Below are positions 1-64,000 of a DNA stretch of 64,000 bases, one piece after another. The stretch spans positions 3,719,149 through 3,783,148 of the forward strand of contig NZ_CP101166.1 of NCBI RefSeq assembly GCF_024298885.1, written 5' to 3'. The notes under the pieces are model-generated. The model saw only the letters and a list, made by a program, of their open reading frames with translations. It had not been told where the DNA came from and made no database searches. The stretch is from Haloglomus halophilum. Its GTDB lineage: Archaea; Halobacteriota; Halobacteria; Halobacteriales; Haloarculaceae. Every line of letters begins with the position of its first letter. Position 1 is the stretch's first letter. The translations under genes and the position numbers were made by a program.

Positions 1-605
1 AACCAGCCGGCACGGCGGAACCGGCCGACACGGCCGAGGCGTCGGAGCCATCAGAGACCACGGCGACCGAGACCACGGAACCGACCGAGACGACCGAACC
101 GACGGCTACTCCGGAGACGGACGCGGACGGGACGGACGACGACATCGGGGAGTTCGAACCCGGCGAGTTCGACGCCGAAGAGCCCGAGGAGGACCCGCTC
201 GGTGACGAGGTCCGCGAACAGGTCGAGGAGGAGTACGGGACGGAGTTCTCCACCGGGACCGAGGTGGAGTCCGAGCCCGATCTGGAGCCCGAAGCCGAAC
301 CGGAACCTGAAGCCGAGTCCGAGACGGAGCCGCAGACCGAACCGGAATCGGCCCCGGAACCGGACCCCGACCCCGACCCCGACACCAGCGGCGCGGAGCC
401 GGCCGAGGATGTCGACCTCTCCGAGGCCGTGATGGACGCGATGCAGGCCCTCGACGACGGCGACGGCGCACCGACCGACGCGGTGATAGAGCGTGTCGCC
501 GACCGGACCGGCGCGTCCCCCGACGAGATCGACGACGCCGTGCAGGACGCACTGATGGGCGGCCAGTGTTACGAGCCCGAGGACGGCCTGCTGAAGCCCA
601 TCTGA
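1..605 (+). CDS. rpap: RPA-associated protein (COG3390), C-terminal part
   Basis: Only the 3' part is present; the reading frame is open from base 3 to the TGA at 603-605. The visible residues begin with a Thr/Glu/Pro-rich linker, continue through an almost pure Glu/Asp-Pro tract (about 273-386) and end in a compact domain of about 65 residues (from about 408) with the ending GGQCYEPEDGLLKPI, which I recognise as the C-terminal winged-helix-like end of haloarchaeal RPA-associated proteins. These accompany the single-stranded-DNA-binding protein RPA. The next gene, rpe, starts 3 bases after the stop, matching the known haloarchaeal rpa-rpap-rpe operon. The rpa gene itself would lie to the left of the window. 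The paralogue number cannot be told. Confidence 0.8.
   Translation, partial: PAGTAEPADTAEASEPSETTATETTEPTETTEPTATPETDADGTDDDIGEFEPGEFDAEEPEEDPLGDEVREQVEEEYGTEFSTGTEVESEPDLEPEAEPEPEAESETEPQTEPESAPEPDPDPDPDTSGAEPAEDVDLSEAVMDAMQALDDGDGAPTDAVIERVADRTGASPDEIDDAVQDALMGGQCYEPEDGLLKPI
273..386 (+). repeat. Glu-Pro / Asp-Pro low-complexity tract in the rpap linker
   Basis: The translation alternates acidic residues with proline (EPEAEPEPE, EPDPDPDPDP-like), made by degenerate repeats of GAR-CCN and GAC-CCC codons; the last four DP units are exact GACCCC hexamers. It joins the N-terminal part to the winged-helix-like end and is expected to be an extended, highly charged spacer. Confidence 0.7.
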
Positions 606-608
606 GCG

Positions 609-1415
609 GTGGCCCCCGAGACTCCACACGTCGAACCGCTCCCCGGCGAACCGGCGGCCGTCGCCGAGACGGATGAGGGTCGTGTACTCGTGCTGGCGGA
701 CTACCACGCCGGGCTGGAGGTGGCGCTCCGCCGCGACGGCGTGGAACTCGGCAACCGTGCCGACGACCGCCGCGAGTCTGTCCGCCGCCTGCTGGCCGAG
801 AGCGGCGCCGACCGCGTCGTCCTGCTGGGTGACGTGGGGAACGCCATCGGCGACCCGAACGAGACCGAACGGCGCGAACTGGACGAACTGTTCGCCGCAC
901 TGACCGAGCGCGTCCCCGTCACCGTGACGCCGGGGAACCACGACGGTGGCCTCGCGGACGTGGTAGCCGACCTCGGTTACGCTCCGGACGACGCGCCGGC
1001 CGGGCACGCCGTGACGGTCACCGACGCCGCGGGCACCCGCGTCGGCGGGGTCGGGTTCGCGCACGGGCATACGTGGCCCGGGCGCGAGGTCGTCGAGGCG
1101 CCCGTCGTCTGCACCGCCCACGAGCACCCGGTCGTCCGGCTGGAGGACGAGGTCGGCGGACGACGGGTCGAGCGCGCGTGGCTCCGGGGGCGGCTCGTGC
1201 CCGCCCCGTTCACGGCCCACGCCGAGGACGCCGGCGCGGAACCGCCCGAGGTGGCCGGCGACCTCGTCGTGTTCCCGGCGTTCAACGACCTCACGGGCGG
1301 GACCTGGGTGAACGAGGGCCAGGACTTCCTCTCGCCGTTCCTGCCCGAGGGCCTCGCCGACGGGGAGGCGTACCTGCTGGACGGGACGCGGCTCGGGGAC
1401 TACGGGTCCATCTGA
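609..1415 (+). CDS. rpe: Rpe, RPA-operon calcineurin-like phosphoesterase
   Basis: 268 residues of the metallophosphoesterase superfamily (COG1407 type). Metal-binding motifs appear in the usual order: DYH at 31-33, GDVGN at 74-78, GNHD at 109-112 and GH at 153-154. The GTG start is 3 bases after the rpap stop, so the two are almost certainly co-transcribed and probably translationally coupled. In Haloferax the third gene of the rpa1 operon encodes such a phosphoesterase, named Rpe; its substrate is not established, and a role in DNA repair together with RPA is inferred from the operon. Nothing looks truncated. Confidence 0.85.
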   Translation: MAPETPHVEPLPGEPAAVAETDEGRVLVLADYHAGLEVALRRDGVELGNRADDRRESVRRLLAESGADRVVLLGDVGNAIGDPNETERRELDELFAALTERVPVTVTPGNHDGGLADVVADLGYAPDDAPAGHAVTVTDAAGTRVGGVGFAHGHTWPGREVVEAPVVCTAHEHPVVRLEDEVGGRRVERAWLRGRLVPAPFTAHAEDAGAEPPEVAGDLVVFPAFNDLTGGTWVNEGQDFLSPFLPEGLADGEAYLLDGTRLGDYGSI

Positions 1416-1550
1416 GCTGGAGCTCCCGTGGTCCGTATCTCGGATATCGGTCACCGGAAGGCCCTCGTCCATCCGGAGGGTGCGAGGTCAGCGCGTCAGC
1501 CGACGAGGAGCGGACGGTGTCCGTCGGCGGATGCGGTCACCGCCCCGGAA

Positions 1551-1556
1551 GTTAAC
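1551..1556 (+). promoter_or_regulatory. TATA-like box for the MscS-type gene
   Basis: GTTAAC stands 25-30 nt before the GTG at 1581. This is the spacing of a haloarchaeal leaderless promoter and is the reason for choosing 1581 rather than the longer open frame from 1428. Confidence 0.5.
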
Positions 1557-1580
1557 TCGGGTGGCCGCCTTCCCGGAGCC

Positions 1581-2132
1581 GTGTTCGCGCCGACACCCCT
1601 TCAGGGTTCCATCGTCAGCACCGCCATCAACGAGTTCATCGCCGACGTGGCCGCGGCCCTGCCGAGCCTGCTGACGGGGCTCGTCTTCCTCGTCATCGCA
1701 GCGATTCTCATCAAGGTCGTGATGGCAGTGGTCAACTTCTCGCTCCAGCGGAGCATCCCGGCCTCGCAGGGCGTCTACCGGCAGTTCATCTCGACCATCG
1801 TGCTCGTCTTCCTCTGCTTCGGCGTCGGGTTGAGCTTCCTCTCCATCGTCGGACTGACCGCCATCGCGGCGTCGCTCGGGACGGCCACCGGCTTCCTCGC
1901 GCTGGGCGTCTCGTACGCGCTGTCGGGGATGCTGGCCGACGCCGTCGCCGGGGTCTACCTGCTCCGGGACCCCGATTTCATGCCCGGTGATAGGATCGAT
2001 ATCGGCGGCACCGTCGGCGAGATCAAGAGCATCGAACTCCGGAAGACCCGCTTCCGGGTCGAAGGGGACACGATGGTCCGCGGGAACGCCGAGATCGAGA
2101 AGAAGTGGACGAAGCTGGACGACGACGATTAG
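1581..2132 (+). CDS. Small MscS-family mechanosensitive channel
   Basis: 184 residues. Three hydrophobic segments (about 19-44, 60-84 and 88-118) precede a short beta domain with a PGDRIDIGGTVGEI stretch, the hallmark of the MscS beta domain, followed by a highly charged tail. The pore helix is Gly/Ala-rich (ASLGTATGFLALGVSYAL). The long C-terminal alpha-beta domain of full-length MscS is missing, so this is a minimal version. It probably releases ions at low osmolarity from the cytoplasmic membrane. The frame is open further upstream, but the TATA-like box fits the 1581 start. Its stop codon directly abuts the stop of the convergent exporter gene. Confidence 0.8.
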   Translation: MFAPTPLQGSIVSTAINEFIADVAAALPSLLTGLVFLVIAAILIKVVMAVVNFSLQRSIPASQGVYRQFISTIVLVFLCFGVGLSFLSIVGLTAIAASLGTATGFLALGVSYALSGMLADAVAGVYLLRDPDFMPGDRIDIGGTVGEIKSIELRKTRFRVEGDTMVRGNAEIEKKWTKLDDDD

Positions 2133-2795
2133 TCAAGCGATACCGACCAGCAGCAGTTCGGCACCGAACCCGAGCAGGACGAGTCCGGACACCGCCTGGA
2201 GGCCCATCGCGACCCGCGGGCGGGCGGCCAGGAGTCCCCGGGCGCGGTGGGCAGACAGCGCGACGGCGCCGAGGTAGGTCATCGTGAGGACGGCGTACCA
2301 TCCCCCGTGCGCGGCCAGGTCGACCGCGTCGGGGCCGGCGAACTGCGGCAGGAACGCCAGGAAGAACACCAGGACCTTCGGGTTGAGGACGTTCACCGCG
2401 ACCCCCTGGAGGTACGCCCCGGGGGTGCCGTCGGTCGGCCACGGTCTGCTGCTCCCGTCCTCATCCTCGTCGGCGATTCCCCGGGTGCCGATGGCGGTGC
2501 CCGTTCCACGAGCGAGACGCCGGAGTGTCGACCCACCGAGCACGAGCAGGTACGCCGCGCCGATGTATCGCAGTCCCTCGTAGGCCGACGGCGACGCGCG
2601 CAACAGCGCGGACAGGCCGAGCGTGACGCCGGCCGTGTGGACCAGGATGCCCGTCGCGACGCCGGCCGCGGCGGCCAGGCCGACCCGCTGGCCGTCGCCG
2701 AGCCCCCGGTCGAGGACGTAGAACGTGTCCGGCCCCGGGGCGAGGACGAGCGCCCCGGCGGCGAGCAGGAAGGCGACGGGGAGGTCGACCGGCAT
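2133..2795 (-). CDS. LysE/RhtB-family amino-acid exporter
   Basis: 220 residues with five to six membrane segments. The N-terminal region carries the family signature GALVLAPGPDTFYVLDRGL with the APGPD turn, followed by a G-rich second helix. An acidic hydrophilic loop of about 25 residues in the middle (EDEDGSS) is typical of halophile insertions. Members export amino acids or homoserine lactones; the substrate cannot be read. The open frame extends 30 codons further upstream but that part is Arg/Gly/Pro-rich and not family-like, so the ATG at 2795 is chosen. It is divergent from the enoyl-CoA hydratase gene. Confidence 0.82.
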   Translation of the reverse strand: MPVDLPVAFLLAAGALVLAPGPDTFYVLDRGLGDGQRVGLAAAAGVATGILVHTAGVTLGLSALLRASPSAYEGLRYIGAAYLLVLGGSTLRRLARGTGTAIGTRGIADEDEDGSSRPWPTDGTPGAYLQGVAVNVLNPKVLVFFLAFLPQFAGPDAVDLAAHGGWYAVLTMTYLGAVALSAHRARGLLAARPRVAMGLQAVSGLVLLGFGAELLLVGIA

Positions 2796-2884
2796 CCGAT
2801 GGGGGTGCGGCAGCGACGTGCGAATACCTGTCGCTTGGTTCGTTCCTCGTCCGGTTCTCCCCGCACCTGGTTCGCCCGCAGGCA

Positions 2885-2890
2885 TTTATC
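2885..2890 (+). promoter_or_regulatory. TATA box for the enoyl-CoA hydratase gene
   Basis: TTTATC lies 23-28 nt before the ATG at 2913, the classic haloarchaeal leaderless arrangement. Confidence 0.6.
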
Positions 2891-2912
2891 GGAGCCGGGA
2901 GTGGCCCCGCTC

Positions 2913-3704
2913 ATGACGTCCGAACACGTCGACGTGACCCACGCCGCCGACGGCGCCGTCGGCCGCATCACCTTCGACCGACCGGAGCGGAACAACTCGA
3001 TGGACCAGCAGGCGGCCGACGAACTCCAGCGGGCCGCCATCGACCTCGTCGAGGACGACGCGGTCCGGTGTATCGTTCTGACGGGGACGGGCGGCGCGTT
3101 CAACACGGGGGCCGACCTCACCGCGCTCTCCGGCGACGGGAGCGACGGGGCCACGGTCCGGCGCATCGCTGGCGCGCTGCACGGGATGGTGAGCCAGCTC
3201 GCCCGCGCACCCAAGCCGGTCGTCTGTGGCGTCAACGGCGTCGCGGCCGGTGGCGGCGTCGGCCCGGCCATCTGCGGGGACGTGGTACTGGCTACGGAGT
3301 CGGCCCGGTTCGAGTTCGCCTACCCCCGCATCGGGCTCTCGGCCGACGGCGGCTCGTCGTACTTCCTGCCGCGGCTCGTGGGGCTCCGCGAGGCACAGCG
3401 CATCGCCTTCCGCGACGAACCGGTCGGCGCCGGGGAGGCCGCCGACATCGGTCTCGCAACCGAGGCGGTCCCCGACGACGAGTTCGAGGAGCGGCTGGCC
3501 GCGGAGGCCGCGCGGCTGGCCGAGGGACCGACGCTGGCCCACGCCGCGACGAAGGGCCTCCTGCGCTCGTCGCTGGACCGGTCGCTGGACGAGCAGCTCG
3601 CGACCGAGGCCGAGACCATCGCCGGGCTCACCGCCACCGAGGACTTCTCGCGGGGACTGGACGCCTTCCTCGGCGAGGGCGGGGCCGACTTCCAGGGCGA
3701 GTAG
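2913..3704 (+). CDS. Enoyl-CoA hydratase/isomerase family protein (PaaG-like)
   Basis: 263-residue crotonase-fold protein. The first oxyanion-hole region (GGAFNTGADL) and the second (NGVAAGGGVGPAICGD) are intact. The catalytic stretch reads RIGLSADGGSSYFLPRLVG, with Asp where classical hydratases have the second catalytic Glu; this pattern is more like the PaaG/PaaB-type isomerases (ring-1,2-epoxyphenylacetyl-CoA isomerase) and some long-chain isomerases. So a CoA-thioester hydratase or isomerase in fatty-acid or aromatic degradation is likely, but the substrate is open. It is monocistronic, with its own TATA box, and converges on an MFS gene. Confidence 0.85.
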   Translation: MTSEHVDVTHAADGAVGRITFDRPERNNSMDQQAADELQRAAIDLVEDDAVRCIVLTGTGGAFNTGADLTALSGDGSDGATVRRIAGALHGMVSQLARAPKPVVCGVNGVAAGGGVGPAICGDVVLATESARFEFAYPRIGLSADGGSSYFLPRLVGLREAQRIAFRDEPVGAGEAADIGLATEAVPDDEFEERLAAEAARLAEGPTLAHAATKGLLRSSLDRSLDEQLATEAETIAGLTATEDFSRGLDAFLGEGGADFQGE

Positions 3705-3726
3705 AGCCAGACTCGACGGCGGCCCC

Positions 3727-5058
3727 TCAGTCATCGGCGGGAACCGTCCGGCCGCCCGCGGGCCGGCTCTCGACCAGCGCGAGCCCCGCCAGCCCGGCGG
3801 CCGCGAACGCGAGCGAACTGGTCAGCGCGAACGCGGCCGGGTAGCCCGCGAGTGTCGCGATTCCACCCACCAGCGTCGGGCCGAGGACGCCGCCCAGCCC
3901 CTTCGCGGTCGAGCGCAGGCCCATCAGCTCGGACTCCCGACCCGCCGGCGCCACGTCCCCGATGAAGGCGACGGCGCCGGTGGTCATCGCCGAGAAGGAG
4001 ACACCGAGCACGAACAGCGCCCCGCCCGCAGCAGCCACCCGGGCCAGGCCCGTTCCGAGCCACGCGGGGCCGGTGACGCCGAGGAGACCCGCGCCGGCGG
4101 CGGGAACGGTCGCGGTCGCCGCGAGGACCGCGAATGCACCGCTTCCGGCCATCCCGGCGACGATGAGCGGCTTGCGGCCGATGCGGTCGGCCGCGACGCC
4201 CAGCAGGTACATCGCGCCGACCTGCGTGCCGTGGTTGACCGCGAGCAGGGCACCCATCACAGGCTCGGCGACGCCGACCACGTCGACGAGGTACGGGGCC
4301 ATCAGCGCCATCACGCCGAGGACGGTCACGTTGCGCACGGCGAGCGCGACGTAGAGCCAGCGCAGGCCCTTCACGCGGAAGTGGCCGCGCTCGCCCGCCG
4401 CGGGGAACAGGCGGTGTCGGACCTCCCGGAGGAGTTCGGTGCGGGTCGGTTCGGATGCGTCGTCGGGCGCGTCGTCATCCCCGTCGGTCCCCGGACCGGT
4501 GTCGGTCGGGTCGACGAGGAACGCCGCAGCGACCGTCGACAGTGCCGAGAGGCCGGCGACGACGAGGTAGAGTTCGGGGCGTGCGACGGCGCCCAGCAGG
4601 AGGCCGGCGACGAACTGGCCGCCGGCGAACCCGCCAGAACGCGCCGAGTTGAACGTTCCGAGCGAGCGCCCGCGCCCGTCCGCACCCCCGCGCTCGCTGG
4701 CGATGGTGAGCGCGACCGGCGCGAACCCGGCCGCGAAGACCGCGTACAGCCCCCGAAGGCCGACCGGAACCCAGACGCCGTCCGCGATGGCCAGCGGCGC
4801 GGCGGCGAGGGTCGCGAGGGTCCCCGTGACCACCAGCACCGCGCGGCGGCGGCCGGTCACGTCCGCGAGCGCGCCCCAGACCGGCGAGGCGAGCATCAGC
4901 CCCGCGAAGTAGGCGGTGGCGACGGCGCTCACGGCGAGCGGCGAGCCCTCGCGGCCGACGTAGACGGCCATCGCCGTTCCCATCAGGACGCCGCCGCCGA
5001 AGCGCGTGGCTGCCGCCGTTGCGAGCAGTATCCACTGGGTCCGGCCCGACCGGAACAC
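3727..5058 (-). CDS. MFS transporter
   Basis: 443 residues with about 12 membrane segments arranged in two halves around a charged cytoplasmic loop rich in Asp (DDDAPDDASEP). The loop motif between helices 2 and 3 (VWGALADVTGRRRAVLV) is the conserved MFS GxLaDrxGrk motif, and a second copy (GVAADRIGRKPLIV) marks the second half. Drug or metabolite efflux is the usual inference; no substrate can be assigned. It starts at the ATG at 5058, about 100 bp from the divergent UspA-like gene. Confidence 0.85.
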   Translation of the reverse strand: MFRSGRTQWILLATAAATRFGGGVLMGTAMAVYVGREGSPLAVSAVATAYFAGLMLASPVWGALADVTGRRRAVLVVTGTLATLAAAPLAIADGVWVPVGLRGLYAVFAAGFAPVALTIASERGGADGRGRSLGTFNSARSGGFAGGQFVAGLLLGAVARPELYLVVAGLSALSTVAAAFLVDPTDTGPGTDGDDDAPDDASEPTRTELLREVRHRLFPAAGERGHFRVKGLRWLYVALAVRNVTVLGVMALMAPYLVDVVGVAEPVMGALLAVNHGTQVGAMYLLGVAADRIGRKPLIVAGMAGSGAFAVLAATATVPAAGAGLLGVTGPAWLGTGLARVAAAGGALFVLGVSFSAMTTGAVAFIGDVAPAGRESELMGLRSTAKGLGGVLGPTLVGGIATLAGYPAAFALTSSLAFAAAGLAGLALVESRPAGGRTVPADD

Positions 5059-5159
5059 GCCACCTCCTCGGCGAGCGCCGGTCTTGAGCGCCGCGGTTCG
5101 GGCGCGGGCACTCGGTCGGGACCGTCGGGTTCACGCCCCCGGAGAACGGACATCGAACC

Positions 5160-5555
5160 ATGCGCTACCTCGTCGCGACGGACTCGGTCCACACCACTGC
5201 GGCGGCCTGCGACTACCTCGACGGCCGGCTCGACGGCCCCGGTGCCGACACCGTGACGGTCCTGACGGTGTCGGCCGGCGGCGCCCGCGACGCCGGGGAC
5301 GCGGCGAACGTCGCCCGGGCCCGCCTCGCCGGGCGGGCGACACTGGAGACGGAGACGCGCGACGGCGACCCCGCCGAGGCGATTCTGGAGGCCGTGGACG
5401 ACCTGGATGCGGATGTCCTCGTCCTCGGTCCCCGCTCCGGTGCGCCGGGCAGCGATACCGAACTCGGGTCGACGGCCCGGACGGTGCTGGCCCGGGCCTC
5501 CGTCCCGGCTGTCGTCGTCCCGCTGGAGCGACTCGACCCGGACGGGGTCGAGTGA
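5160..5555 (+). CDS. Small UspA-like protein A of a tandem pair
   Basis: 131 residues with the alternating beta-alpha pattern of the universal stress protein fold and the C-terminal signature VLGPRSGAPGS...GSTARTVL followed by VPAVVVP. It is shorter than typical UspA (about 145) and lacks the usual LVPTDGS beginning, having LVATDSVH instead. It is a close relative of the next gene (same start M-x-YLVAT and same RTVL ending), so the two are probably a local duplication. A nucleotide-binding stress role is inferred from the fold only. Confidence 0.75.
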   Translation: MRYLVATDSVHTTAAACDYLDGRLDGPGADTVTVLTVSAGGARDAGDAANVARARLAGRATLETETRDGDPAEAILEAVDDLDADVLVLGPRSGAPGSDTELGSTARTVLARASVPAVVVPLERLDPDGVE

Positions 5556-5608
5556 GCGACGCCCGACACCGAGGGTCTCCACGTGGCCGTTCGCTCGGGG
5601 GTGACAGG

Positions 5609-5614
5609 CTTAAG
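5609..5614 (+). promoter_or_regulatory. TATA-like box for the second tandem UspA gene
   Basis: CTTAAG is 30-35 nt before the ATG at 5644. It suggests that the second gene of the pair has its own promoter despite the short 88-base gap. Confidence 0.45.
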
Positions 5615-5643
5615 CACCCTCCGACGTAGGGGTCCGACAGACG

Positions 5644-6009
5644 ATGACACGGTATCTCGTGGCCACGGCCACCTCGGCGACCACCGAGGCCGCGAGTGAC
5701 TACCTCATCCCGAAACTCGACGACGGGGACGAGGTGTACGTGCTGACCGTCGAGGAGGAGGGCGTCGAGATGGACCGGGACGCGCTCTCGACCGCACAGG
5801 TCAAGCTGGCGGAGGAAACGACCGTCCGGACCGTGCGCCGTGCGGGTGACCCGGCCGCCGAGATCGTCGCGTTCGTCCGCGAGAAGGACATCGACGAGGT
5901 CATCCTCGGCCCGCGCCGCGAGGGCGGCGAGGGGTTCGGGACCATCGGCACGACGACACGGACCGTGCTCAACAAGGTCGAGGGACCGGTGTTCGTCGTC
6001 CCGAAGTGA
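5644..6009 (+). CDS. Small UspA-like protein B of a tandem pair
   Basis: 121 residues; same architecture as the preceding gene, with MTRYLVATATSATTEAASDY at the start and ILGPRREGGEGFGTIGTTTRTVL near the end, followed by GPVFVVP. The Gly-rich loop that binds ATP in UspA is recognisable, but the family DGS at the first strand is replaced by ATS, so nucleotide binding may differ. It converges on a VOC-family gene 27 bases away. Confidence 0.75.
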   Translation: MTRYLVATATSATTEAASDYLIPKLDDGDEVYVLTVEEEGVEMDRDALSTAQVKLAEETTVRTVRRAGDPAAEIVAFVREKDIDEVILGPRREGGEGFGTIGTTTRTVLNKVEGPVFVVPK

Positions 6010-6036
6010 CGGTCCACAGCGGTGTCGCGGGGCGGC

Positions 6037-6405
6037 TCAGTCCGCCAGCGGCTCGATGAGCTCCACGACGTGTCCGTCCGGGTCCTTCACGAACGCCGTC
6101 CGGGCGCCGGCGGCGGGCTGGTCGCCCGGCTCCTTCACGACGCCGTGGTGGTCGATATCCTCGAACGCCGTGTCGACGTCCTCGACGCCGACAGCGAGAT
6201 GGTCCCAGAGGTCGCCCGCGTCGCCGGGCGCTTCGCCCTCGGTCTCCGAGAGCTGGAGCTCGGTCCCGTCCTCGTCGGCGACGTACAGGTTGGTGGTGTC
6301 GCCGCTCTCGAAGCCCCAGCTGTGCTCGAAGCCCAGGTTCTGCTCGTACCACTCGACGGAGCGCTCGGCGTCGGCCACGTTCAGACAGGTGTGGAGTATC
6401 GCCAT
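6037..6405 (-). CDS. VOC (glyoxalase-like) metalloprotein
   Basis: 122 residues built of two beta-alpha-beta-beta-beta modules. It starts with HTCLNVADAERSVEWYEQNL and ends with FVKDPDGHVVELIEP, the matching halves of a glyoxalase I-type metal site (His near residue 5, Glu in QLSE, His in DHLAV, Glu in the last motif). Annotated relatives are called lactoylglutathione lyase, but haloarchaea lack glutathione, so methylglyoxal detoxification with another thiol or a different VOC reaction is possible. The start at 6405 is chosen because the upstream extension is Pro/Arg-rich. Confidence 0.82.
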   Translation of the reverse strand: MAILHTCLNVADAERSVEWYEQNLGFEHSWGFESGDTTNLYVADEDGTELQLSETEGEAPGDAGDLWDHLAVGVEDVDTAFEDIDHHGVVKEPGDQPAAGARTAFVKDPDGHVVELIEPLAD

Positions 6406-6528
6406 CGTCGGAGTCGGCGGCCGCGGCAGGCAAGTCCGTATCGGTCCCGGGGCCAGCGTGGGCTGGCGTGGGCACCAGCAGGGCGGGACGGCCGGCCGTG
6501 TCGGAGGAGCCAAACCGCCCGGGAACCA

Positions 6529-7008
6529 ATGCCGTCCATGTACTGGCGGGCGGTTCTGGTCGGCGTCGCCTGGGGTGTGGGGTATCTAGCGGTCTGCTAT
6601 CTCTACCCTGCACTGGAGCGGGTCGGACTGGTCGCGGGCCTGTTGCTCCTGGGTTCCGGAGCGCTCGCGGGCGCGGCAGCGGGGCGGCTCGCACGGGGTG
6701 GGCCCGCCGAGAGCACCCGCCACGGCCTCTTCGCGGGCGCCGTCACGGGCGTCGTGTTCGCCGCGGCGTTCTGGCACGTGCTCTCGGTCAGCCGGTTCAA
6801 CAGCCTCACCCCGTTCGGCCACGGCGGCGCGTTCTTCGCCGTCAAGCTGAGCTTCGTCTACAGCGCCGGGGACTTTCCGGCCATCGCCCGGAACCCGGGT
6901 CGCGTCGGGGGCGCCATCGCCATCGCCGGGGGCGCCGTCATCACCCTCGTCGCGGCCTATGCCGGCTACGTGGCGTCCGTCCGTGAGACGGTAGAGTTCG
7001 TCGGATAG
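6529..7008 (+). CDS. Multi-pass membrane protein of unknown function
   Basis: About 159 residues with four or five hydrophobic segments separated by short Arg-rich turns (LARGGPAESTRHG). A polar stretch in the middle (SRFNSLTPFGHGG) may face outside. It resembles small haloarchaeal membrane proteins of the DUF5518 kind (Gly-rich helices alternating with short loops), but I am not certain of that family. Start could be the ATG at 6529 or the one three codons on at 6538. Confidence 0.65.
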   Translation: MPSMYWRAVLVGVAWGVGYLAVCYLYPALERVGLVAGLLLLGSGALAGAAAGRLARGGPAESTRHGLFAGAVTGVVFAAAFWHVLSVSRFNSLTPFGHGGAFFAVKLSFVYSAGDFPAIARNPGRVGGAIAIAGGAVITLVAAYAGYVASVRETVEFVG

Positions 7009-7124
7009 GGCGGTTCTCTACTTATTCCGGATGTACGTGTCGAGAGGCGCGGATAGCTGGATAATACAGGACCCCGACGCGGCAGTGGCAAGACACTTGC
7101 CGGCGGAGGCGGCATCGACCAGGG

Positions 7125-8438
7125 ATGCCCTCCAGACGTACGCTGTTGACGGCGCTCGGCGCCGCCGGTGCGGCGGGCGCCGTCGGGGCCGCCAGGGTGG
7201 CCGGTGTCCGCCGTCCGGTCGACCTCTCCGACGCCGAGTGGCACCGCGGTGCGTACGACCGCCAGCGGACGGGGAACGGTCGCGAGCGCGACGCCCCCGG
7301 TCCGGGACTGACACGCCGCTGGGCCACCGACGTTCCGGACGACGTGCACTCGTCCTCTCCGATACTGGTCGACGGGAGCGTCCACGTCGTCGCCGCCGTT
7401 CCCTCCACACGGGCAGGAGACCGACCCCGCCCGGTCCGGTTCCTCCGACTGGACGCCGCGAGCGGGGCTGTCGAACTGGACAGCCTGGTGACCCGGTACG
7501 AGGGCCGGGGGACGAGCGACGCGGTCGCCTGGGACTCGCTGGTGTACGCCGACGGGACGTTCTACCTGCTGGCGTTCGACGGCGTCCACGCGCTCGCGCC
7601 CGACGGGACCGAGCGCTGGCACCGCCCACTCGGCGGCGCCCCGAGCAACAGCAACCTCGCCACCGCGCATCCCGTCGTCGTCGACGGCTCGGTGTACGCA
7701 CCGACCGCGAGCACGACCTGGCACACCGACGCCAGCGAGGGACTCTACGCCCTGGACGCGGCCACCGGCGACGTCCGGTGGCGCTACGAGGTGCCGAACG
7801 ACGTACGGGGCTGGACCTTCGCGCCGGCGTACGCGGACGGGACCCTCTACTGCTCCGTGCTGGACCACGGCGTCGTCGCGCTGGACACCGCGGACGGAAC
7901 GGTACAGTGGGAGCGTCGCGTGCCCGTCACCGGCCCGCCGACCGTGGGCGAGAGCCGGGTCTTCGCCTCCGTCGAACCGTCGGGCAGCGACCGGTCCGGG
8001 GTCGTGGGCCTCGATGTGGGGACCGGGAAGCCGGACTGGCGCACGGAGGGCGACGGGACCTGGTTCGGGCGGTCGGTCGCCACCGCGGGTGGCCTCGTCT
8101 TCCACCGCGAGCGCCTCTCGGACATCGTCTGCCGGGAGGCGGCCACCGGCGAGGAGCGGTGGCGGCACGGACTGGCCTTCAGCGGGCTGGGGACACCAGC
8201 CATCGCCGACGGCCGGGTGTACGCCCTGGCTCGCACGGAAGAGAAGGGGCCCAGCGGCCTCCTCGCCGTCGACGCGGAGAGCGGCGACCGCGTGGGGTTC
8301 GCGCGGACCCGGCACGAGACGGGCGGGGACGCCAGCGTCGCGATCGGCGGCGGACTGGCGTTCGCCACGTCGTCGTACGGCGTGGTGCAGTGCTTCGAGT
8401 CCTGCCTCACCGGTGCCGAGGGGCACTGTCTGCACTGA
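7125..8438 (+). CDS. Secreted PQQ-like beta-propeller protein
   Basis: 437 residues. The N-terminus, SRRTLLTALGAAGAAGAVGA, is a twin-arginine (Tat) signal without a lipobox Cys. The rest is a series of about seven to eight WD-like blades with the repeat A-TGDVRWRYEV / ADGTVQWERRV, each ending in a YALDA or VALDT strand, as in BamB/PQQ-dependent propellers. It lacks recognisable quinone-ligating residues, so it is probably a structural or binding propeller at the cell surface. Two Cys pairs (C-REAATGEE region and CFESCLTGAEGHC at the end) may form disulfides. Ends 31 bases from a convergent small membrane gene. Confidence 0.8.
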   Translation: MPSRRTLLTALGAAGAAGAVGAARVAGVRRPVDLSDAEWHRGAYDRQRTGNGRERDAPGPGLTRRWATDVPDDVHSSSPILVDGSVHVVAAVPSTRAGDRPRPVRFLRLDAASGAVELDSLVTRYEGRGTSDAVAWDSLVYADGTFYLLAFDGVHALAPDGTERWHRPLGGAPSNSNLATAHPVVVDGSVYAPTASTTWHTDASEGLYALDAATGDVRWRYEVPNDVRGWTFAPAYADGTLYCSVLDHGVVALDTADGTVQWERRVPVTGPPTVGESRVFASVEPSGSDRSGVVGLDVGTGKPDWRTEGDGTWFGRSVATAGGLVFHRERLSDIVCREAATGEERWRHGLAFSGLGTPAIADGRVYALARTEEKGPSGLLAVDAESGDRVGFARTRHETGGDASVAIGGGLAFATSSYGVVQCFESCLTGAEGHCLH

Positions 8439-8469
8439 GAACGGGGTGACCGGTAGCCGAGTAGCCGAC

Positions 8470-8859
8470 TCACCGGTCCCTGGCCGCCCGGCCGGCGGCA
8501 CGGGACACGGCCAGCCCTACCATCCCGCCAGCGGCGCCGAACGTCCCGACCAGCACGGCGTCCTGAATCGGCTCCGGCGCGAGGCCGAGGCCGAACCGGA
8601 ACCCGACGATGGTGAGCAGGAGCGCGAGGAAGGCGACCCGGCCCTGGCGGGTGCTGCCGAACCACTCCTCCAGCCCCGCAAGGCGGTCACGTACCCGACT
8701 GACGGTCGCCGCGACGGCGAACGGGACGAGGAACCCGACGGCGAGCGCGGGGCGGACGATAACGGTTCCGGCACTGGAGAGCACGGCTCCAGTGAACATC
8801 AGGTACACGACGCCCAGAACAGTCAGCAGCACGTCGACACCGGTCGCCGAGCGGAGCAT
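8470..8859 (-). CDS. Small four-helix membrane protein, unknown
   Basis: 129 residues with four clear hydrophobic helices (about 9-29, 36-55, 73-93 and 99-118) and an amphipathic charged segment (SRVRDRLAGLEEWFGSTRQGR) between helices 2 and 3. It is 16 bases downstream of the stop of nothing on its own strand except asd, which is transcribed towards it from the right; the two may be one transcription unit. No family is recognised. Confidence 0.6.
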   Translation of the reverse strand: MLRSATGVDVLLTVLGVVYLMFTGAVLSSAGTVIVRPALAVGFLVPFAVAATVSRVRDRLAGLEEWFGSTRQGRVAFLALLLTIVGFRFGLGLAPEPIQDAVLVGTFGAAGGMVGLAVSRAAGRAARDR

Positions 8860-8875
8860 CCGGCAGCCTCGCGGG

Positions 8876-9910
8876 TTACAGGTAGCCTTCCGTCAGCAGC
8901 AGCTCGCCGTTCAGCACACTGGCGCCGGCGGCGCCACGCATCGTGTTGTGCGCGAGGCAGTTGAACTGGATGCCGGTCGTCGTGCTGCGGATGCCGCCCG
9001 CGGAGACGGCCATCCCGTCGTCGAGCATCCGGTCGAGGCGGGGCTGGGGGCGGTCGGGCTCCTCGAAGACCTTGATCATCCGGTCGGGCGAGGAGGGGAG
9101 GTCAGCACCCGGCAGTTCGGCCATCGCGTCGGCGGCCTGGTCGGGCGTCACGTCCTCGGCGGTGTCGGCCCAGACGTTCTCGAGGTGGCCGTCGAGGGTC
9201 GCGATGCGGTTGCAGGAGGCCGCCACGTCCACGTCGTGGAGGTGGACCTCGCTGCCATCGAACGTGCCCAGCAGCTTCGTCGTCTCCGTCTCCATCTTCT
9301 GCTCCTCGCCGCCGATGTGCGGGATGGCGTTGTCGATGATCTCCATCGAGGTGACGCCGGAGTAGCCGGCGCCGGAGACGGCCTGGAGCGTCGAGACGCG
9401 CACCGATTCGAGGCCGAACTGGTCGAGCGCGGCCAGCGTCGGGACCATCGTGATGGTCGAGCAGTTCGGGTTCTTCAGGAGCGCGCCGTCCCAGCCGCGC
9501 TCGTCGCGCTGGACCTCGAGGAGACCGACGTGGTCGCCGTTGACCTCGGGGATGACGAGGGGTACGTCGTCGGCCATCCGCGCGTTCGAGGAGTTCGAGG
9601 AGACGACGTAGCCCGCCTCGCAGAACTCGGGTTCGACCTGTTCGCCGACACTGGACGGGAGCGAGGAGAAGATGAGGCTCACGTCGTCGGGGACCTCGCT
9701 CGGGTCGGTGGCGGAGACGGTCAGGTCCGCGACGGATGCCGGAATGGGCGAGTTGACGCGCCACTTCGCGGCGTCGCGGTACGTCTCGCCGGCCGAGTCC
9801 GCCGAGGCGGTGAGCGCGGCGATCTCGAAGTCCGGGTGCGGTTCGAGCAGCTGGATGAGTCGCTGGCCCACGGCGCCGGTCGCGCCGAGGATGCCAACCT
9901 TCGTCGTCAT
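8876..9910 (-). CDS. asd: Aspartate-semialdehyde dehydrogenase
   Basis: 344 residues. The NADP-binding motif GATGAVGQ is at 9-16, the active-site Cys is C150 in LKNPNCSTI, and the C-terminal substrate region with the conserved His is present (HLHDVDVAASCNR). It reduces aspartyl phosphate to aspartate semialdehyde in the pathway to threonine, methionine, isoleucine and lysine. The length and the fungal/archaeal-type motif (SSNSSNARM) agree with the archaeal Asd class. The frame is open far upstream, but the Rossmann start fixes the ATG at 9910. Confidence 0.93.
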   Translation of the reverse strand: MTTKVGILGATGAVGQRLIQLLEPHPDFEIAALTASADSAGETYRDAAKWRVNSPIPASVADLTVSATDPSEVPDDVSLIFSSLPSSVGEQVEPEFCEAGYVVSSNSSNARMADDVPLVIPEVNGDHVGLLEVQRDERGWDGALLKNPNCSTITMVPTLAALDQFGLESVRVSTLQAVSGAGYSGVTSMEIIDNAIPHIGGEEQKMETETTKLLGTFDGSEVHLHDVDVAASCNRIATLDGHLENVWADTAEDVTPDQAADAMAELPGADLPSSPDRMIKVFEEPDRPQPRLDRMLDDGMAVSAGGIRSTTTGIQFNCLAHNTMRGAAGASVLNGELLLTEGYL

Positions 9911-10013
9911 TACCAGTCCGTGTGCTACGGGTACGCAAAACGGTTCTGAATCGGGATGGCATCCGGGGCCTGAACGGGAGCCAGCGAGATCCGAGGGGAT
10001 GCGATGGGACGGG

Positions 10014-11081
10014 TCAGTCCGAGAACACGCGCACGCCGTCGTCCATCCGGTCGGTCGCGCGGCCCCGCTCGACCAGTTCCGCACACGCGCCGATGGTCTC
10101 GAACAGGACGTATGGCTCCTCCGCGATGTCGGCGCGGGTGTTCGCCACCTCGAAGGCGGGGGCCGGGCCGACCTCCGCGAGCGTCGACTCCACGTCGTCG
10201 AGCAGGTCGTCGAGGCTCTCGATGGAGCGCTCGATGGCCCCCGCGTAGTCCGTGAAGACGGGACCGTGGCCGGGGTAGACGCGGTCGAAGGAGTACGACC
10301 GGAGCGAGCCGTAGCAGCGATAGGAGGCGCTGACGGAGTCGAAGGTACCGTCGTCGAGCCCGGCGTGGAGCGCGGCCGCGCGGAACGGCTCGATGACCGC
10401 GTCGGCCGAGAAGAGGACGCGCTCGCCCGCGTCACCGGTAGCGCCATCGGTATCAGTGCCGTCGGCCTCCGGGCCGAGCGTGGCGGCGAAGGCGAACTGG
10501 TCGGCCTGGTGACCGGGACAGTGGATGCTCTCGAAGGTGACGCCGCCGGCCTCGAACGCGTCACCCGCCGCGAGGCGCACGTCGACGGCTTCGGGCGGGC
10601 AGTAGCGGGCGTTGCGCTTCAGCGACTCGACGGCCTGCGAGACGACGTACTCGCGGAGTCCCTCGGGAACGCCGACCACGCGGGCGTTCTCGGTTACGAC
10701 CTCGTGGAGGTCGTCCGGGTCGCGTTCCAGGCGCTCGACGGCCGCAGCAGGCGCGTACACCGTCGGGTCACCCGCGTCGATGAGGTTCGACACCTGCCCG
10801 TCGTGGTCCGTGTGCGGGTGCGTGACGAGCACGTGCGCGATGTCCGCGGGCTCGAAGCCGTGCGCGTCGAGCCCCTCGCGGAGCTCCTCGGCACCGCGAT
10901 CCTCGGGGGCACCCGCGTCCACGAGAACCGGTTCGTCGGCGTCGACGAGGTAGCAGGCGGCGTGACCCGGCGGCCAGTCGACGGTCGTCTCGATACGGTG
11001 AACGGGAGGCGCGTCGGCAGGAGCGCTCTGCGTGCCGGTGCGCCCGTCGGTCTCGTCGGGGGAAGGAGTGGAGTCAGTCAT
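10014..11081 (-). CDS. MBL-fold metallo-hydrolase
   Basis: 355 residues. The metallo-beta-lactamase motif THPHTDHDG gives H88, H90, D92 and H93; further ligands lie in CPGHQADQ, FSADAV and YPGHGPV. The domain is followed by a C-terminal helical region of about 90 residues with a winged-helix-like look, as in LACTB2/glyoxalase-II-like enzymes. The ATG at 11081 overlaps the end of the upstream MFS gene by 8 bases, so both are one operon. A thioester or phosphodiester hydrolase role cannot be narrowed. Confidence 0.83.
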   Translation of the reverse strand: MTDSTPSPDETDGRTGTQSAPADAPPVHRIETTVDWPPGHAACYLVDADEPVLVDAGAPEDRGAEELREGLDAHGFEPADIAHVLVTHPHTDHDGQVSNLIDAGDPTVYAPAAAVERLERDPDDLHEVVTENARVVGVPEGLREYVVSQAVESLKRNARYCPPEAVDVRLAAGDAFEAGGVTFESIHCPGHQADQFAFAATLGPEADGTDTDGATGDAGERVLFSADAVIEPFRAAALHAGLDDGTFDSVSASYRCYGSLRSYSFDRVYPGHGPVFTDYAGAIERSIESLDDLLDDVESTLAEVGPAPAFEVANTRADIAEEPYVLFETIGACAELVERGRATDRMDDGVRVFSD

Positions 11082-12537
11082 CGTAGGTTTCGGGGTCGAG
11101 CGTCTCGGGGTCCAGCGTATCAGCGTCCGTAGCGGCGTTTCCGGCGGCTTCATCGTCGGGCACCGAGTCGCTGTCGGTTTCCGCGCCGAGCAGGGTGGCG
11201 TTCACGAGCAGGAGGCAGCCCACCGCCAGCCCCGCACACGCGAGATAGGTGAGGTCGTAGCCGACCGTCGTGACGGCGGGGAACGCGACGAGCGGGCCGA
11301 GCGAGAGGCCGATGTCGCCGAACACGTTGTAGAGGCCGCCGAACTTGCCGGTCTCGCCGGTCGGGGAGATGTCGCCGAGCGTGGCGAGCAGCGCCGGGCC
11401 GGAGCCGCCCGTACCGGCCCCGACGAGTGCGACGCCCGTGGCCACGCCGAGGAACGAGGGGACGAGCGCGAGCGCGGCGAAGCCGGCCGCGAGCAGTGCG
11501 AACGCGGGAAGCGTCACCAGCGCCCGGTGCTCGACGCGGTCGGAGAGACGCCCGCTCACGACCGTCGAGATGGAGGAGACGACGACCCCACCGCCCATGA
11601 CGAGGCCACTGACGCCGGCCGCCGTGAGGACGCCGACCTGCAGTTCGAGTTCGGCGGCGTACTTGACGGCGGTCGTCAGGAGGATGCCGCCGAACAGGAA
11701 ACGGATGGTCCCGTTGGCGATACCGACCGGGACGACGCCGGGCGTCGAGCGCGCGAGCCCGGGCAGCTCGCGCAGTGGCACGCGTGCGCCGGCGCTGGCC
11801 CGCACGTCCGGGAGGACCACGAAGGCGACGACGCCCGCCAGCAGCGCGAGGGTACCGGCCGTGAGGAAGGCGGTCTGCACGTCGAACACGTCCGTCAGGA
11901 CGCCACCGACCACGAGGCCGGCCGGGAAGCCGAGCGACTGCCCGCCCCGCATGTAGCCCGTCCACTTCCCGCGGGTCTCCTTCGTCGTGATGCCCGTGAT
12001 GATGGCGAACGCGCCGACGAAGACGAACGCCGACCCGACGCCCCAGAAGGCCCGGGCGAGGACGAAGACGAGTCCCGGCGCCGAGACGGTCCCGACCACC
12101 GGGAGCGTCGCGAGGTCGACGGCCGGCGTGTAGAGGCCGACGACGTAACCGAAGGGGGCGAGGCCCTGGACGAACAGGCCGGCGATCATGGGCTTGCGAG
12201 CGCCGCGCTCGTCGATGAGCTGCCCGGCGGGCGTGTTCATCACGAGCCGGGCGATGCGGTTGGCCGCGAGGATGACGCCGAGCATCACCGCGGAGATGCC
12301 CAGCACGCGGTCGAGCAACGGAAGCGTCGGGAAGGCGACGCCGGTGGCGACGCCGCCGAGGAAGACACCCGCGGTGACGGCGATGGCGACGGTCCGCACG
12401 GAGTGTTCGGAGCCGTCGCTGCCGGCCACTCCGCCGTCCGACGGTTCGCTCGCGCCAGCGTCCGCCGACACGGAACCGCCATCAGGCACCGCGACGCGGC
12501 GCTCGTCGGCTCCCGAGTCGACTGCCTGTTCAGCCAT
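11074..12537 (-). CDS. MFS transporter, first gene of operon with MBL hydrolase
   Basis: 487 residues. A disordered acidic N-terminal tail of about 45 residues precedes 12 membrane segments. MFS loop motifs are visible (TPAGQLIDERGARKPMI and VVSGRLSDRVEHR). The C-terminus is again acidic (TLDPETLDPETYDD, a short direct repeat). Coupling to a downstream hydrolase suggests export or uptake of the hydrolase's substrate or product. A TTAAGTG sequence at 12571-12577 may be the promoter, read on the minus strand. Confidence 0.83.
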   Translation of the reverse strand: MAEQAVDSGADERRVAVPDGGSVSADAGASEPSDGGVAGSDGSEHSVRTVAIAVTAGVFLGGVATGVAFPTLPLLDRVLGISAVMLGVILAANRIARLVMNTPAGQLIDERGARKPMIAGLFVQGLAPFGYVVGLYTPAVDLATLPVVGTVSAPGLVFVLARAFWGVGSAFVFVGAFAIITGITTKETRGKWTGYMRGGQSLGFPAGLVVGGVLTDVFDVQTAFLTAGTLALLAGVVAFVVLPDVRASAGARVPLRELPGLARSTPGVVPVGIANGTIRFLFGGILLTTAVKYAAELELQVGVLTAAGVSGLVMGGGVVVSSISTVVSGRLSDRVEHRALVTLPAFALLAAGFAALALVPSFLGVATGVALVGAGTGGSGPALLATLGDISPTGETGKFGGLYNVFGDIGLSLGPLVAFPAVTTVGYDLTYLACAGLAVGCLLLVNATLLGAETDSDSVPDDEAAGNAATDADTLDPETLDPETYDD

Positions 12538-12638
12538 CGGTGTCGATGGTCCGCTTCGGTGTTACCACTGTTAAGTGATGTGCCTTGTTACGTTGGGGTC
12601 GTTATCCAGGGTGGCTCCCGGCCGGGCGCGCCGGCCCG

Positions 12639-13343
12639 TCAGTCGTCGTACGGCGGCGTGAGTGGGTCGGCATCGAGCGCCGGACGGCGCCCGTCCAGCG
12701 GCGCGAACGCCTCGTCGCGCCGGCGCTCCAGCCAGCGGAGGAGCCGTGCGGCCCAGTCGAGTTTCGCGTGCTTCTCCGCGCCGACCGTCGGGTCCCGGAG
12801 GTCCCAGCCCGGGAACCGCAGGCTGTCGGCGCCGAGGTGGTCGGCGAGGAAGGCCGCCCGGTCGCCGTCCGTGAACCCGCCGAAGTTCCGGACCGGCCCT
12901 ACGGGTGCGGCCTGCGTCGTCGGGAGGAGCGCATCGGGATCGCAGTCCGGCACGACCGACTCGACGAGGGCGAGGTTGTCACCGTGGGCGTGCGCGGCCA
13001 CGGGGACGCCCTCGTGGGTCAACCGTCGGGCCGTGTCGGGGTTCTTGTCGAGGTCGGTCACCATGCAGTCGACGGTGACGCCGTGCTCGCGGCAGGTGTC
13101 GGCCGCGACGGAGGCCGCGAACACCACGTCGGCGTCCCGGGCGACATCGAGGTCGTCGACCAGTCGCTCGGCGCCACCGGCCACGGCGACGGTCGCACCC
13201 GCAACCCGTTCGCGGAGGGGAACGAGGTCGAACGGGCTCGCCAGCACGGCCAGTCGGTCGCGGGCTCGCTCGTCGCCGCCCCGGTCGTAGCCGAGGTCGG
13301 CGAGGAGTCGTTCGTAGACGGGGTTCCACTGTTCGAAGCGCAT
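12639..13343 (-). CDS. mptE: 6-hydroxymethyl-7,8-dihydropterin pyrophosphokinase, archaeal type
   Basis: 234 residues of the MptE/DUF115 family (COG1634). Visible family features are the start MRFEQWNPVYERLLADLGYD, the glycine loop VAVAGGAERL, the motif VTDLDKN near residue 96 and HAHGDN around 118-123, and the C-terminal WDLRDP. It pyrophosphorylates hydroxymethyldihydropterin, the step before dihydropteroate synthase; the folP gene lies 0.7 kb away across one small membrane gene. No bacterial FolK is seen. This supports one folate/pterin locus. Confidence 0.88.
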   Translation of the reverse strand: MRFEQWNPVYERLLADLGYDRGGDERARDRLAVLASPFDLVPLRERVAGATVAVAGGAERLVDDLDVARDADVVFAASVAADTCREHGVTVDCMVTDLDKNPDTARRLTHEGVPVAAHAHGDNLALVESVVPDCDPDALLPTTQAAPVGPVRNFGGFTDGDRAAFLADHLGADSLRFPGWDLRDPTVGAEKHAKLDWAARLLRWLERRRDEAFAPLDGRRPALDADPLTPPYDD

Positions 13344-13479
13344 TACTGGACCTGTGGCTCGGGGGCTGCTGTGACTCCGCAGATAGGTTGCGGGCCGAAG
13401 GGCACCAAGGTACCCCTACCCGGTGTGCCCTCCGGCTTCCACCTGCGCGTTGTCGTGGGGATGTCATAAGTTTTCTCGT

Positions 13480-13504
13480 CCGAACGCTGATACCTGGCGT
13501 TCGG
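13480..13504 (+). promoter_or_regulatory. Hairpin in the mptE / membrane-protein divergent region
   Basis: CCGAACGC and GCGTTCGG form a perfect 8-bp stem with a 9-base loop. It lies between the mptE start (13343) and the gene at 13590. It could be an operator or a leader structure; no further support is visible. Confidence 0.35.
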
Positions 13505-13589
13505 GCGTCGGACCCCTGTCGGACGTGTGTTTTCACGCTGGGAGAACGGTCGGGGGGCTTTCAAGTACCGGTAACGAACGGGAGATTGA

Positions 13590-13982
13590 ATGAGCGTCGG
13601 GACCGATACGGACGACGGAGCAGGTGTGGTGGGCCGGGCGGGCGAGCTCTCCTCGCTCGGGCGCTTCTGCACGGAGGAGTTCGCCAGGCTGTGGCTCATC
13701 GCCACGGCCACGTACGTCGTCGGCGACAGTGTGACCACACTCGCGATCGTCAATCACTCACAGACCGTGGCCGAGGGGAACGTGGCCATGGCCACAGCCA
13801 TCGACGCGTTCGGCGAGGCCGGCCTCATCGGACTGAAACTCGTGGCGATGCTGTTCGGTATCGCCGTCAGCATCTACGCGACCCGCGACCACGACCGGAT
13901 GCTCTACTACACGCCACCCGTCTTCCTCGCGGTGGTCGGGGCGTTCGCGACTGCCTACAATATCCGCCTCCTCATTGGATAA
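13590..13982 (+). CDS. Small membrane protein between mptE and folP
   Basis: 130 residues with three membrane segments (about 34-54, 71-95 and 103-128) and a polar N-terminus. The first helix carries a D-S-x-T-T motif (VVGDSVTTLAIVN). Context between two folate genes is suggestive, but mptE and folP both run on the other strand, so it is not in their operon. No known function. Confidence 0.65.
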   Translation: MSVGTDTDDGAGVVGRAGELSSLGRFCTEEFARLWLIATATYVVGDSVTTLAIVNHSQTVAEGNVAMATAIDAFGEAGLIGLKLVAMLFGIAVSIYATRDHDRMLYYTPPVFLAVVGAFATAYNIRLLIG

Positions 13983-14019
13983 CTGCGAACATTGTTGATG
14001 TGTATCTGAAAGAACAGGA

Positions 14020-14038
14020 CAACTTCCTTTAGAAGTTG
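14020..14038. terminator. Hairpin between convergent genes
   Basis: CAACTTC and GAAGTTG form a perfect 7-bp stem with the 5-base loop CTTTA, inside an AT-rich patch (13983-14046) between the membrane-protein stop and the folP stop. It fits a bidirectional terminator or 3'-end processing site. Confidence 0.55.
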
Positions 14039-14046
14039 ATTATCTC

Positions 14047-15183
14047 CTACAGCGCGTCCTCGATACGCTCCAGCGCCGCCCGTAGTCGGTCGGAGCCGTC
14101 CACCTCGCGGACGACGGCCCGGAGTGCCGCGGGCGTCCCGTAGAGGACGCCGGTCCCCGGCTCGCTCCCGGGAGCGAAGCCGGCGCCCACGGGCGGTGCC
14201 GTCAGCGTCGCGCGGTCGGGTTCGGTCAGCCCCGACAGCTCGAACACCCGGGTCGCAGCACGGGCGGCGTGGTCGATGTCGGCCGGCGCGCCGAGCCGGT
14301 CCAGGTGTCGCTGGACCTCCGTCGGCGTCCGCGCGTCCAGTTCCTCGACGCCCGCGGACGCCTCGTGCAGGCGGTTCGGCGTGAACGCGTCGCCGACGAG
14401 CGCGGCGTCGCGGGTCTCGGCCACGTCGTGCGTGCGGACGACGTGGGCGCCGCGCTCGATGGCCATCGCGGTCGCGGCCAGCGACACCGGGAGGGCCGCC
14501 TCGGTGTCGCGGCCGGCCAGGTCGCGGAGGAAGTTCTTCCGGTTGATGGAGACGAGGATGGGACGCCCGTAGCCCCGGAACTCCCGGAGCCGGCGGAACG
14601 TCTTGCGGTCGTCCTCGAGGGTTTTGGCCTCCGACCAGCCGCCGAAGGCCGGGTCGACGATGGTCTTCTCGGTGAAGCCGTTCATCGACAGGGCCTCGTA
14701 GATGTCGTCCACCGATTCGACGGCGCCCGGCCGTTCGAGGTCCGGCGGGGAGGCCATCTTCCCGACGGCCACGTCGTACTCCTCGCAGACGCGGGGCATC
14801 TCCGGGTCGGCGAAGCCACAGATGTCGTTGACCATGTCGAAGCCGCGGTCGAGGGCGGCCTCGGCGACCTCGTGGTAGCGCGTCTCGATGGAGAAGACGG
14901 CGTCGCTGGAGACGGACTGGATGGTCTCGACGGCCGTGTCCAGGCGGTCGAGTTCCTCCTCGGCCGACAGGACATCGAGGCGCTTGTTCGCGGATTCGAG
15001 ACCGACATCGACGATGTCCGCGCCCTCGCCGATGAGCGCCTCGTCCACGTACTCGGCCGCTGCGCCGGAATCGTCGAACACGCTGGGCTTGTACGGGGAC
15101 TCCTTCGAGACGTTCAGCACGCCCATGATGCGGGTGGGCTGGTCGTCGCCGATGGCCAGGCCGGCCGCGTCGACGGTTCGCAT
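14047..15183 (-). CDS. folP: Dihydropteroate synthase family protein
   Basis: 378 residues. The TIM-barrel pterin-binding motifs are clear: IMGVLNVSKESPY near 19, GADIVDVGLES around 54-64, and the end of the barrel RGAHVVRTHDVAETRDA. The middle motifs differ from bacterial FolP (MVNDICGFADPEM, KTIVDPAFGGWSE), as in archaeal homologues. It would join p-aminobenzoate (or an analogue) to the pterin made by MptE. A C-terminal extension of about 110 residues is present. It converges with the small membrane gene and diverges from the potassium channel gene. Confidence 0.85.
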   Translation of the reverse strand: MRTVDAAGLAIGDDQPTRIMGVLNVSKESPYKPSVFDDSGAAAEYVDEALIGEGADIVDVGLESANKRLDVLSAEEELDRLDTAVETIQSVSSDAVFSIETRYHEVAEAALDRGFDMVNDICGFADPEMPRVCEEYDVAVGKMASPPDLERPGAVESVDDIYEALSMNGFTEKTIVDPAFGGWSEAKTLEDDRKTFRRLREFRGYGRPILVSINRKNFLRDLAGRDTEAALPVSLAATAMAIERGAHVVRTHDVAETRDAALVGDAFTPNRLHEASAGVEELDARTPTEVQRHLDRLGAPADIDHAARAATRVFELSGLTEPDRATLTAPPVGAGFAPGSEPGTGVLYGTPAALRAVVREVDGSDRLRAALERIEDAL

Positions 15184-15311
15184 AGCCGAATCGAGGGGCG
15201 GCGGGCGGAAAGACCTACGGAAACCGGCGGTTCGACGAGCGTGGTGGACCGACCCGACGAGCGCGCGAGCCAGGGCGGTGGGTTCAGGACCCCCGCCGGG
15301 GTAACGCCGCC

Positions 15312-16949
15312 ATGGTGTGGCGTAACCGCCGTGCTGCCTACTACTTCGCCGCCGTCCTGCTGGTGACGGTCGCGTTCACGCTGACCTACAACGCCGGGAT
15401 GCGGGTGTGGGAGGGCCGGCCCCAGCCGCTGTACCGGTCGGTCGAGGTCGTCTTCCAGACGTTCACCACGACCGGGTACGGCGAGGACGCGCCGTGGGCG
15501 ACGCCACAGATGAACGTCCTCGTGGTCGTGATGCAGCTGACCGGTATCGGACTCATCCTGACGGCCGTCGACGTGTTCGCCGTGCCGTGGATACGGGATG
15601 CGCTGGCCGTCGAGCCCCCCACGGCGGCGCCGGACCTGGCCAACCACGTCGTGGTCTGTGGCTACACGTCGCTCGGCGAGACGTTCCTGGAGGAACTCCG
15701 GAGCCGGAGCCACGACTACGTCATCGTCGAACCCGACCGCGAGGCCGCCGTCGAGTTGCACCGCGAGGAGGTACCGGTCGTCCACGGTGACCCGGAGAGC
15801 CGCGAGACGCTGGAGAACGCGGGGCTGGCCGACGCACGGGCCGTCCTCGTCGACGCGCCGGACGATATCAGTGCCAGCGTCGTCCTGACGGCCCGCGAGG
15901 TCGCGCCCGACGTGGACGTGGTGACGCTCATCGAGGACGCGGACCTCGCCCAGTACCACCGCATCGCGGGCGCCGACGACGTCCTCTCGCCCCGGCAGCT
16001 GCTGGGCCGGAGTCTCGCCGCGCAGGTCCCCACCGCCGTCTCCACGAACGTCGAGGAGGGCGTCGTCATCGGCGAGGACTTCGAACTCGTCGAGGTGGCC
16101 GTCCGCGAGGGGAGCGACCTCGCCGGGCAGTCGTTCCGGGAGGCCCGCATCCGCGACCGGTTCGGCGTGACGGTCATCGGCGCGTGGGTGGACACCGACT
16201 TCCGTATGCCCGTCGACCCCGGGACGATTATCCGGACAGGAACGCGGCTGCTGGTCGCGGGAAGCGAGGCAGAGCTCGACGAACTCCGTAACGCGACGGC
16301 CGCCAGCGTCCGCCCGCTCGCCCCCCAGCACGTCGTCATCGCCGGGCTCGGGCAGACCGGTGTGGCCGCCCGCGAGGCACTGGCCGACACCAACACCCGC
16401 CTGACGGTCCTCGACCGCGAGGACGCCGAGGGCGTGGACGTGGTCGGCGACGCCAGGGAGCCGGACCAGCTCGATGCCGCCGGCATCGGCGAGGCGCAGG
16501 CGTTCGTCCTCACGCTCGGCGATGATACCTCGACCGTGTTCGCGACGCTGGTCGCGCGCGACCGCAACCCGGACCTCGATATCGTCGCCCGCGCCGACGC
16601 GGAGGCCGACGAACCTAAGCTCTACCGGGCCGGCGCGGACTACGTCCAGTCGCTGGCCACCGTCAGCGGCCGGATGATGCTCTCGACCGTCTTCGAGGAC
16701 GAGGAGGTGCTGGGCTACCACCAGCGCATCGAGGTGGTCCAGCTGCCGGCCGGCGACCTCGACGGGCGGACCCTGGCGGATGCCGCCGTGCGCGAAGCGA
16801 CCGGCTGTACCGTCCTCGCGGTGAAGCGCGAGGGCGACACCGTCACCGATATCGACCCACAGGAGTTCGTCTTCGAGCCGACCGACGAGGTGGTCGTCGC
16901 CGGAACGGACGCGAGCGTCGAGCGGTTCGAGGCCCGCTTCCACGACTGA
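15312..16949 (+). CDS. Two-helix potassium channel with two TrkA (RCK) modules
   Basis: 545 residues. Two membrane helices (about 11-30 and 66-90) flank the potassium selectivity filter TTTGYG at 52-57. Then come a TrkA-N domain starting HVVVCGYTSLGE (about 110-225), a TrkA-C domain (about 235-320), a second TrkA-N starting HVVIAGLGQTGV and a second TrkA-C to the end. Both Rossmann glycine motifs are intact, so nucleotide sensing is likely. It probably mediates K+ flux, which in haloarchaea balances cytoplasmic salt. It is a full-length MthK/TrkA-type channel. Confidence 0.88.
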   Translation: MVWRNRRAAYYFAAVLLVTVAFTLTYNAGMRVWEGRPQPLYRSVEVVFQTFTTTGYGEDAPWATPQMNVLVVVMQLTGIGLILTAVDVFAVPWIRDALAVEPPTAAPDLANHVVVCGYTSLGETFLEELRSRSHDYVIVEPDREAAVELHREEVPVVHGDPESRETLENAGLADARAVLVDAPDDISASVVLTAREVAPDVDVVTLIEDADLAQYHRIAGADDVLSPRQLLGRSLAAQVPTAVSTNVEEGVVIGEDFELVEVAVREGSDLAGQSFREARIRDRFGVTVIGAWVDTDFRMPVDPGTIIRTGTRLLVAGSEAELDELRNATAASVRPLAPQHVVIAGLGQTGVAAREALADTNTRLTVLDREDAEGVDVVGDAREPDQLDAAGIGEAQAFVLTLGDDTSTVFATLVARDRNPDLDIVARADAEADEPKLYRAGADYVQSLATVSGRMMLSTVFEDEEVLGYHQRIEVVQLPAGDLDGRTLADAAVREATGCTVLAVKREGDTVTDIDPQEFVFEPTDEVVVAGTDASVERFEARFHD

Positions 16950-17032
16950 GGCCGGTCGTCGTCACGGCCTCGACCCGGTCGCCCATCCCCGCCAACCACG
17001 CCGTTCAAACACCCACCGCCCGCATCGCCGGT

Positions 17033-18058
17033 ATGACCGAAGACGCCCCAGAGGACGACGCACACGAAGAGCCACCCCGCGAGGAGTTCAGCCACGACCC
17101 AGTCGACCACGTCGACGTGCGCGCCGGGATGAGCGTCGCCGACCTCGTCGCCGAGTACGGCGACGCCGGAATCGGCGCGGCGGACCTCCACGAGGCCGTC
17201 GACGTGACCGCAGAGCTGTTCGACGACGACGTGACGACGCTGGTGGGGCTGGCGGGCGCGATGGTGCCGGCGGGGATGCGGGCGCTGGTCGCCGACCTGA
17301 TCCGGGATGGCCACATCGACGCGCTCGTGACGACGGGCGCGAACCTGACCCACGACGCCATCGAGGCCATCGGCGGGAAGCACCACCACGGCCGGGTCCA
17401 CGCGCCCGACCGCACGGAGCGCGAGCACGACGAGCAGCTCCGCGACGAGGGCGTCGACCGCATCTACAACGTCTACCTCCCGCAGGAGCATTTCGCGGCG
17501 TTCGAGGAGCACCTCCGCGAGGAGGTGTTCCCGGAGCTGGGCGAGGAGGTCGTCTCCATCGCCGCGTTCACCGACGCACTCGGCGCGGCGAACGCCCGCG
17601 TGAACGACGCGGACGACGTGGACGAGGACGCCGGCATCGCGGCGGCCGCCCACGAACACGACGTACCCATCTACGTCCCGGCGGTGCAGGACTCCGTACT
17701 GGGGCTCCAGGCGTGGCTCCACTCGCAGGTGTCGGGCTTCTCGCTCGACGCGCTCTCGGATATGAGTGACCTGAACGACCTCGCGTACGAGGCCGACGAG
17801 ACGGGCGCGCTCGTCGTCGGCGGCGGCGTCCCGAAGAACTACGTCCTCCAGACGATGCTCGTCACGCCGGGCGCGTACGACTACGCCGTCCAGCTGACGA
17901 TGGACCCGCCACAGACCGGCGGCCTCTCCGGTGCGACGCTGGACGAGGCCCGGTCGTGGGGGAAACTGGAGAAGGAGGCCCGGAACGTCTCCGTCTACGC
18001 GGACGCGACCATCACGCTCCCGCTGGTCGTGGCGGGCGCGCTGGACCGGCTGGAGTGA
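17033..18058 (+). CDS. dys: Deoxyhypusine synthase
   Basis: 341 residues. It matches the family along its length: LVGLAGAMVPAGMRALVADLI, TGANLTHDAIEAIGG, PVPA-like IYVPAVQDSVLG, and GGGVPKNY with the catalytic Lys at 268, followed by SGATLDEARSWGKL and YADATITLPL. It transfers the aminobutyl group of spermidine (or agmatine in archaea) to a lysine of aIF5A. The acidic first 25 residues are a halophile extension. Single gene with spacing that permits its own promoter. Confidence 0.95.
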   Translation: MTEDAPEDDAHEEPPREEFSHDPVDHVDVRAGMSVADLVAEYGDAGIGAADLHEAVDVTAELFDDDVTTLVGLAGAMVPAGMRALVADLIRDGHIDALVTTGANLTHDAIEAIGGKHHHGRVHAPDRTEREHDEQLRDEGVDRIYNVYLPQEHFAAFEEHLREEVFPELGEEVVSIAAFTDALGAANARVNDADDVDEDAGIAAAAHEHDVPIYVPAVQDSVLGLQAWLHSQVSGFSLDALSDMSDLNDLAYEADETGALVVGGGVPKNYVLQTMLVTPGAYDYAVQLTMDPPQTGGLSGATLDEARSWGKLEKEARNVSVYADATITLPLVVAGALDRLE

Positions 18059-18113
18059 CCGGGCAGGCACCCACTGGCGGCGGGCCGTTTCGAGCGTCGA
18101 ATCCGACTCCGCC

Positions 18114-18119
18114 TTTATC
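18114..18119 (+). promoter_or_regulatory. TATA box for the first ArlD/E-domain gene
   Basis: TTTATC is 29-34 nt before the ATG at 18148, consistent with a leaderless or nearly leaderless transcript. Confidence 0.55.
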
Positions 18120-18147
18120 AACCGAGGACACCCATCCTCGCGATAGC

Positions 18148-18858
18148 ATGCAGTTGAGCCCCCAGGAGTACGACCTGATGGAGCTCCGACAGGTCGCGCG
18201 GCCGGCGGCGGATGGGACGGAGCCGCCTCCGGAGGACCGGCCGGAGGGACAGGGGAGAGAGCATCGAGCCGACGGTGGGGCCGCCGTCGCTGGCGGGCCG
18301 GACCCGTGGGGGGAGACGGGGCCGCAGCAGCCGGATGCGACGCCACCGGGGGCGACGAACCGGTCGCCGGAGCACGGCGAGCGGTCGGTGGCGGGCGAGG
18401 AGCAGTACACGGGCGAGGTCCCGGTCCACCTCCGGGCCTCGGATGGGCGGACGACCCACGGGACCGCGACCCGCCGACGCGAGAGGGCCGGGCGCGAGCC
18501 GCCGGCCCGTAGCCGGGCACCGCACAACGGCCGGCCGGAACTCGCGTCCGCGGCACTCACCGGCGCGGCCTCGCAGGAACGGCCGTACCTGCGCTCTCTC
18601 CCGGGCGGAGCGGCGACCGAGTTGCTGATCTTCCGGTGGCTGGAGGGCCTCGTCGAACGGGCCGGGAGCCAGGGCGCACACGACGCGCTGGAGTACTACC
18701 GGGCCATCGACTGGCTGACCGAGGACGCGGCTGCGAACCTGCAGGACTACCTCGGTGGCCTGCCCGACCCGGCCGGCGACCCGCCCGGGCTGACGACCGA
18801 GGACCATCGCACGAGCCTCGAGTTCCTCGTCCACATCGCCGGGCATCACGGGGACTGA
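18148..18858 (+). CDS. ArlD/E (FlaD/E)-domain protein with long linker
   Basis: 236 residues. The start LSPQEYDLMELRQV matches the start of the protein at 24694-25080 (NPLEYDVEELREL). Residues about 145-206 match the archaellum accessory FlaD/E pattern: PYLRSLPGGAATE, WLEGLVERAG, ALEYYRAIDWLTEDA, LQDYLGG. Between the two lies an insert of over 100 residues, rich in Pro, Gly, Arg and Glu, expected to be disordered. It lies outside any archaellum operon. A role as a motor or polar adaptor can only be inferred. It has its own TATA box. Confidence 0.75.
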   Translation: MQLSPQEYDLMELRQVARPAADGTEPPPEDRPEGQGREHRADGGAAVAGGPDPWGETGPQQPDATPPGATNRSPEHGERSVAGEEQYTGEVPVHLRASDGRTTHGTATRRRERAGREPPARSRAPHNGRPELASAALTGAASQERPYLRSLPGGAATELLIFRWLEGLVERAGSQGAHDALEYYRAIDWLTEDAAANLQDYLGGLPDPAGDPPGLTTEDHRTSLEFLVHIAGHHGD

Positions 18859-18859
18859 C

Positions 18860-18898
18860 GCGGTCCGTTGGAGCGGGTGACCGTCCCGCTGCGACCGC
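18860..18898. terminator. Nested hairpin between convergent genes
   Basis: An outer stem GCGGTC/GACCGC encloses an inner stem AGCGGG/CCCGCT with a 7-base loop. It starts 2 bases after the stop of the ArlD/E-domain gene and ends just before the stop of the convergent lipoprotein gene. Likely a transcription-end structure, though no T-tract follows. Confidence 0.45.
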
Positions 18899-18900
18899 CG

Positions 18901-20553
18901 TCAGGCCACGCCTTCGCCCGGTTCACCCGGGGTGACGGTCGGGGCCCCCGACCAGGTTCCGTTGGCGAGGGTCCGGACGATCTCAAGGTCGCGCTCCATC
19001 CGCTCGGCTCCGAGTGCCTGCTTCTCGCGGGCGAAGTAGTCCGCGAACCGGTCGAACCGCGCGCGATACACCGGGGACACCTGCAGGTCGAGCGAGCGCT
19101 GTTCCCACTCGCTGCCGCCGGTCGCCGTGAGTGCCGGAATCCCGTCGCCCTCGGCGGGTGTGGTCGGTCCACGGCCGGCCGCCTTCCGCCGTTCGTAGGC
19201 CGCCCACGACCGCCCGAGTTCGGCGTAACGCGCCAGCGCGACCGCCTTCCGGACGCCCGTGGTGGCGAAGAACTCCGGCTCACGGTCCCGGAGGTCGACC
19301 GTCCGGGTCGTCCGGTGACGCTCCCCGTCACGGGTCCGGTAGGTGGCCACCAGTGTCGCCCGCTTCGGGCCGTCGCCGGTCGGTTCCAGCTCGACGAGGG
19401 TCACGCTCCCCTCGGTCCGGTTCCCCTCGCGCCGCGACGGGAACAGCGTGTTCACGTGCATCACCTCGCCGCTCGTCGCGTTGGCGTCCGGCGTGCCGTG
19501 GACCCGGGCCACGTCCATCCCGTCGGACTGCACCTGCACCCGGAGGTCGAAGACGAGCGGCGTCACCATGTACTGGAACCCCTCGTCCATGCGCTCCCGG
19601 AAGGCCTCGGCCGAGCGGACGGTGTAGTGGTTCGCCCCCTCGACGGCGTTGAGCTGCTCGACCAGCCCCGAGTTGAAGTCGACGCCGACCCCGACGAAGG
19701 TGGAGTGTATCCCGTTCGCGGCGTGGCCGCCGAGTCGCTCCTCCAGGGCCCGCTCGTCGGTCTGCCCGGTGTTGGGCATCGCGTCCGTGACGTAGACGAT
19801 GCGGGTAGCGCGGTCGCTCTCGGGGTCGGCCCGTCGTTTCGCCATCTCGACCGCGGTCTGCATCCCGGCGTCGAGGTTCGTCCCACCGTCGGCCCGGAGC
19901 GAGTCGACCCGGTCGGTCAGACGAGCCTGTCCGGTCTCGTCGACGCGCTGTAGCTCCTGGACCACCCGCGCGGAGTCGTCGTAGGCGACGATGCCGACCC
20001 GGTCGCTCGCGTTCAGTCGAGCGGTCATCGCCGTGACCGCCTGCTTCGCGGCCTGCATCTTCCGCACCGTCTCCGGGTTCCCGTCCGAGGGTGTGCCCTC
20101 ATCGCCGTCGTAGTAGTACCGGCGCATCTCGTTGGACATCGAACTCGAGGTGTCCACCACCACGACCAGGTTCAGTTTCGGGCGCTCGAACGCGGCCTGT
20201 GAGATGCCGGAGTTCAGCCCGACGGTCGTGAAGTACTCGGTCTCGTTGGAGAGCGGGTCACGGCTCACCGCGGGCGATGCCGAGGGGCAGAACGTCCGGT
20301 CGCAGCTCCCGTTCCCGGTATCGAAGTAGTAGTCGTGGTAGAGCCCGGCGGCGGTCATGTCCGTCGGCTGGGGGACGTAGCCCGCGTCGATGTTCTCGCG
20401 GAAGGCGTGAGCGTCCTGTGCGCCGCCCGCGGCGAGCCCGACGCTTCCCCCGCCGTTCGCGGCGAACCCGCCCCCATCCGGGCCTCCCATCCCGGAGCAG
20501 CCAGCGGTCACCAGCAGTGCAGCCGTCGCCACCGCGAGGGCCATCCGACGCAT
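18901..20553 (-). CDS. von Willebrand factor A-domain lipoprotein
   Basis: 550 residues. A short signal ends in a lipobox, LLVTAGC, with the lipid Cys at 19. A Gly-rich spacer and a region with two Cys (CDRTFC) follow. The VWA domain starts at LVVVVDTSSSMSNE and has the MIDAS residues DxSxS, a Thr in GGTNLDAG and Asp in VTDAMPN. The C-terminal part is a beta-rich region and a helical tail. It resembles secreted VWA proteins related to YfbK-type proteins and probably binds a partner at the cell surface in a metal-dependent way. Alternate start three codons downstream is possible. Confidence 0.82.
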   Translation of the reverse strand: MRRMALAVATAALLVTAGCSGMGGPDGGGFAANGGGSVGLAAGGAQDAHAFRENIDAGYVPQPTDMTAAGLYHDYYFDTGNGSCDRTFCPSASPAVSRDPLSNETEYFTTVGLNSGISQAAFERPKLNLVVVVDTSSSMSNEMRRYYYDGDEGTPSDGNPETVRKMQAAKQAVTAMTARLNASDRVGIVAYDDSARVVQELQRVDETGQARLTDRVDSLRADGGTNLDAGMQTAVEMAKRRADPESDRATRIVYVTDAMPNTGQTDERALEERLGGHAANGIHSTFVGVGVDFNSGLVEQLNAVEGANHYTVRSAEAFRERMDEGFQYMVTPLVFDLRVQVQSDGMDVARVHGTPDANATSGEVMHVNTLFPSRREGNRTEGSVTLVELEPTGDGPKRATLVATYRTRDGERHRTTRTVDLRDREPEFFATTGVRKAVALARYAELGRSWAAYERRKAAGRGPTTPAEGDGIPALTATGGSEWEQRSLDLQVSPVYRARFDRFADYFAREKQALGAERMERDLEIVRTLANGTWSGAPTVTPGEPGEGVA

Positions 20554-20714
20554 GATACCAGAACGTGTGTGTCTCTGCCACATGTAGGCGACGTAGCATC
20601 AAAGGCGGATTTGAGCGACCGGCCGGGCCCGGTAGCGGCCCGATACGGGACTGCATCGCAGGTTTCGGGCCTGTCGTCACAACTATCACTTGGGTTCCCC
20701 TACCCCCGACCGCC

Positions 20715-21023
20715 ATGAGTGCGAACGACGACAACGACCCTGTGGAGGAGCTGACACAGATGTTCGAGGACGGCCCCTTCTCGGACCTGCTCGAGGACAC
20801 CGACATCGACCCGGAGGACTTCGTGCAGGACCTCATCGACGCGGCCGACGAGACCAACACCGCGCTCGAGGACCTGTTCATCGAGTTCAACGAGTCGAGT
20901 CCCTTCCCCGGGAGCGACCTCCTGGCGGAACTGGGCGAGGAGACCCAGCAGACCCGCAAGGAGCTGCTGGACATGTTCCGCGACGCGGCCGAGGAGATGG
21001 GTGACCGCGGCAGCCGGAACTGA
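20715..21023 (+). CDS. Small, very acidic helical protein
   Basis: 102 residues, strongly acidic, without membrane segments; predicted mostly helical with heptad-like hydrophobic spacing (LLEDTDIDPEDFVQDLIDAA). A similar gene follows on the same strand after 117 bases. No family recognised. Coding is supported by the codon pattern (G/C at third positions) and the neighbouring paralogue-like gene. Confidence 0.6.
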   Translation: MSANDDNDPVEELTQMFEDGPFSDLLEDTDIDPEDFVQDLIDAADETNTALEDLFIEFNESSPFPGSDLLAELGEETQQTRKELLDMFRDAAEEMGDRGSRN

Positions 21024-21140
21024 CCATCTTCAACGGACCGGCCATCACAGGCCGAACGGCGGCTGAACGCATAGAGAGCCCTGTTCTGTACGATAGCCGC
21101 CAAAAATCCCTTGAGTATCACGCGACTTCTCCCGGGTGCA

Positions 21141-21437
21141 ATGAGCAGTCGTTCACAGTCCGACCTGATCGAGGACCTGCAGCAGGAGATCGAGAACACC
21201 AGCGATAGCCTTCAGGACCTGCTCGACCGGGCGAAGTCGGACGGCGGGAGCTCCGGCTCGGCCGTCCAGGACCTGCAACAGCAGGTCCAGGACACGGGTC
21301 AGAACGTCGGACAGATGATCGAGGACGCCTTCCAGTCCAGCGACTCGTCCGGCGAGAACTTCCTCCAGGAGCTCAAGCAGGACATCCAGCAGGAGGGCAA
21401 GGACCTGAAGCAGTCGCTGAAGGAACGGACGAACTGA
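21141..21437 (+). CDS. Small coiled-coil protein
   Basis: 98 residues, Gln/Asp/Ser-rich, with repeated DLQQ.Q/DLL heptads (LIEDLQQEIENTSDSLQDLL, AVQDLQQQVQDTG, LQELKQDIQQEGKDLKQSL) that predict a long coiled coil. Like the gene before it, it has no membrane helix or catalytic motif. The pair may be a structural or gas-vesicle-like accessory type of protein, but that is only a guess. Confidence 0.6.
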   Translation: MSSRSQSDLIEDLQQEIENTSDSLQDLLDRAKSDGGSSGSAVQDLQQQVQDTGQNVGQMIEDAFQSSDSSGENFLQELKQDIQQEGKDLKQSLKERTN

Positions 21438-21469
21438 GCCGCGCCGCGCGGAACCCGCCGACGCTGTTT

Positions 21470-22684
21470 CTATCGCGCGAACAGCGCCCGTCTGTCGACA
21501 TCCAGCCGCAGGAGGAACGGGAGCGTCGCCAGCGCGAGCAGGAGTTCGAGCCCCCCTGCGAGCAGGAACGCCGACTCGAATCCGAACGCGTCCGCGGCGG
21601 TCCCGCCGCCGACGATGCCCACGAGGAAGCCGACGCTGCCGAAGATGTTGAACCCGCCCATCGCCGCACCCCGCTCGCCGCTCCCGGCGAGGTCGGTCAC
21701 CAGGGCCATCGTCGCGGGTGCCATCAAGGCACCCAGGACGCCGACCGTGACCATCGCCGCCGCGACGAACGGGACGCTCGGGGCGAGGCCGACCAGCACC
21801 ACGCCGACCCCGTACAGTGCGGAGCCGGCGACGATCGGCGTGGTGCGGCCGATCCGGTCCGAGAGGACGCCGAAGGGGTACTGGAGGAGGGCGAACGGGA
21901 CGAAGAAGGCCCCGAGCAGGAGTCCCGTGGTCGCGGGGGTTGCCTCGAACGCCGACCGGAAGTAGAGCGTCCCGACGAGCGCGAAGAAGCCCGCCGTCAG
22001 GCGGTCGACGAAACCGAACGCGTACGGGACCGCCAGCGCCGGCGTCCGCTGGAGTCCCGCGACGACCTCACGGAGTGAGTCGCCGTCCCGACCGGTGTCA
22101 TCGGCCGTCGAAGCGCCGGCAGCGGGCTCGCCGACGGCCAGCGCCAGTCCTGCAGCGACGAGCAGGACCCCGGCGGCGACCCACAGCGGGAGCAGGGGAC
22201 TCACGCCGTAGAGCTGCCCACCCAGCGGCGCGCCCAGCGCCGTGCCCGAGCCGATGGCGATACCCGCGGCGCCCATGTTGCGGCCGTGGCCGCCGCCGAG
22301 TTCCATCAGCGCCGTCATCGCCAGCGAGAAGGGCGCGATGGTCGCGGCACCCTGCAGCGCCCGGACCAGGAGTACCACCTCGAACGAGGGGTCGAACAGC
22401 CGCGGGAGGAGCGCGAGTCCGACGTAGCCCAGCGTCCCTCCGAGCGCCCCCGCGACGATGAACGGGACGCGGCGACCGGCGGCGTCGCTGGCGGCGCCCC
22501 AGAGCCCGGCGAACAGGACGAACGCGCTGAACTCGGCCGCGAGGAACCACATGCTCGCGTCGAGGTCGGTGGTCGCGCCCAGCGCCCCCACCAGCCGGTC
22601 GACGCCGGGGTAGAGCAGGACCTGCGCGAGCAGGACGCTGAAGACCACCAGCGCGAGCACGACTCGGGCCCGACGGTCCGGCAT
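21470..22684 (-). CDS. MFS transporter
   Basis: 404 residues with 12 membrane segments and the MFS loop motifs LWGAASDAAGRRVPFI and PFGVLSDRIGRTTPIV. A short acidic loop (STADDTGRDGDSLRE) divides the halves. Starts at the ATG at 22684. It is the fourth-fifth helix-rich carrier in the window, but it does not group closely with the others by eye. Substrate unknown. Confidence 0.82.
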   Translation of the reverse strand: MPDRRARVVLALVVFSVLLAQVLLYPGVDRLVGALGATTDLDASMWFLAAEFSAFVLFAGLWGAASDAAGRRVPFIVAGALGGTLGYVGLALLPRLFDPSFEVVLLVRALQGAATIAPFSLAMTALMELGGGHGRNMGAAGIAIGSGTALGAPLGGQLYGVSPLLPLWVAAGVLLVAAGLALAVGEPAAGASTADDTGRDGDSLREVVAGLQRTPALAVPYAFGFVDRLTAGFFALVGTLYFRSAFEATPATTGLLLGAFFVPFALLQYPFGVLSDRIGRTTPIVAGSALYGVGVVLVGLAPSVPFVAAAMVTVGVLGALMAPATMALVTDLAGSGERGAAMGGFNIFGSVGFLVGIVGGGTAADAFGFESAFLLAGGLELLLALATLPFLLRLDVDRRALFAR

Positions 22685-22822
22685 CGACTACCCCTAACCG
22701 GGCCCGATACATCCCTCTTTCCTGCGCCTCCGGAGGGCCCTTCTTGCTCCCGCAGGGCTGCGAGGGGTCCACCCAGCGGGTCGTGGGCTTCTTTGCGGCC
22801 GGCGGGCTGTCCCCGACGACGG

Positions 22823-23395
22823 ATGCGATTCGACTTCACCGAGCCCGAACGGGTGTTCGAAGCCCTCGACCGGGGCCGGAACCGGGACCGGGATCCGGGC
22901 CCCGACGCCGATGACCACCGGTACCGGGCGACCGTCGAGACGGCGCTGCCGTCGTTCCCCGACGGGCTGGACCACCTCTCCTGCCGCGTCGTCGACCGCA
23001 CGGGCGACGGGGAACCGGTCCACCGGTTCGGTGTGACGCCGGTGATGACCACGCCGCTCGTACACACCTTCGACCTCCCGCTGTCCCGCGTCCGGGCGTA
23101 CGATCACCGAGTACGGGTCCTCGGTGTCGGACACGGGCGAACGCCGACGGCCGCGCTCCGGTCGCTCCGGCATCGGGGACTCGTGGTCCAGCTGGAACTG
23201 CGGCACGAGTCCGGCGGGTTCGAGCCGCTCCTCTGGGCGACCGACACGCAGGTCTACATGGAGGGTGTCTCGGGGTACGACATCCACCGGGAGCCGGATA
23301 TCGTCGACAAGGGTGTGCAGGCGAGGCTGCTGAGTCGGGGTGAGGAGTTCGTCCGCGCGGACGAGGCGTCGGACCGGAACAGCACCGAAGGATAG
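22823..23395 (+). CDS. Hypothetical protein
   Basis: 190 residues, soluble, with an Arg/Asp-rich patch (RGRNRDRDPGPDADDH) and an otherwise beta-rich composition. No signal, membrane helix, metal motif or known domain is visible. It starts with MRFDFTEPERVFEAL. It diverges from the MFS gene and converges on the actin-like gene. Function not recognised. Confidence 0.6.
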   Translation: MRFDFTEPERVFEALDRGRNRDRDPGPDADDHRYRATVETALPSFPDGLDHLSCRVVDRTGDGEPVHRFGVTPVMTTPLVHTFDLPLSRVRAYDHRVRVLGVGHGRTPTAALRSLRHRGLVVQLELRHESGGFEPLLWATDTQVYMEGVSGYDIHREPDIVDKGVQARLLSRGEEFVRADEASDRNSTEG

Positions 23396-23442
23396 CTGCC
23401 CGTCCGCAGCAGCATCGTGCCTGGGATGGCGTGTCGGCGGAG

Positions 23443-24633
23443 TCAGTACGCGCCGCGGTCGACCAGTCGGTCGGCGATGCGCTGTGCGCCGCGGGCCGCG
23501 GCGGTGACGGGGTCGTCCGGGGCGATGACCGTCACGTCGCGCTGCAGTTCATCGGCCAGCCGCGACTCGAACTCGTCGACGAGGCCGGGGATGCAGGTCA
23601 TCCCACCCGTGAGGACGATGTCGTTGTCCAGTGCGAGGTTGTACGTCTTCATCGAGTCGTTGGCGAACTCCGAGAGGAAGGTGTTGGCCAGCTCGTCGAC
23701 GGCCTCGTCCACGTACTCGTCGAGCGCCTCCATCACGCTCCACTCGATGGTGAACTCGTGGCTGCCGCCGCCGGGCTGCTGGATGACATCCGTGAACGGC
23801 TCGAACGACTCGAAGTCGGCGTGCTGTTCCTTGTACTCGCGGGCGGTCGTCCCGTCGATGTTGACCCGACCCTGCGTCTCCTCCTCGACGAGGTTCGCGA
23901 TGCGCCGGTCGACCTCGTTGCCGGTGACGGCGCCGGTGGCGAAGTGCGAGAGCTGTTCGCCACGCCGGTAGGCCGACGCCTCCAGGTTCGTCGAGCCGAG
24001 GTTGACGCCGACGAAGATGGACTCGATGGCCTCCAGCCCGTCACCCATCGCCGGAATCGCCCCGCACAGCGACTCGGGGTACGACCGGATGGCCCGGTCG
24101 CCGATGCCGCTGTCGTCGATGACGCGCTCGAGGTTCGCCAGCCCCTGCTCGTTGTCGATGCTCGGGATGGCGTACACGACCACGCTGTCCGGGTCGACGC
24201 CGTTCGCCGTGACGACCTCGCGGAAGAAGCGGCCGGCGAGGTCGGCCCGCTCGTCGTCCTCGGGGAGCCCCGACCGGAGCATGAACTCCACCTCGTCGGG
24301 GTACTCCGTCGCGGCCTCCTCGCCGTAGAGGAGCCGCTCCTCGCCCGTGATGGCGTCCTCGTACGTCGCGAGACAGGTCAGCGTGGTGGTCGTCGCCATC
24401 TCGCCGTCCGTGTCCGGATGGACCAGCACCGTCCGCGTACTGCCGAGCTTGACGCCCACCGGGGAGGGGTCGCCACTGCCCGCTGCCGCGGCGTCGGCCG
24501 AACGAGCGCTCTCCGCGTTCCCGGACGCCGCCGCGCCCGACTCCTCGGACTCCTCCTCGTCCCCCCGGTCCCAGTCCATCCGCTCTTCGTCCTGTTCTCC
24601 CTCCTGCCCCACGTCGTCAGGTTCGGTCGCCAT
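23443..24633 (-). CDS. Actin-family protein of the salactin/volactin type
   Basis: 396 residues: an acidic disordered tail (1-57) and an actin/MreB-like fold. Phosphate 1 is VGVKLGSTRT (59-67), connect 1 lies around YPESLCGAIPAMG, phosphate 2 is VGVNLGSTNLE (208-218), and the adenosine motif is IVLTGGMTCIPGL (339-351). In most actins and MreB the first two motifs carry a catalytic Asp; here they read Lys62 and Asn211. It is recognised as the haloarchaeal actin group, where salactin and volactin form dynamic filaments. The upstream gene (24694-25080) is an ArlD/E-domain gene on the same strand. It has its own TATA box. Confidence 0.82.
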   Translation of the reverse strand: MATEPDDVGQEGEQDEERMDWDRGDEEESEESGAAASGNAESARSADAAAAGSGDPSPVGVKLGSTRTVLVHPDTDGEMATTTTLTCLATYEDAITGEERLLYGEEAATEYPDEVEFMLRSGLPEDDERADLAGRFFREVVTANGVDPDSVVVYAIPSIDNEQGLANLERVIDDSGIGDRAIRSYPESLCGAIPAMGDGLEAIESIFVGVNLGSTNLEASAYRRGEQLSHFATGAVTGNEVDRRIANLVEEETQGRVNIDGTTAREYKEQHADFESFEPFTDVIQQPGGGSHEFTIEWSVMEALDEYVDEAVDELANTFLSEFANDSMKTYNLALDNDIVLTGGMTCIPGLVDEFESRLADELQRDVTVIAPDDPVTAAARGAQRIADRLVDRGAY

Positions 24634-24654
24634 ACGACCCGGTATCGTGAGGAA

Positions 24655-24662
24655 GATAAATA
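24655..24662 (-). promoter_or_regulatory. TATA box of the actin-like gene
   Basis: On the minus strand this reads TATTTATC, 22-29 nt before the ATG at 24633. It gives the actin gene an independent, leaderless promoter despite the close upstream neighbour. Confidence 0.6.
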
Positions 24663-24693
24663 CTTCCGGGCTACACCGGCTCCCGACGGCTCC

Positions 24694-25080
24694 TTATCTG
24701 GTCTCGGGGTCGGCCATCTCCGCCAGCCGCGCGATGCGTGCGAGGCTCCGCATGTGGTGGGCACGCTCCAGGTCGCCGAACCGGCCGGGGCGGTAGCCGA
24801 CCCCGAGAAGGTGGTCCTCCAGTTCGTCGCGGACTTCCGGGGTGATCCACCCCATGAAGCGGTAGTACTCCAGCGCCGCGACGGCGCCCTCGAACCCGGC
24901 GGCCGCCACGAGGTCCTCCAGCCAGTCCAGCACGAACGCCTGCGTCTCTGCACCCGCCGGGAGGTGTGACAGGTACGGGAGCTGGACCCCCAGGTTGCCG
25001 CCCTCTCCCGGTCCCGATGCCGACCGCTCCCGGAGCTCCCGCAGTTCCTCCACGTCGTACTCCAGCGGGTTGACCCCCAT
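24694..25080 (-). CDS. ArlD/E (FlaD/E)-domain protein upstream of the actin gene
   Basis: 128 residues: a start NPLEYDVEELRELRER, a short linker, then the domain (about 36-98) with PYLSHLPAGAETQ, WLEDLVAAAG, ALEYYRFMGWITPEV and ELEDHLLGV, followed by a charged helical end. It is the compact relative of the gene at 18148-18858. ArlD/E proteins belong to the motor-associated cytosolic ring of archaella; here no archaellum genes are near, but an actin homologue is 60 bp downstream on the same strand. Confidence 0.78.
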   Translation of the reverse strand: MGVNPLEYDVEELRELRERSASGPGEGGNLGVQLPYLSHLPAGAETQAFVLDWLEDLVAAAGFEGAVAALEYYRFMGWITPEVRDELEDHLLGVGYRPGRFGDLERAHHMRSLARIARLAEMADPETR

Positions 25081-25388
25081 CGACTCTCGATGTGAACCGC
25101 AGGTTCATAACAGGCCGGGTCACTCCGGCCCCATCCGGTCGCAGCGCCCCTCCGCCACGGCGGTGTCGTGACCCCGGCACGAACGGTCGCCGGGACCCGC
25201 CGAGAACTGTGGTTCCGGCCGAAGTCAGCGCCCTCACCGACTGCACAGGTGATTCGGAAGGGAAGAAGGCACATCTATTCCACAATTTCTCACGAAATGG
25301 TCGTATTGGAAGCCACCATCGAGTTTTTTCGAACTGTATCGCTACTTTCGGAACCCTTATCCCCGCTCTCGGTTTCCGTTTACTCGCA
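25081..25388. other. Divergent intergenic region, ArlD/E gene to cspA
   Basis: 308 bases without a gene. A TATA-like box (TTCATAA at 25104-25110, read on the minus strand) stands 24-30 nt before the ArlD/E start. A T-tract (TTTTTT, 25324-25329) and an AT-rich patch fill the right half, and CTTATC at 25356-25361 is the cspA box. GC content is clearly below the surroundings from about 25265 to 25390. Nothing else is seen. Confidence 0.5.
25356..25361 (+). promoter_or_regulatory. TATA box of cspA
   Basis: CTTATC is 28-33 nt before the ATG at 25389, so the cspA message is probably leaderless. Confidence 0.55.
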
Positions 25389-25583
25389 ATGGCAAACGGT
25401 AAGGTTGACTTCTTCAACGACACGGGCGGTTACGGTTTCATCACGACTGAGGACTCTGACGAGGACGTTTTCTTCCACATGGACGACGTCGGCGGCGAGG
25501 ACCTCACCGAAGGTACTGATCTGGAGTTCGACATCGAACAGGCCCCGAAGGGCCCGCGCGCGACGAACGTCGTCCGCGCCTGA
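25389..25583 (+). CDS. cspA: Cold-shock domain protein
   Basis: 64 residues forming one CSD. RNP1-like GGYGFITTED and RNP2-like DVFFHMDDV are present, and GKVDFFNDTGGYGF matches the KWFN start of bacterial CspA with an acidic swap. It binds RNA or ssDNA and likely acts as an RNA chaperone. Haloarchaea carry several such small genes, generally well expressed. The start is fixed by the family. Confidence 0.93.
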   Translation: MANGKVDFFNDTGGYGFITTEDSDEDVFFHMDDVGGEDLTEGTDLEFDIEQAPKGPRATNVVRA

Positions 25584-25599
25584 ACTGACGGTTTCGTAC

Positions 25600-25615
25600 G
25601 TCGCCTGACGGCGAC
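25600..25615 (+). terminator. Hairpin after cspA
   Basis: GTCGCC and GGCGAC form a perfect 6-bp stem with the loop TGAC, 16 bases after the cspA stop. A likely transcript-end structure; a short pyrimidine-rich run (AACTTCTCTGACTG) follows. Confidence 0.5.
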
Positions 25616-25864
25616 ACACGCACCGCAACTTCTCTGACTGTTACACGACGAGCGGCAGGTTCGCAGTGGACCCGACCCGTTTTGTCACCGGCCGGACTAC
25701 CGGTGACTGGCCGATGACGAGCGCTCGCACCGAGCCGGCGTAGGCACCCGGCGATGACGACCCCTATGAGTGCCGAGGCCTTCATTTTGGCCGTCGGATG
25801 TGTCTCCGAGGGGGTCCATCCATGAGCACCGTAGCCGCCGGCCCCGTTCTGGGGCACGCACCCG

Positions 25865-26479
25865 TCAGACGGCCCGGAACGCCCGCAGCGTGTCGCGGTC
25901 GCAGTCCTCGACGGCCACCTGCTCGAATCCCCGCTGCGTGAAGACCGCGTTCCAGTCCCGATAGTAGAGCGGGACCTCGTCCTGGACGTAGTTGACCTCC
26001 GTCTCGGCCGGCGGCTCCTCGTCGTGGCCCTCGTTCTCGACGGTGACGATGAGGTCGCCAGTCACGCGGGCGATGTCGTCGAACACCCACTCGGCGTCGG
26101 GGTGGATGTGCTGGAGGGTCTCGACGGAGTAGGTCACGTCGAACGCGTCGTCGTCGAACTCGGGAACGACATCCTCGATGGCGTCGAGGTAGAACCGTCC
26201 CGTGGCGGCGAGGTCGGGGTAGTTGTCGGTCATCACCGCCAGCGCCTCGTCGTTCAGCTCGATGCCGGCGAGGCGCTCGAACCCCTCGTCGTGGAGGTGC
26301 GCGAGGTGACGCCCGGAGCTACAGCCCAGCTCGAGCACCCGGGCGTCGCGGTCCACGAACCGCTCGAGCACGCCCAGCACGGCCTCGCTGCGTTCGTCCG
26401 GGCCGTAGTAGGCGTAGTACGCCGGTGAGAACTCACCGGACCGTTCCGCCCACTGACGCCGGACATCGTGAGAATCCAC
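25865..26479 (-). CDS. Class I SAM-dependent methyltransferase
   Basis: 204 residues. Motif I is VLELGCSSGRHL (about 48-59), motif II is GIELNDEAL and motif III/post-II is VTYSVETLQHIHP. The fold matches small-molecule methyltransferases of the UbiE/SAM-MT 11/25 group. A substrate cannot be read. It lies alone; the 282 bases to the right of cspA contain no other gene. Confidence 0.85.
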   Translation of the reverse strand: MDSHDVRRQWAERSGEFSPAYYAYYGPDERSEAVLGVLERFVDRDARVLELGCSSGRHLAHLHDEGFERLAGIELNDEALAVMTDNYPDLAATGRFYLDAIEDVVPEFDDDAFDVTYSVETLQHIHPDAEWVFDDIARVTGDLIVTVENEGHDEEPPAETEVNYVQDEVPLYYRDWNAVFTQRGFEQVAVEDCDRDTLRAFRAV

Positions 26480-26579
26480 AGTGATACAACCGGGAGCAGC
26501 GTGATAGACCCGTCGGATTCATCGGCCCAGCTCGTGGGGGTGCGGCCGGGGCCGGGCGGGCGTGCTCGCCCGGACGCCG

Positions 26580-27101
26580 CTACGAGGACCTCGCGGCCGA
26601 GTCCCCGACGGCCTCGCGGATGCGCTCGACGAGCAGCTCGTGGTCCGGGTCGGTCCCCTTCGGGACGTAGTCCGTGACCCCCTGTTCGATGGCCGCGTCC
26701 GCCACCGCCTCGGAGCCCTTGTTGGTGAAGAGGATGAACGAGACCTCCTCGTCGCGTTCGCGGACCGCGTCGAGGAACTCCAGACCGTCGACCGCGGGCA
26801 TCCGGTAGTCGCTGACGATACAGTCCACCGTCGCGGTGGTCAGCTCCCTGAACGCGGTGACGGCACCGGTGGCGGTCGTCACCCTGATATCGTCGTTGTC
26901 GCGCTCGATGAGTCCCGCGACGGCGTCGACGAGTTCCGGCGAGTCGTCGACGAGCAGCACGTGGAGCCGCCGGGCAGCCGCGTCCGTGCCTCCGTCCGGG
27001 CGGTCGGTCGGCGCTATCCGCGAGTCCCCTGCCGGTGACTCCTCGGTCGGTGGGTCCTCGGTCGCCAGGTCTTCAGTCGGTGGGTCCTCGGATGTGGTCA
27101 T
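26580..27101 (-). CDS. Single-domain response regulator
   Basis: 173 residues: a disordered acidic N-terminal tail with a repeat (EDPPTED...TEDPPTEES), then one receiver domain (about 47-170). Acid pocket D52-D53, phosphoacceptor D98 in IVSDYRMPAVDGLEF, Thr near 125 and Lys 148 in YVPKG are all present. No output domain. It is typical of haloarchaeal two-component networks; the partner kinase is not in this window. Confidence 0.87.
   Translation of the reverse strand: MTTSEDPPTEDLATEDPPTEESPAGDSRIAPTDRPDGGTDAAARRLHVLLVDDSPELVDAVAGLIERDNDDIRVTTATGAVTAFRELTTATVDCIVSDYRMPAVDGLEFLDAVRERDEEVSFILFTNKGSEAVADAAIEQGVTDYVPKGTDPDHELLVERIREAVGDSAARSS
27045..27088 (-). repeat. Short direct repeat in the receiver gene's 5' end
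   Basis: The sequence GTCGGTGGGTCCTCGG occurs twice, 30 bases apart, and encodes the duplicated EDPPTE of the N-terminal tail. It is an in-frame duplication. Confidence 0.55.
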
Positions 27102-27402
27102 GGTGGGTCACTCACGGCGGCCCCGTGGCAGGCTACCGGGGCACCACACTCCAGGCTGGGAGGTCCGCCTCGCGTGTGCGGCGCCCGGCGCACGGCCCGT
27201 GTCCGCCCGAGGCGTGCCTGAGAGAACCATGCACATCCCGGGCCCTTAACGAGGTATGTAGTCCTCCTGATGGATTCCGGGGACGAACGACCGACCCCCG
27301 GGCAGCAGAACTCCGGGACGACGGTCCCGTGACGGTTCCGTCATGCCGTGGATCGTTCGCGCCCGAGGGTTTTCCTCCGTTCGTCCCGCGCGTTCCTCAC
27401 GG
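27102..27402. other. Divergent intergenic region
   Basis: 301 bases between the receiver gene and the CapA-type gene. A CCCTTAACG motif at about 27242-27250 could serve either strand as a core promoter. The frame of the CapA gene is open from 27343 (ATG), so the true start could lie inside this stretch. No other gene or RNA is seen. Confidence 0.4.
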
Positions 27403-28503
27403 ATGTCGCCGACACGCCGGGCCACTCTCGCAGCCACCGCGTCGCTCGTCCCGATGGGGGGCTGTGCTTGGTCGTCCCTGCCGGGGTCGACGAGCGACGG
27501 GGGAGCCGGTGGCGACGCGCGGATCGGGCTGGCTGGCGACGTGATGCTGGGGCGGGGGGTCGACGAGCGCCACGCCGACCGACGACCGGAGTCGGTCTGG
27601 GGGACGCTACTGCCCGACCTGCGTCGACTCGACGGCACCCTCGCCAATCTCGAATGCTGCATCTCCGAGCGTGGTACCCGGTGGCCGGGGAAGGGCTACT
27701 ACTTCCGGACTGGCGGGTGGGCGCTTCCGGCGCTGGACGTGGCCGGCATCGGGGCGGTCAGCCTCGCCAACAACCACACGCTCGACTTCGGGCCCTCGGC
27801 GCTCCGGGACACGCTCGCCGGGCTCGAACGGACCGGAATCGGATCGTCCGGCGCCGGGACGGACCGGCGGGCCGCGCTGGAACCCGCCATCATCGATGTC
27901 GGCGAGGTCTCGGTCGCCATCCTCGCGCTGACCGACCGGATGCCGGCCTTCGCCGCCGGCCCCCGGCGGCCGGGCACCGCGAGGATGGGTCTCGGCGAGC
28001 GGAGCTGGCGTGCGCGCCGGCTCGTCCGGGACGTGCTCCGGCGGCCGGCCGTCGACCGTGCGGACCTCGTCGTCGCCTCGCTCCACTGGGGGCCGAACTG
28101 GACGCTGGTCAAACACCCCGCACGCCGAGCCTTCGGCCGGTGGCTCGTCGACGCGGGCGTCGATGTCGTCCACGGCCACAGCGCGCACGTCCCGCACGGC
28201 ATCGAGGTGTACGAGGGCGCCCCCATCCTCTACGACTGCGGCGACCTCGTCGATGACTACCTCGTGAAGGAGGGCCTCCACAACGACCGGAGCTTCCTGT
28301 TCGAACTCGTGGTCGAGGCCGGCAGCGTCGTCGCGGTCCGACTGCATCCCGTCGAGATCCGCCGGAGCACCGCCCACCGCGCGACGGGCGACGTGGCGCG
28401 CTGGCTGTTCGAACGGATGCGGACGCTCTCGTCGCGGTTCGACACGGCGGTCCGCGTCGAGTCGGGGACGGGGGCGCTTCGGGTGTCGGTCACCGAGGGG
28501 TGA
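27403..28503 (+). CDS. CapA-type (PgsA-like) lipoprotein
   Basis: 366 residues. A signal with a twin-Arg pair and lipobox-like end (PTRRATLAATASLVPMGGC) suggests a Tat-exported lipoprotein. The rest is a CapA/PgsA calcineurin-like fold: GLAGDVMLGRGVD, NLECCIS, NNHTLDFG, SLHWGPNW, GHSAHVPHG. In bacteria CapA acts with poly-gamma-glutamate synthases, but no pgsB/C genes are visible, so another surface phosphatase or polymer role is likely. The ATG at 27403 puts the signal at the N-terminus; an ATG at 27343 is possible. Confidence 0.8.
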   Translation: MSPTRRATLAATASLVPMGGCAWSSLPGSTSDGGAGGDARIGLAGDVMLGRGVDERHADRRPESVWGTLLPDLRRLDGTLANLECCISERGTRWPGKGYYFRTGGWALPALDVAGIGAVSLANNHTLDFGPSALRDTLAGLERTGIGSSGAGTDRRAALEPAIIDVGEVSVAILALTDRMPAFAAGPRRPGTARMGLGERSWRARRLVRDVLRRPAVDRADLVVASLHWGPNWTLVKHPARRAFGRWLVDAGVDVVHGHSAHVPHGIEVYEGAPILYDCGDLVDDYLVKEGLHNDRSFLFELVVEAGSVVAVRLHPVEIRRSTAHRATGDVARWLFERMRTLSSRFDTAVRVESGTGALRVSVTEG

Positions 28504-28576
28504 GTCGACACCCGGCTCGCCCACATCCAGCGTGCCGACCCGACCTCCCGCTCGGGTGGCATCTCGGCGTGCGGTT

Positions 28577-30169
28577 CTACCCATCGAGGGGTACCTCGAT
28601 GAGCGAGAGCGCGTCGTCGTCGACCGCGGACAGCGCATCCTCGAACTCGTCGAGCGACGCCGCGCGGGTGGCATCGAGGCCGAAGCTCTCGGCGAACGCC
28701 ACCAGATCCGGGTTCCCGATCCCGGTTCCGTAGTGTTCACCGGTGTGGTCGGCCTGTTTCTCCGAGATGAGGCCGTAGTCGTCGTCGCGCCAGACGATGG
28801 TGGTGAACGAGCAGTCCAGCCGCTTCGCCGTCTCCAGTTCGGCGGCGTTCATCAGGAACCCGCCGTCGCCGGTCCCGACCACGACGTTCGCGTCCACCGC
28901 GAGGTCCGCTGCGAGACCACCGGGGACGGCGATACCCATGCTCGCGAGCCCGTTCGAGATAATGCAGCGGCCGGGCTCGAAGACGGGGAAGCGCTGGGCG
29001 ATGGCCATCTTGTGGCTCCCCACGTCGGAGACGAGGACGTCCGCGTCGGCCATCGACTCCCGCAGGAGCGGGAGCGTGTTCGCGACCGTCACGGGGTCGT
29101 CCGCCGACGGACGGGTCGTCGCGTGCTCGAAGACGCGCTCGTGGGCGTCCACGCACCAGGGGTCCCACGACCGGTCGACGGCGGCGGCGAGTCGCTCCAG
29201 TCCGGCCGTGGGGTCACAGACCAGCTCCACGTCGGGGTTGTAGTGGGTGTACACCTCGGCGGGTTCACTGTCGAGGTGGACGACTTGCTTCTCGCCGTCG
29301 GGGTTCCACCCCGCCGGGTCGTGCTCGGCGATGTCGTACCCGACCGCGAGGACGGTGTCGGCGGCGTCGACGGCGCCTCCGGCGTTCCCATCGGGGCCCG
29401 AATCGAGCGTCATCAGGGAGCGCTCGTCGCGGTCGGGGAGCGCGCCCTTCGCCATGTACGTCGACACGACGGGGACCCCTGTCCGGTCGACGAAGGTCGC
29501 GAGCGCGCTCGCGGCGTCGGCTCGGACCGCGCCGTTGCCGGCGAGGACGAGCGGCTGGTCGGCCGACTCGAGGAGCGAGACGGCCGCAGCCAGTGTCTCG
29601 TCGTCGGGCGCCGGTCGGGCGACCGACTCGCGAATCGGCAGTGGCTCGGCATCGGTCGTCTCGGCCGCGACGTCCTCGGGGAGTTCGAGGTGGGTCGCGC
29701 CGGGTTTCTCGTACTCGGCGACCTTGAACGCCTTCCGGACGGACTCGGCGACTGCGGTCCGGTCCGAGATCTGCGCGTTCCACTTCACCAGCGGCTCGAA
29801 CGTGCCCACGATGTCGAGTTTCTGGTGGCTCTCCTTGTGGAGCCGTTCGCGACCGCCCTGCCCGGTGATGGCGACGAGCGGCGACTTGTCCAGTTGCGCG
29901 TCGGCCACGCCGGTGAGGAGATTCGTCGCGCCCGGGCCCAGGGTCCCCAGACAGACACCAGCCTCGCCGGTCAGGCGGCCGTGGACGTCCGCGATGAACG
30001 CCGCTCCCTGCTCGTGGCGGACCGGCACGAACGTGAGCGAGGAGTCACGGATGGCGAACAGCAGGTCCTCCAGTTCCTCGCCCGGGACGCCGAAGACGTG
30101 CTCGACGCCCTCGGCCTCGAGACAGGCGACGAGGCACTCCGCGACGGTCCGCGAGCCATCGTCCGTCAC
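28577..30169 (-). CDS. ThDP enzyme like acetolactate synthase; 2-oxoglutarate decarboxylase candidate
   Basis: 530 residues with the three ThDP-enzyme domains: PYR (about 8-175) with catalytic Glu 53 in PVRHEQGAAFIAD, middle domain (about 195-330), and PP domain with GDGG...N-type Mg/ThDP motif (GTGDGGFLMN, ending WRDDDYG). HKESHQKLDIVGTFEPLVKWN resembles the cyanobacterial 2-oxoglutarate decarboxylase class rather than IlvB. No small (ACT) subunit gene lies near. Its ATG overlaps the stop of the dehydrogenase gene by 4 bases (ATGA), so the two are translated together. Confidence 0.8.
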   Translation of the reverse strand: MTDDGSRTVAECLVACLEAEGVEHVFGVPGEELEDLLFAIRDSSLTFVPVRHEQGAAFIADVHGRLTGEAGVCLGTLGPGATNLLTGVADAQLDKSPLVAITGQGGRERLHKESHQKLDIVGTFEPLVKWNAQISDRTAVAESVRKAFKVAEYEKPGATHLELPEDVAAETTDAEPLPIRESVARPAPDDETLAAAVSLLESADQPLVLAGNGAVRADAASALATFVDRTGVPVVSTYMAKGALPDRDERSLMTLDSGPDGNAGGAVDAADTVLAVGYDIAEHDPAGWNPDGEKQVVHLDSEPAEVYTHYNPDVELVCDPTAGLERLAAAVDRSWDPWCVDAHERVFEHATTRPSADDPVTVANTLPLLRESMADADVLVSDVGSHKMAIAQRFPVFEPGRCIISNGLASMGIAVPGGLAADLAVDANVVVGTGDGGFLMNAAELETAKRLDCSFTTIVWRDDDYGLISEKQADHTGEHYGTGIGNPDLVAFAESFGLDATRAASLDEFEDALSAVDDDALSLIEVPLDG

Positions 30170-31557
30170 GCCCCGTCACCTTCCGATTCGAGGCCGTGGT
30201 TGACGAAGACGGTCTTCCGGTTGACGAACTCGTGGATGCCGTGGCGGGAGAGTTCGCGCCCGTAGCCCGAATTCTTGATGCCGCCGAACGGCAGTCGGGG
30301 GTCGGATTTGACGTACTCGTTGACGAAGCAACAGCCCGCTTCGAACCCGCGGGCGAACCGCTCCCCGCGGTCGAGGTCGCTCGTCCAGACGCTCGCGCCC
30401 AGTCCGAGGTCCGAGTCGTTGGCGAGTTCGAGCGCCTCGGCCTCGCTCTCGACCTCCATCACAGCGGCCACGGGGCCGAACGTCTCCTCGCAGGCGGCCG
30501 CGGCATCGCGCGGCACGTCCGTCAGCACCGTCGGCGGGTAGAAGGCGCCCTCGCGGTCCAGTGGCTCGCCGCCGAGTGCCACGTCCGCACCCGCCTCCAC
30601 CGACCGCTCGACCTGGTCGTGGAGTTCCTCCATGAGGTCCGGGCGGGCCATCGGGCCGATGTCGGTGCCCTCGTCAGCAGGGTCCCCGACGGTCAGGGCG
30701 TCGACCTTCTCGACCAGGCCCCCGACGAACGCGTCGTAGACGTCCGTGTGGACGATGAAGCGCTTCGCCGCGATGCAGGACTGGCCGTTGTTCTGGACCC
30801 GCGCGGTGACGGCCTTCTCGACGGTCTCCTCGAGCGGGGCGTCCTCGAGCACGACGAACGGGTCCGAGCCGCCGAGTTCCAGCACCGTCTTCTTCAGCTC
30901 GCTCCCGGCCTGCTCGGCGACGGCACGGCCCGCGGGCTCGCTCCCGGTCAGCGTCACCGCCCGGACGCGGTCGTCGGCGATGATCTCGTTGGCGGTCCCC
31001 GAGCCCACCAGTAGCGTCTGGAACGTGCCCCCCGGGACGCCCGCGTCGTGGAGCACCTCCTCGATGGCGAGCGCACAGCCCGGGACGTTGGAGGCGTGCT
31101 TCAGGAGCCCGACGTTCCCGGCGGCGAGGTTGGGCGCTGCGAACCGGAACACCTGCCAGAACGGGAAGTTCCAGGGCATCACCGCCAGGACCGGTCCCAG
31201 CGGTTCGTAGCTCACGAACGAGCGGGTGTCGGCCCCGGTACCGATGACCTCGTCGGCGAGTTGCTCGTCGGCGCGCTCGGCGTAGTACTCACAGACCCAC
31301 GCGCACTTCTCGACCTCGGCCCGGGCCTGCTCGATGGGCTTGCCCATCTCCCGGGTCATCAGCTCGGCGTACTCGTCGGTCCGCTCGCGCAGCAGGTCGG
31401 CCGCGCGTTCGAGATGGCCGCAGCGGTCCTGGGTAGTTCGCGCGCTCCAGTCCTCGAACGCTGTCGCCGCCCGGTCGAGCGCGGCGTCCACCTCCGCTTC
31501 GGTCGGCTCCTCGTACGTCTCGATCCGGTCTCCGGTCGCCGGGTCCCGTGACTCCAT
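30166..31557 (-). CDS. NAD(P)-dependent (succinate-)semialdehyde dehydrogenase
   Basis: 463 residues of the ALDH superfamily. Motifs: MPWNFPFWQVFR, GNVGLLKHASNVPG, general-base Glu 227 in LELGG, nucleophile Cys 261 in NNGQSCIAAKR, and PFGGIKNSGYGRE near the end. Length and motifs match the SSADH (GabD/YneI) group. The gene is first in a two-gene operon with the ThDP enzyme, which suggests that the substrate is a semialdehyde formed by 2-oxoacid decarboxylation. The start is taken at the ATG at 31557; the upstream frame is Pro/Arg-rich. Confidence 0.87.
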   Translation of the reverse strand: MESRDPATGDRIETYEEPTEAEVDAALDRAATAFEDWSARTTQDRCGHLERAADLLRERTDEYAELMTREMGKPIEQARAEVEKCAWVCEYYAERADEQLADEVIGTGADTRSFVSYEPLGPVLAVMPWNFPFWQVFRFAAPNLAAGNVGLLKHASNVPGCALAIEEVLHDAGVPGGTFQTLLVGSGTANEIIADDRVRAVTLTGSEPAGRAVAEQAGSELKKTVLELGGSDPFVVLEDAPLEETVEKAVTARVQNNGQSCIAAKRFIVHTDVYDAFVGGLVEKVDALTVGDPADEGTDIGPMARPDLMEELHDQVERSVEAGADVALGGEPLDREGAFYPPTVLTDVPRDAAAACEETFGPVAAVMEVESEAEALELANDSDLGLGASVWTSDLDRGERFARGFEAGCCFVNEYVKSDPRLPFGGIKNSGYGRELSRHGIHEFVNRKTVFVNHGLESEGDGA

Positions 31558-31690
31558 CGTGACCGAGGTTCGGCCGCGAGGGCCTAACGGTTTGCGGGCG
31601 TGGCGGGCAGCCGCCCGGGGGCAGATGTCACCGCGGGCGGAAGACCCGATGGGTCTACGTGGGCCGCCCGCGTGCGGGCGTGACGTGACG

Positions 31691-32518
31691 ATGCCTCCGG
31701 CCAACCTCCGAGGGACCGTCCGGTTCTACCTGCTGGACCACGAGACTCCGCTCGGGAAGGCCATCGACATCGGGCTGCTGGTCCTGAACCTGCTGTTCGT
31801 CGTGGTGCTGGTCGTGGAGACCTATCCGCTCCGGCCGGCGACGGCGGACCTCCTCCGGACGGCCGAGGTGTCACTGGCGATACTCTTCCTCGTCGAGTAC
31901 GTCCTCCGGCTGTACGGTGCCGAGTCACGGATGTCGGAGGCGACGGACCCGTACACGGTGGCCGACCTCCTCGCGGTCCTTCCCACCATCCTCGTGTTCG
32001 TCGTGCCCGGTGTGGCCCTCGCGTTCGTGGCGGAGATCGGGTTCATCCGGGCGCTCCGGGTGGTCCGAGTCCTCCGCTTCTACCGGTTCACCCGCGACGC
32101 CGAGTTCTTCTTCGGCACCGTCTCGGACAACACCCTCCGGGCGGTGAAACTCCTGTTGACCGTACTCGTCGTCTTCTTCCTCTCGGCAGGGCTGTTCTAC
32201 AGCGCAGAGTACGCCGTCAACCCGGACGTGAACACGTTCGGTGACGCGTTCTACTACACCGTTGTCACGCTGTCGACGGTCGGGTTCGGTGACATCCTGC
32301 CGACGACCGCCGCCGGGCGGTGGGTGACCGTCGCCTCCATCCTCGGTGCCATCATCCTCATCCCGTGGCAGGGGAGCCGCATCGTCCGCGAGTGGGCGCG
32401 CCGAGACCGTGTGGACGTGACCTGTTCGAACTGCGGCCTCGCGGCCCACGACCGCGATGCCTCGCACTGCAAGGCCTGCGGCGAGGTCATCTACCAGGAG
32501 TACGACGGCGAGCCCTGA
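31691..32518 (+). CDS. Voltage-gated cation channel with zinc-ribbon tail
   Basis: 275 residues. Six membrane helices; S4 is R120-x2-R123-x2-R126-x2-R129-x2-R132, a classic voltage sensor, and the filter TVGFGD (196-201) follows a pore helix, typical of K+ channels (KvAP type). The cytoplasmic tail has CSNC (245-248) and CKAC (260-263), a compact zinc ribbon. The tail is likely a redox or protein-binding module. The ATG at 31691 is preferred over a GTG two codons before it. Confidence 0.88.
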   Translation: MPPANLRGTVRFYLLDHETPLGKAIDIGLLVLNLLFVVVLVVETYPLRPATADLLRTAEVSLAILFLVEYVLRLYGAESRMSEATDPYTVADLLAVLPTILVFVVPGVALAFVAEIGFIRALRVVRVLRFYRFTRDAEFFFGTVSDNTLRAVKLLLTVLVVFFLSAGLFYSAEYAVNPDVNTFGDAFYYTVVTLSTVGFGDILPTTAAGRWVTVASILGAIILIPWQGSRIVREWARRDRVDVTCSNCGLAAHDRDASHCKACGEVIYQEYDGEP

Positions 32519-32669
32519 CGCTTGCTCGGCTATTCCGTGACTGGCCATCCCAGGTGCCAGATTACCAAGCTATATCGGGCACAGATCTTGGAACTAGCGT
32601 AGTAGTAGCTCAAGGCGGCGTCGGATGGAGAAATCCGCCCGCGTAGCCGCCGACCGCCGGCCGACGGCG

Positions 32670-32954
32670 TTACTCGATGTGGCCTTCGCGGCGGAGCTGC
32701 TCGGCGTCCTGCTCGTCGTAGCGCCACTCCACGTTGGCCTTCTCGTCCTGCCAGTCCCACGGCTCGACGAGGACCACGTCGCCCTCGTTGATCCAGACGC
32801 GGTACTTCATGCGACCGGGGATGCGGCCCATCCGGTTCTTGCCGTCCTGGCACTGCACCCGGACGTGGTTCCCGCCGTTGTGTTCTGTCACAACGGCGAA
32901 CAGCTCGTCGTCGTTGGGCATCCGGAGGTTCCGGCGCCCGCTCTCTTCGCTCAT
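32670..32954 (-). CDS. eif1A: Translation initiation factor aIF-1A
   Basis: 94 residues of the OB-fold factor eIF1A/IF1. Motifs: [39 protein letters not shown] and [19 protein letters not shown]. It positions initiator tRNA on the small ribosomal subunit. The sequence is full length, and the TATA box at 32977-32984 gives a leaderless message. Confidence 0.96.
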
Positions 32955-32976
32955 ACATTCAGTACGTCGTGTGGCC

Positions 32977-32984
32977 GTATAAGG
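32977..32984 (-). promoter_or_regulatory. TATA box of eif1A
   Basis: On the minus strand this reads CCTTATAC, about 23-30 nt before the start at 32954. Confidence 0.6.
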
Positions 32985-33135
32985 TTCCTGATAGCCGCGG
33001 TACCACGAGACACGGGAGCGATTCGGGCGGTGATCTCCGTGCCACCGGCTGGTACTGATTGGAATCCGCGGTCGGCAGGTGGCGGGAGCCGTTTCTCACG
33101 ACCACACGCTACCGACTGGTGGATGACCCACCAAC

Positions 33136-33142
33136 ATTTATG
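33136..33142 (+). promoter_or_regulatory. TATA box of the small basic-region gene
   Basis: ATTTATG lies 25-31 nt before the ATG at 33167. This supports that start over the ATG at 33140, which overlaps the box. Confidence 0.5.
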
Positions 33143-33166
33143 ACAGTCCGCGTGGTATCGATACAC

Positions 33167-33328
33167 ATGAGTTACAAACAGCGACCCACTGGCGGGGAAG
33201 ATGGGGCCCCGACGACGGTCGCCACTGTCCTGCACCGTCTCGCAGAGCGTTTCCGCACGCACGTCGCAGAGTGGCCGACGCGATTCGTCGAGATGCAGGA
33301 GGAGGCCCTCGGTGGCCTCGACCGGTAG
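33167..33328 (+). CDS. Small hypothetical protein (53 aa)
   Basis: MSYKQRPTGGEDG, then an amphipathic helix (TVATVLHRLAERFRTHVAEW) and a short acidic end. A well-placed TATA box and G/C third-position codons support it. Its stop is one base from the stop of the convergent UspA gene. No family recognised. Confidence 0.55.
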   Translation: MSYKQRPTGGEDGAPTTVATVLHRLAERFRTHVAEWPTRFVEMQEEALGGLDR

Positions 33329-33329
33329 C

Positions 33330-33767
33330 TCAGTCCGCGGCCAGCTTCACCGTCAGCACCGGTGCCGGTGACTTCCTGACGATCTCCTCCGTGACGCTCC
33401 CGATGAGGTAGTGGTCCAGCCCCGTCCGGCCGTGCGTGGCGATGACGACCACGTCGATACCGGCCTCGTCCACGTAGTCGAGGATCCCCTGTTTGGGTGT
33501 TCCCTCCTGCACCACGCGCTCGATGGCGAGTCCGTCGTCCAGCTCCGCGACCGCCTCGTCGATGGCCTCCTCGGCGCGCTCGCGCTCGCGCTCGGTCCAG
33601 GCTTCGGGCGCGAGGCCGGCCGACGGGCTCTCGAACCGGTTGCGTGTGTCGACCACCGAGAGGACGTGGACCGTCGCGTCGTAGGTGGTCGCGAGTTCGT
33701 TCGCGTGCGTCACGGCGGCCCGGGTCCCCTCGCTCCCGTCGGTGGGGAGCAGGATGTCGTCGTACAT
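33330..33767 (-). CDS. UspA-family universal stress protein
   Basis: 145 residues. It begins MYDDILLPTDGSEGTRAAV with the family Asp, and ends with THGRTGLDHYLIGSVTEEIVRKSPAPVLTV, where the ATP-binding G-x2-G-x9-G-S/T motif is fully kept. So, unlike the tandem pair at 5.2 kb, it is a canonical ATP-binding UspA. It lies 77 bases from the TauE-type permease on the same strand, which is a frequent pairing in haloarchaea. Confidence 0.9.
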   Translation of the reverse strand: MYDDILLPTDGSEGTRAAVTHANELATTYDATVHVLSVVDTRNRFESPSAGLAPEAWTERERERAEEAIDEAVAELDDGLAIERVVQEGTPKQGILDYVDEAGIDVVVIATHGRTGLDHYLIGSVTEEIVRKSPAPVLTVKLAAD

Positions 33768-33844
33768 GAGCGGGAGTTCGACGGCCGGATAGAAAACGCC
33801 CGTGGTGGCTGTTCCACGCCGTCCGGGCGCGCTGAATCCGCGGT

Positions 33845-34963
33845 TCAGAGGCCGATGAAGCCGGCACCGCCAGCGGCCATCAGGAACAGCGCTACCGAGA
33901 TGACGGCGAACAGGCCGCCGACGCCCTTCTTGATGGTCCCGGTGTCCAGCGCGTTCGAGACGTACGGGGCGATCTGTCCCCCCGTCACCGTCGCCGGGAC
34001 GGTCCAGACGACCATGTTCCACGGCGTGGCGGCGAGGTCCAGCGAGTGACCGCCGACGAGGCCGCCACCGAAGACGTGGACCAGCGAGGCCAGGATGGCC
34101 GTCGTCGCGACGATGATGTGGTTGGTTCCGATGGCGACGCGGACCGGCACCTCGGTGCGGAGCATCGAGATGATACCCAGTTCGCCCGAGCCGAAGCCGG
34201 CCAGCCCCTGGAACGTGCCACCGACGGCGTAGTTGGCGAACCGTTCGAGGTACCCACTCCGGGTGTAGCTGTAGTCGTCACCCTCGCGGTCGACACGGGT
34301 GACGTTGCCCTCGGCGTCCGTCTCGACGCCGGCCGGCCCGAGTTTGTCGTCGTCGTTCGGGAGGTCGCGCTGGCCACCGTCGGAGCGAGGCTCGCCCCCG
34401 TCGGCCGCAGCGCTGGCCTCGCTCTCGCTGCCCGACTCGTGACCATGCCCGAGGTCGGCCTTGAACAGGAGGTACGACGCGGTTATCAGCGCCAGCCCGA
34501 GGGCCAGGTGGAACAGTGGCTCCGGGATGATGAAGGAGAGCAGCGCCCCGCCCACCACGAACGGGACCGAGCCGCCGACGATGGTGAGTGCTACCCGCCG
34601 GTCGACCAGCCCGTACTGGATGAACGCGATGGACGAACTGGAGAGACCGAACGACTCGCTGATGAGCCCCACCTTCACGATGGTCTCGGGGGAGAGTGGC
34701 CGCGCCAGGAGCGGGAAGATGAAGATGAGGAACGGCACGAACAGCGCCGAACCACTGATCCCGACGGTGTTCACGATGGTCGCGCCGAGGAGGAAGAAGA
34801 AGAACAGCCACCAGTACTCGAACCAGTAGCCCTGTTCGATGGTCCCGGTCGGCGCGAACAGGTAGACGCCCGCGACGAACAGGACCGGCGCGAGGAAGAC
34901 GAACACGTGCTGGTACTTCAGGAAGGACTTCTGTACCCGGCTGGAGGACGGTGTATCAATCAT
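33845..34963 (-). CDS. TauE/SafE-family permease
   Basis: 372 residues with eight or nine membrane segments in two repeats: WWLFFFFLLGATIVNTVGISG in the first, and FQGLAGFGSGELGIISML in the second. A hydrophilic acidic loop of about 75 residues (GHGHESGSESEASAAADGGE onwards) separates the halves. The family moves sulfite, organosulfonates or related anions. Next to a UspA gene on each side. Start is the ATG at 34963; its transcript may begin at a box at 35125-35133 that would also serve a tiny upstream frame. Confidence 0.85.
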   Translation of the reverse strand: MIDTPSSSRVQKSFLKYQHVFVFLAPVLFVAGVYLFAPTGTIEQGYWFEYWWLFFFFLLGATIVNTVGISGSALFVPFLIFIFPLLARPLSPETIVKVGLISESFGLSSSSIAFIQYGLVDRRVALTIVGGSVPFVVGGALLSFIIPEPLFHLALGLALITASYLLFKADLGHGHESGSESEASAAADGGEPRSDGGQRDLPNDDDKLGPAGVETDAEGNVTRVDREGDDYSYTRSGYLERFANYAVGGTFQGLAGFGSGELGIISMLRTEVPVRVAIGTNHIIVATTAILASLVHVFGGGLVGGHSLDLAATPWNMVVWTVPATVTGGQIAPYVSNALDTGTIKKGVGGLFAVISVALFLMAAGGAGFIGL

Positions 34964-35027
34964 CGTATCGTAACACCAACTCGGACACTACGAGGAGAGG
35001 ACGGCTGTCGGCCTCGGACGTGGACAT

Positions 35028-35099
35028 CTATGAGAACTCACCCAGGAGGGAACGACGGAATCGTTCGGCTGTACGAGCGGTCGCCGCAACCGTGGTCAT
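35028..35099 (-). CDS. Possible 23-aa leader protein upstream of the permease
   Basis: Frame ATG at 35099 to TAG at 35028-35030 encodes MTTVAATARTAERFRRSLLG plus three residues. A strong TATA-like box (minus strand TTTTTAATA, 35125-35133) is 26-34 nt upstream, the leaderless spacing. It ends 64 bases before the permease start. Evidence is only position and box; it could be chance. Confidence 0.35.
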   Translation of the reverse strand: MTTVAATARTAERFRRSLLGEFS

Positions 35100-35124
35100 G
35101 AGTACGCGGCAGTAGGATATTCTG

Positions 35125-35133
35125 TATTAAAAA
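35125..35133 (-). promoter_or_regulatory. Strong AT-rich promoter box
   Basis: Minus strand TTTTTAATA, the most AT-rich box in the window, 26-34 nt before the small frame at 35099 and about 160 nt before the permease gene. It could be read from the plus strand as well. Confidence 0.5.
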
Positions 35134-35211
35134 GGCCTTCCGTTGTCTCGCGGCGTGTGGTGCCGGCACACGGGTGTGGCGGCGCCCGGGGCGGAACGAA
35201 ACCGGCCGAGT

Positions 35212-35219
35212 GATTTACT
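35212..35219 (+). promoter_or_regulatory. TATA box of the UspA gene at 35240
   Basis: GATTTACT is 21-28 nt before the GTG at 35240, which supports that start. Confidence 0.5.
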
Positions 35220-35239
35220 CGGATGTCGAACCGGCATCC

Positions 35240-35671
35240 GTGTACGACCGCATCCTCGTCCCGACCGACGGTAGCGACGCGATGGAGACGGTGTTCGACC
35301 ACGCCGCGGACCTCGCAGGCAAGTACGACGCTTCGGTCCACGTCGTCCACGTCCTCGACAGGCGGGCCTTCCTCACCCTCGACGAGGGGATGAAGGCCGA
35401 CGTGGAGGCCGAGCTGGCCGAACAGGGCGAGCGCGCCGTCGCCGCGGCCGCCGACCGGTTCGAGACGGCGGGCCTGACGGTGACGACCGAATGCCGGAGC
35501 GGCGACCCGGCCGAGGAGCTGTCCGCGACGGTCGCCGAGGCGGGCATCGACCTCGTCGTGATGGGGACCGAACGCGGGGAGTTCAGCCGCTCGATGATGG
35601 GTAGCGTCTCGGGGAAACTGACCGCCAACGTCGACGTACCGGTACTGGTCGTGAACCTCGTGGCCGAGTGA
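35240..35671 (+). CDS. UspA-family universal stress protein
   Basis: 143 residues with a GTG start, VYDRILVPTDGSDAMETVF, and ending MGTERGEFSRSMMGSVSGKLTANVDVPVLVV. The first Gly of the ATP loop is kept (G-x-x-x-G...GS), though TERGEF replaces the more usual HGRTG. The fold and length are typical. Divergent from the permease. Stops 6 bases before a convergent zinc-ribbon gene. Confidence 0.88.
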   Translation: MYDRILVPTDGSDAMETVFDHAADLAGKYDASVHVVHVLDRRAFLTLDEGMKADVEAELAEQGERAVAAAADRFETAGLTVTTECRSGDPAEELSATVAEAGIDLVVMGTERGEFSRSMMGSVSGKLTANVDVPVLVVNLVAE

Positions 35672-35677
35672 ATCGAC

Positions 35678-35956
35678 TCAGGGCGACGACGGCCCGGACG
35701 GGGTGCCGGAGGCCGTCGACCCGTCGCCGGTCGACTCGTCCGCGTAGGACTGGCGGAGCTCCTCCTCGAACACGAGCCGGGTGGCGTGCCCGCAGTAGGG
35801 ACACCGGAGCTCCGTCACCGCCTCGACCGTCCAGCCGTTGAGGACGCCGATCTCACCGCCACGCACCCGTTCCTCGAACGGGCGCCCGCACTCGTCGCAC
35901 TCGATGCCCGTCAGCTGGACGTAGGCGATGTTCTCTATGTCGAGCTGCTGTACCAC
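35678..35956 (-). CDS. Small zinc-ribbon protein
   Basis: 92 residues. Cys pairs C20-x2-C23 and C52-x2-C55 form a four-Cys zinc site (IECDECGRPF and RCPYCGHATR). The C-terminal 25 residues are a disordered acidic tail. No other domain. Possibly a nucleic-acid or protein adaptor; not recognised further. Confidence 0.7.
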   Translation of the reverse strand: MVQQLDIENIAYVQLTGIECDECGRPFEERVRGGEIGVLNGWTVEAVTELRCPYCGHATRLVFEEELRQSYADESTGDGSTASGTPSGPSSP

Positions 35957-35994
35957 GGGTCCGACGGTTCCCGCTCGACTGGCTTAAACCTCCG

Positions 35995-37668
35995 TCAGAC
36001 GCCCGACACACGGGCGGCGGGCCCGGTCCGGTCGGTCGGCAGGGGGACGGTTCTTGCGCCGACGGTGGCCGTCGGGGACCGGGCCGGCGGCTCGATGGCG
36101 GGTGACGCCGTCGACGTTCCGTTCCGGGTCGTCTCCTGGACGACGTACCGCTGGCCCACCATCGGGTCGAGCAGGCTGTCGACGGGGGCACGGTCGTCAC
36201 GCAGGACGGGGACATCGTCGGTCGGGGGCGGCTCCTCGCGGAGGTTCCGTACCTCGAACGAGAGGTCGATACCGATGTCACGGCGCTCCTCGCGGGCCCG
36301 GAGGGCCGCCTCGCTCACCCGCGTGTCGTTCCGGGTTGCGACGAGCTGGATGTTCTGGACGATCGAGCCACCGACCGTCGGGAACGTGTAGACCTGCGGG
36401 AACACCTCCGACATGGTGCGGTACTCCGCGCGGTAGAACTTCGACGCGGGCCCGCTCTCCGCGGAGATGACGTTCGCGTACAGCATCCCGTCGGCCGAGA
36501 GCTGTGATTCGGCCAGCTCGAAGAACTCCACCGTCGTCAGCTGGAAGGGGACCTTGTCCTTCTTGTACGCGTCCAGCACGATGAGGTCGTAGGTCCGGTT
36601 CGTCTCGCGGAGGTAGCGCCGGCCGTCGCCCTGATAGATGTTGAGCTGGTCGGACTCCTCGACCGCGAAGTACTCCTTCGCCACGTCGATGACCTCGGGG
36701 TCGATCTCGACCACGTCGACGGTCGCGTCGTACTCCTCGACGAACCGCTTGGGACCGGTGAACCCGCCCCCGCCGATGAACAGCACGCGGTCGATGTCGT
36801 CCGGGTCGTCGGCCAGCAGATAGGGGAGGTGGAAGTACCGCGTGTACTCGAAGACGTGTCGCGTCGGCCGGTCGACGTCCATCGCACTGTGTTGCTGGTC
36901 GTCGAGGTACAGCGTCCGGGTGTCGTTGATCTGGGTCACCTCGAGTTCCTGGTACGGCGTCTGTGTCTCGTAGAGGACGCGCCCCTCGACGGCGAAGCCG
37001 AACGAGCCGCTGGTCGCCGCCAGGACGAGGAGCACCGCGACGGCGAGCGAACGCGCCGTCATCCCGGACAGCGGCGGGTAGCTGAGGTAGACCGCCGTCC
37101 CGACCAGAAGGATTCCGAAGACGAGGCCGATGTACTCGACCGACAGCGTCGGGATGAGGAGGAAGGTGGTGCCGAAGGCGCCAAGTATGCTCCCGACGGT
37201 GCCGACTGCGTAGACGTGGCCCGAAGCCTGCCCCACACCGTCGGCTTCGGCCAGTTCGGCCGCGTACGGGCTGATGTAGCCGAGCAGGTACGTGGGCGGA
37301 CCGAACAGGAGCGTGACGGCCGGGAGCGATGCGAACCGGGCCGGCAGGGGGAGTCCCGCGACCGCGGCCAGCATCAGGTCGCCCGCGAAGATGATGGCGG
37401 CGACGTACCCCGCGGTCGCCATCAGCGCCCACGCCATGCGGTCGGTCGAGGCGTGCTCGGCGGCGCGCTGGCCGCCGCGGTGGTAGCCCAGACTCAGGGC
37501 GGCGAGGAACACGCCGATGATGGTTCCCCAGGTGTAGATGCTGCTCCCGTACTGTGGGGCGATGATGCGCCCGGAGAGGATCTCCAGGCCCATGCTGGCC
37601 ACGCCCGAGACGAACACCGCCGCCCCGGCGTCGGTGACGACCGGCAGCCGCCCTCGGACCGTACTCAT
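35995..37668 (-). CDS. Membrane-fused spermidine-synthase-like protein
   Basis: 557 residues. The N-terminal part (about 10-235) has seven or eight membrane helices (GMEILSGRIIAPQYG-type beginning); the C-terminal part (about 250-500) has a class I SAM fold of the spermidine synthase type: LFIGGGGFTGPKRF, VDVVEIDPEVID, GDGRRYL, YDLIVLDAYKKDKVPFQL. The family DAFD/DSxD of true aminopropyl transferases reads LDAYKKDK, so polyamine transfer is doubtful. Ends with a disordered Pro/Thr tail. Such fused proteins are common in archaea, with unknown substrate. Confidence 0.83.
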   Translation of the reverse strand: MSTVRGRLPVVTDAGAAVFVSGVASMGLEILSGRIIAPQYGSSIYTWGTIIGVFLAALSLGYHRGGQRAAEHASTDRMAWALMATAGYVAAIIFAGDLMLAAVAGLPLPARFASLPAVTLLFGPPTYLLGYISPYAAELAEADGVGQASGHVYAVGTVGSILGAFGTTFLLIPTLSVEYIGLVFGILLVGTAVYLSYPPLSGMTARSLAVAVLLVLAATSGSFGFAVEGRVLYETQTPYQELEVTQINDTRTLYLDDQQHSAMDVDRPTRHVFEYTRYFHLPYLLADDPDDIDRVLFIGGGGFTGPKRFVEEYDATVDVVEIDPEVIDVAKEYFAVEESDQLNIYQGDGRRYLRETNRTYDLIVLDAYKKDKVPFQLTTVEFFELAESQLSADGMLYANVISAESGPASKFYRAEYRTMSEVFPQVYTFPTVGGSIVQNIQLVATRNDTRVSEAALRAREERRDIGIDLSFEVRNLREEPPPTDDVPVLRDDRAPVDSLLDPMVGQRYVVQETTRNGTSTASPAIEPPARSPTATVGARTVPLPTDRTGPAARVSGV

Positions 37669-37753
37669 TCGTCCGCGGTTCGGCCACCGGGTGATTAAAC
37701 GTTCCCCGCGAGCGGACGCCAGCTACTTGTTCGAGATCCCCCGACGGGACGGT

Positions 37754-38227
37754 ATGCAGGTCCGGGAGGCGACGAGCGACGACGCGCCCGACGTGCTGGC
37801 CGTCCACCGGGCCGCCATCGGGGCCATCGAACCGGGCGCGTACACGGCGGCGCAACTCGACGCCTGGGCGGCTGCACAGGACGACCCCACACAGTACCCG
37901 TTCGACGATGCGGGCCAGTACCTGGCGGTGGCCGAGACCGATGCGGCCGGGGTGGTGGGGTTCGTCGGCGTCGACCGTGCCGATGGTGTGCTGGAGACGC
38001 TGTACGTCCATCCCGACCACGCCGGGATGGGTGTCGGGAGCGACCTCCTGACCCACGCAGAGAGGGTGCTCCGGGAAGCCGGACACCACCGCGTGGTGAT
38101 GGCCGCGTCCCGGAACGCCGTCCCGTTCTACGAGCGTCACGGCTACGAGACGACGCCGGAGACGTTCGACCTGGAGATGGGCCGGGAGACGCTCTCGTTC
38201 GTCCGCATGGAGCGCCCCCTCGACTAG
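37754..38227 (+). CDS. GNAT-family N-acetyltransferase
   Basis: 157 residues. Acetyl-CoA motif LYVHPDHAGMGVGSDLLTHAE (R/Q-x-x-G-x-G/A variant) and the end NAVPFYERHGYE are clear. Substrate unknown; similar genes acetylate small amines or protein termini. It diverges from the fused spermidine-synthase-like gene. Confidence 0.87.
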   Translation: MQVREATSDDAPDVLAVHRAAIGAIEPGAYTAAQLDAWAAAQDDPTQYPFDDAGQYLAVAETDAAGVVGFVGVDRADGVLETLYVHPDHAGMGVGSDLLTHAERVLREAGHHRVVMAASRNAVPFYERHGYETTPETFDLEMGRETLSFVRMERPLD

Positions 38228-38313
38228 CGGAACGGCGAGGCTGGTGATCCGGTCCCGAGCGCCGTCGTCCGAATCGGCGAAACCCACTAACCGCTCGCGT
38301 CCCTCGTACACGT

Positions 38314-39732
38314 ATGGCACGCGAACTCCCGAAACCGCCCGAGGCCGGCATCCTCAACGCGCTGCGGTTCGGGACACAGACGTTCCGGTTCCTGGAGGGA
38401 GTGCAGTCCCGGTTCGAGGACATCGTCGCCGTCCCGGTCCCGGGTCGGGGCCCGCTCGTCATCGTCACGAACCCGGCTCTGGTCCACGAAGCGCTCTCGC
38501 GCCCCGAGGACTTCCCTCGCGTTCCGGCGCAGGGTCCCTCGGCGATGATCGCCGAGCAGGGCCTCGTCCAGAGCGAGGGCGATCTCTGGCGCCAGCAGCG
38601 CGACATCGTCGGCGACGCCTTCGCCGGGCCGCAGGTCCGGGCGTACGCGAACACGGTCGGCGAGCGCGTCGAGGGACTGGCCGGCGAGTGGCGCGAGGCG
38701 CTGGAGGAGGCGCCGACCGCCGCGGCGGACGGGGGAGCCACGGCGAGCGGCGGTGCGGCTGAGACGGTGACAAGCGCAGGCCCGACCCTCGACCGCAACC
38801 TCCACCGCGAGATGACCACTCTCACCGTGCGGGTCGCCAGCGAGATACTGCTGGGCGAGGACATCGGCCGGTCGATGGCCGACCGGTTCCACTCCTGGAT
38901 GAGCGTCGCGGGCGACGAGTTCGAGTTCGACGCGAGCGCCGCCGCGCCGGCGTGGTTCCCCACCCCCGTCACCGCGGAGTTCGAGGGCGCGGCCGAGGGC
39001 GTCCTCCGGCTCGCGGAACTGATGATCGAGCGGCGCCGCGAGGCGATGGCGCGCGGCGAGAACGGCTCGATGGACATGCTGACGCTCCTGCTCGCCCGCG
39101 AGGACGACCCCGAGGTCGACTATCCCGAGAACCAGATCCGAGACGAAGTGGCCACCTTCCTCATCGCCGGCCACGAGACGACGGCGCTCTCGCTGACCTA
39201 CACGACGACGCTCCTCTCGTGGCATCCCGAGGTCCGCGAGAAGGTCCGCGAGGAGGCGCGTGAGGTGCTGGGCGACGAGACACCCCGTCACGACCACGTC
39301 GCGGACCTGGAGTACACCGGGCAGGTGTTCCAGGAGGCGCTGCGTCTGTATCCGGCTGCGTGGGCTGTCTTCCGCCGGACCACCGAGGACGTGGAACTGG
39401 GCGACTACCGCGTTCCGGCGGGCTCCGGCGTCATCATGCCACAGTGGTCCATCCACCGTGACGGCCGCTACTTCGACCGGCCCGACGAGTTCGACCCATC
39501 GCGCTGGGACGACCGCAATCCGCAGGCGGTCGAGGCGTACTTCCCCTTCTCCTCGGGGCCGCACGCCTGCATCGGCCGGCAGTTCTCGCTGACGGGCGCC
39601 CGTCTCGCGATGGCTCGCATCGCACAGGAGTTCGACGTGGACGTGCCCCGGCACGCGCTGGACGACCTCCGCGCGACGCCGACGCTTCGCCCGCCCGAAG
39701 GGGTCCCGGCGACGGTTCGGTTCGCCGAGTAG
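38314..39732 (+). CDS. Cytochrome P450
   Basis: 472 residues. I-helix AGHETT at 285-290, ExxR in EALRLYPAAW, the PERF-like DPSRW, and the heme loop FSSGPHACIGRQ with Cys 419. A Gly/Ala-rich insert (about 130-152) is unusual and likely a surface loop. No signal sequence, so it is cytosolic; redox partners are not adjacent. Haloarchaeal P450s of this class are close to CYP174-like enzymes, but no substrate can be named. Confidence 0.92.
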   Translation: MARELPKPPEAGILNALRFGTQTFRFLEGVQSRFEDIVAVPVPGRGPLVIVTNPALVHEALSRPEDFPRVPAQGPSAMIAEQGLVQSEGDLWRQQRDIVGDAFAGPQVRAYANTVGERVEGLAGEWREALEEAPTAAADGGATASGGAAETVTSAGPTLDRNLHREMTTLTVRVASEILLGEDIGRSMADRFHSWMSVAGDEFEFDASAAAPAWFPTPVTAEFEGAAEGVLRLAELMIERRREAMARGENGSMDMLTLLLAREDDPEVDYPENQIRDEVATFLIAGHETTALSLTYTTTLLSWHPEVREKVREEAREVLGDETPRHDHVADLEYTGQVFQEALRLYPAAWAVFRRTTEDVELGDYRVPAGSGVIMPQWSIHRDGRYFDRPDEFDPSRWDDRNPQAVEAYFPFSSGPHACIGRQFSLTGARLAMARIAQEFDVDVPRHALDDLRATPTLRPPEGVPATVRFAE

Positions 39733-39779
39733 TCTGCCGCTACCCGTAGACAGGTGTCCGTGGCCCGACCGCTCCCGCC

Positions 39780-40715
39780 GTGGTTTCCGTCGAGACACTC
39801 GTCACGCTCCTCGTTCTCGCCTTCCTGATACCGGCCCTGCTGGTCGGCACTGCAGCGGGCTACGCCGTCGCCTGCCTGTTCGGGCTGCCCTCGCAACTCG
39901 CCGTCTACGGCCGGGTGCTCGGAATCGACCGCTGGTCGGCCGCCCTCCCGACGGTCCTGGCGCTGGCGGTCGTGTTCACCATCCAGTTCGCAGCCGGCCT
40001 CCCGGGCGAGGGGGAGCCGGGGTCGGCCCTCGCGAACGGCGCGATGGCGGGGCTGTTCGTCGGTGCCTTCGCGCTCTCGGTCGGCCTCGGCAATCTCCGC
40101 CGCTACCGCCGCGTCCGGACCATCGACGACGTCATCGACGCCACGGACGGCCACGTGACCGTCACCGGGACGGCCGAGCCGGGGCCGGACGGCGAGACGG
40201 TGGCACCGCTCAGCGGCGAACCCTGCCTCGCGTGGGCCGTCAGGGTGCGCGAGCGCCACGGCATCGGTCAGCGGGGTATCCGCGGCCTGACCCGGACGGA
40301 CCACGGTGGCGTCCCGTTCACGGTGCGTGATGCGACCGGCGGCGTCCGGGTCGATCCGGCGGCGCTCGAGCTCCGGGGCTGGTCAGTGCCGCCACGCTCG
40401 GGCGACTACCGTGTCGAGGCGCGCGATGGCCTCCCGGACCGCGTCGCGGCCTACCGGGACGACCACGACCTCTCTGACGGCGACGAGCGCATCTACGAGG
40501 AATGCCGCCTGACCGCCGACGAGACGGTCACGGCGACCGGCAAGGTCGTGACCCGGAACGGCGTCGCCACGGTCGGGGAATCGGGAACCCTGCACGCCGA
40601 GCGAGCCAGCGACATCCAGCAGTCCCGCAAGCGTCGCGTCCTCGTCGGGGTGGCCGGCGTGGTGGCGATGCTGGGCTCGACGGCACTCCTGGCGGTCGTA
40701 GTCGGACTGGTCTGA
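39780..40715 (+). CDS. GIDE-domain-like membrane protein
   Basis: 311 residues with a GTG start 47 bases after the P450 stop. Hydrophobic helices at about 6-31, 59-77 and 86-106, then a soluble domain starting GHVTVTGTAEPGPDGETVAPLSGEPCLAWAV, which I read as the GIDE (MUL1-type) domain, and a final helix (289-310). No RING finger is present. In prokaryotes the function of GIDE-domain membrane proteins is unknown. Possibly cotranscribed with the P450. Confidence 0.65.
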   Translation: MVSVETLVTLLVLAFLIPALLVGTAAGYAVACLFGLPSQLAVYGRVLGIDRWSAALPTVLALAVVFTIQFAAGLPGEGEPGSALANGAMAGLFVGAFALSVGLGNLRRYRRVRTIDDVIDATDGHVTVTGTAEPGPDGETVAPLSGEPCLAWAVRVRERHGIGQRGIRGLTRTDHGGVPFTVRDATGGVRVDPAALELRGWSVPPRSGDYRVEARDGLPDRVAAYRDDHDLSDGDERIYEECRLTADETVTATGKVVTRNGVATVGESGTLHAERASDIQQSRKRRVLVGVAGVVAMLGSTALLAVVVGLV

Positions 40716-40776
40716 GTCACCCTGCAGAACGCCCGACCACGGGCCGCATTCCGTTTCCGGACAATAATATCTACAC

Positions 40777-40798
40777 GCGTAATAGTTGCAGATTACGC
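40777..40798. promoter_or_regulatory. Perfect inverted repeat, likely operator
   Basis: GCGTAAT, 8 bases, ATTACGC; 7-bp arms, perfect. It lies in an AT-rich patch (about 40760-40830) between the GIDE-like gene and the DJ-1/PfpI gene, 101 bases before the latter's ATG. TGCA-ATTA occurs again at about 40809-40816. It looks like a regulator binding site. Confidence 0.5.
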
Positions 40799-40898
40799 CC
40801 GATATACTGCAATTATACCGAGAATCCTCGGCGTTGAACCAGAGAGTTCCACAGGTACCCGGGAACTCTTCCGCGTCGGTGTCCTATCGGAGCGTACA

Positions 40899-41597
40899 AT
40901 GACTTCGGCACTGCTGGTCGTCACCGAACACGGCTACTGGGGAGAGGAGTGTACCACGCCGCTGACCGAACTGGACGACGCGGGCGTCGACGTGACGGTC
41001 GCGACCCCCTCGGGCGCGGCCCCCGAGGTCGACGAGCTGTCCGTCGACCCCGACGAGGTCGGTGCGGAGACCGCCGAGCGCGTGCTCGAGGTCCACGAGA
41101 ACGACGCGCGCCTGAACGACCCCGAGCCGCTCGCCGAGCAGTCCGCCGACGACTACGACGCCGTCGTGTTCCCCGGCGGCCACGGCACGGTCTGGGACGT
41201 GAACCAGGACCGCCACGCCCGGACGCTTCTGCGGAACGCCGTCGAGGGCGAGTCCGGACTCGGGGTCGTCATCTGCCACGCGGCCGGCATCCTCGCACAC
41301 ACCCGAGCCAGCGACGGGTCGTTCCTCGTCGACGGCCGCGACGTGACCGGCTTCCCCAACGCGTGGGAGGCGGACATCGTCGACGAGAACGACATCATGC
41401 CGGACGGCCGGAAGTTGCCGTACTGGGTCGAGGACGAGGTCGAGGCCGTCGGCGGGAACTGGGATGCCGAACTCGATGCCAACACCAGTGTCACCGTTGA
41501 CGGCGACCTCATCACGGTCCGTGGGCCGGGGTCGTCGGCAGCCGGCGCCGAGACGCTGATCGACGAACTGGGTATCGAGGCCCCCGCTGCGGACTGA
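40899..41597 (+). CDS. DJ-1/PfpI-family protein
   Basis: 232 residues. The nucleophile elbow VVICHAAGIL has Cys 126 followed by His; the acidic partner Glu lies in HGYWGEE near 15-17; FPGGHGTVWD is conserved. The length and motif resemble the Hsp31/YhbO-like and ThiJ-type groups (class I glutamine amidotransferase-like fold). A glyoxalase III or deglycase role is likely; a peptidase role less so. Preceded by an inverted repeat, so possibly regulated by stress. Confidence 0.85.
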   Translation: MTSALLVVTEHGYWGEECTTPLTELDDAGVDVTVATPSGAAPEVDELSVDPDEVGAETAERVLEVHENDARLNDPEPLAEQSADDYDAVVFPGGHGTVWDVNQDRHARTLLRNAVEGESGLGVVICHAAGILAHTRASDGSFLVDGRDVTGFPNAWEADIVDENDIMPDGRKLPYWVEDEVEAVGGNWDAELDANTSVTVDGDLITVRGPGSSAAGAETLIDELGIEAPAAD

Positions 41598-41690
41598 TCT
41601 CTGGCCACGCGCTCTCGGTCGACACGGGCAGCGCTCCTCGCGGACTACGCCTCCGACACCCCTAAGCCCGCGACGCCCGTCTCTCCGCGT

Positions 41691-42593
41691 ATGAGTCAGG
41701 CGCTGGTCATCGTCGCCCACGGGTCGCATCTCAACCCCGAGTCCAGCACGCCAACCTACGAGCACGCCGACACCATCCGGCGGGTCGGCGCGTTCGACGA
41801 GGTCGTGGCCGGGTTCTGGAAGGAGGAGCCCCACGTCCGCGAGGTCCTGCGGACCGTCACCGCCGACGAGGTGTTCGTCGTCCCGCTGTTCATCAGCGAG
41901 GGCTACTTCACGGAGGAGGTCATCCCCCGCGAACTCCGACTCGACGGCTGGGCGGAGGACGCCTGGGAGTCGGACGGGACGAGCGCCACGTCCGTGACGC
42001 TCACGGCCGCGGATACCGGCCAGCGCATCCACTACTGCGGGCCCGCCGGCACCCACGACGCGATGACCGATGTCATCGTCCGGCGGGCCGAGTCCGTGAC
42101 CGGCGACCCGGGCGTGGGCGAGGGGTTCGGCCTCGCCGTCGTCGGCCACGGCACGAACCGCAACGAGAACTCGGCGAAGGCCATCCGCTACCACGCCGAC
42201 CGCATCCGCGAGATGGACCGCTTCGACGAGGTGCGCGACCTCTACATGGACGAGGACCCGGAGGTCGACGACGTGACGGAGTTCTTCGAGAGCGAGGACA
42301 TCGTGGTCGTCCCGCTGTTCGTCGCCGACGGCTACCACACCCAGGAGGACATCCCGGAGGACATGGGCCTGTGCGAGGACTACCGCGACGGCTACGACGT
42401 GCCCGAACCCGTGGACGGCAAGCGCATCTGGTACGCGGGCGCCGTGGGGACGGAGGCGCTAATGGCCGACGTCATCATCGAGCGTGCCGCGGACGCCGGC
42501 GCCGACGTGGGTGACGCGATCGAGCGTGTCCGCGAACTCACGCGGGTCGCCGAGGAGGACGGCGGGGCAGAGGCTCCACCCGCCGACGACTGA
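41691..42593 (+). CDS. cbiX: Sirohydrochlorin chelatase (CbiX family)
   Basis: 300 residues made of two CbiX-type modules: VIVAHGSHLNPE at the start (His 10) and VVGHGTNRNEN in the second half (His about 151), with VVPLFISEGYFTEE and VVPLFVADGYHTQED as matching strand-helix units, the second giving the other metal-binding His. It inserts Co (or Fe) into sirohydrochlorin for cobalamin or sirohaem. The C-terminal tail is acidic. The next gene is a DR2241-type Fe-S protein. Confidence 0.9.
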   Translation: MSQALVIVAHGSHLNPESSTPTYEHADTIRRVGAFDEVVAGFWKEEPHVREVLRTVTADEVFVVPLFISEGYFTEEVIPRELRLDGWAEDAWESDGTSATSVTLTAADTGQRIHYCGPAGTHDAMTDVIVRRAESVTGDPGVGEGFGLAVVGHGTNRNENSAKAIRYHADRIREMDRFDEVRDLYMDEDPEVDDVTEFFESEDIVVVPLFVADGYHTQEDIPEDMGLCEDYRDGYDVPEPVDGKRIWYAGAVGTEALMADVIIERAADAGADVGDAIERVRELTRVAEEDGGAEAPPADD

Positions 42594-42604
42594 GCCCCTG
42601 CCTC

Positions 42605-42686
42605 GTCCGGCCGCTGGATCCCCGCCGTGTCCGGCCGCTGGATCCCCGCCGTGTCCGGCCGCTGGATCCCCGCCGTGTCCGGCCGC
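42605..42686 (+). repeat. 24-bp tandem repeat, 3.4 copies
   Basis: The unit GTCCGGCCGCTGGATCCCCG plus CCGT recurs exactly at 42605, 42629 and 42653, with a partial fourth copy (10 bases) at 42677. It lies between cbiX and the DR2241-type gene. The unit is a multiple of three; read in the frame of the next gene it would give SGRWIPAV repeats, but I do not think it is translated. Confidence 0.85.
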
Positions 42687-42726
42687 TTCGATAGCCTTCT
42701 TGCAGGGGGAACCCGTACGTCGAGTC

Positions 42727-42768
42727 ATGACCGAGGACCGACGCCGGACGGGCGGGGTGGTGGCGTGA
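42727..42768 (+). CDS. Possible 13-codon leader frame overlapping the DR2241 gene
   Basis: ATG at 42727 to TGA at 42766-42768 encodes MTEDRRRTGGVVA. The stop overlaps the GTG start of the next gene in the GTGA pattern used for translational coupling. It could be a leader peptide or a chance frame. Confidence 0.25.
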   Translation: MTEDRRRTGGVVA

Positions 42769-43931
42769 GCGCGCCGGACACGCCGAGCGCGAGCGACGAG
42801 CGGGTGACCGTGAGCGACGGGGCCATCGCCGCGCTCGTGGCGGCGGCCGAGGAGGGCGTCGCCTTCGACGGCCTCCGGGCCGTCCGCGACGGCGACGGGG
42901 ACGCGGGCTACCGCTTCGAGACGCCCGAGGTGACCCGCGAGGGGCTCACGGAGTCGGAGTTCCGCGACGCCTGCAGCAACCACCCGGAGTACGTCGACAA
43001 CTGGTGGTTCTTCGAGGGGGCCGACCGGTCGCCCGCCGACCGCGACTTCCTCCGGTGGCTGGAGAGCGGCGACGCCGAGGACTGGGACGTGGCGACCCGC
43101 TACGACGCGCTCCGCGAGGGCATCGTCCGTTCGTGGGGGCAGGTCGCCGTGACGGCGATGCTGGGCGCCGGGGGCCGTCGCTACGAGCTCCGCCACGAGG
43201 ACGATGTCGGTACCCCGCTCCCCGACCTCGACCGGCACGAGGACCCCCTGACAGCCCGGGAGCTGGTCAAGCACGACGACCGGGGCCGTTACCGACCGCT
43301 CAAGACCGCGCCCACGCTCCCGACGGGCTGGGCCTTCGTCGGGCTGGCGGGACGCGACTGCACGCGCGCGCTCGACCTCATCTACCCCGCGACGGTCGCG
43401 AACTGGCATCTCGAACGCGAGGGCGACCTGGATGTGGACCACTGGCGCCCGACGATGGAGCGACAGACCGGCATCTACGGCGTCATCGAGACGTGGGACC
43501 GCGGCGACGGCCACGAGCACGTCGAGTGGGTCGCCGAAGCGTGTTGTGACGACTCCCAGTGTCTCAAACGCCGCGAGTGGCAGTACGACGAGGAGACGGA
43601 CCTCGACGCCGACGGCGGTGACGGCGTCTTCCCGTGCCGGGAGCCCTGCTCGCTGGTCGTGGCAGCCGCGCGCAAGTGGACCCGGCTGGAGGGTGAACAG
43701 TCCCGGACCTACGAGTTCGAGCTCACGCCGAGCGAGAAGGAGCAGGTGGAGGCCATCATCGACGCCGTCGCGGACGGCCGGGTCGACGACATCCGCGAGG
43801 CCGACATCTACGAGGGCGCGAACCGCTACCGGGCACGGTACCTCCGTGCGAAGCGGTTCGACGACGAGGGGAACCTCTGTGGCGTCGAGACGGACCCCGG
43901 CGAGGAGCAGGCGCCCGACGAGGAACACTGA
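42765..43931 (+). CDS. DR2241-type Fe-S protein next to CbiX
   Basis: 388 residues. Conserved Cys occur in GRDCTRALDLIYPATVANWHL, EACCDDSQCLKRREW and FPCREPCSLVVAAARKW, and the N-terminal WWFFEGADRSPADRDFLRWLE is recognisable. This matches the DR2241 protein family, in which the chelatase and this Fe-S part can be fused; here they are two genes. The cluster may assist metal insertion or sense redox state. The GTG at 42765 is chosen; the frame is open upstream through the repeat. Confidence 0.75.
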   Translation: MSAPDTPSASDERVTVSDGAIAALVAAAEEGVAFDGLRAVRDGDGDAGYRFETPEVTREGLTESEFRDACSNHPEYVDNWWFFEGADRSPADRDFLRWLESGDAEDWDVATRYDALREGIVRSWGQVAVTAMLGAGGRRYELRHEDDVGTPLPDLDRHEDPLTARELVKHDDRGRYRPLKTAPTLPTGWAFVGLAGRDCTRALDLIYPATVANWHLEREGDLDVDHWRPTMERQTGIYGVIETWDRGDGHEHVEWVAEACCDDSQCLKRREWQYDEETDLDADGGDGVFPCREPCSLVVAAARKWTRLEGEQSRTYEFELTPSEKEQVEAIIDAVADGRVDDIREADIYEGANRYRARYLRAKRFDDEGNLCGVETDPGEEQAPDEEH

Positions 43932-43971
43932 GTCCCGACCCGGACCCGGACCGTTTGCCTCCGGCGGTCGG

Positions 43972-44622
43972 TCACGTGAGGAGGAGATAGGCGGCCGCCA
44001 GCACGGCCGCCGCGACCGCCAGTCCGCCGAGCGAGAGGTTCGGCGTGCCCGCGGGCACCACGGCCGCGGCCGCGAGCCCGACCGCGACGAGCCCGAGCAG
44101 GACCGCTGGGAGCAGTTTCACCGTCCGGCTCCGTGCCAGCGGCGACGAGCCGCCGGCTGTCCCCGAGACGTCCGTCGCCGTTCCCGTCGCCGTTCCATCC
44201 GGGCGCGCAGCGGTCCGTTCGGCCCCGTCACCGCCGCCGTTGGGCGTCGCCAGGTCGGGGTCAACGTTCACGGGCTCATGGCTGCTGAGGTCTATGGTCA
44301 GGTCGACGAAGCGTGTCTCCTGTCCGTACGCGATGGCGATCTTCAACCGTCCCGTGACCGGCTCGTACTCGCCGTCTTCGGGCTCGAAGACGTTGACCTG
44401 GACACGGCGCGAGTCCTCGCTGGAGACGTAGAGGTTGGCGTTCGAGAGTCGCGCGACCGTCGAGAGGGCGTCGTCGAGGTGGAGATGGACGTGCGTGGCC
44501 ATCCCGTGGTTCCGGAGGTCCACGGTGAACGACCGGTCGACGGTCACCGAGGCCGGGGCGGCCAGCGACCGGGCGCCGTCCTGGTTGATATCGACTACGA
44601 GTCTGTCGGTCGCGTCGGTCAC
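43972..44622 (-). CDS. Membrane-anchored haloarchaeal protein, unknown
   Basis: 216 residues: a soluble beta-rich domain (1-125) starting VDINQDGARSLAAPASV, a Thr/Gly-rich linker, then two C-terminal membrane helices. The domain has HVHLHLDDALSTVA and looks immunoglobulin-like. I recognise it as a conserved haloarchaeal family (DUF7524-like) often beside a Trm112-like gene, as here. No function known. Confidence 0.68.
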   Translation of the reverse strand: MTDATDRLVVDINQDGARSLAAPASVTVDRSFTVDLRNHGMATHVHLHLDDALSTVARLSNANLYVSSEDSRRVQVNVFEPEDGEYEPVTGRLKIAIAYGQETRFVDLTIDLSSHEPVNVDPDLATPNGGGDGAERTAARPDGTATGTATDVSGTAGGSSPLARSRTVKLLPAVLLGLVAVGLAAAAVVPAGTPNLSLGGLAVAAAVLAAAYLLLT

Positions 44623-44675
44623 GGGGAGGGAGACACCCCGCCACGAGGAAAAGCTGTCGACGGTTCAGATGCCGC

Positions 44676-44873
44676 TCAGGCAGCCGCTTCGTCCCGCATA
44701 TCCGGCGGCAGCAGGTTCGGGATGCCGTCCTCGATGGGGTACTCCTCGCCACACTCCGTGCAGACGAGGCGGCCCTCGAGAATCTCGTCGTCCTCGTCCC
44801 GGCGGATGACCTCCAGGTCGAGGTCGTGCTTGTCCAGGGGACAGCAGATGATGTCCATCAGGTCCTCCTTCAT
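44676..44873 (-). CDS. Trm112-like zinc protein
   Basis: 65 residues. CC at 10-11 (IICCPLDKH) and CTEC at 38-41 form the metal site; GRLVCTECGEEYPIEDGIPNLLP is the family hallmark. Trm112 activates several methyltransferases of tRNA, rRNA and release factor. Same strand as the previous gene, with 53 bases between them. The start MKEDLMDIICCP is fixed by the family. Confidence 0.88.
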   Translation of the reverse strand: MKEDLMDIICCPLDKHDLDLEVIRRDEDDEILEGRLVCTECGEEYPIEDGIPNLLPPDMRDEAAA

Positions 44874-44991
44874 GTCCGCGGCTTCGAGCGACCCCGGCAA
44901 AAGAGTGCCGTTCGCGACTGTCCGCCGGTCACGGTCAGGAGCGATACGGATGGTGGAATCGGGCGGCTTCCCGGGCGGCGACCCGTCTCGT

Positions 44992-45795
44992 TCACCCGTC
45001 GACGGGTTCCGTCGATTCGATGGCCTCCCGGAACCACGGCGGCTTCGAGAGGCCCGTCTCATCGACCCTCCTGACCTGGGTCTGCCTGGTTATGGTGGCG
45101 TTCCGCCCCTCGATGGCGATGGGTGAGCGGATGCTCGTCGACCGGATTCGACCGTCCGGTCCGACGACGGCCTCGTGGTGGGCAGCTCCCCGAGAGGTAG
45201 CACCGATACTCAGTCCGAACGGTCGCTCCATCGTCAACACCACCCCGTCCGAGCCGGACTCGACCCTGACCGGTGAGGACTCGACGTTCCCCCCGAGCCA
45301 CCCGGTGCCGTTCGATGGGGTCCCGAAGCCGGGCGTCCGGTCGTACCGTACGGTTCCGTTGGCGTACCGAGTCCGCTCCAGGCTCACCGAGTCGTTCGTC
45401 CACTCCTCGAAACGGACCACCGGCGACGGGGCCGTCAGTTGGTCACGGGCGCGCCCCTCGTACGAGACGGACAGGTAGTGAGTGTCGTCGGCCGCGACTA
45501 GCGACCGTGCCTCGACCCGGCTGTAGGTGGTGCCGTTCGTGAAATCGATGCGTCGGCGGGTCGTGGCGGTGTAGTTCCGGCCCGCCAGCGTGTCGGCGTG
45601 GGCCACGAGGAGCGCACTCTGGTTCTCCAGCCGGGAGTCCGAAACACCGGGGGGCAGTTCATCACCGGTCGGCACCGGCGCCGGGGTCTCGGCCGACGAG
45701 GGGGACGGAGCGCCGGTGAGACTGTTACAGCCGGCCGTCGCAGCGAGACAACACAGGAGGAGAGCAGTCGCTAAACGGTTCGAAACAGGGGACAT
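44992..45795 (-). CDS. Haloarchaeal lipoprotein, unknown
   Basis: 267 residues. Signal with lipobox LAATAGC (Cys 23), a Ser/Pro spacer, then a beta-rich domain with many Asn-Gly-Thr sequons (NGTT, NGTV, NGTG), likely glycosylated. It resembles LolA/outer-membrane carrier-like folds that take up lipids, though no direct match is made. The start is set by the lipobox. Confidence 0.7.
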   Translation of the reverse strand: MSPVSNRLATALLLCCLAATAGCNSLTGAPSPSSAETPAPVPTGDELPPGVSDSRLENQSALLVAHADTLAGRNYTATTRRRIDFTNGTTYSRVEARSLVAADDTHYLSVSYEGRARDQLTAPSPVVRFEEWTNDSVSLERTRYANGTVRYDRTPGFGTPSNGTGWLGGNVESSPVRVESGSDGVVLTMERPFGLSIGATSRGAAHHEAVVGPDGRIRSTSIRSPIAIEGRNATITRQTQVRRVDETGLSKPPWFREAIESTEPVDG

Positions 45796-45873
45796 GTCCG
45801 CGGCTGGCTCCGCCGTCCCCCTTACTGTTACGGACTCGCAACGACTTAACCGGGGCCCCCGCAATCGTGGAGC

Positions 45874-46506
45874 GTGATTCGGAACCTCGCGCAGGGGCAG
45901 CGTGGCTTCACCAGCAACGCGTTCCTCGTCGCCGGCGCGGACGTGATGAGCGACGGTACCGACCCAGAGGGGTCGGTTGTCGATGCAGACGGCCGGACGG
46001 TCCTCGTGGACACGGGCAACGAGTTCGATATCGTCCCCGTGGTCGAGCGCTTCGTCGACGACATCGACGCGGTCGTCCTCACCCACACCCACCCGGACCA
46101 CGTGGGCAACACCGACGCGGTAGTCGACGCCTTCGATGTCGACGTCTGGGGGTTCGACCCGGACCACCAGCTCGTCGACCACCGCATCGCCGACGGCGAC
46201 ACCGTCGAGCTAGGCGCCAACTCCTACGACGCCATCCACACGCCAGGCCACAAGGAGGACCACCTCTGCTTCCACGCCCCCGAGGCGGGCGTCCTGTTCG
46301 CCGGGGACCTCATCTTCGCCGGGGGAAGCTTCGGGCGGACCGACCTTCCCGAAGGGAACCGGGAGGTACTCATCGACAGCATCGACCGCATCCTGGAGGC
46401 CGTCGGCCCGGACCTGCGCGAGTTCCACACCGGCCACGGCCCGAGCGTCACACAGTCACCGTACGAGGACATCGAACTGTCCGCGCGGGCGGCGCGGACG
46501 ATGTGA
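45874..46506 (+). CDS. MBL-fold metallo-hydrolase
   Basis: 210 residues with a GTG start. THTHPDHVG supplies H71, H73, D75 and H76; later ligands are in HTPGHKEDH, AGDLIFAGGSFGRTDLPEGN and TGHGPS. The GDLIFxxGxxGRtD pattern is the glyoxalase II/persulfide-dioxygenase type. A hydroxyacyl-thioester hydrolase is likely. Divergent from the lipoprotein gene. Confidence 0.86.
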   Translation: MIRNLAQGQRGFTSNAFLVAGADVMSDGTDPEGSVVDADGRTVLVDTGNEFDIVPVVERFVDDIDAVVLTHTHPDHVGNTDAVVDAFDVDVWGFDPDHQLVDHRIADGDTVELGANSYDAIHTPGHKEDHLCFHAPEAGVLFAGDLIFAGGSFGRTDLPEGNREVLIDSIDRILEAVGPDLREFHTGHGPSVTQSPYEDIELSARAARTM

Positions 46507-46627
46507 ACTCGGTCGTCCGACAATAGATCGGTACTGTCTCGATTTCCTGAGGCAGAACAGGCCTTTGGCTCAGAAAACCGCATATTAATCAATAATTCGC
46601 TACATCTGTGCTTTGTCTCTGCGCGTC

Positions 46628-47110
46628 TCACCCGGCGTAGATGGCGTAGTTCAGCACGGCGGCGAACGACACCCACGCGAGATAGGGAACCAGCAGTAGT
46701 GCCGCGCGGCGGTCCACGCGGTCGAAGGCGGTGATGGTGGCGACGATGGCGACCCAGAGGAGCACGATTATCACGAGGCCGAGCCCCGGGCGCTGGAGGC
46801 CGAAGAAGGCCGGCGTCCACGCGATGTTGAGCGCGAACTGGCCGGCGAACGCCACCAGCGCGAGTCGGGTGTCACGGGCGTCGGCCTCGGCCCGCCAGAC
46901 CAGATAGAGCGCGACGCCCATGAGCGTGAACAGGAGCGTCCAGACCACCGGGAAGGCGATGGTCGGCGGGAAGAACCAGGGGCGGTCGAACCAGGTGGTG
47001 TCCGCGCCGACGAACAGCGACGGTGCCGCACCCAGCGCGTTCACCGCGACGACCAGCGCCACCGCGAACAGTGCCTCCCGACCCGGCCGGTCGACGTTGA
47101 TGTAGCTCAT
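46628..47110 (-). CDS. TspO/MBR-family membrane protein
   Basis: 160 residues, five membrane helices. The motifs WFFPPTIAFPVVWTLLFTLMG, ALYLVWR, NIAWTPAFFGLQRP and PYLAWVSFAAVLNY match TspO with its many Trp. It binds porphyrins and related tetrapyrroles in other organisms. The ATG at 47110 begins MSYINVDRPGRE. The stretch to the left (46507-46627) is AT-rich and convergent with the MBL gene, with no gene in it. Confidence 0.88.
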   Translation of the reverse strand: MSYINVDRPGREALFAVALVVAVNALGAAPSLFVGADTTWFDRPWFFPPTIAFPVVWTLLFTLMGVALYLVWRAEADARDTRLALVAFAGQFALNIAWTPAFFGLQRPGLGLVIIVLLWVAIVATITAFDRVDRRAALLLVPYLAWVSFAAVLNYAIYAG

Positions 47111-47203
47111 CTCGCATCGGTGTACGCACCCGGAGCGGGTAGCTCTTTCTCGGCCCCGATGCCGGCAGCCAGCGGGCACTCCGCGCGGGTCGGGTCAGGC
47201 CTC

Positions 47204-47605
47204 CTAGTCGGCCCCCTCGTCGAGCGGGACGAGCGTGATGGGGATGGTGACGCGCTGGAGGAGCGAGTGAGCGACGCTCCCGAAGATGACGCGCTCGGTG
47301 CGCGAGTGCCGGCGCAGCGCGATGACCATCCGGTCGGCATCGACCCTGTCGGCGTAGTCGACGAGTTCGCGCGAGGGGGCCTTCCCTCGGTTGAGCTGGT
47401 GGACCTCCACCTCCGGGCCGTCCGCGAAGCGGTCCTCGAACACCTCCAGTGCGGCCTCGCCAGCCCGGATGTGGTCGACATCGTCGGTCATCTGGACGTT
47501 GACGACTACGAGGCGGTCGTCCGGCCCGAGGCCGTCCGCCTCGAGGTTGGCACAGATGGCTTCGCTCGCCGAGCGACCGTCCGTTCCGATGAGGTACGTG
47601 ACCAT
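47204..47605 (-). CDS. UspA-family protein
   Basis: 133 residues, MVTYLIGTDGRSASEAIC at the start and ALRRHSRTERVIFGSVAHSLLQRVTIPITLVP at the end. The Gly loop reads RRHSRTERVIFGS, so part of the ATP motif is altered, but the fold is clear. About 90 bases from the tspO start on the same strand. Confidence 0.82.
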   Translation of the reverse strand: MVTYLIGTDGRSASEAICANLEADGLGPDDRLVVVNVQMTDDVDHIRAGEAALEVFEDRFADGPEVEVHQLNRGKAPSRELVDYADRVDADRMVIALRRHSRTERVIFGSVAHSLLQRVTIPITLVPLDEGAD

Positions 47606-47666
47606 ACGGCGGCATATGTCGGAGTCACGGGATAAATCGAACGCCGATTCCCGGCCGCCAGGAGGT

Positions 47667-48491
47667 TCAGTCGAACGCCGTCGCCAGCAACGCCTCGTAC
47701 GCCGGACCGTACGCCTCGGCGACGGTATCGGGGTCGTCGCGCTCCGCGCCCGTGAGCGCCGGCAGCGCGACGCGTGCCCGGGGCTCGAGCAGCTCGATCA
47801 CGTGTGCGACGCGTTCCTCCAGTCGCCCCTCGTGAGCGCTCCCGGAGGCCACCTCGCAGGCGTTCGCGTAGCGTTCCCCGTCGTAGATACGGGCCCGCCG
47901 TGGCTCGACCACCGCCACCGCGTCCGGCTCGAACCCCTCTAGCGGCCGCGCGATGTCGGCGTACGACTCGACGACGGCCCGGTCGGCGGTCACGACGGCC
48001 TCGCCGATGGCGTCCATCGCCGGCCTGTGGAGGTCGGCCATCGCCGCGTTCGCCTCGTCGAGGTCCGTCACCCGGCGCGCGTCCTCGAGCGGGAGCCGCT
48101 CCGCGAGGCCGTCGGGGAGGTCGGCCGTGGCGTTCACCACGAACGATGGGTCCTCGTCGGGCGCCATCCCGCCAACGCGGTCGACGAGGAACTCGCGCTC
48201 GTCCTGTCCGAGCAACCCCTTCCCGGCGCCCGGCGCGGGCGTCCAGAGCCGGTGGACCGGGTTGATGGCCTCGGGACGGTGGTCACCCGGGGCGGCCGCC
48301 GCGAGTCGCTTCGCGTCCTTGCCGTAGAGTCGGCCGTCGTCGACGGCCCGGCGGTAGTCGTCGTGGTCGAACCAGTAGTCGTTGCCCGCGCGGGGTTTGT
48401 AGCCGGTCGCGCCGGTCTCGGCCAGTAGCCCCACCGAGAACGTCGTCTTCCCGGCGTCCACGCGGTCTCCGCCGGCGACGAGCAGTTGCAT
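47667..48491 (-). CDS. P-loop ATPase/GTPase-like protein
   Basis: 274 residues. Walker A is GGDRVDAGKTTFS (7-19), as in dethiobiotin-synthetase-like P-loop enzymes. GATGYKPRAGNDYWFDHDD follows, resembling that family's substrate loop. The later part has no clear catalytic motif. It diverges from nurA with 121 bases between starts. Role unknown; an ATPase acting on a small molecule or protein is the best guess. Confidence 0.7.
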   Translation of the reverse strand: MQLLVAGGDRVDAGKTTFSVGLLAETGATGYKPRAGNDYWFDHDDYRRAVDDGRLYGKDAKRLAAAAPGDHRPEAINPVHRLWTPAPGAGKGLLGQDEREFLVDRVGGMAPDEDPSFVVNATADLPDGLAERLPLEDARRVTDLDEANAAMADLHRPAMDAIGEAVVTADRAVVESYADIARPLEGFEPDAVAVVEPRRARIYDGERYANACEVASGSAHEGRLEERVAHVIELLEPRARVALPALTGAERDDPDTVAEAYGPAYEALLATAFD

Positions 48492-48612
48492 ATCCGACGG
48501 TGGGTGGTCACGAGGCAAAGCCGCCACGGTCCGGAATCGGCCCCCGAACGGGGGACTCCACTTCCGCCGGGCTCTCGGGGGGTTCTTGTGCGCCGGCGCC
48601 CCAACCGCCGCC

Positions 48613-49875
48613 ATGACCCTGGACCCGGTCCATTTCAAGGCCATCACGCGACTCGCGGGCCGGGTGTCCCGCGAGGACGCCGAACGGGACCACCGCGACT
48701 TCGCCGAGACCGTCTGGAACGAGTTCCTCGACCCGCTCCGGAGCGACGGTGCGGTCGTGCTGGAGTCGCTCGGCGAGCACCGACGCCGGCGCGTCCACGC
48801 CGAGGACATCGCGCTCGCCGAGGACCCGTTCCCGACCCGACACGGCCTCGACTCGGGAACCATCAACCCGACCACCTTCAAGAACGGCCTCGTCGTCGAC
48901 GTGGCCCAGGCCGCGATGAGCGCGGTCCCCTCCGACGTGGACCTCCACCGTGGCCGGACGATGGTGACCGCCGTCCACACCAACGACGCGACCACGACCT
49001 TCGAGGAGGACTGGCGGATGGACGACGAGGGATACGTCCGCGGGCGCGTGCTGCACGTGCCACGCGTGGACCGCACGGTGACGCCCGTCGTTCACGAACT
49101 CGCGCTCTACCTCGCCGAGATAACGCACGCCTACCGCAACCGCGAGGTGGTGGACGACCTGCTCGTCCTCGACGGGCCCGTCTACCCGAAGGGGCTGCTG
49201 ACGTGGGCCGACCGCGACCCCGAACTACAGGAACTGCTCGCCGCCGAGGAGCAACCCCAGGAGATCATCGGCCAGTACGTCCGGATGGTCGAGCACTTCG
49301 CCGAGCGGGGCGTACCGCTCATCGGCTTCGTGAAGACGCCCGTCTCCCGGCAGGTCACCCGGACCATCCGCGAGAAGGAGGGCTCGGCACCGTGGGTGAA
49401 CGACGCCGCGTTCTTCTCGCAGGTGCTCGCACCCGACACGTACGGCACCGACGAGACCGACCGCGACACCTCCTGCCTGACGTTCACGAACTGGTTCACC
49501 TCCCGCGGGGGGACCGACGGCGCACTCTCGGCACCCTCGGTCCCGTACGACATCCAGCGCGAGCGCGACCCGGCCGACTACGAGGTGACGTTCTGCATGC
49601 TGTACGACCCGCGCACGGACACCGTCTACCGGGTGGAGTCGCCCGCCGTGTTCACCCGGGACGAGGAGTTGCGCGAGCGCCTGACCCGACACGTCCTGAA
49701 GTCCGTCGCCACCGAGCGCGGGCCGCCGCTCGCGGTGCGCAAGGCCGACCAGCTGGCACGCATCTCGCGGCGCGAGACGGTGGCCCTGCGGGAGGCGCTG
49801 GAGCGGGCCTTCGACTCGGAACTGGACACGAACTACGGGGACGAGCGGGCCGCGAAGTGGGGGCTGGAGGGGTAG
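48613..49875 (+). CDS. nurA: NurA-family DNA nuclease
   Basis: 420 residues. Catalytic-type GLDSGT with Asp 80 near the N-terminus, VVDVAQAAMSAVP, and LVLDGPVYPKG are the NurA motifs (DGS and DGP). NurA works with the HerA helicase in end resection; herA is not in this window. The haloarchaeal protein is longer than crenarchaeal NurA, with an N-terminal helical part of about 70 residues. Start fixed by MTLDPVHFKAIT. Confidence 0.82.
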   Translation: MTLDPVHFKAITRLAGRVSREDAERDHRDFAETVWNEFLDPLRSDGAVVLESLGEHRRRRVHAEDIALAEDPFPTRHGLDSGTINPTTFKNGLVVDVAQAAMSAVPSDVDLHRGRTMVTAVHTNDATTTFEEDWRMDDEGYVRGRVLHVPRVDRTVTPVVHELALYLAEITHAYRNREVVDDLLVLDGPVYPKGLLTWADRDPELQELLAAEEQPQEIIGQYVRMVEHFAERGVPLIGFVKTPVSRQVTRTIREKEGSAPWVNDAAFFSQVLAPDTYGTDETDRDTSCLTFTNWFTSRGGTDGALSAPSVPYDIQRERDPADYEVTFCMLYDPRTDTVYRVESPAVFTRDEELRERLTRHVLKSVATERGPPLAVRKADQLARISRRETVALREALERAFDSELDTNYGDERAAKWGLEG

Positions 49876-49924
49876 GTGGCCCGTCGGTGGGCCGACGGCG
49901 GGGCAGGCCCGGTCCGGCGACCGG

Positions 49925-50269
49925 TCAGTTCTCAGGCGGCTCGGCGCTCTCGATGACCGCCACCTCGACGCTGTCCCCGACGACGCCCAGCCGCGCGAAC
50001 TGGGTGCGGACGTGCTCCTTCGCGGCCTCGATGGCCGCCTCGCGGTCCTCGAACCCGCGCGGCATCGGCGTCTCGAACGCGACACGGAGTTCGCGGTCCC
50101 CGACCTGCTGGACCTGGCCGCCCGACTCCACCTCGTAGAACGCGTCGCAGACCCAGACGTACGGGGACCCGTCGTCCGGCGCACCCTTGAACGACGGCGC
50201 CTCCTCTCCCGGTTCGTACAGGGTGCCGGTCAGCGCCGTCCCCCCGGCGCTCCCGCGGATGAGTAACAT
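49925..50269 (-). CDS. Conserved haloarchaeal protein, unknown (DUF7113-like)
   Basis: 114 residues. SAGGTALTGTLYEPGEEAPSF, PYVWVCDAFYEVESGG and FETPMPRGFEDREAAIEAAK are well ordered; the last part is a helix-strand unit. I recall it as a conserved haloarchaeal family, with no known role. No signal or membrane helix. Convergent with nurA. Confidence 0.65.
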   Translation of the reverse strand: MLLIRGSAGGTALTGTLYEPGEEAPSFKGAPDDGSPYVWVCDAFYEVESGGQVQQVGDRELRVAFETPMPRGFEDREAAIEAAKEHVRTQFARLGVVGDSVEVAVIESAEPPEN

Positions 50270-50407
50270 ACCTTCGGGTAGGCCGGCGTGGCGTATAACG
50301 TCCGCGCTGGCGGTGAATCAGCGTGGATACTGTCGATAGATGCGCCCGTGACTGTCAGAGTTCCACCACATGACAGAAAAGTCGACGATTATCAGATTAT
50401 GCAGATC

Positions 50408-51358
50408 TCACTTGTGCGCGTCCATGAGGTCGTAACTGCGCTCCCACTCGTAGTCGTCGTCGTGGTAGCGCTCCGCGAGCGGGTCCTCGGGCACGTCGCC
50501 GTGTTCGCGTTTCTCCTGCTGATAGGACGGCCGGTCGGGGTCGTGGTAGAACCGGCCCGTCAGCACCTCGCCCTCGTGGAGGGCGTCCTCGACGTCGTGC
50601 ATCATCTCGGAGGCCTCGCGGCGGTCCCGGTGGTCGAACTCGTAGTCGTCGGACTGCTGGACGTCGATGTACGGGACGTACTGCTTGGCGTCCTTGTTCC
50701 AGGTGGGACACTGGGTGAGGAAGTCGACGTGCGCGAACCCGTCGTGCTGGATGGCCTCCTTGAGTATCTCCTGGGCCTGGTTCGGGTTCACGGCCGCGGT
50801 GCGCGCGACGTACGACGCGCCCCCGACGAGCGAGAGCGAGAGCGGGCGGATGGGCGCCTTCGCGGAGCCGTGGGGCTGGGTCTTCGACTTGTGGCCCTTC
50901 GGCGAGGTGGGCGAGGTCTGACCCTTCGTCAGCCCGAAGATCTCGTTGTTGAACACGATGTACGTCATATCGTGGTTCTCGCGGGCGGTGTGGATGAAGT
51001 GGTTCCCGCCGATGCCGTAGCCGTCGCCGTCACCACCCGCGGCGACCACTTCGAGGCCGGGGTTGGCGAGTTTCGCGGCCCGCGCGACCGGCAGCGAGCG
51101 GCCGTGGATGGAGTGGAAGCCGTAGCTCTCGAAGTACGAGGAGAGCTTGCCCGAGCAGCCGATGCCCGTGACGAGCAGTACCTCCTCGGGCGTGTAGCCC
51201 AGGTCACCCATGGCCCCTTTCAGCGCCTTCAGGACGCCGAAGTCGCCACAGCCGGGGCACCAGGTGGCCTGCGGTTCGATACCAGGCGTGAACGCCTCCC
51301 GGTCGGTCGGTTCCCGCTCGGTCTCGTCGTCGTGCTGGTGGAGTGGTGTGAAGCTCAT
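50408..51358 (-). CDS. porB: 2-oxoacid:ferredoxin oxidoreductase, beta subunit
   Basis: 316 residues. ThDP-binding beta subunit: TWCPGCGDFGVLKAL, GIGCSGKLSSYFE, GRSLPVARAAKLANP, AGGDGDGYGIGGNHF with the GDGD Mg/ThDP motif, and TQCPTWN. The WCPGCGDF and CSG/CPTW Cys can ligate one [4Fe-4S] cluster. Size of both subunits (316 and 628) fits the halobacterial pyruvate enzyme (porAB) better than the smaller korAB, as I recall them. It oxidises a 2-oxoacid to acyl-CoA with ferredoxin. Starts 1 base after the alpha-subunit stop. Confidence 0.88.
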   Translation of the reverse strand: MSFTPLHQHDDETEREPTDREAFTPGIEPQATWCPGCGDFGVLKALKGAMGDLGYTPEEVLLVTGIGCSGKLSSYFESYGFHSIHGRSLPVARAAKLANPGLEVVAAGGDGDGYGIGGNHFIHTARENHDMTYIVFNNEIFGLTKGQTSPTSPKGHKSKTQPHGSAKAPIRPLSLSLVGGASYVARTAAVNPNQAQEILKEAIQHDGFAHVDFLTQCPTWNKDAKQYVPYIDVQQSDDYEFDHRDRREASEMMHDVEDALHEGEVLTGRFYHDPDRPSYQQEKREHGDVPEDPLAERYHDDDYEWERSYDLMDAHK

Positions 51359-51359
51359 C

Positions 51360-53246
51360 TCAGTCGCTCCCCGCGGGGACGTAGCGCGTGGACGCGGTCG
51401 CGGGGTCACCGCTGCCGAGGCCCTCGACGGCCTCCACGATCTCGTGGGGCTCGAAGGGCTCGCCGTTGTACTTGAGGAGGCTGTGCAGGATGTCGCCGTA
51501 GGCGCCGAGTTCGCGCTGGACGAGGCCGCGGAACTGCCCCGTCGCGTTCATCTCGACGACGAGGCAGGTCTCCACGCTGTCCAGGAACTCCCGGATGTCT
51601 CCGTCAGGGAACGGCATCAGGTCCGAGACCGAGAGCGAGGCCACGTCGTGCCCGTCGTCGACGAGCCGGTCGACGGCCTCGTGGACGGTGCCCTGGTTGG
51701 AGCCGTAGGTCATCACGCCGACGGTGGCGTCGGTCGCCCCGTGGCGCACCTGGTTGCTCTCGCGCTCGTCGAGGCGCTCGCGGATGGCCGCCAGTTTCCG
51801 CATCCGCCGGTCCATCTGGGCGACCCGGTTGTCGGGGTCCTCCGAGATGTGGCCGGTGGGGTGGTGCTCGTTGCCGGAGGCGAGGTAGCGGCCGTCGGCC
51901 TGCCCCGGGATGGAGCGCGGCGCGACCCCATCACCCTCCGGCGGGTCGTGCTGGAACCGCTCGAACGTGCCCGTGGCGTAGTGGGCCGCCTCCGCGAGTT
52001 CCTCCTCGGTGAGCGTCTTCCCGAGGTCCGGCGACGGCTCCCGGTCGAAGAACTCGGCGTCGACGTTGCGCAGCTCGCCGGACAGCTTCTGGTCGTAGAC
52101 GACGATGGCGGGCAGGTGGAAGTCGTAGGCGAGTTCGAACGCGAGCCGGGTCTGCTCGTAGGCTTCGCGCTGGTTGCCCGGCGCGAAGACGACGCGACAG
52201 GAGTCACCCTGGCTCGTGTAGAGGACGTGTTCGAGGTCGCCCTGCTCGGTCTTCGTCGGCATCCCGGTCGAGGGGCCCGCGCGGGTCGCCTCCACCAGGA
52301 CGAGCGGCGTCTCGGTCATCTCCGCGAGTCCCAGCGGCTCGGACATGAGCGCGAACCCACCACCGGAGGAGCCCGAGAGTGACTTGACACCGGCGTGTGA
52401 GGCCCCGAGCGCCAGCGCGGCCGCGGCGATCTCGTCCTCGACCTGCTCGGCGATACCGCCCATGTCGGGCAGGTGCTGGCTGAGCAGGGTGAACACCTCC
52501 GTCCACGGCGTCATCGGGTAGCCGGCGACGAACCGACAGCCCTCGTCGATGGCGCCGTAGGCGATGCCGTTGGAGCCGGAGACGAGCGCCTGCTCGGCGT
52601 CGTGCTCGCCCTGGGGCATCCGGAGGTCGTGGGTGTGCTCCAGTTCGTTGGCCTGCTCGGCGGCGTACTCGAGTATCTCGAGGTTCGCCTCGAGCACGTC
52701 GCCGCTCATCCGGTCCTCCATCAGCTTCTCGATGGGTTCGAGCGGGTAGGAAAGCAGCGCACAGGTCACGCCCACACCGGCCGTGTTGCGCATCACCTCG
52801 CGGCCCTGGTCGCGGGCCATCCCACGGAGGTCCATCGGGTAGACGTGCCAGTTGTGCTCCTCGGCACGCGCCTCGAAGTCCTCGATGACGCTTGCGTCCA
52901 GCAGGCCCTCGTCGTAGACGACGACCCCGCCATCCCGGAGTTCGTCGAGGTTCTCGGCGAGCGGCTTGGCCTGCTCGTTCCCGTAGTAGGCGTGTTCCTT
53001 CGGGTTGCGGGCGAACGAGTCACCTAGCGCCAGCAGGAAGTTGAAGCCGTCACCACGGGCCCGTACCGGCTGGTCGTCGGCCCGAACCTCAACGTACGTG
53101 TGGCCACCACGGATCCGCGAGGGGTAGTGGCGATGCGTGAACACGTGGAGGCCGGACCGCATCAGTGCTTTCGCGAAGTTCTGGCTGGTCGAGTCGATCC
53201 CGTCACCGGAACCACCCGCGATACGCCAGACGATTTCTCCTGTCAT
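51360..53246 (-). CDS. porA: 2-oxoacid:ferredoxin oxidoreductase, alpha subunit (gamma fused)
   Basis: 628 residues. Residues about 1-190 are the gamma domain (RIAGGSGDGIDSTSQ), then the alpha pyrimidine-binding domain (GSNGIAYGAIDEGC, GYPMTPWTEV, QVEDEIAAAALALGASHAG, GSSGGGFALMSEPLGLAEM) and the C-terminal domain (GSNQGTVHEAV, FPDGDIREFL). Operon order is alpha then beta. Main decarboxylating step for pyruvate or 2-oxoglutarate in haloarchaea. The frame is open 43 codons upstream, but MTGEIVWRIAGG fits the family start. Confidence 0.88.
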   Translation of the reverse strand: MTGEIVWRIAGGSGDGIDSTSQNFAKALMRSGLHVFTHRHYPSRIRGGHTYVEVRADDQPVRARGDGFNFLLALGDSFARNPKEHAYYGNEQAKPLAENLDELRDGGVVVYDEGLLDASVIEDFEARAEEHNWHVYPMDLRGMARDQGREVMRNTAGVGVTCALLSYPLEPIEKLMEDRMSGDVLEANLEILEYAAEQANELEHTHDLRMPQGEHDAEQALVSGSNGIAYGAIDEGCRFVAGYPMTPWTEVFTLLSQHLPDMGGIAEQVEDEIAAAALALGASHAGVKSLSGSSGGGFALMSEPLGLAEMTETPLVLVEATRAGPSTGMPTKTEQGDLEHVLYTSQGDSCRVVFAPGNQREAYEQTRLAFELAYDFHLPAIVVYDQKLSGELRNVDAEFFDREPSPDLGKTLTEEELAEAAHYATGTFERFQHDPPEGDGVAPRSIPGQADGRYLASGNEHHPTGHISEDPDNRVAQMDRRMRKLAAIRERLDERESNQVRHGATDATVGVMTYGSNQGTVHEAVDRLVDDGHDVASLSVSDLMPFPDGDIREFLDSVETCLVVEMNATGQFRGLVQRELGAYGDILHSLLKYNGEPFEPHEIVEAVEGLGSGDPATASTRYVPAGSD

Positions 53247-53320
53247 GATACCATGCGCCCGGAGGCGCCTTGGTGCGAGATTTGCCGGGAGAGGTGAAAA
53301 GCGTTTGCGCCGTGGTAGCA

Positions 53321-53334
53321 CACGAAAGTTCGTG
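53321..53334. promoter_or_regulatory. Short dyad between porA and the DICT gene
   Basis: CACGAA AG TTCGTG, a 14-base dyad with perfect 6-bp arms, in the divergent 205-base region, about 75-88 nt upstream of the porA start. A candidate operator; short enough to be chance. Confidence 0.3.
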
Positions 53335-53411
53335 ACTTTCCCGTGACGGAACGGCGATGAGGGACCGATTTGCACGCCGACCGACCGTGGATTCTAGGTG
53401 ATTTGGGAGAA

Positions 53412-53420
53412 GTTTTAAAA
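53412..53420 (+). promoter_or_regulatory. TATA box of the DICT gene
   Basis: GTTTTAAAA lies 32-40 nt before the ATG at 53452, so a short leader is likely. Confidence 0.55.
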
Positions 53421-53451
53421 CCGAAACTGTCGTCCCCCCGTTTGACGAGTA

Positions 53452-54186
53452 ATGTCCCTCACCGAACTGATATCCGGTGTGGAGGACCACGAGAAACGCC
53501 TCACGGTCTTCAACACCGACGAGGAGACCGTCGAGGCCGTCCGGGAGCAGTTCCGCGACCGCAACCTCACGGTCGTCGGGGACCGGTCCGAGAGCGGGCG
53601 TCCCGGCTCGTTCGTCGTGCTCTCCAGCGAGCGGGCCGAGGGGGAAGACGAGTTCGTGACCGCCACCAGCGTCGACGACGTGCTCTCGGCGCCACGTGGT
53701 GAGGGGGCGGAACTGGACAGCGAGGTCCGCCATCCCATCCTCGACCATCTCGACGAGACGATGTTCACCTCCTACGACACTCGGCAGATGGTGGCGGCCT
53801 CCCGGGAGATCGAGGACCGCGCCTGGCGGCTCGGTGAGGGGTCGCTCCACGCCGGCTTCCAGCAGCTCTCTATCCTCTCAGACCAGATGGAGGTGTACAC
53901 TCGGCTGGCCTCGCGTGAGGACCTCGATGTCCACGCCTACGCCTGCCCGGACACCGAGGTCCCGGAACACGACACCGATCTGACTATCCACGTCGAGCGC
54001 TCCGACGAGATCGCGAAGTCCTGGTTCGTCGTCTACGATGGCAACGGGGTCGACGTGAACAAGTGTGCCCTGCTCGCCGAGGAACGCGAGTCACGGGCCT
54101 TCTACGGCTTCTGGACGTACGATCCCGACACCGTGGACTGGCTCATCGAGTATCTCGAGGGCGCCTACGGCCTCATCGAGCAGTAG
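53452..54186 (+). CDS. DICT-domain sensory protein
   Basis: 244 residues. MSLTELISGVEDHEKRLTVFN is the DICT beginning; the full length follows with SWFVVYDGNGVDVNKCALLAEE and the end FWTYDPDTVDWLIEYLEG. DICT domains act in signalling, often near diguanylate cyclases or bacterio-opsin activators in haloarchaea. Here the domain stands alone with no output. Divergent from porA. Confidence 0.83.
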   Translation: MSLTELISGVEDHEKRLTVFNTDEETVEAVREQFRDRNLTVVGDRSESGRPGSFVVLSSERAEGEDEFVTATSVDDVLSAPRGEGAELDSEVRHPILDHLDETMFTSYDTRQMVAASREIEDRAWRLGEGSLHAGFQQLSILSDQMEVYTRLASREDLDVHAYACPDTEVPEHDTDLTIHVERSDEIAKSWFVVYDGNGVDVNKCALLAEERESRAFYGFWTYDPDTVDWLIEYLEGAYGLIEQ

Positions 54187-54365
54187 CGACCCCTCTGGGC
54201 CGAGAGCACCCGTCCCCCGACCGACGCGGGCGATCCCGGTCCCGCACGCCCTGTCCAGCTCTTTCAACCTCGTATCGGTTGCTGTATCCCCCGTTCGCGT
54301 CGCCCGACAACGACCCGACCGTACGGCAGTAGAATACTTACTAACTATTCAGTTGTTTACTGGCT

Positions 54366-54373
54366 GTTAAATA
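54366..54373 (+). promoter_or_regulatory. TATA box of the surface-protein/exporter operon
   Basis: GTTAAATA is 24-31 nt before the ATG at 54397; AT-rich flanks (54330-54372) carry a short dyad AACT-attc-AGTT that could be an operator. Confidence 0.55.
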
Positions 54374-54396
54374 CCCTCCGTGTGTCCTGCAGAGCA

Positions 54397-56403
54397 ATGA
54401 GTTCCGACTCCTCCCGCGTGACGCGTGCGCTACGCGTCCTGCTCGCCCTGGTACTGGTCTTCTCGATGGTCGCCGCGTTCGCCGCACCCGCGTCGGCGTT
54501 CGTCCGTGGCAAACCGGATATCTCGGTCACACTTTCGGACGACACCGTACAGCCCGGTGGCACGACGACGCTCGACCTGACCCTGGTCAACAGCGGGGAT
54601 GTAGAGATCGGTGCGACCAGCCAGGCCCTCGCCGGCAAGGAACAGGTCGTCACGACGGCGCGCGGAACCGTCGTCCGGGTCGACCCGGCGACGAAGAACA
54701 ACCCCATCGAGGTCGAGACCGACGAGGTGGCCGTCGGGTCGATGCCCGAAGGCGCTCGCTCGGTCCCCGTCCAGGTCAGCGTCCCCGAGGACGCCGAGCC
54801 CGGCACGTACGAGTTCGACGTGGCGGTCGAGTACGACTACTACGACATCATCCCCGGCGCACCCGTCAACAGGTACGGGGAGGAGCACCGGACGAAGGAG
54901 TTCACCGTCGAGGTGACCGTCGAGGAGGCCGCCCGCTTCGAGGTCGTCGACACGGAGACGAACGCCCCCATCGGCGGCCCGGGGACGGTGAACGTCACGG
55001 TCGCGAACGTCGGGAACGAGGTGGCCTCTGACGCGTCGCTCTCCCTGCAGTCCACGAACGCCGCGCTGACGTTCGGCGGGTCGGGGACGACCGAGTCGTA
55101 CGTGGGAAGATGGGCGCCGGGCGAGCGCCGGACGGTCTCGGTCGGTGCCACCGTGGCCGAGAGCGCGACGAACCGGTCGCTCGCGCTCCGGACGACCGTC
55201 GACTACGAGGACGCCGACGGGAACGCCAGGCAGTCGACGCTCTCGACAGGTGTCGCTCCGGACCCGGAGCAGCGGTTCACCGTCGTATCGGCCGCCACCG
55301 GGGCCTCCGTCGGTGATACGGACTCGACCGTCCTCCTGTTCACCAACGAAGGTAACCGGACACTCGAGGACGCGACGGTACGACTCGAATCGGACAACGC
55401 GGCGCTGACCTTCGGTGGGGCCCGGACCGCCCGCGTCCACATCGGGAGGTGGCCAGCGGGCGAGATCGAGCGAGCCGAGGTGGAGACGCAGTTCGCCCCG
55501 TCCGCCGAGCGACGCAGCTACGCCGTCGACGCGACCATCTCGTACACCTCCCCCGCCGACCGGACCGAACAGGTGGATGTCGGGACGTTCGGCATCACGC
55601 CGGCGGAGGAGCAGTCCTTCGACCTCGCCAGCCACGAGACGAGCCTCCGGGTCGGTGAGGAGGGCCAGCTGACCGGCACGTTCGTCAACGAGGGGCCCAG
55701 GGAGATCGAGAACGCCGTCCTGGTGCTGGAGCCACCGGCCAACGTCGTGACCGCCGAGCGCGAGTACGCGCTGGGCGACCTCGACGAGAACGCCAGCGTC
55801 GACTTCCGCTACGACGTGGAGGTCTCCTCGGAGGCCCGCGAGGGGCCGCGCCAGTTCGCCTACCGGCTGCGCTACGACACGGCCGGTGACGACACCGTGA
55901 CCTCGGACCCGCTGTACGCCCGCGGCACCGTGGCCCAGCAGCGTGATACGTTCTCCGTCGACACGGACGCGGCCGTCGCGGCCGGGTCGTCGGAGACCAT
56001 CGAGATGCAGGTCACGAACGAGGGCGAGGAACCCCTGACCGCGGTGAGTGCGAAGCTGTTCGCCGACGCCCCCATCAGCGCGAGCAACGACGAGGCCTTC
56101 GTCGAAGGGCTGGGCGCCGGCGAGACGGCGACGCTGACCTTCCGCATCTCCGCGAGCGGTGACGCCATCGCGAAGCCGTACCCCGTCTCGCTGGACTTCC
56201 AGTACGACGAACCGGACGGTGACACGAAGGTCTCCGACAGCTACCAGGTCGCCATCGACGTGACCGAGCGGAGCGGCGGCGGGCTGCTGTCCACGTTCGC
56301 CGTCCCCGGCGGCGTTGGCGGGGCCGGTGTCGGCCTCGGTGTCGTGCTCTCGCTGGGCGGCCTGGCCGCGGTCGGGCTGGGCCTCGTCGGGCGACGGGAA
56401 TGA
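54397..56403 (+). CDS. Secreted CARDB/COG1361-type surface protein
   Basis: 668 residues. A signal peptide (about 10-34, ending APASAF) leads to four or five immunoglobulin-like repeats with the pattern PGGTTTLDLTLVNSGDVE / TVNVTVANVGNE / TVLLFTNEGNR / QLTGTFVNEG / TIEMQVTNEGEEP. Two repeats are near-identical in parts (NAALTFGG...T-x-S/H-IGRW). The end has a Gly-rich spacer and one membrane helix (about 640-664), so it is anchored outside the cell. Overlaps the exporter gene by 4 bases. Confidence 0.85.
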   Translation: MSSDSSRVTRALRVLLALVLVFSMVAAFAAPASAFVRGKPDISVTLSDDTVQPGGTTTLDLTLVNSGDVEIGATSQALAGKEQVVTTARGTVVRVDPATKNNPIEVETDEVAVGSMPEGARSVPVQVSVPEDAEPGTYEFDVAVEYDYYDIIPGAPVNRYGEEHRTKEFTVEVTVEEAARFEVVDTETNAPIGGPGTVNVTVANVGNEVASDASLSLQSTNAALTFGGSGTTESYVGRWAPGERRTVSVGATVAESATNRSLALRTTVDYEDADGNARQSTLSTGVAPDPEQRFTVVSAATGASVGDTDSTVLLFTNEGNRTLEDATVRLESDNAALTFGGARTARVHIGRWPAGEIERAEVETQFAPSAERRSYAVDATISYTSPADRTEQVDVGTFGITPAEEQSFDLASHETSLRVGEEGQLTGTFVNEGPREIENAVLVLEPPANVVTAEREYALGDLDENASVDFRYDVEVSSEAREGPRQFAYRLRYDTAGDDTVTSDPLYARGTVAQQRDTFSVDTDAAVAAGSSETIEMQVTNEGEEPLTAVSAKLFADAPISASNDEAFVEGLGAGETATLTFRISASGDAIAKPYPVSLDFQYDEPDGDTKVSDSYQVAIDVTERSGGGLLSTFAVPGGVGGAGVGLGVVLSLGGLAAVGLGLVGRRE

Positions 56404-58943
56404 GCGGCCCCGTCGACTACCAGCGGTTCGTCGACGCGGCGGACCACCAGATCGTCAACCATCCCAGGCGGGTTGTCGGGGCGTTCCTCGTCCTGACACT
56501 GGTGTTCGGGGCCGGGCTCGGCGCCGTCTCCACGGACGCCGGAACCGAGGGGTTCACCCAGGACGTGCCCGCGCAGGTGGCGTTCGAGGAGGTGCAAGAC
56601 GAGTTCGAGACGAGCGCGTTCACGACCGACACCGGGAGCACACAGCTCATCCAGCGCGGCGAGAACGTGCTCTCGAAGAGGGGGCTGTTGCGGATGCTGA
56701 AGGCTCAGAACCGCGTCGAGGACCACGATGAGCTCCGGGTCACCTCGACGGCCTCGGCCGCGACCATCGTGGCGACCACGCTGGACCCACAGGCCCGAAC
56801 GACCGAGCAGCAGCTCCGCGCGGTCGAGCGGGCCACGCCGCGTGAGATAGACCAGGCCGTCCGGACGGCTGCCGACCGGAACCCCCGGTTCGTGGGGCTC
56901 CTCTCGAACGACTTCAACCGCGGCTCGGCGTCGGCCGGCGCCACCATCGGCGTCGTCACCCACGAGGTCCCGGCCGGGCTCTCGGCCTCCGCGGGACAGG
57001 GTGGCTCCAGCCCCCTGACGCCGCTCCAGCTCCGGACGGACTACGTCGTCGGGAGCGTCGGCGGCGAGATGATCGTCTTCGGGTCCGGCATCATCTCGGC
57101 CGAGTTCGCCAACGTCATCGGTGATTCGCTCATCATCGTCGTGCCCGCCGCGGTGCTGTTCATCCTCCTGTTCCTCATCATCTCCTACCGGGACCTCGCG
57201 GATCTCCTGCTGGGGATGGTGGCGCTGGCGATGGGGCTCATCTGGACGTTCGGGTTCATGGGGCTTGCGGGCATCCCGTTCAACCAGATTCTCATCACCA
57301 TCCCACCGCTGTTGCTGGCGGTCGGCATCGACTTCGGCATCCACGCGGTGAACCGCTATCGCGAGGAACGGGTGGCGGGCGCCGATATCGGCCCGGCGAT
57401 GCGCATCACGACCGACCAGTTGCTGGTCGCCTTCTTCATCGTCACCGGGACGACCGTCATCGGCTTCTCGGCCAACCTCACGTCGGCGCTGCCACCGATC
57501 CGGGACTTCGGCATCGTCGCCGCCGTCGGCATCGTGTTCACCTTCCTCATCTTCGGGGTGTTCCTCCCCGCGGCGAAGGTGCTGCTGGACCGCTCCCGGC
57601 AGAAGTACCCTATCCCGACGTTCTCGACGACGCCCCTGGGCGCGGAGGGCTCACGGCTGGGCAGGGCGCTCTCGGGGGGTGTCTTCATCGCGAAGCGGGC
57701 CCCCGCCGTCTTCCTCGTCGTCGCCCTGCTCGCGACGGGCGGGATGGCCTACCACGCGACCGGCGTCGACACGACCTTCTCGAACGAGGACTTCCTGCCG
57801 CCGGAGGAGAACCCGGACTACCTGATGGCGCTCCCGGAGCCGTTCAAGCCCTCCGAGTACACCGTGACGGCCCTGACCAACTTCCTCCAGGAGAACTTCG
57901 AGTCGAGCCAGTCCGACACCGTGACGGTGTACGTCGAGGGGCCGATGCGCCAGGACCAGTCGCTGGAGGTGCTGTACCGTGCCGGCGACGACCCGCCCGA
58001 CGCGTTCGTCCGCCAGGGCGGTCGTGCCGACGCGACCTCCATCATCACCGTCATCGACGAGTACGCCGCCCGGGACGAGGAGTTCCGGAAGCTGGTCGAA
58101 CGCAACGACCGCAACGGCAACGGCGTCCCCGACGACGACCTGCCGGCGGTGTACGCCGCGCTGACGGCCGAGGACTCGCCGGTCCGTGGGCAGGCGCTGC
58201 GCTACATCACGGGCGACCGGCGCTCCACCCGGCTGGTCTACAGCGTCAAGGCCGACGCCACACAGAGCGAGATCACCGAGGATGCCCGGTCCGTCGCGGC
58301 CGATATGGAGCGGCCACGCACCTCGTTCCGGGCGACCGCCACGGGCTCGACCGTCGTGTTCGAGGCCATCTCCGGCCTCATCCTCGACTCCGCGCTCACC
58401 TCGCTGATCATCGCGCTGGGGGGGACCGCGGTCTTCCTCCTGTTGGTCTACTGGGTGCTCGAGGGCAAACCCTCGCTCGGCATCGCCAACCTCGTCCCCA
58501 TCGTGGTCACGGTGTCGTTCGTCGCCGGGTCGATGCGCGTGTTCGGCATCTCGTTCAACGCCTTCACGGCGACCATCCTCGCCATCACCATCGGGCTGGG
58601 CATCGACTACTCGGTCCACGTCACCCACCGGTTCGCGGACGAGTACAGGCAGCGGGACCTGTACGAGGCACTCGACCGCACGGTGCGGGGGACCGGCGGG
58701 GCGCTCGCCGGCTCGATGCTGACCACCGTCTTCGGCATCGGCGTGCTGGTCCTGTCGGTGTTCCCCGCCATCGGCCAGTTCGGCATCCTCACGGGGCTGA
58801 GCGTCATCTACGCCTTCGTCGCCTCGCTGCTCGTCCTGCCCTCGGCACTCGTCGTCTGGGCGCGACTGTTCGGTGGCGGCGGCACGACCGCCCGAAGCGG
58901 CGACACGCCACCGTCATCGGCGGCGGCCGGCGACGCGGACTGA
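56400..58943 (+). CDS. RND/MMPL-family exporter
   Basis: 847 residues. A first helix (about 26-46), an outer domain (about 47-235), six helices, a second outer domain, and five more helices. The internal signature IDFGIHAVNRYREE in the first half and LGIDYSVHVTHRFADE in the second are the paired GxDYxxxxxxR motifs of MMPL/RND proteins. Starts in the ATGA overlap of the surface-protein gene, so the two are co-translated. Likely exports lipids or hydrophobic compounds with the partner's help. Confidence 0.87.
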   Translation: MSGPVDYQRFVDAADHQIVNHPRRVVGAFLVLTLVFGAGLGAVSTDAGTEGFTQDVPAQVAFEEVQDEFETSAFTTDTGSTQLIQRGENVLSKRGLLRMLKAQNRVEDHDELRVTSTASAATIVATTLDPQARTTEQQLRAVERATPREIDQAVRTAADRNPRFVGLLSNDFNRGSASAGATIGVVTHEVPAGLSASAGQGGSSPLTPLQLRTDYVVGSVGGEMIVFGSGIISAEFANVIGDSLIIVVPAAVLFILLFLIISYRDLADLLLGMVALAMGLIWTFGFMGLAGIPFNQILITIPPLLLAVGIDFGIHAVNRYREERVAGADIGPAMRITTDQLLVAFFIVTGTTVIGFSANLTSALPPIRDFGIVAAVGIVFTFLIFGVFLPAAKVLLDRSRQKYPIPTFSTTPLGAEGSRLGRALSGGVFIAKRAPAVFLVVALLATGGMAYHATGVDTTFSNEDFLPPEENPDYLMALPEPFKPSEYTVTALTNFLQENFESSQSDTVTVYVEGPMRQDQSLEVLYRAGDDPPDAFVRQGGRADATSIITVIDEYAARDEEFRKLVERNDRNGNGVPDDDLPAVYAALTAEDSPVRGQALRYITGDRRSTRLVYSVKADATQSEITEDARSVAADMERPRTSFRATATGSTVVFEAISGLILDSALTSLIIALGGTAVFLLLVYWVLEGKPSLGIANLVPIVVTVSFVAGSMRVFGISFNAFTATILAITIGLGIDYSVHVTHRFADEYRQRDLYEALDRTVRGTGGALAGSMLTTVFGIGVLVLSVFPAIGQFGILTGLSVIYAFVASLLVLPSALVVWARLFGGGGTTARSGDTPPSSAAAGDAD

Positions 58944-59082
58944 CCGGCGGTGCCCTACGGAGGCTCTTTCGGCCACCTGGACGAGAACTGCTACCTGAGC
59001 GCCGCTGCCGCACCTTTTGATGCTCTTGTCAGAATCCATTAAGTGGAGGATGCCATCGATTCAGGTACGCCACCCCGTACCC

Positions 59083-59694
59083 ATGTCCCAGCCCACGACC
59101 TCGACGGACCCCATCGCCCACGCGGCCCCGGCCCGCCTGGCGACGGCCTCGGGCAGTAACATCGCCGTCGTCGGCGAGCCGATGGTCGGAAAGAGCGGTG
59201 TCGCCTTCGACGCGCTCGAGGCGGCTGCCGACGCCGGCCGCGACACCCTCCTCATCTCGGCCGCCCGCGGCCCCGGTCGGATGCCCGTCCCGGACCCGGT
59301 GTCGGTCGTCGACTGCACGCCGGGCCCGGAATCGGAGGACGCCGTGTCCGTGAACTCCCCGGCCGACCTGACGGGCATCGGTATCCCCGTCTCGAGGTTC
59401 CTCGGCGACGCGGACCGCCCGGTCGTCGCGGTGGACTCGCTGACCTCGCTCCTCCTCTACAACGAGACGCGGGAGGCCTTCCGGTTCTTCTCCGTGCTGA
59501 GCACGCAGATCGCGAGCGCGAACGGCCTGGGGATGTACCTCGTCGACGACGGCGCCCACGACGGGCGGACGGTCCGGACGTTCGCCCAGCTGTTCGACGG
59601 CCAGGTCGAACTCCGAAGCGGTCTCGGCGGCACCGAGGCCCGCGGCCGAGGGGTCGAGACGCTGCCCGCCGAGTGGTTGCCGGCGCGGAGCTGA
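59083..59694 (+). CDS. KaiC/RecA-like ATPase, DUF7504 type
   Basis: 203 residues. Walker A VGEPMVGKSG (30-39) and Walker B PVVAVDSLTSLLLY are clear, followed by a shortened RecA core. Such proteins are found in haloarchaeal signal transduction. No output or kinase domain is attached. A TTAAG at 59040-59044 may be the promoter, giving a leader of about 15-20 nt. Confidence 0.72.
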   Translation: MSQPTTSTDPIAHAAPARLATASGSNIAVVGEPMVGKSGVAFDALEAAADAGRDTLLISAARGPGRMPVPDPVSVVDCTPGPESEDAVSVNSPADLTGIGIPVSRFLGDADRPVVAVDSLTSLLLYNETREAFRFFSVLSTQIASANGLGMYLVDDGAHDGRTVRTFAQLFDGQVELRSGLGGTEARGRGVETLPAEWLPARS

Positions 59695-59757
59695 CCGGAG
59701 CGGTTCGCGGCGGTACGAGGCCCCGGATGGGACACCGGGACGGTCTCTCTATCTCTC

Positions 59758-60558
59758 TCAGTGCCACTCGTCGCGGAGCGACGCGGCCTGCTCGGGGTCG
59801 TGCCCGTACAGGACGGTCGCGTCCGTCCGGCGCTCGATGTCCTTCAGCCGGCGGAGCGATTCCCGCCAGTCGGCGTTGCTCGTCGTGAGTGACTGCCCCA
59901 TCGGCGCCTCGTCCTCGTAGTTGGGGCGCAGGAACGCCTCGTCGCCGGCGACGAGGACGGTGCCGTAGGCGTCCGTATCGAGTCGTGCGCCGAGCAGACC
60001 CGGCGTGTGGCCCGGGAGGTGGAGCAGCTCGAAGCCCGGCACGAGTTGGCGCTCGCCCGCTACGACCTGCCAGTTCAGGTCGTGGTCGAAGTCGCTCGCG
60101 AGGTAGGCGTTCGCGCCGGCCGGCGTCTTCGCCGAGAGGTAGGCGAACTCCACCTCGCGCTGGTGGACGTAGACGGGAACGTCGGTGCCGGCGAACTCGT
60201 AGAGCCCGCCGGCGTGGTCGAGGTGGAGGTGGCTCTGGACCACGATGTCGATGTCGTCGAGCGCGTAGCCCACGTCACCGAGGGCCGTTTCGAGGTCCCG
60301 CTCGCCCGCGTCGGGGTGTGCGAACGCCTCGAACAGCGGCTCCGGCCAGTAGCCGTCGCCGGCCTCCGGGTGCGACCCGGTGTCCCACAGGATGGTCCCG
60401 TCGGGGTGGTCGACGAGCAGGTTCCAGACGGCGAACTCGCCGTAGTCGGAATCGGGATTCCGGTTCGAGTAGGTCGCCGCCGTCGTCCCGTCGATGGCGA
60501 AGTTCCGGTCCGACATGATCGTCCCACGGTCCAGCAGGTGGAGGTCCATCTCGACCAT
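59758..60558 (-). CDS. N-acyl-homoserine-lactonase-like MBL hydrolase
   Basis: 266 residues. SHLHLDHAGG supplies H110, H112, D114 and H115; later ligands in HLPGHTPG, VAGDEAFL and YGHDPEQ. The N-terminal MDLHLLDRGTI and NLLVDHPDGTILWDTGSHP match AiiA/AttM-type lactonases. AHL cleavage in a haloarchaeon is an inference; other lactones are possible. AT-rich promoter region at 60620-60730. Confidence 0.8.
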   Translation of the reverse strand: MVEMDLHLLDRGTIMSDRNFAIDGTTAATYSNRNPDSDYGEFAVWNLLVDHPDGTILWDTGSHPEAGDGYWPEPLFEAFAHPDAGERDLETALGDVGYALDDIDIVVQSHLHLDHAGGLYEFAGTDVPVYVHQREVEFAYLSAKTPAGANAYLASDFDHDLNWQVVAGERQLVPGFELLHLPGHTPGLLGARLDTDAYGTVLVAGDEAFLRPNYEDEAPMGQSLTTSNADWRESLRRLKDIERRTDATVLYGHDPEQAASLRDEWH

Positions 60559-60731
60559 ACCCGTCGTAGGGGCGGCGCGGTCAAACCCTTGTGGGCGGCG
60601 AGGCGGTGGAGCGGGGAGGTGTGCAGAGAGGTCGTTATCGTCGTCAGCACGCCGATAGAATCTGCAATCAGATATTTCGAACCATATCAGAGAATCAACC
60701 GAACAATGTCGAATATTCGGCTAGAATCCCG

Positions 60732-61940
60732 TCATGCCCCGATGGGAACCACTCGCATCACGGCCCCGATGAGGCCGCCGTCGTCGGTCGAGGTGGCGGT
60801 AGGGCCCTGTGGCTCCGTCGGTGTCGCGGCAGGGGTCGCACCGGGGGCGCTCGTCGAGGTTTCGTCACCGACCAGTCCGCCGGTCGCCTCGGTCGGCGAG
60901 GGGGTCGCGGTGGCGGCACCGGCACCGGACTCCCCACCACCCGACGCCGGGGTGGGCGTCGGGGTCGAACCCGTGGTGTCGCCCGACTCGTTCTTGGTGC
61001 CGAAGATGTCCGTCTCGAACTCCTGGACGTACGTCATCCGGTCGAGCGGGACGCGGATCTCGTTCCCGGTCGGGAGCTCGACCTTCGCGTAGAAGTCGAT
61101 GCGAAGCGTCGTCTCCTGGTCGTTCTGGAGGTGCGAGACCCACCACTCGTCGAGGTTGCCGTTGTCGATGGTCGGGGTCGTGCGGAGGGTCTCGGTGCTC
61201 TCGCCCGGGATGACGTAGGTCTCGTCGGTCGCCCCGGAGCCCATCGAGATGTTGTTCATCGTGATGTCGTAGCCGACCTCCGTGATGGTGTAGGGCTTCA
61301 GCTGCGGGTTGTAGACGACGAACTCCATCGGAATCGGCGTCTCCTGGCGGTCGACCTGCCCCCACTCGGCGTCCGTCCGGTTGATGTAGAGGACCGGGTT
61401 GGAGTAGAGCGGGTTCTCCGGGCCGTTCACCGGCCGCGTCTCATCCGAGGCGAACGCGCTGATGATATCCGTCTCGACCTGCTTGCGCTGGTTCAGGTCG
61501 AACGAGCGGTTGCCCAGCACCGAGGTCTGCACCGTCGCGTCGATGGTGACGTTGGTCACCTCGTCGTTGCGGATGTGCGAGACCCACCACGGCGGGATAC
61601 GGTCGTTGCGCATCCGGGTGCGGAACGGGAGCGTGGTGTTGCCCGAGTCCACGTCGAGTCCCGCCTTCGACCCGTGGGCAATCTCGACGTCGTTCATGTA
61701 GACGGTGTAGTTGACCGTCGAGCCGCCCAGTCGGACCCCGATGGGGTTGGGGTTGTTCACCACCAGGTCGGTCAGGATCATCGTCCGCTCGTCGTTCACG
61801 TCGCCGAACCGGTTCTCCACGTCGACGACCGACGGCGCACCCACCAGACCCAGGGCGAAGGCCCCACCGACGCTGGCCGTCAACACGCCCAGCGCGGCGA
61901 CGACGGCCTTCACCCGTGCTATGGCACGGTCGTCCATCAT
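60732..61940 (-). CDS. LEA14-type (WHy-domain) surface protein
   Basis: 402 residues. A membrane helix near the N-terminus (13-37) is followed by two LEA-2/WHy domains: VNNPNPIGVRLGGSTVNYTVYMNDVEIAHG (first) and VVYNPQLKPYTITEVGYDITMNN (second), each closed by a PPWWVSHIRND / LDEWWVSHLQND segment. The tail is Thr/Pro/Gly-rich with a final weak hydrophobic stretch. LEA-2 proteins bind or protect membranes and proteins under stress. Confidence 0.8.
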   Translation of the reverse strand: MMDDRAIARVKAVVAALGVLTASVGGAFALGLVGAPSVVDVENRFGDVNDERTMILTDLVVNNPNPIGVRLGGSTVNYTVYMNDVEIAHGSKAGLDVDSGNTTLPFRTRMRNDRIPPWWVSHIRNDEVTNVTIDATVQTSVLGNRSFDLNQRKQVETDIISAFASDETRPVNGPENPLYSNPVLYINRTDAEWGQVDRQETPIPMEFVVYNPQLKPYTITEVGYDITMNNISMGSGATDETYVIPGESTETLRTTPTIDNGNLDEWWVSHLQNDQETTLRIDFYAKVELPTGNEIRVPLDRMTYVQEFETDIFGTKNESGDTTGSTPTPTPASGGGESGAGAATATPSPTEATGGLVGDETSTSAPGATPAATPTEPQGPTATSTDDGGLIGAVMRVVPIGA

Positions 61941-61999
61941 ATCGGCCGGAGTCGTGGCCCGCGTATCAACCTTCTGCCCCCGTCTCGCTGACGTTTCGT

Positions 62000-63043
62000 T
62001 CAGTCCGCGGCGCCTCCGTGCGGTCCCGGCCGGGGCGCGCTCAGCAGGCCGAGGAATCCCCCGACCACCGCGGCGAGGAACACGGCCCCGACCCAGAGGT
62101 GGACCGTCCACGAGAGGGACCCACGGGCAGCCAGCGCGATGAAGTGCACCGCGACGAACGCGCCCGGCGTCACGGCGCCGACGAGAGGTGGCCAGCGGCG
62201 GTGGTCGAGACGGCGCCGGGCGAGCGTCGCGGCCACCTCCGCGACCAGTCCGGCAGCCAGGTACCACGGAATCAGCCAGACGTGCCCGCCGAGCCACGCG
62301 ACGGCACCTGCCGGAACCACGACGAGCAGCGTCACGGCGCCAGCAGGGAGCGTGACCCGCGTCGAGAGGAACAGGACGACGGCCGCGACGAGTGCGGCGT
62401 GGAAGAGGATGCCCGAGAGGCCGTGGGCCGCGCTCACGCCGCCCTCGCCCGCGAGCAGGAAGGCGGGATGGGCGTAGACCGTGAACACCGTCACGACGAC
62501 GGCGGCGAGCGTGCTGGTCAGCACGAGCGGCCCGGTGGCGAGCCAGCCTCGTGGCTCCGCGCCGTCGTGCACTCGTGCGAGCGTCGCCCGCAGTGGGGAG
62601 GTACAGAAGAGGACGCCTCCGGACGCGAGCGCGAGGTGGGTCGGGCTGGCGAGCGCCTCCACGTTCGCCTCCGAGCCGAACGTCGCGTGCCAGAGCGCGT
62701 CGCCCGGCCCGGCGAGCGCGAACAGGACGAGCCCGACGAGTCCGAGGCCGTAGCCCGTCGGAACCGCTTCCCGCCAGTCCGCGCCGCGCCAGCGTTCCCG
62801 CTGGACGACCACCGCGAGGAGGCCGGCCACGGCGAGGAACCCGGAGTAGATGACCGCGTGTTCCGGCGTGAGGAAGCCCTCCTCCGCGAAGCTGAACCCC
62901 TCGACGTGGGACCGAACGTCGAGGACGAGTCCGGCCGTCCCCCAGCAGACGCAGGCGGTCACCAGCCAGTCCAGTCGGCGCCCGGCGAGCCAGTCCGTTC
63001 CGTCGCTGTCGGCGTGGCCGGTGGTCACCGTCGCCTCGGTCAT
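62000..63043 (-). CDS. Multi-pass membrane protein, unknown
   Basis: 347 residues, about eight membrane helices. Membrane-facing polar residues recur (TPEHAVIYSG, DALWHATFG-E, SPTHLAL, TVYAHPAF). These His/Glu/Asp in helices suggest metal or proton handling. No known family. Start MTEATVTTGHAD at 63043. Confidence 0.7.
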   Translation of the reverse strand: MTEATVTTGHADSDGTDWLAGRRLDWLVTACVCWGTAGLVLDVRSHVEGFSFAEEGFLTPEHAVIYSGFLAVAGLLAVVVQRERWRGADWREAVPTGYGLGLVGLVLFALAGPGDALWHATFGSEANVEALASPTHLALASGGVLFCTSPLRATLARVHDGAEPRGWLATGPLVLTSTLAAVVVTVFTVYAHPAFLLAGEGGVSAAHGLSGILFHAALVAAVVLFLSTRVTLPAGAVTLLVVVPAGAVAWLGGHVWLIPWYLAAGLVAEVAATLARRRLDHRRWPPLVGAVTPGAFVAVHFIALAARGSLSWTVHLWVGAVFLAAVVGGFLGLLSAPRPGPHGGAAD

Positions 63044-63166
63044 GGGTGTCCGTGCCACGGGGACGAGCGAAAGGCCACTGCCGGACATCACAGGGCCGTT
63101 ATACCGGCCGCCACGCCCGGTCGGGCGAAACGGCAGTCTCAAGTGGGCCCCGACGGACGCTCGGGT

Positions 63167-63355
63167 ATGGAATCTACGGCCACGTCCGACAAGTCCGTGG
63201 GGCTGAGTGTCCTCTTCGTCGCGCTCGGCCTCGTCGCGGCGCTCGGCATGTTCCTCACGGCCATCGCCCACGACCAGCTCGGCTCGGGAATCGCCTTCGC
63301 CGTCGCGATGCTCGGCGGGGCACTTGCGGTCGCCGCCGTTCACGTCTACAGCTGA
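63167..63355 (+). CDS. Two-helix small membrane protein
   Basis: 62 residues with two hydrophobic helices (about 11-33 and 39-60) joined by AHDQLGSG. Similar short proteins occur near such genes in haloarchaea (DUF7525-like), but I am not certain. It diverges from the previous gene. Confidence 0.6.
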   Translation: MESTATSDKSVGLSVLFVALGLVAALGMFLTAIAHDQLGSGIAFAVAMLGGALAVAAVHVYS

Positions 63356-63430
63356 ACGTCCCAGGACAACTCCCGGCAGCACGCATCCTGCCTCCCGATA
63401 TCCGGAACGTATGACACGAACCGACAACCG

Positions 63431-63436
63431 TTAAGT
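63431..63436 (+). promoter_or_regulatory. TATA box of the winged-helix gene
   Basis: TTAAGT is 24-29 nt before the ATG at 63460. Confidence 0.5.
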
Positions 63437-63459
63437 CCGTCCCGCGCCTACGTGTTCCC

Positions 63460-63684
63460 ATGAGCGAGATGAGCGAGGAGGACGAGCGCATCCTGTCCTA
63501 TCTGCGCGACAGCGTCTCCGGGGGCGAGCGCTACTTCCGGGCGAAGAACATCGCCACGAAGGTCGGACTGACCGCCAAGCAGGTCGGTGCGAGACTCCCA
63601 CGCCTCGCCGAGGAGTCCGAGGACGTCGACATCGAGAAGTGGGGCCGGGCGCGCTCGACCACGTGGCGCGTCACCCCCGAGTGA
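63460..63684 (+). CDS. Small winged-helix protein (DUF7123-like)
   Basis: 74 residues. SEEDERILSYLRDSVSGGERYF, then an HTH-like NIATKVGLTAKQVGARLPRLAEE and the end KWGRARSTTWRV: the length and order suit a winged helix. Probably a transcription regulator or adaptor. I recognise it as a conserved haloarchaeal family. Confidence 0.75.
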   Translation: MSEMSEEDERILSYLRDSVSGGERYFRAKNIATKVGLTAKQVGARLPRLAEESEDVDIEKWGRARSTTWRVTPE

Positions 63685-63751
63685 CGACCCGGCTGACCAC
63701 CCACGGCCGTCGTACCGTCCCGCTTTTCTACCGACGGCCCGACATGACCGT

Positions 63752-64000
63752 ATGACCGTCCGCGTCGAGCGTACCTTCGACCTCGCGGCGCCGCCGGCCG
63801 ACGTGTGGGCCTTCATCGCCGACCCGCGCAAGCGGGCCGAGCCCATCAGCGTCGTCGAGGAGTTCGAGGTGACCGGCGACCACACCGCCATCTGGCACGT
63901 CGCGCTCCCCATCCCGTACACCGACCGGACCATCGCCGTCGAGACCGAGGACACCCGCGTCGACGAGCCGTCCTACGTCGAGTTCGTCGGCCGGTCGAAG
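63752..64000 (+). CDS. SRPBCC (START-like) protein, N-terminal part
   Basis: 83 residues visible up to the window edge. MTVRVERTFDLAAPPADVWAFIADPRKRAEPI is the START/SRPBCC beginning (beta strand, then the PPADVW turn), and the next strands fit a lipid or cofactor cavity. The product is unknown; CoxG-like and polyketide-cyclase-like proteins share this fold. The gene is cut by the window end. Confidence 0.8.
   Translation, partial: MTVRVERTFDLAAPPADVWAFIADPRKRAEPISVVEEFEVTGDHTAIWHVALPIPYTDRTIAVETEDTRVDEPSYVEFVGRSK

Follow-up and report, generated by a model that had tools for sequence, protein, structure and literature searches.

A predicted two-gene operon for a ferredoxin-free 2-oxoglutarate-to-succinate shunt in Haloglomus halophilum and other haloarchaea

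Two neighboring genes in the window, i.e., the whole stretch of 64,000 nucleotides of Haloglomus halophilum DNA that was analyzed, very probably form an operon for a shunt from 2-oxoglutarate to succinate that requires neither CoA nor ferredoxin, as judged from sequence comparisons. The thiamine diphosphate (ThDP)-dependent enzyme would catalyze the non-oxidative decarboxylation of 2-oxoglutarate to succinate semialdehyde and CO2, and the aldehyde dehydrogenase (ALDH) would convert succinate semialdehyde to succinate, presumably with NADP+ preferred over NAD+. Both genes are expected to be co-transcribed. Such a ferredoxin-free conversion had been proposed in the first-pass annotation, and the family assignment, the gene order, the residues, the tree and the co-occurrence of the genes all argue for it.

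Organization of the gene pair

The upstream gene of the pair encodes a predicted succinate-semialdehyde dehydrogenase (SSADH) of 463 aa with an ATG start (30166-31557, minus strand). It is followed by the gene of a predicted ThDP-dependent 2-oxoglutarate decarboxylase of 530 aa with a GTG start (28577-30169, minus strand), which falls into the NCBIfam family PRK08322 ("acetolactate synthase large subunit"). The 4-base overlap reported in the first-pass annotation was borne out by the open reading frame coordinates and by the stop/start junction GTGA (30166-30169, minus strand), where the ALDH gene ends with GCG TGA and the ThDP gene starts with GTG ACG. Both flanking genes have the opposite orientation to the pair. 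The earlier remark that no small subunit gene is nearby holds for these two immediate flanks, which are a convergent PGA_cap gene and a divergent gene matching a K+-channel model with a score below the cut-off.

In PMC5160925, cyanobacteria are described as lacking 2-oxoglutarate dehydrogenase, and the 2-oxoglutarate decarboxylase OgdA and the SSADH SsaD of Synechococcus sp. PCC 7002 (A2770/A2771) are assigned to an ogdA ssaD operon. The window pair resembles OgdA/SsaD and the Microcystis enzyme MaKGD in gene order, ThDP-binding residues and five of the six docked substrate residues. However, it shares about 46% identity with one cyanobacterial row and does not keep Gln254; moreover, unlike in the OgdA/SsaD system, the window genes overlap by 4 nt and the host has two 2-oxoacid:ferredoxin oxidoreductases.

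The ALDH carries the residues of a succinate-semialdehyde dehydrogenase

The best PDB matches of the window ALDH were the Synechococcus 7002 SSADH entries (E 4.8e-150), with 53.9% identity to this SSADH over 447 residues. PDB entry 3vz3 is described as the Synechococcus 7002 SSADH in PMC7510979, and all nine SSADH residues named there (Cys262, Glu228, Asn131, Trp130, Arg139, Trp135, Ser419, Lys154, and Ser157) were found in the window ALDH. In the residue counts two of the 60 matches, scoring below 500 bits (L154, L172), were left out. The protein also carries cofactor residues of the NADP type, and its best NCBIfam model was the NADP-dependent SSADH NF006915 (PRK09406), with 611 bits under a curated cut-off of 730.

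Residues of the ThDP enzyme and its possible substrate

The residue list and docking model of MaKGD (PMC10418658) were used for comparison. All six ThDP residues compared (E50, H385, M410, D435, D462, and Y465, a set without Tyr531) are present in the window protein, as are five of the six docked 2-oxoglutarate contacts V382, K386, A408, Q254, L467, and K471; Gln254 corresponds to Gly258. MaKGD Lys386, a contact to 2-oxoglutarate in the docking model of PMC10418658, corresponds to Lys387 of the window protein (codon at 29009-29011, minus strand). This lysine was found in 100/100 haloarchaeal and 41/41 cyanobacterial rows, in 11/11 plasmid-borne and 14/14 further archaeal members, and in none of ten other ThDP enzymes (four IlvB, three further ThDP enzymes of the own genome, two AlsS, and one yeast AHAS). 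Lys471 is present in the window but varies among relatives: of 100 haloarchaeal ones, 21 have Q, N, E or H at this position, and of the 14 members of a second archaeal family (f19), nine have H, N, E or D. Ala409 is replaced by Cys or Ser in four of eight bacterial members.

The 100 haloarchaeal rows comprise 98 fetched places and two same-genus loci (L019, L020); out of 100 fetched places the short L229 and L232 were dropped, and out of 45 ThDP matches in 80 loci the fragments L028, L030, L065, and L071. L001 and L018 duplicate the window, and L006-L017, L021, L022, and L106-L133 were omitted, being taken for shorter, earlier loci of genomes already in the sample. Among these, L009, L011, and L014 stem from genomes beyond the class sample and were checked later together with L229 and L232; Lys387 and Ala409 were found in all five, and residue 471 was K, N, K, Q, and a gap.

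A ThDP decarboxylase followed by an ALDH for the resulting semialdehyde is a general logic, and the enzyme might act on another 2-oxo acid, e.g., 2-oxoadipate or another dicarboxylate. The missing conservation of Gln254 and, in part, of Lys471 is consistent with this, as is the range of the MaKGD assays, limited to pyruvate, three other monocarboxylic 2-oxo acids, and benzoylformate (PMC10418658, section 2.4); the MaKGD mutants reported in that study do not include Lys386, Lys471, or Gln254. However, the invariant Lys387, the SSADH carboxylate-pocket residues checked in the ALDH, and the SSADHs as its nearest PDB entries point to 2-oxoglutarate. In addition, gdhA is located directly upstream of the family members in Sulfitobacter and Dinoroseobacter. 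It encodes glutamate dehydrogenase, which can yield 2-oxoglutarate. A different 2-oxo acid as the substrate is thus considered unlikely.

The ThDP enzyme is separated from acetolactate synthases

Among the 25 models listed for the ThDP protein, PRK08322 (NF006187) was the sole one above its cut-off (560 bits against 509). The AlsS models PRK08617 and TIGR02418 reached 398 of 510 and 357 of 551 bits, the IlvB model TIGR00118 316 of 538 bits, and the glyoxylate carboligase (GCL) model 229 of 791 bits; PDB matches to oxalyl-CoA decarboxylase/2-hydroxyacyl-CoA lyase scored at most 143 bits. GCL and oxalyl-CoA decarboxylase were compared by these model and PDB scores and stand outside the trees. 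The window protein is 43-47% identical to 41 full-length ThDP proteins encoded downstream of cyanobacterial SSADH genes, a set that does not contain the Synechococcus 7002 protein.

The motif HKESHQKLDIVGTFEPLVKWN (residues 111-131, codons at 29777-29839, minus strand) had been named in the first-pass annotation as characteristic of the Synechococcus 7002 enzyme. It is similar to the cyanobacterial consensus HIESHQYLDLVAMFAPVTKWN (41 rows), and nearer to it than to AlsS or IlvB, but not identical. Within 101 haloarchaeal rows, its residues E113, S114, H115, Q116, W130, and N131 show no variation at a precision of two decimals.

In the tree of 61 rows, haloarchaeal, cyanobacterial and other PRK08322 members were placed on one side of a branch, apart from AlsS and IlvB, with starred support of 100/97; for the same branch a previous set of 62 rows with more distant outgroups gave an unstarred 91/88, both trees being row subsets with long-branch warnings. 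The first-pass annotation had named a firm grouping with IlvB as the finding that would speak against its reading, and constraining the haloarchaeal rows with IlvB was rejected (p-AU 0.005). The constraint with AlsS was rejected less strongly (p-AU 0.0235). Haloarchaeal and cyanobacterial enzymes as exclusive sisters gave a p-AU of 0.163, and this node is open in the 61-row tree. Of the signature columns of the window's clade, 39 are common only to the cyanobacterial enzymes, one only to AlsS, and five only to IlvB, a contrast that is somewhat overstated because all group rows had to agree for AlsS and IlvB, and 90% for the cyanobacterial enzymes. By these measures the ThDP protein appears nearer to OgdA-type enzymes than to AlsS, IlvB, GCL, or oxalyl-CoA decarboxylase.

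According to the NCBI annotation the protein would be an acetolactate synthase, either catabolic and AlsS-like or anabolic. The best NCBIfam model bears that name, and the window protein is nearest in the PDB to acetolactate synthases (AlsS, 4rjj and 1ozf), which have His115-Gln116 and the ThDP motifs in common with it. However, the AlsS scores below cut-off, the rejected constraints, and an identity of 33% to AlsS against about 46% to a cyanobacterial row disagree with this name, and in the two AlsS rows position 387 is Ala or His, and positions 409 and 471 are Gln. The IlvB/AHAS large subunits (own-genome L002; yeast 1n0h) belong to the same ThDP superfamily but form a separate clade, with 32% identity between the window protein and L002, and have Gln at 387 and Trp at 471. 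Moreover, the genome already possesses a clear IlvB in L002 (TIGR00118, 668 bits against a cut-off of 538), and an acetolactate synthase would leave the ALDH partner with no evident role. Acetolactate synthase activity is therefore quite unlikely, and NCBI probably misnames the window protein in calling it "acetolactate synthase large subunit".

Distribution and linkage of both genes

Among cyanobacterial loci located with the Synechococcus 7002 SSADH, a ThDP gene lies downstream in 44 of 52, the same order as in the window. Conservation of the pair across haloarchaea had been proposed for examination in the first-pass annotation. The ThDP gene occurs in 99 of 292 haloarchaeal genomes, all 99 of which have the SSADH, and the remaining genomes have the ALDH alone (89/292) or neither gene (104/292). 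The Fisher test of this co-occurrence ignores the relatedness of the genomes. At 48 of the 100 haloarchaeal places fetched, the ALDH gene immediately precedes the ThDP gene in the same orientation (gap up to 350 bp), which is more than chance; for 41 of the 100 ThDP genes no such ALDH was found within 4 kb. Of 14 loci fetched from family f19, which belongs to the same phylum and is probably Methanosarcinaceae, 13 also have the tandem pair. Neighboring ThDP and ALDH genes thus occur in three lineages: cyanobacteria, haloarchaea, and f19.

In Vibrio and Croceicoccus an ALDH next to the family member would seem supportive by its position, but these ALDHs were rejected as SSADH support since SSADH residues are missing. 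For the members in Octadecabacter, P. putida, and Rhizobium, the annotation shows no ALDH within 5 kb; PRK08322 enzymes therefore need not all have one substrate. The 89 genomes with the ALDH alone indicate that it has other uses. They would also fit a carboligase reaction in which the carbanion from 2-oxoglutarate decarboxylation is joined to a second substrate, as described for Mycobacterium Rv1248c with glyoxylate (PMC10418658, introduction), the ALDH then serving succinate semialdehyde from GABA or other sources, but the ALDH in every ThDP-bearing genome and the adjoining genes in all three lineages make this highly improbable.

Ferredoxin oxidoreductases and the TCA cycle

A ferredoxin oxidoreductase elsewhere in the window, as announced in the first-pass annotation, was confirmed by an alpha subunit gene ("type A", 51360-53375, minus strand) above the TIGR03710 cut-off, not part of the gene pair, and a beta subunit gene (50408-51409, minus strand) above that of TIGR02177. 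The 2-oxoglutarate:ferredoxin oxidoreductase of the KorAB type also carries 2-oxoglutarate towards succinate but belongs to another enzyme family and yields succinyl-CoA and reduced ferredoxin. The second oxidoreductase of the host (589 aa, type B) occurs in 285 of 292 haloarchaeal genomes. Judging from subunit lengths, type A might be the pyruvate and type B the 2-oxoglutarate enzyme; in line with this, type B outscores type A against 6n2n (329 against 248 bits) and against 8ys5, "2-oxoglutarate synthase subunit alpha" (201 against 154), but this assignment is weak because type B does so against other oxoacid enzymes too.

With such a nearly universal oxidoreductase the shunt would usually be a second route. 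The sequence supports the pair suggested earlier, but with two oxidoreductases in the genome it need not be what closes the TCA cycle here. Rather than being the sole TCA route, the shunt would serve 2-oxoglutarate/glutamate carbon as a bypass or overflow that yields NADPH. Four of the seven genomes without type B have the ThDP gene (G042, G043, G044, and G273), and the other three (G045, G057, and G060) have none at the threshold used. A general loss of the second oxidoreductase in shunt genomes was not supported, seven genomes being too few for a trend. A broader claim, to which we give somewhat less than an even chance, is that PRK08322 enzymes are mainly 2-oxoglutarate decarboxylases, in cyanobacteria, haloarchaea, the second archaeal family and several bacteria, and that the shunt took over the 2-oxoglutarate-succinate link in at least one type B-less haloarchaeal lineage (G042, G043); G044 was left out because it has E1_dh enzymes.

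Among the titles and abstract beginnings of the literature matches listed, no report of a haloarchaeal or methanogen 2-oxoglutarate decarboxylase was found. Two papers that contain both terms do so in separate contexts, namely a gene for polymer production in engineered bacteria and haloarchaea in the reference list. Zhang and Bryant 2011, in which the cyanobacterial pair was reportedly first described, may mention archaeal homologues. If the proposed shunt is real, about one third of the sampled haloarchaea (99/292) carry a cyanobacterial-type ferredoxin-free TCA bypass under a misleading name, and a second arm able to yield NADPH and succinate semialdehyde would have to be added to models of their central metabolism. 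The tandem pair poses the same question in the second archaeal family, and the few genomes without the 589-aa oxidoreductase make the importance of the shunt directly testable.

The gene pair and its surroundings

The predicted pair consists of a ThDP-enzyme gene (530 aa, 28577-30169, minus strand) and an aldehyde dehydrogenase (ALDH) gene (463 aa, 30166-31557, minus strand), both obtained by ORF calling. As stated in the first-pass annotation, the start of the ThDP gene overlaps the ALDH stop by four bases (GTGA). The codon-position base composition of both genes resembles that of the other genes identified with the same rule. A gene of the capsule synthesis protein family PGA_cap (27343-28503, plus strand) converges with the pair, and the other flanking gene (approximately 31700-32518, plus strand) matches a K+-channel model below the cut-off of that model. 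Because both flanking genes are oppositely oriented to the pair, the operon is probably limited to the ThDP and ALDH genes. Elsewhere in the window (54382-58943, plus strand), an MMPL/Patched-type membrane protein adjoins an NPCBM_assoc/CARDB-domain protein.

The aldehyde dehydrogenase

Searching all PDB sequences revealed succinate-semialdehyde dehydrogenase (SSADH) entries 4it9/3vz1 as the top matches of the window ALDH (E 4.8e-150), followed by the Sad-type SSADH 8qmq (E 7e-129). Entries 4it9/3vz1 and 3vz3, the latter described in the available part of PMC7510979, are the SSADH of Synechococcus 7002, with which the window ALDH shares 53.9% identity over 447 residues. The nine residues taken from that part of the study (Cys262, Glu228, Asn131, Arg139, Trp135, Trp130, Ser419, Lys154, and Ser157) are all present in the window ALDH, and likewise in 58 of 58 ALDHs that scored at least 500 bits among the haloarchaeal loci fetched. 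Since Lys154 and Ser157 are described there as setting the NADP+ preference of SSADH, the window ALDH is predicted to prefer NADP+; its score of 611 bits for the NADP-dependent SSADH model PRK09406 lies under the cut-off of 730. The same genome carries a second, unassigned pair, a ThDP-enzyme gene with an ALDH gene after it (L003, G000:C1 2088023-2092561). This ThDP enzyme has 25% identity to that of the window and lies under the cut-off of each NCBIfam model shown, and its ALDH, truncated where the locus stops, departs from the SSADH residues at W130, W135, and S157.

The ThDP enzyme

Of the 25 listed NCBIfam models, the window ThDP enzyme exceeded the cut-off of PRK08322 alone (560 vs 509 bits), a model named "acetolactate synthase large subunit"; it fell under those for AlsS, IlvB-type enzymes, glyoxylate carboligase, and pyruvate oxidase. 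That the cyanobacterial 2-oxoglutarate decarboxylase (OGDC) gene is by family an acetolactate synthase gene was already stated in PMC4224347, in the part available. The genome of the window encodes at least four further ThDP-superfamily enzymes, among them a clear IlvB (TIGR00118), another search giving seven matches in all.

To build a reference set independent of the window, the SSADH of Synechococcus 7002 served as query against named genomes and the best 80 loci were kept, 52 of which are cyanobacterial by title. A ThDP gene lies downstream on the same strand in 44 of these 52 and in one of the other 28, a contig labelled Candidatus Gracilibacteria (L030), which is perhaps mis-binned; no more than 505 bp separate the two genes in 43 of the 45 loci with the pair. 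The window ThDP enzyme has 43-47% identity to the 41 full-length ThDP proteins of this set and 32% to the IlvB of its own genome.

The numbering of MaKGD, the Microcystis enzyme, in the available part of PMC10418658 applies to the reference set: in L032, one of its loci, each of the 17 residues falls where the paper places it, and with anchoring on the GDGG motif between 28 and 41 of the 41 rows carry a given residue. By this numbering, E50, V382, H385, K386, A408, M410, D435, D462, Y465, L467, and K471 are identical in the window enzyme, and two positions differ (Ala384 to Ser, Gln254 to Gly). Lys387, corresponding to MaKGD Lys386, is lysine in 100/100 haloarchaeal and 41/41 cyanobacterial rows and in 0/10 other ThDP enzymes. 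Ala409 splits these sets in the same way, its position being Cys or Ser in four of eight bacterial PRK08322 members, and position 471 is lysine in 79 of the 100 haloarchaeal rows. In the part of PMC10418658 available, MaKGD Lys386 and Lys471 are docking-model contacts absent from the mutants of that study. Along the full protein, haloarchaea and cyanobacteria have 39 conserved columns in common that are absent from the AlsS and IlvB rows; under a stricter rule than for these 39, haloarchaea share one column with AlsS alone and five with IlvB alone.

In a tree of 62 rows, the PRK08322 proteins of haloarchaea, of cyanobacteria, and of bacterial plasmids are set apart from the other rows by a branch (91/88, not starred), which reached 100/97 (starred) after addition of 14 further archaeal rows and removal of the most distant outgroup. 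The haloarchaeal rows form a single clade (100/100) in both trees, and both carry long-branch warnings, some in bacterial rows and AlsS/IlvB. Forcing the haloarchaeal rows together with IlvB was rejected (p-AU 0.005), so that the firm grouping with IlvB considered in the first-pass annotation was not found; forcing them with AlsS was rejected less strongly (p-AU 0.0235). Haloarchaea and cyanobacteria alone as a group were neither supported nor rejected (p-AU 0.163). The branch and these p-AU values place the window enzyme in the family that holds the cyanobacterial OGDC, with no sister relation to OGDC implied.

From a survey of 154 plasmid records, 11 were fetched. Plasmid members of PRK08322 are annotated as "acetolactate synthase large subunit". 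Haloarcula JP-L23 has the identical 4-nt overlap of ThDP gene and SSADH, in Halorussus the two genes are convergent, and Haladaptatus has no SSADH within 5 kb and a succinate dehydrogenase subunit gene there instead. ALDHs of other kinds lie beside the ThDP gene in Vibrio and Croceicoccus, and no annotated ALDH was found within 5 kb in Octadecabacter, Streptomyces, P. putida, and Rhizobium. The PRK08322 gene is immediately preceded by gdhA (NADP-glutamate dehydrogenase) in Sulfitobacter and Dinoroseobacter; these loci (L238 and L241) are on two Roseobacteraceae plasmids.

Distribution in archaea

The ThDP gene was found in 99 (E up to 1e-110) and the ALDH in 188 (E up to 1e-100) of 292 haloarchaeal genomes. 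All 99 ThDP-bearing genomes also hold the ALDH, 89 have the ALDH alone, and 104 have neither (Fisher p 3e-25, uncorrected for relatedness). Of 100 fetched places, 48 have the ALDH as the immediate upstream neighbour on the same strand, 10 have it upstream within 4 kb, one has it in another orientation, and 41 show none within 4 kb. Across the phylum, 46 of 294 sampled genomes matched at E up to 1e-95, namely 16 haloarchaea and 30 members of a single further family, presumably Methanosarcinaceae. In 13 of 14 loci fetched from 14 of these 30 genomes (L247-L260), an ALDH of the window type is directly upstream on the same strand. These ALDHs keep most SSADH residues, with exceptions at Arg139 and Ser419 (L249), Cys262 (L255), and Asn131 (three loci). 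Four loci (L248, L253, L254, L260) each carry two such ALDHs.

Metabolic role

The ferredoxin oxidoreductase beside which the shunt had been proposed to act is indeed present in the window, as one of the two 2-oxoacid:ferredoxin oxidoreductases of the genome. Its alpha subunit (51360-53375, minus strand) was matched in 291 of 292 haloarchaeal genomes at E up to 1e-30, a threshold that also catches the second type; as read from the table, the best E was 1e-250 or lower in all but G038, G057, and G261. The second type, with a 589-aa alpha subunit, was found in 285 of 292 genomes (E up to 1e-150). Since oxidoreductases are nearly everywhere, the shunt would be an additional route in most haloarchaea. 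The second type is missing in G042, G043, G044, G045, G057, G060, and G273. G045, G057, and G060 lack the ThDP gene as well, and therefore absence of the second type alone is no evidence for the shunt. The other four hold the ThDP gene along with a SucC-type protein and citrate synthase. Of these, G273 combines a single oxidoreductase with five E1_dh matches, and G044 shows E1_dh matches but neither an oxidoreductase nor any POR_N protein. G042 and G043 have one oxidoreductase each and no E1_dh enzyme; should that oxidoreductase be the one for pyruvate, the shunt would be their sole route from 2-oxoglutarate to succinate among the searched routes, which comprise those other than the GABA shunt.

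The SSADH residues, the ThDP residues, the tree, and the co-occurrence indicate that the first-pass reading was right in kind, the window holding an archaeal gene pair predicted to be of the cyanobacterial 2-oxoglutarate decarboxylase/SSADH type. No report of such a pair in haloarchaea was found in the part of the open-access search results covered. The database name of the window ThDP enzyme is probably wrong. The kind of gene pair is known; the surprise lies in its spread in archaea and in the wrong database label.
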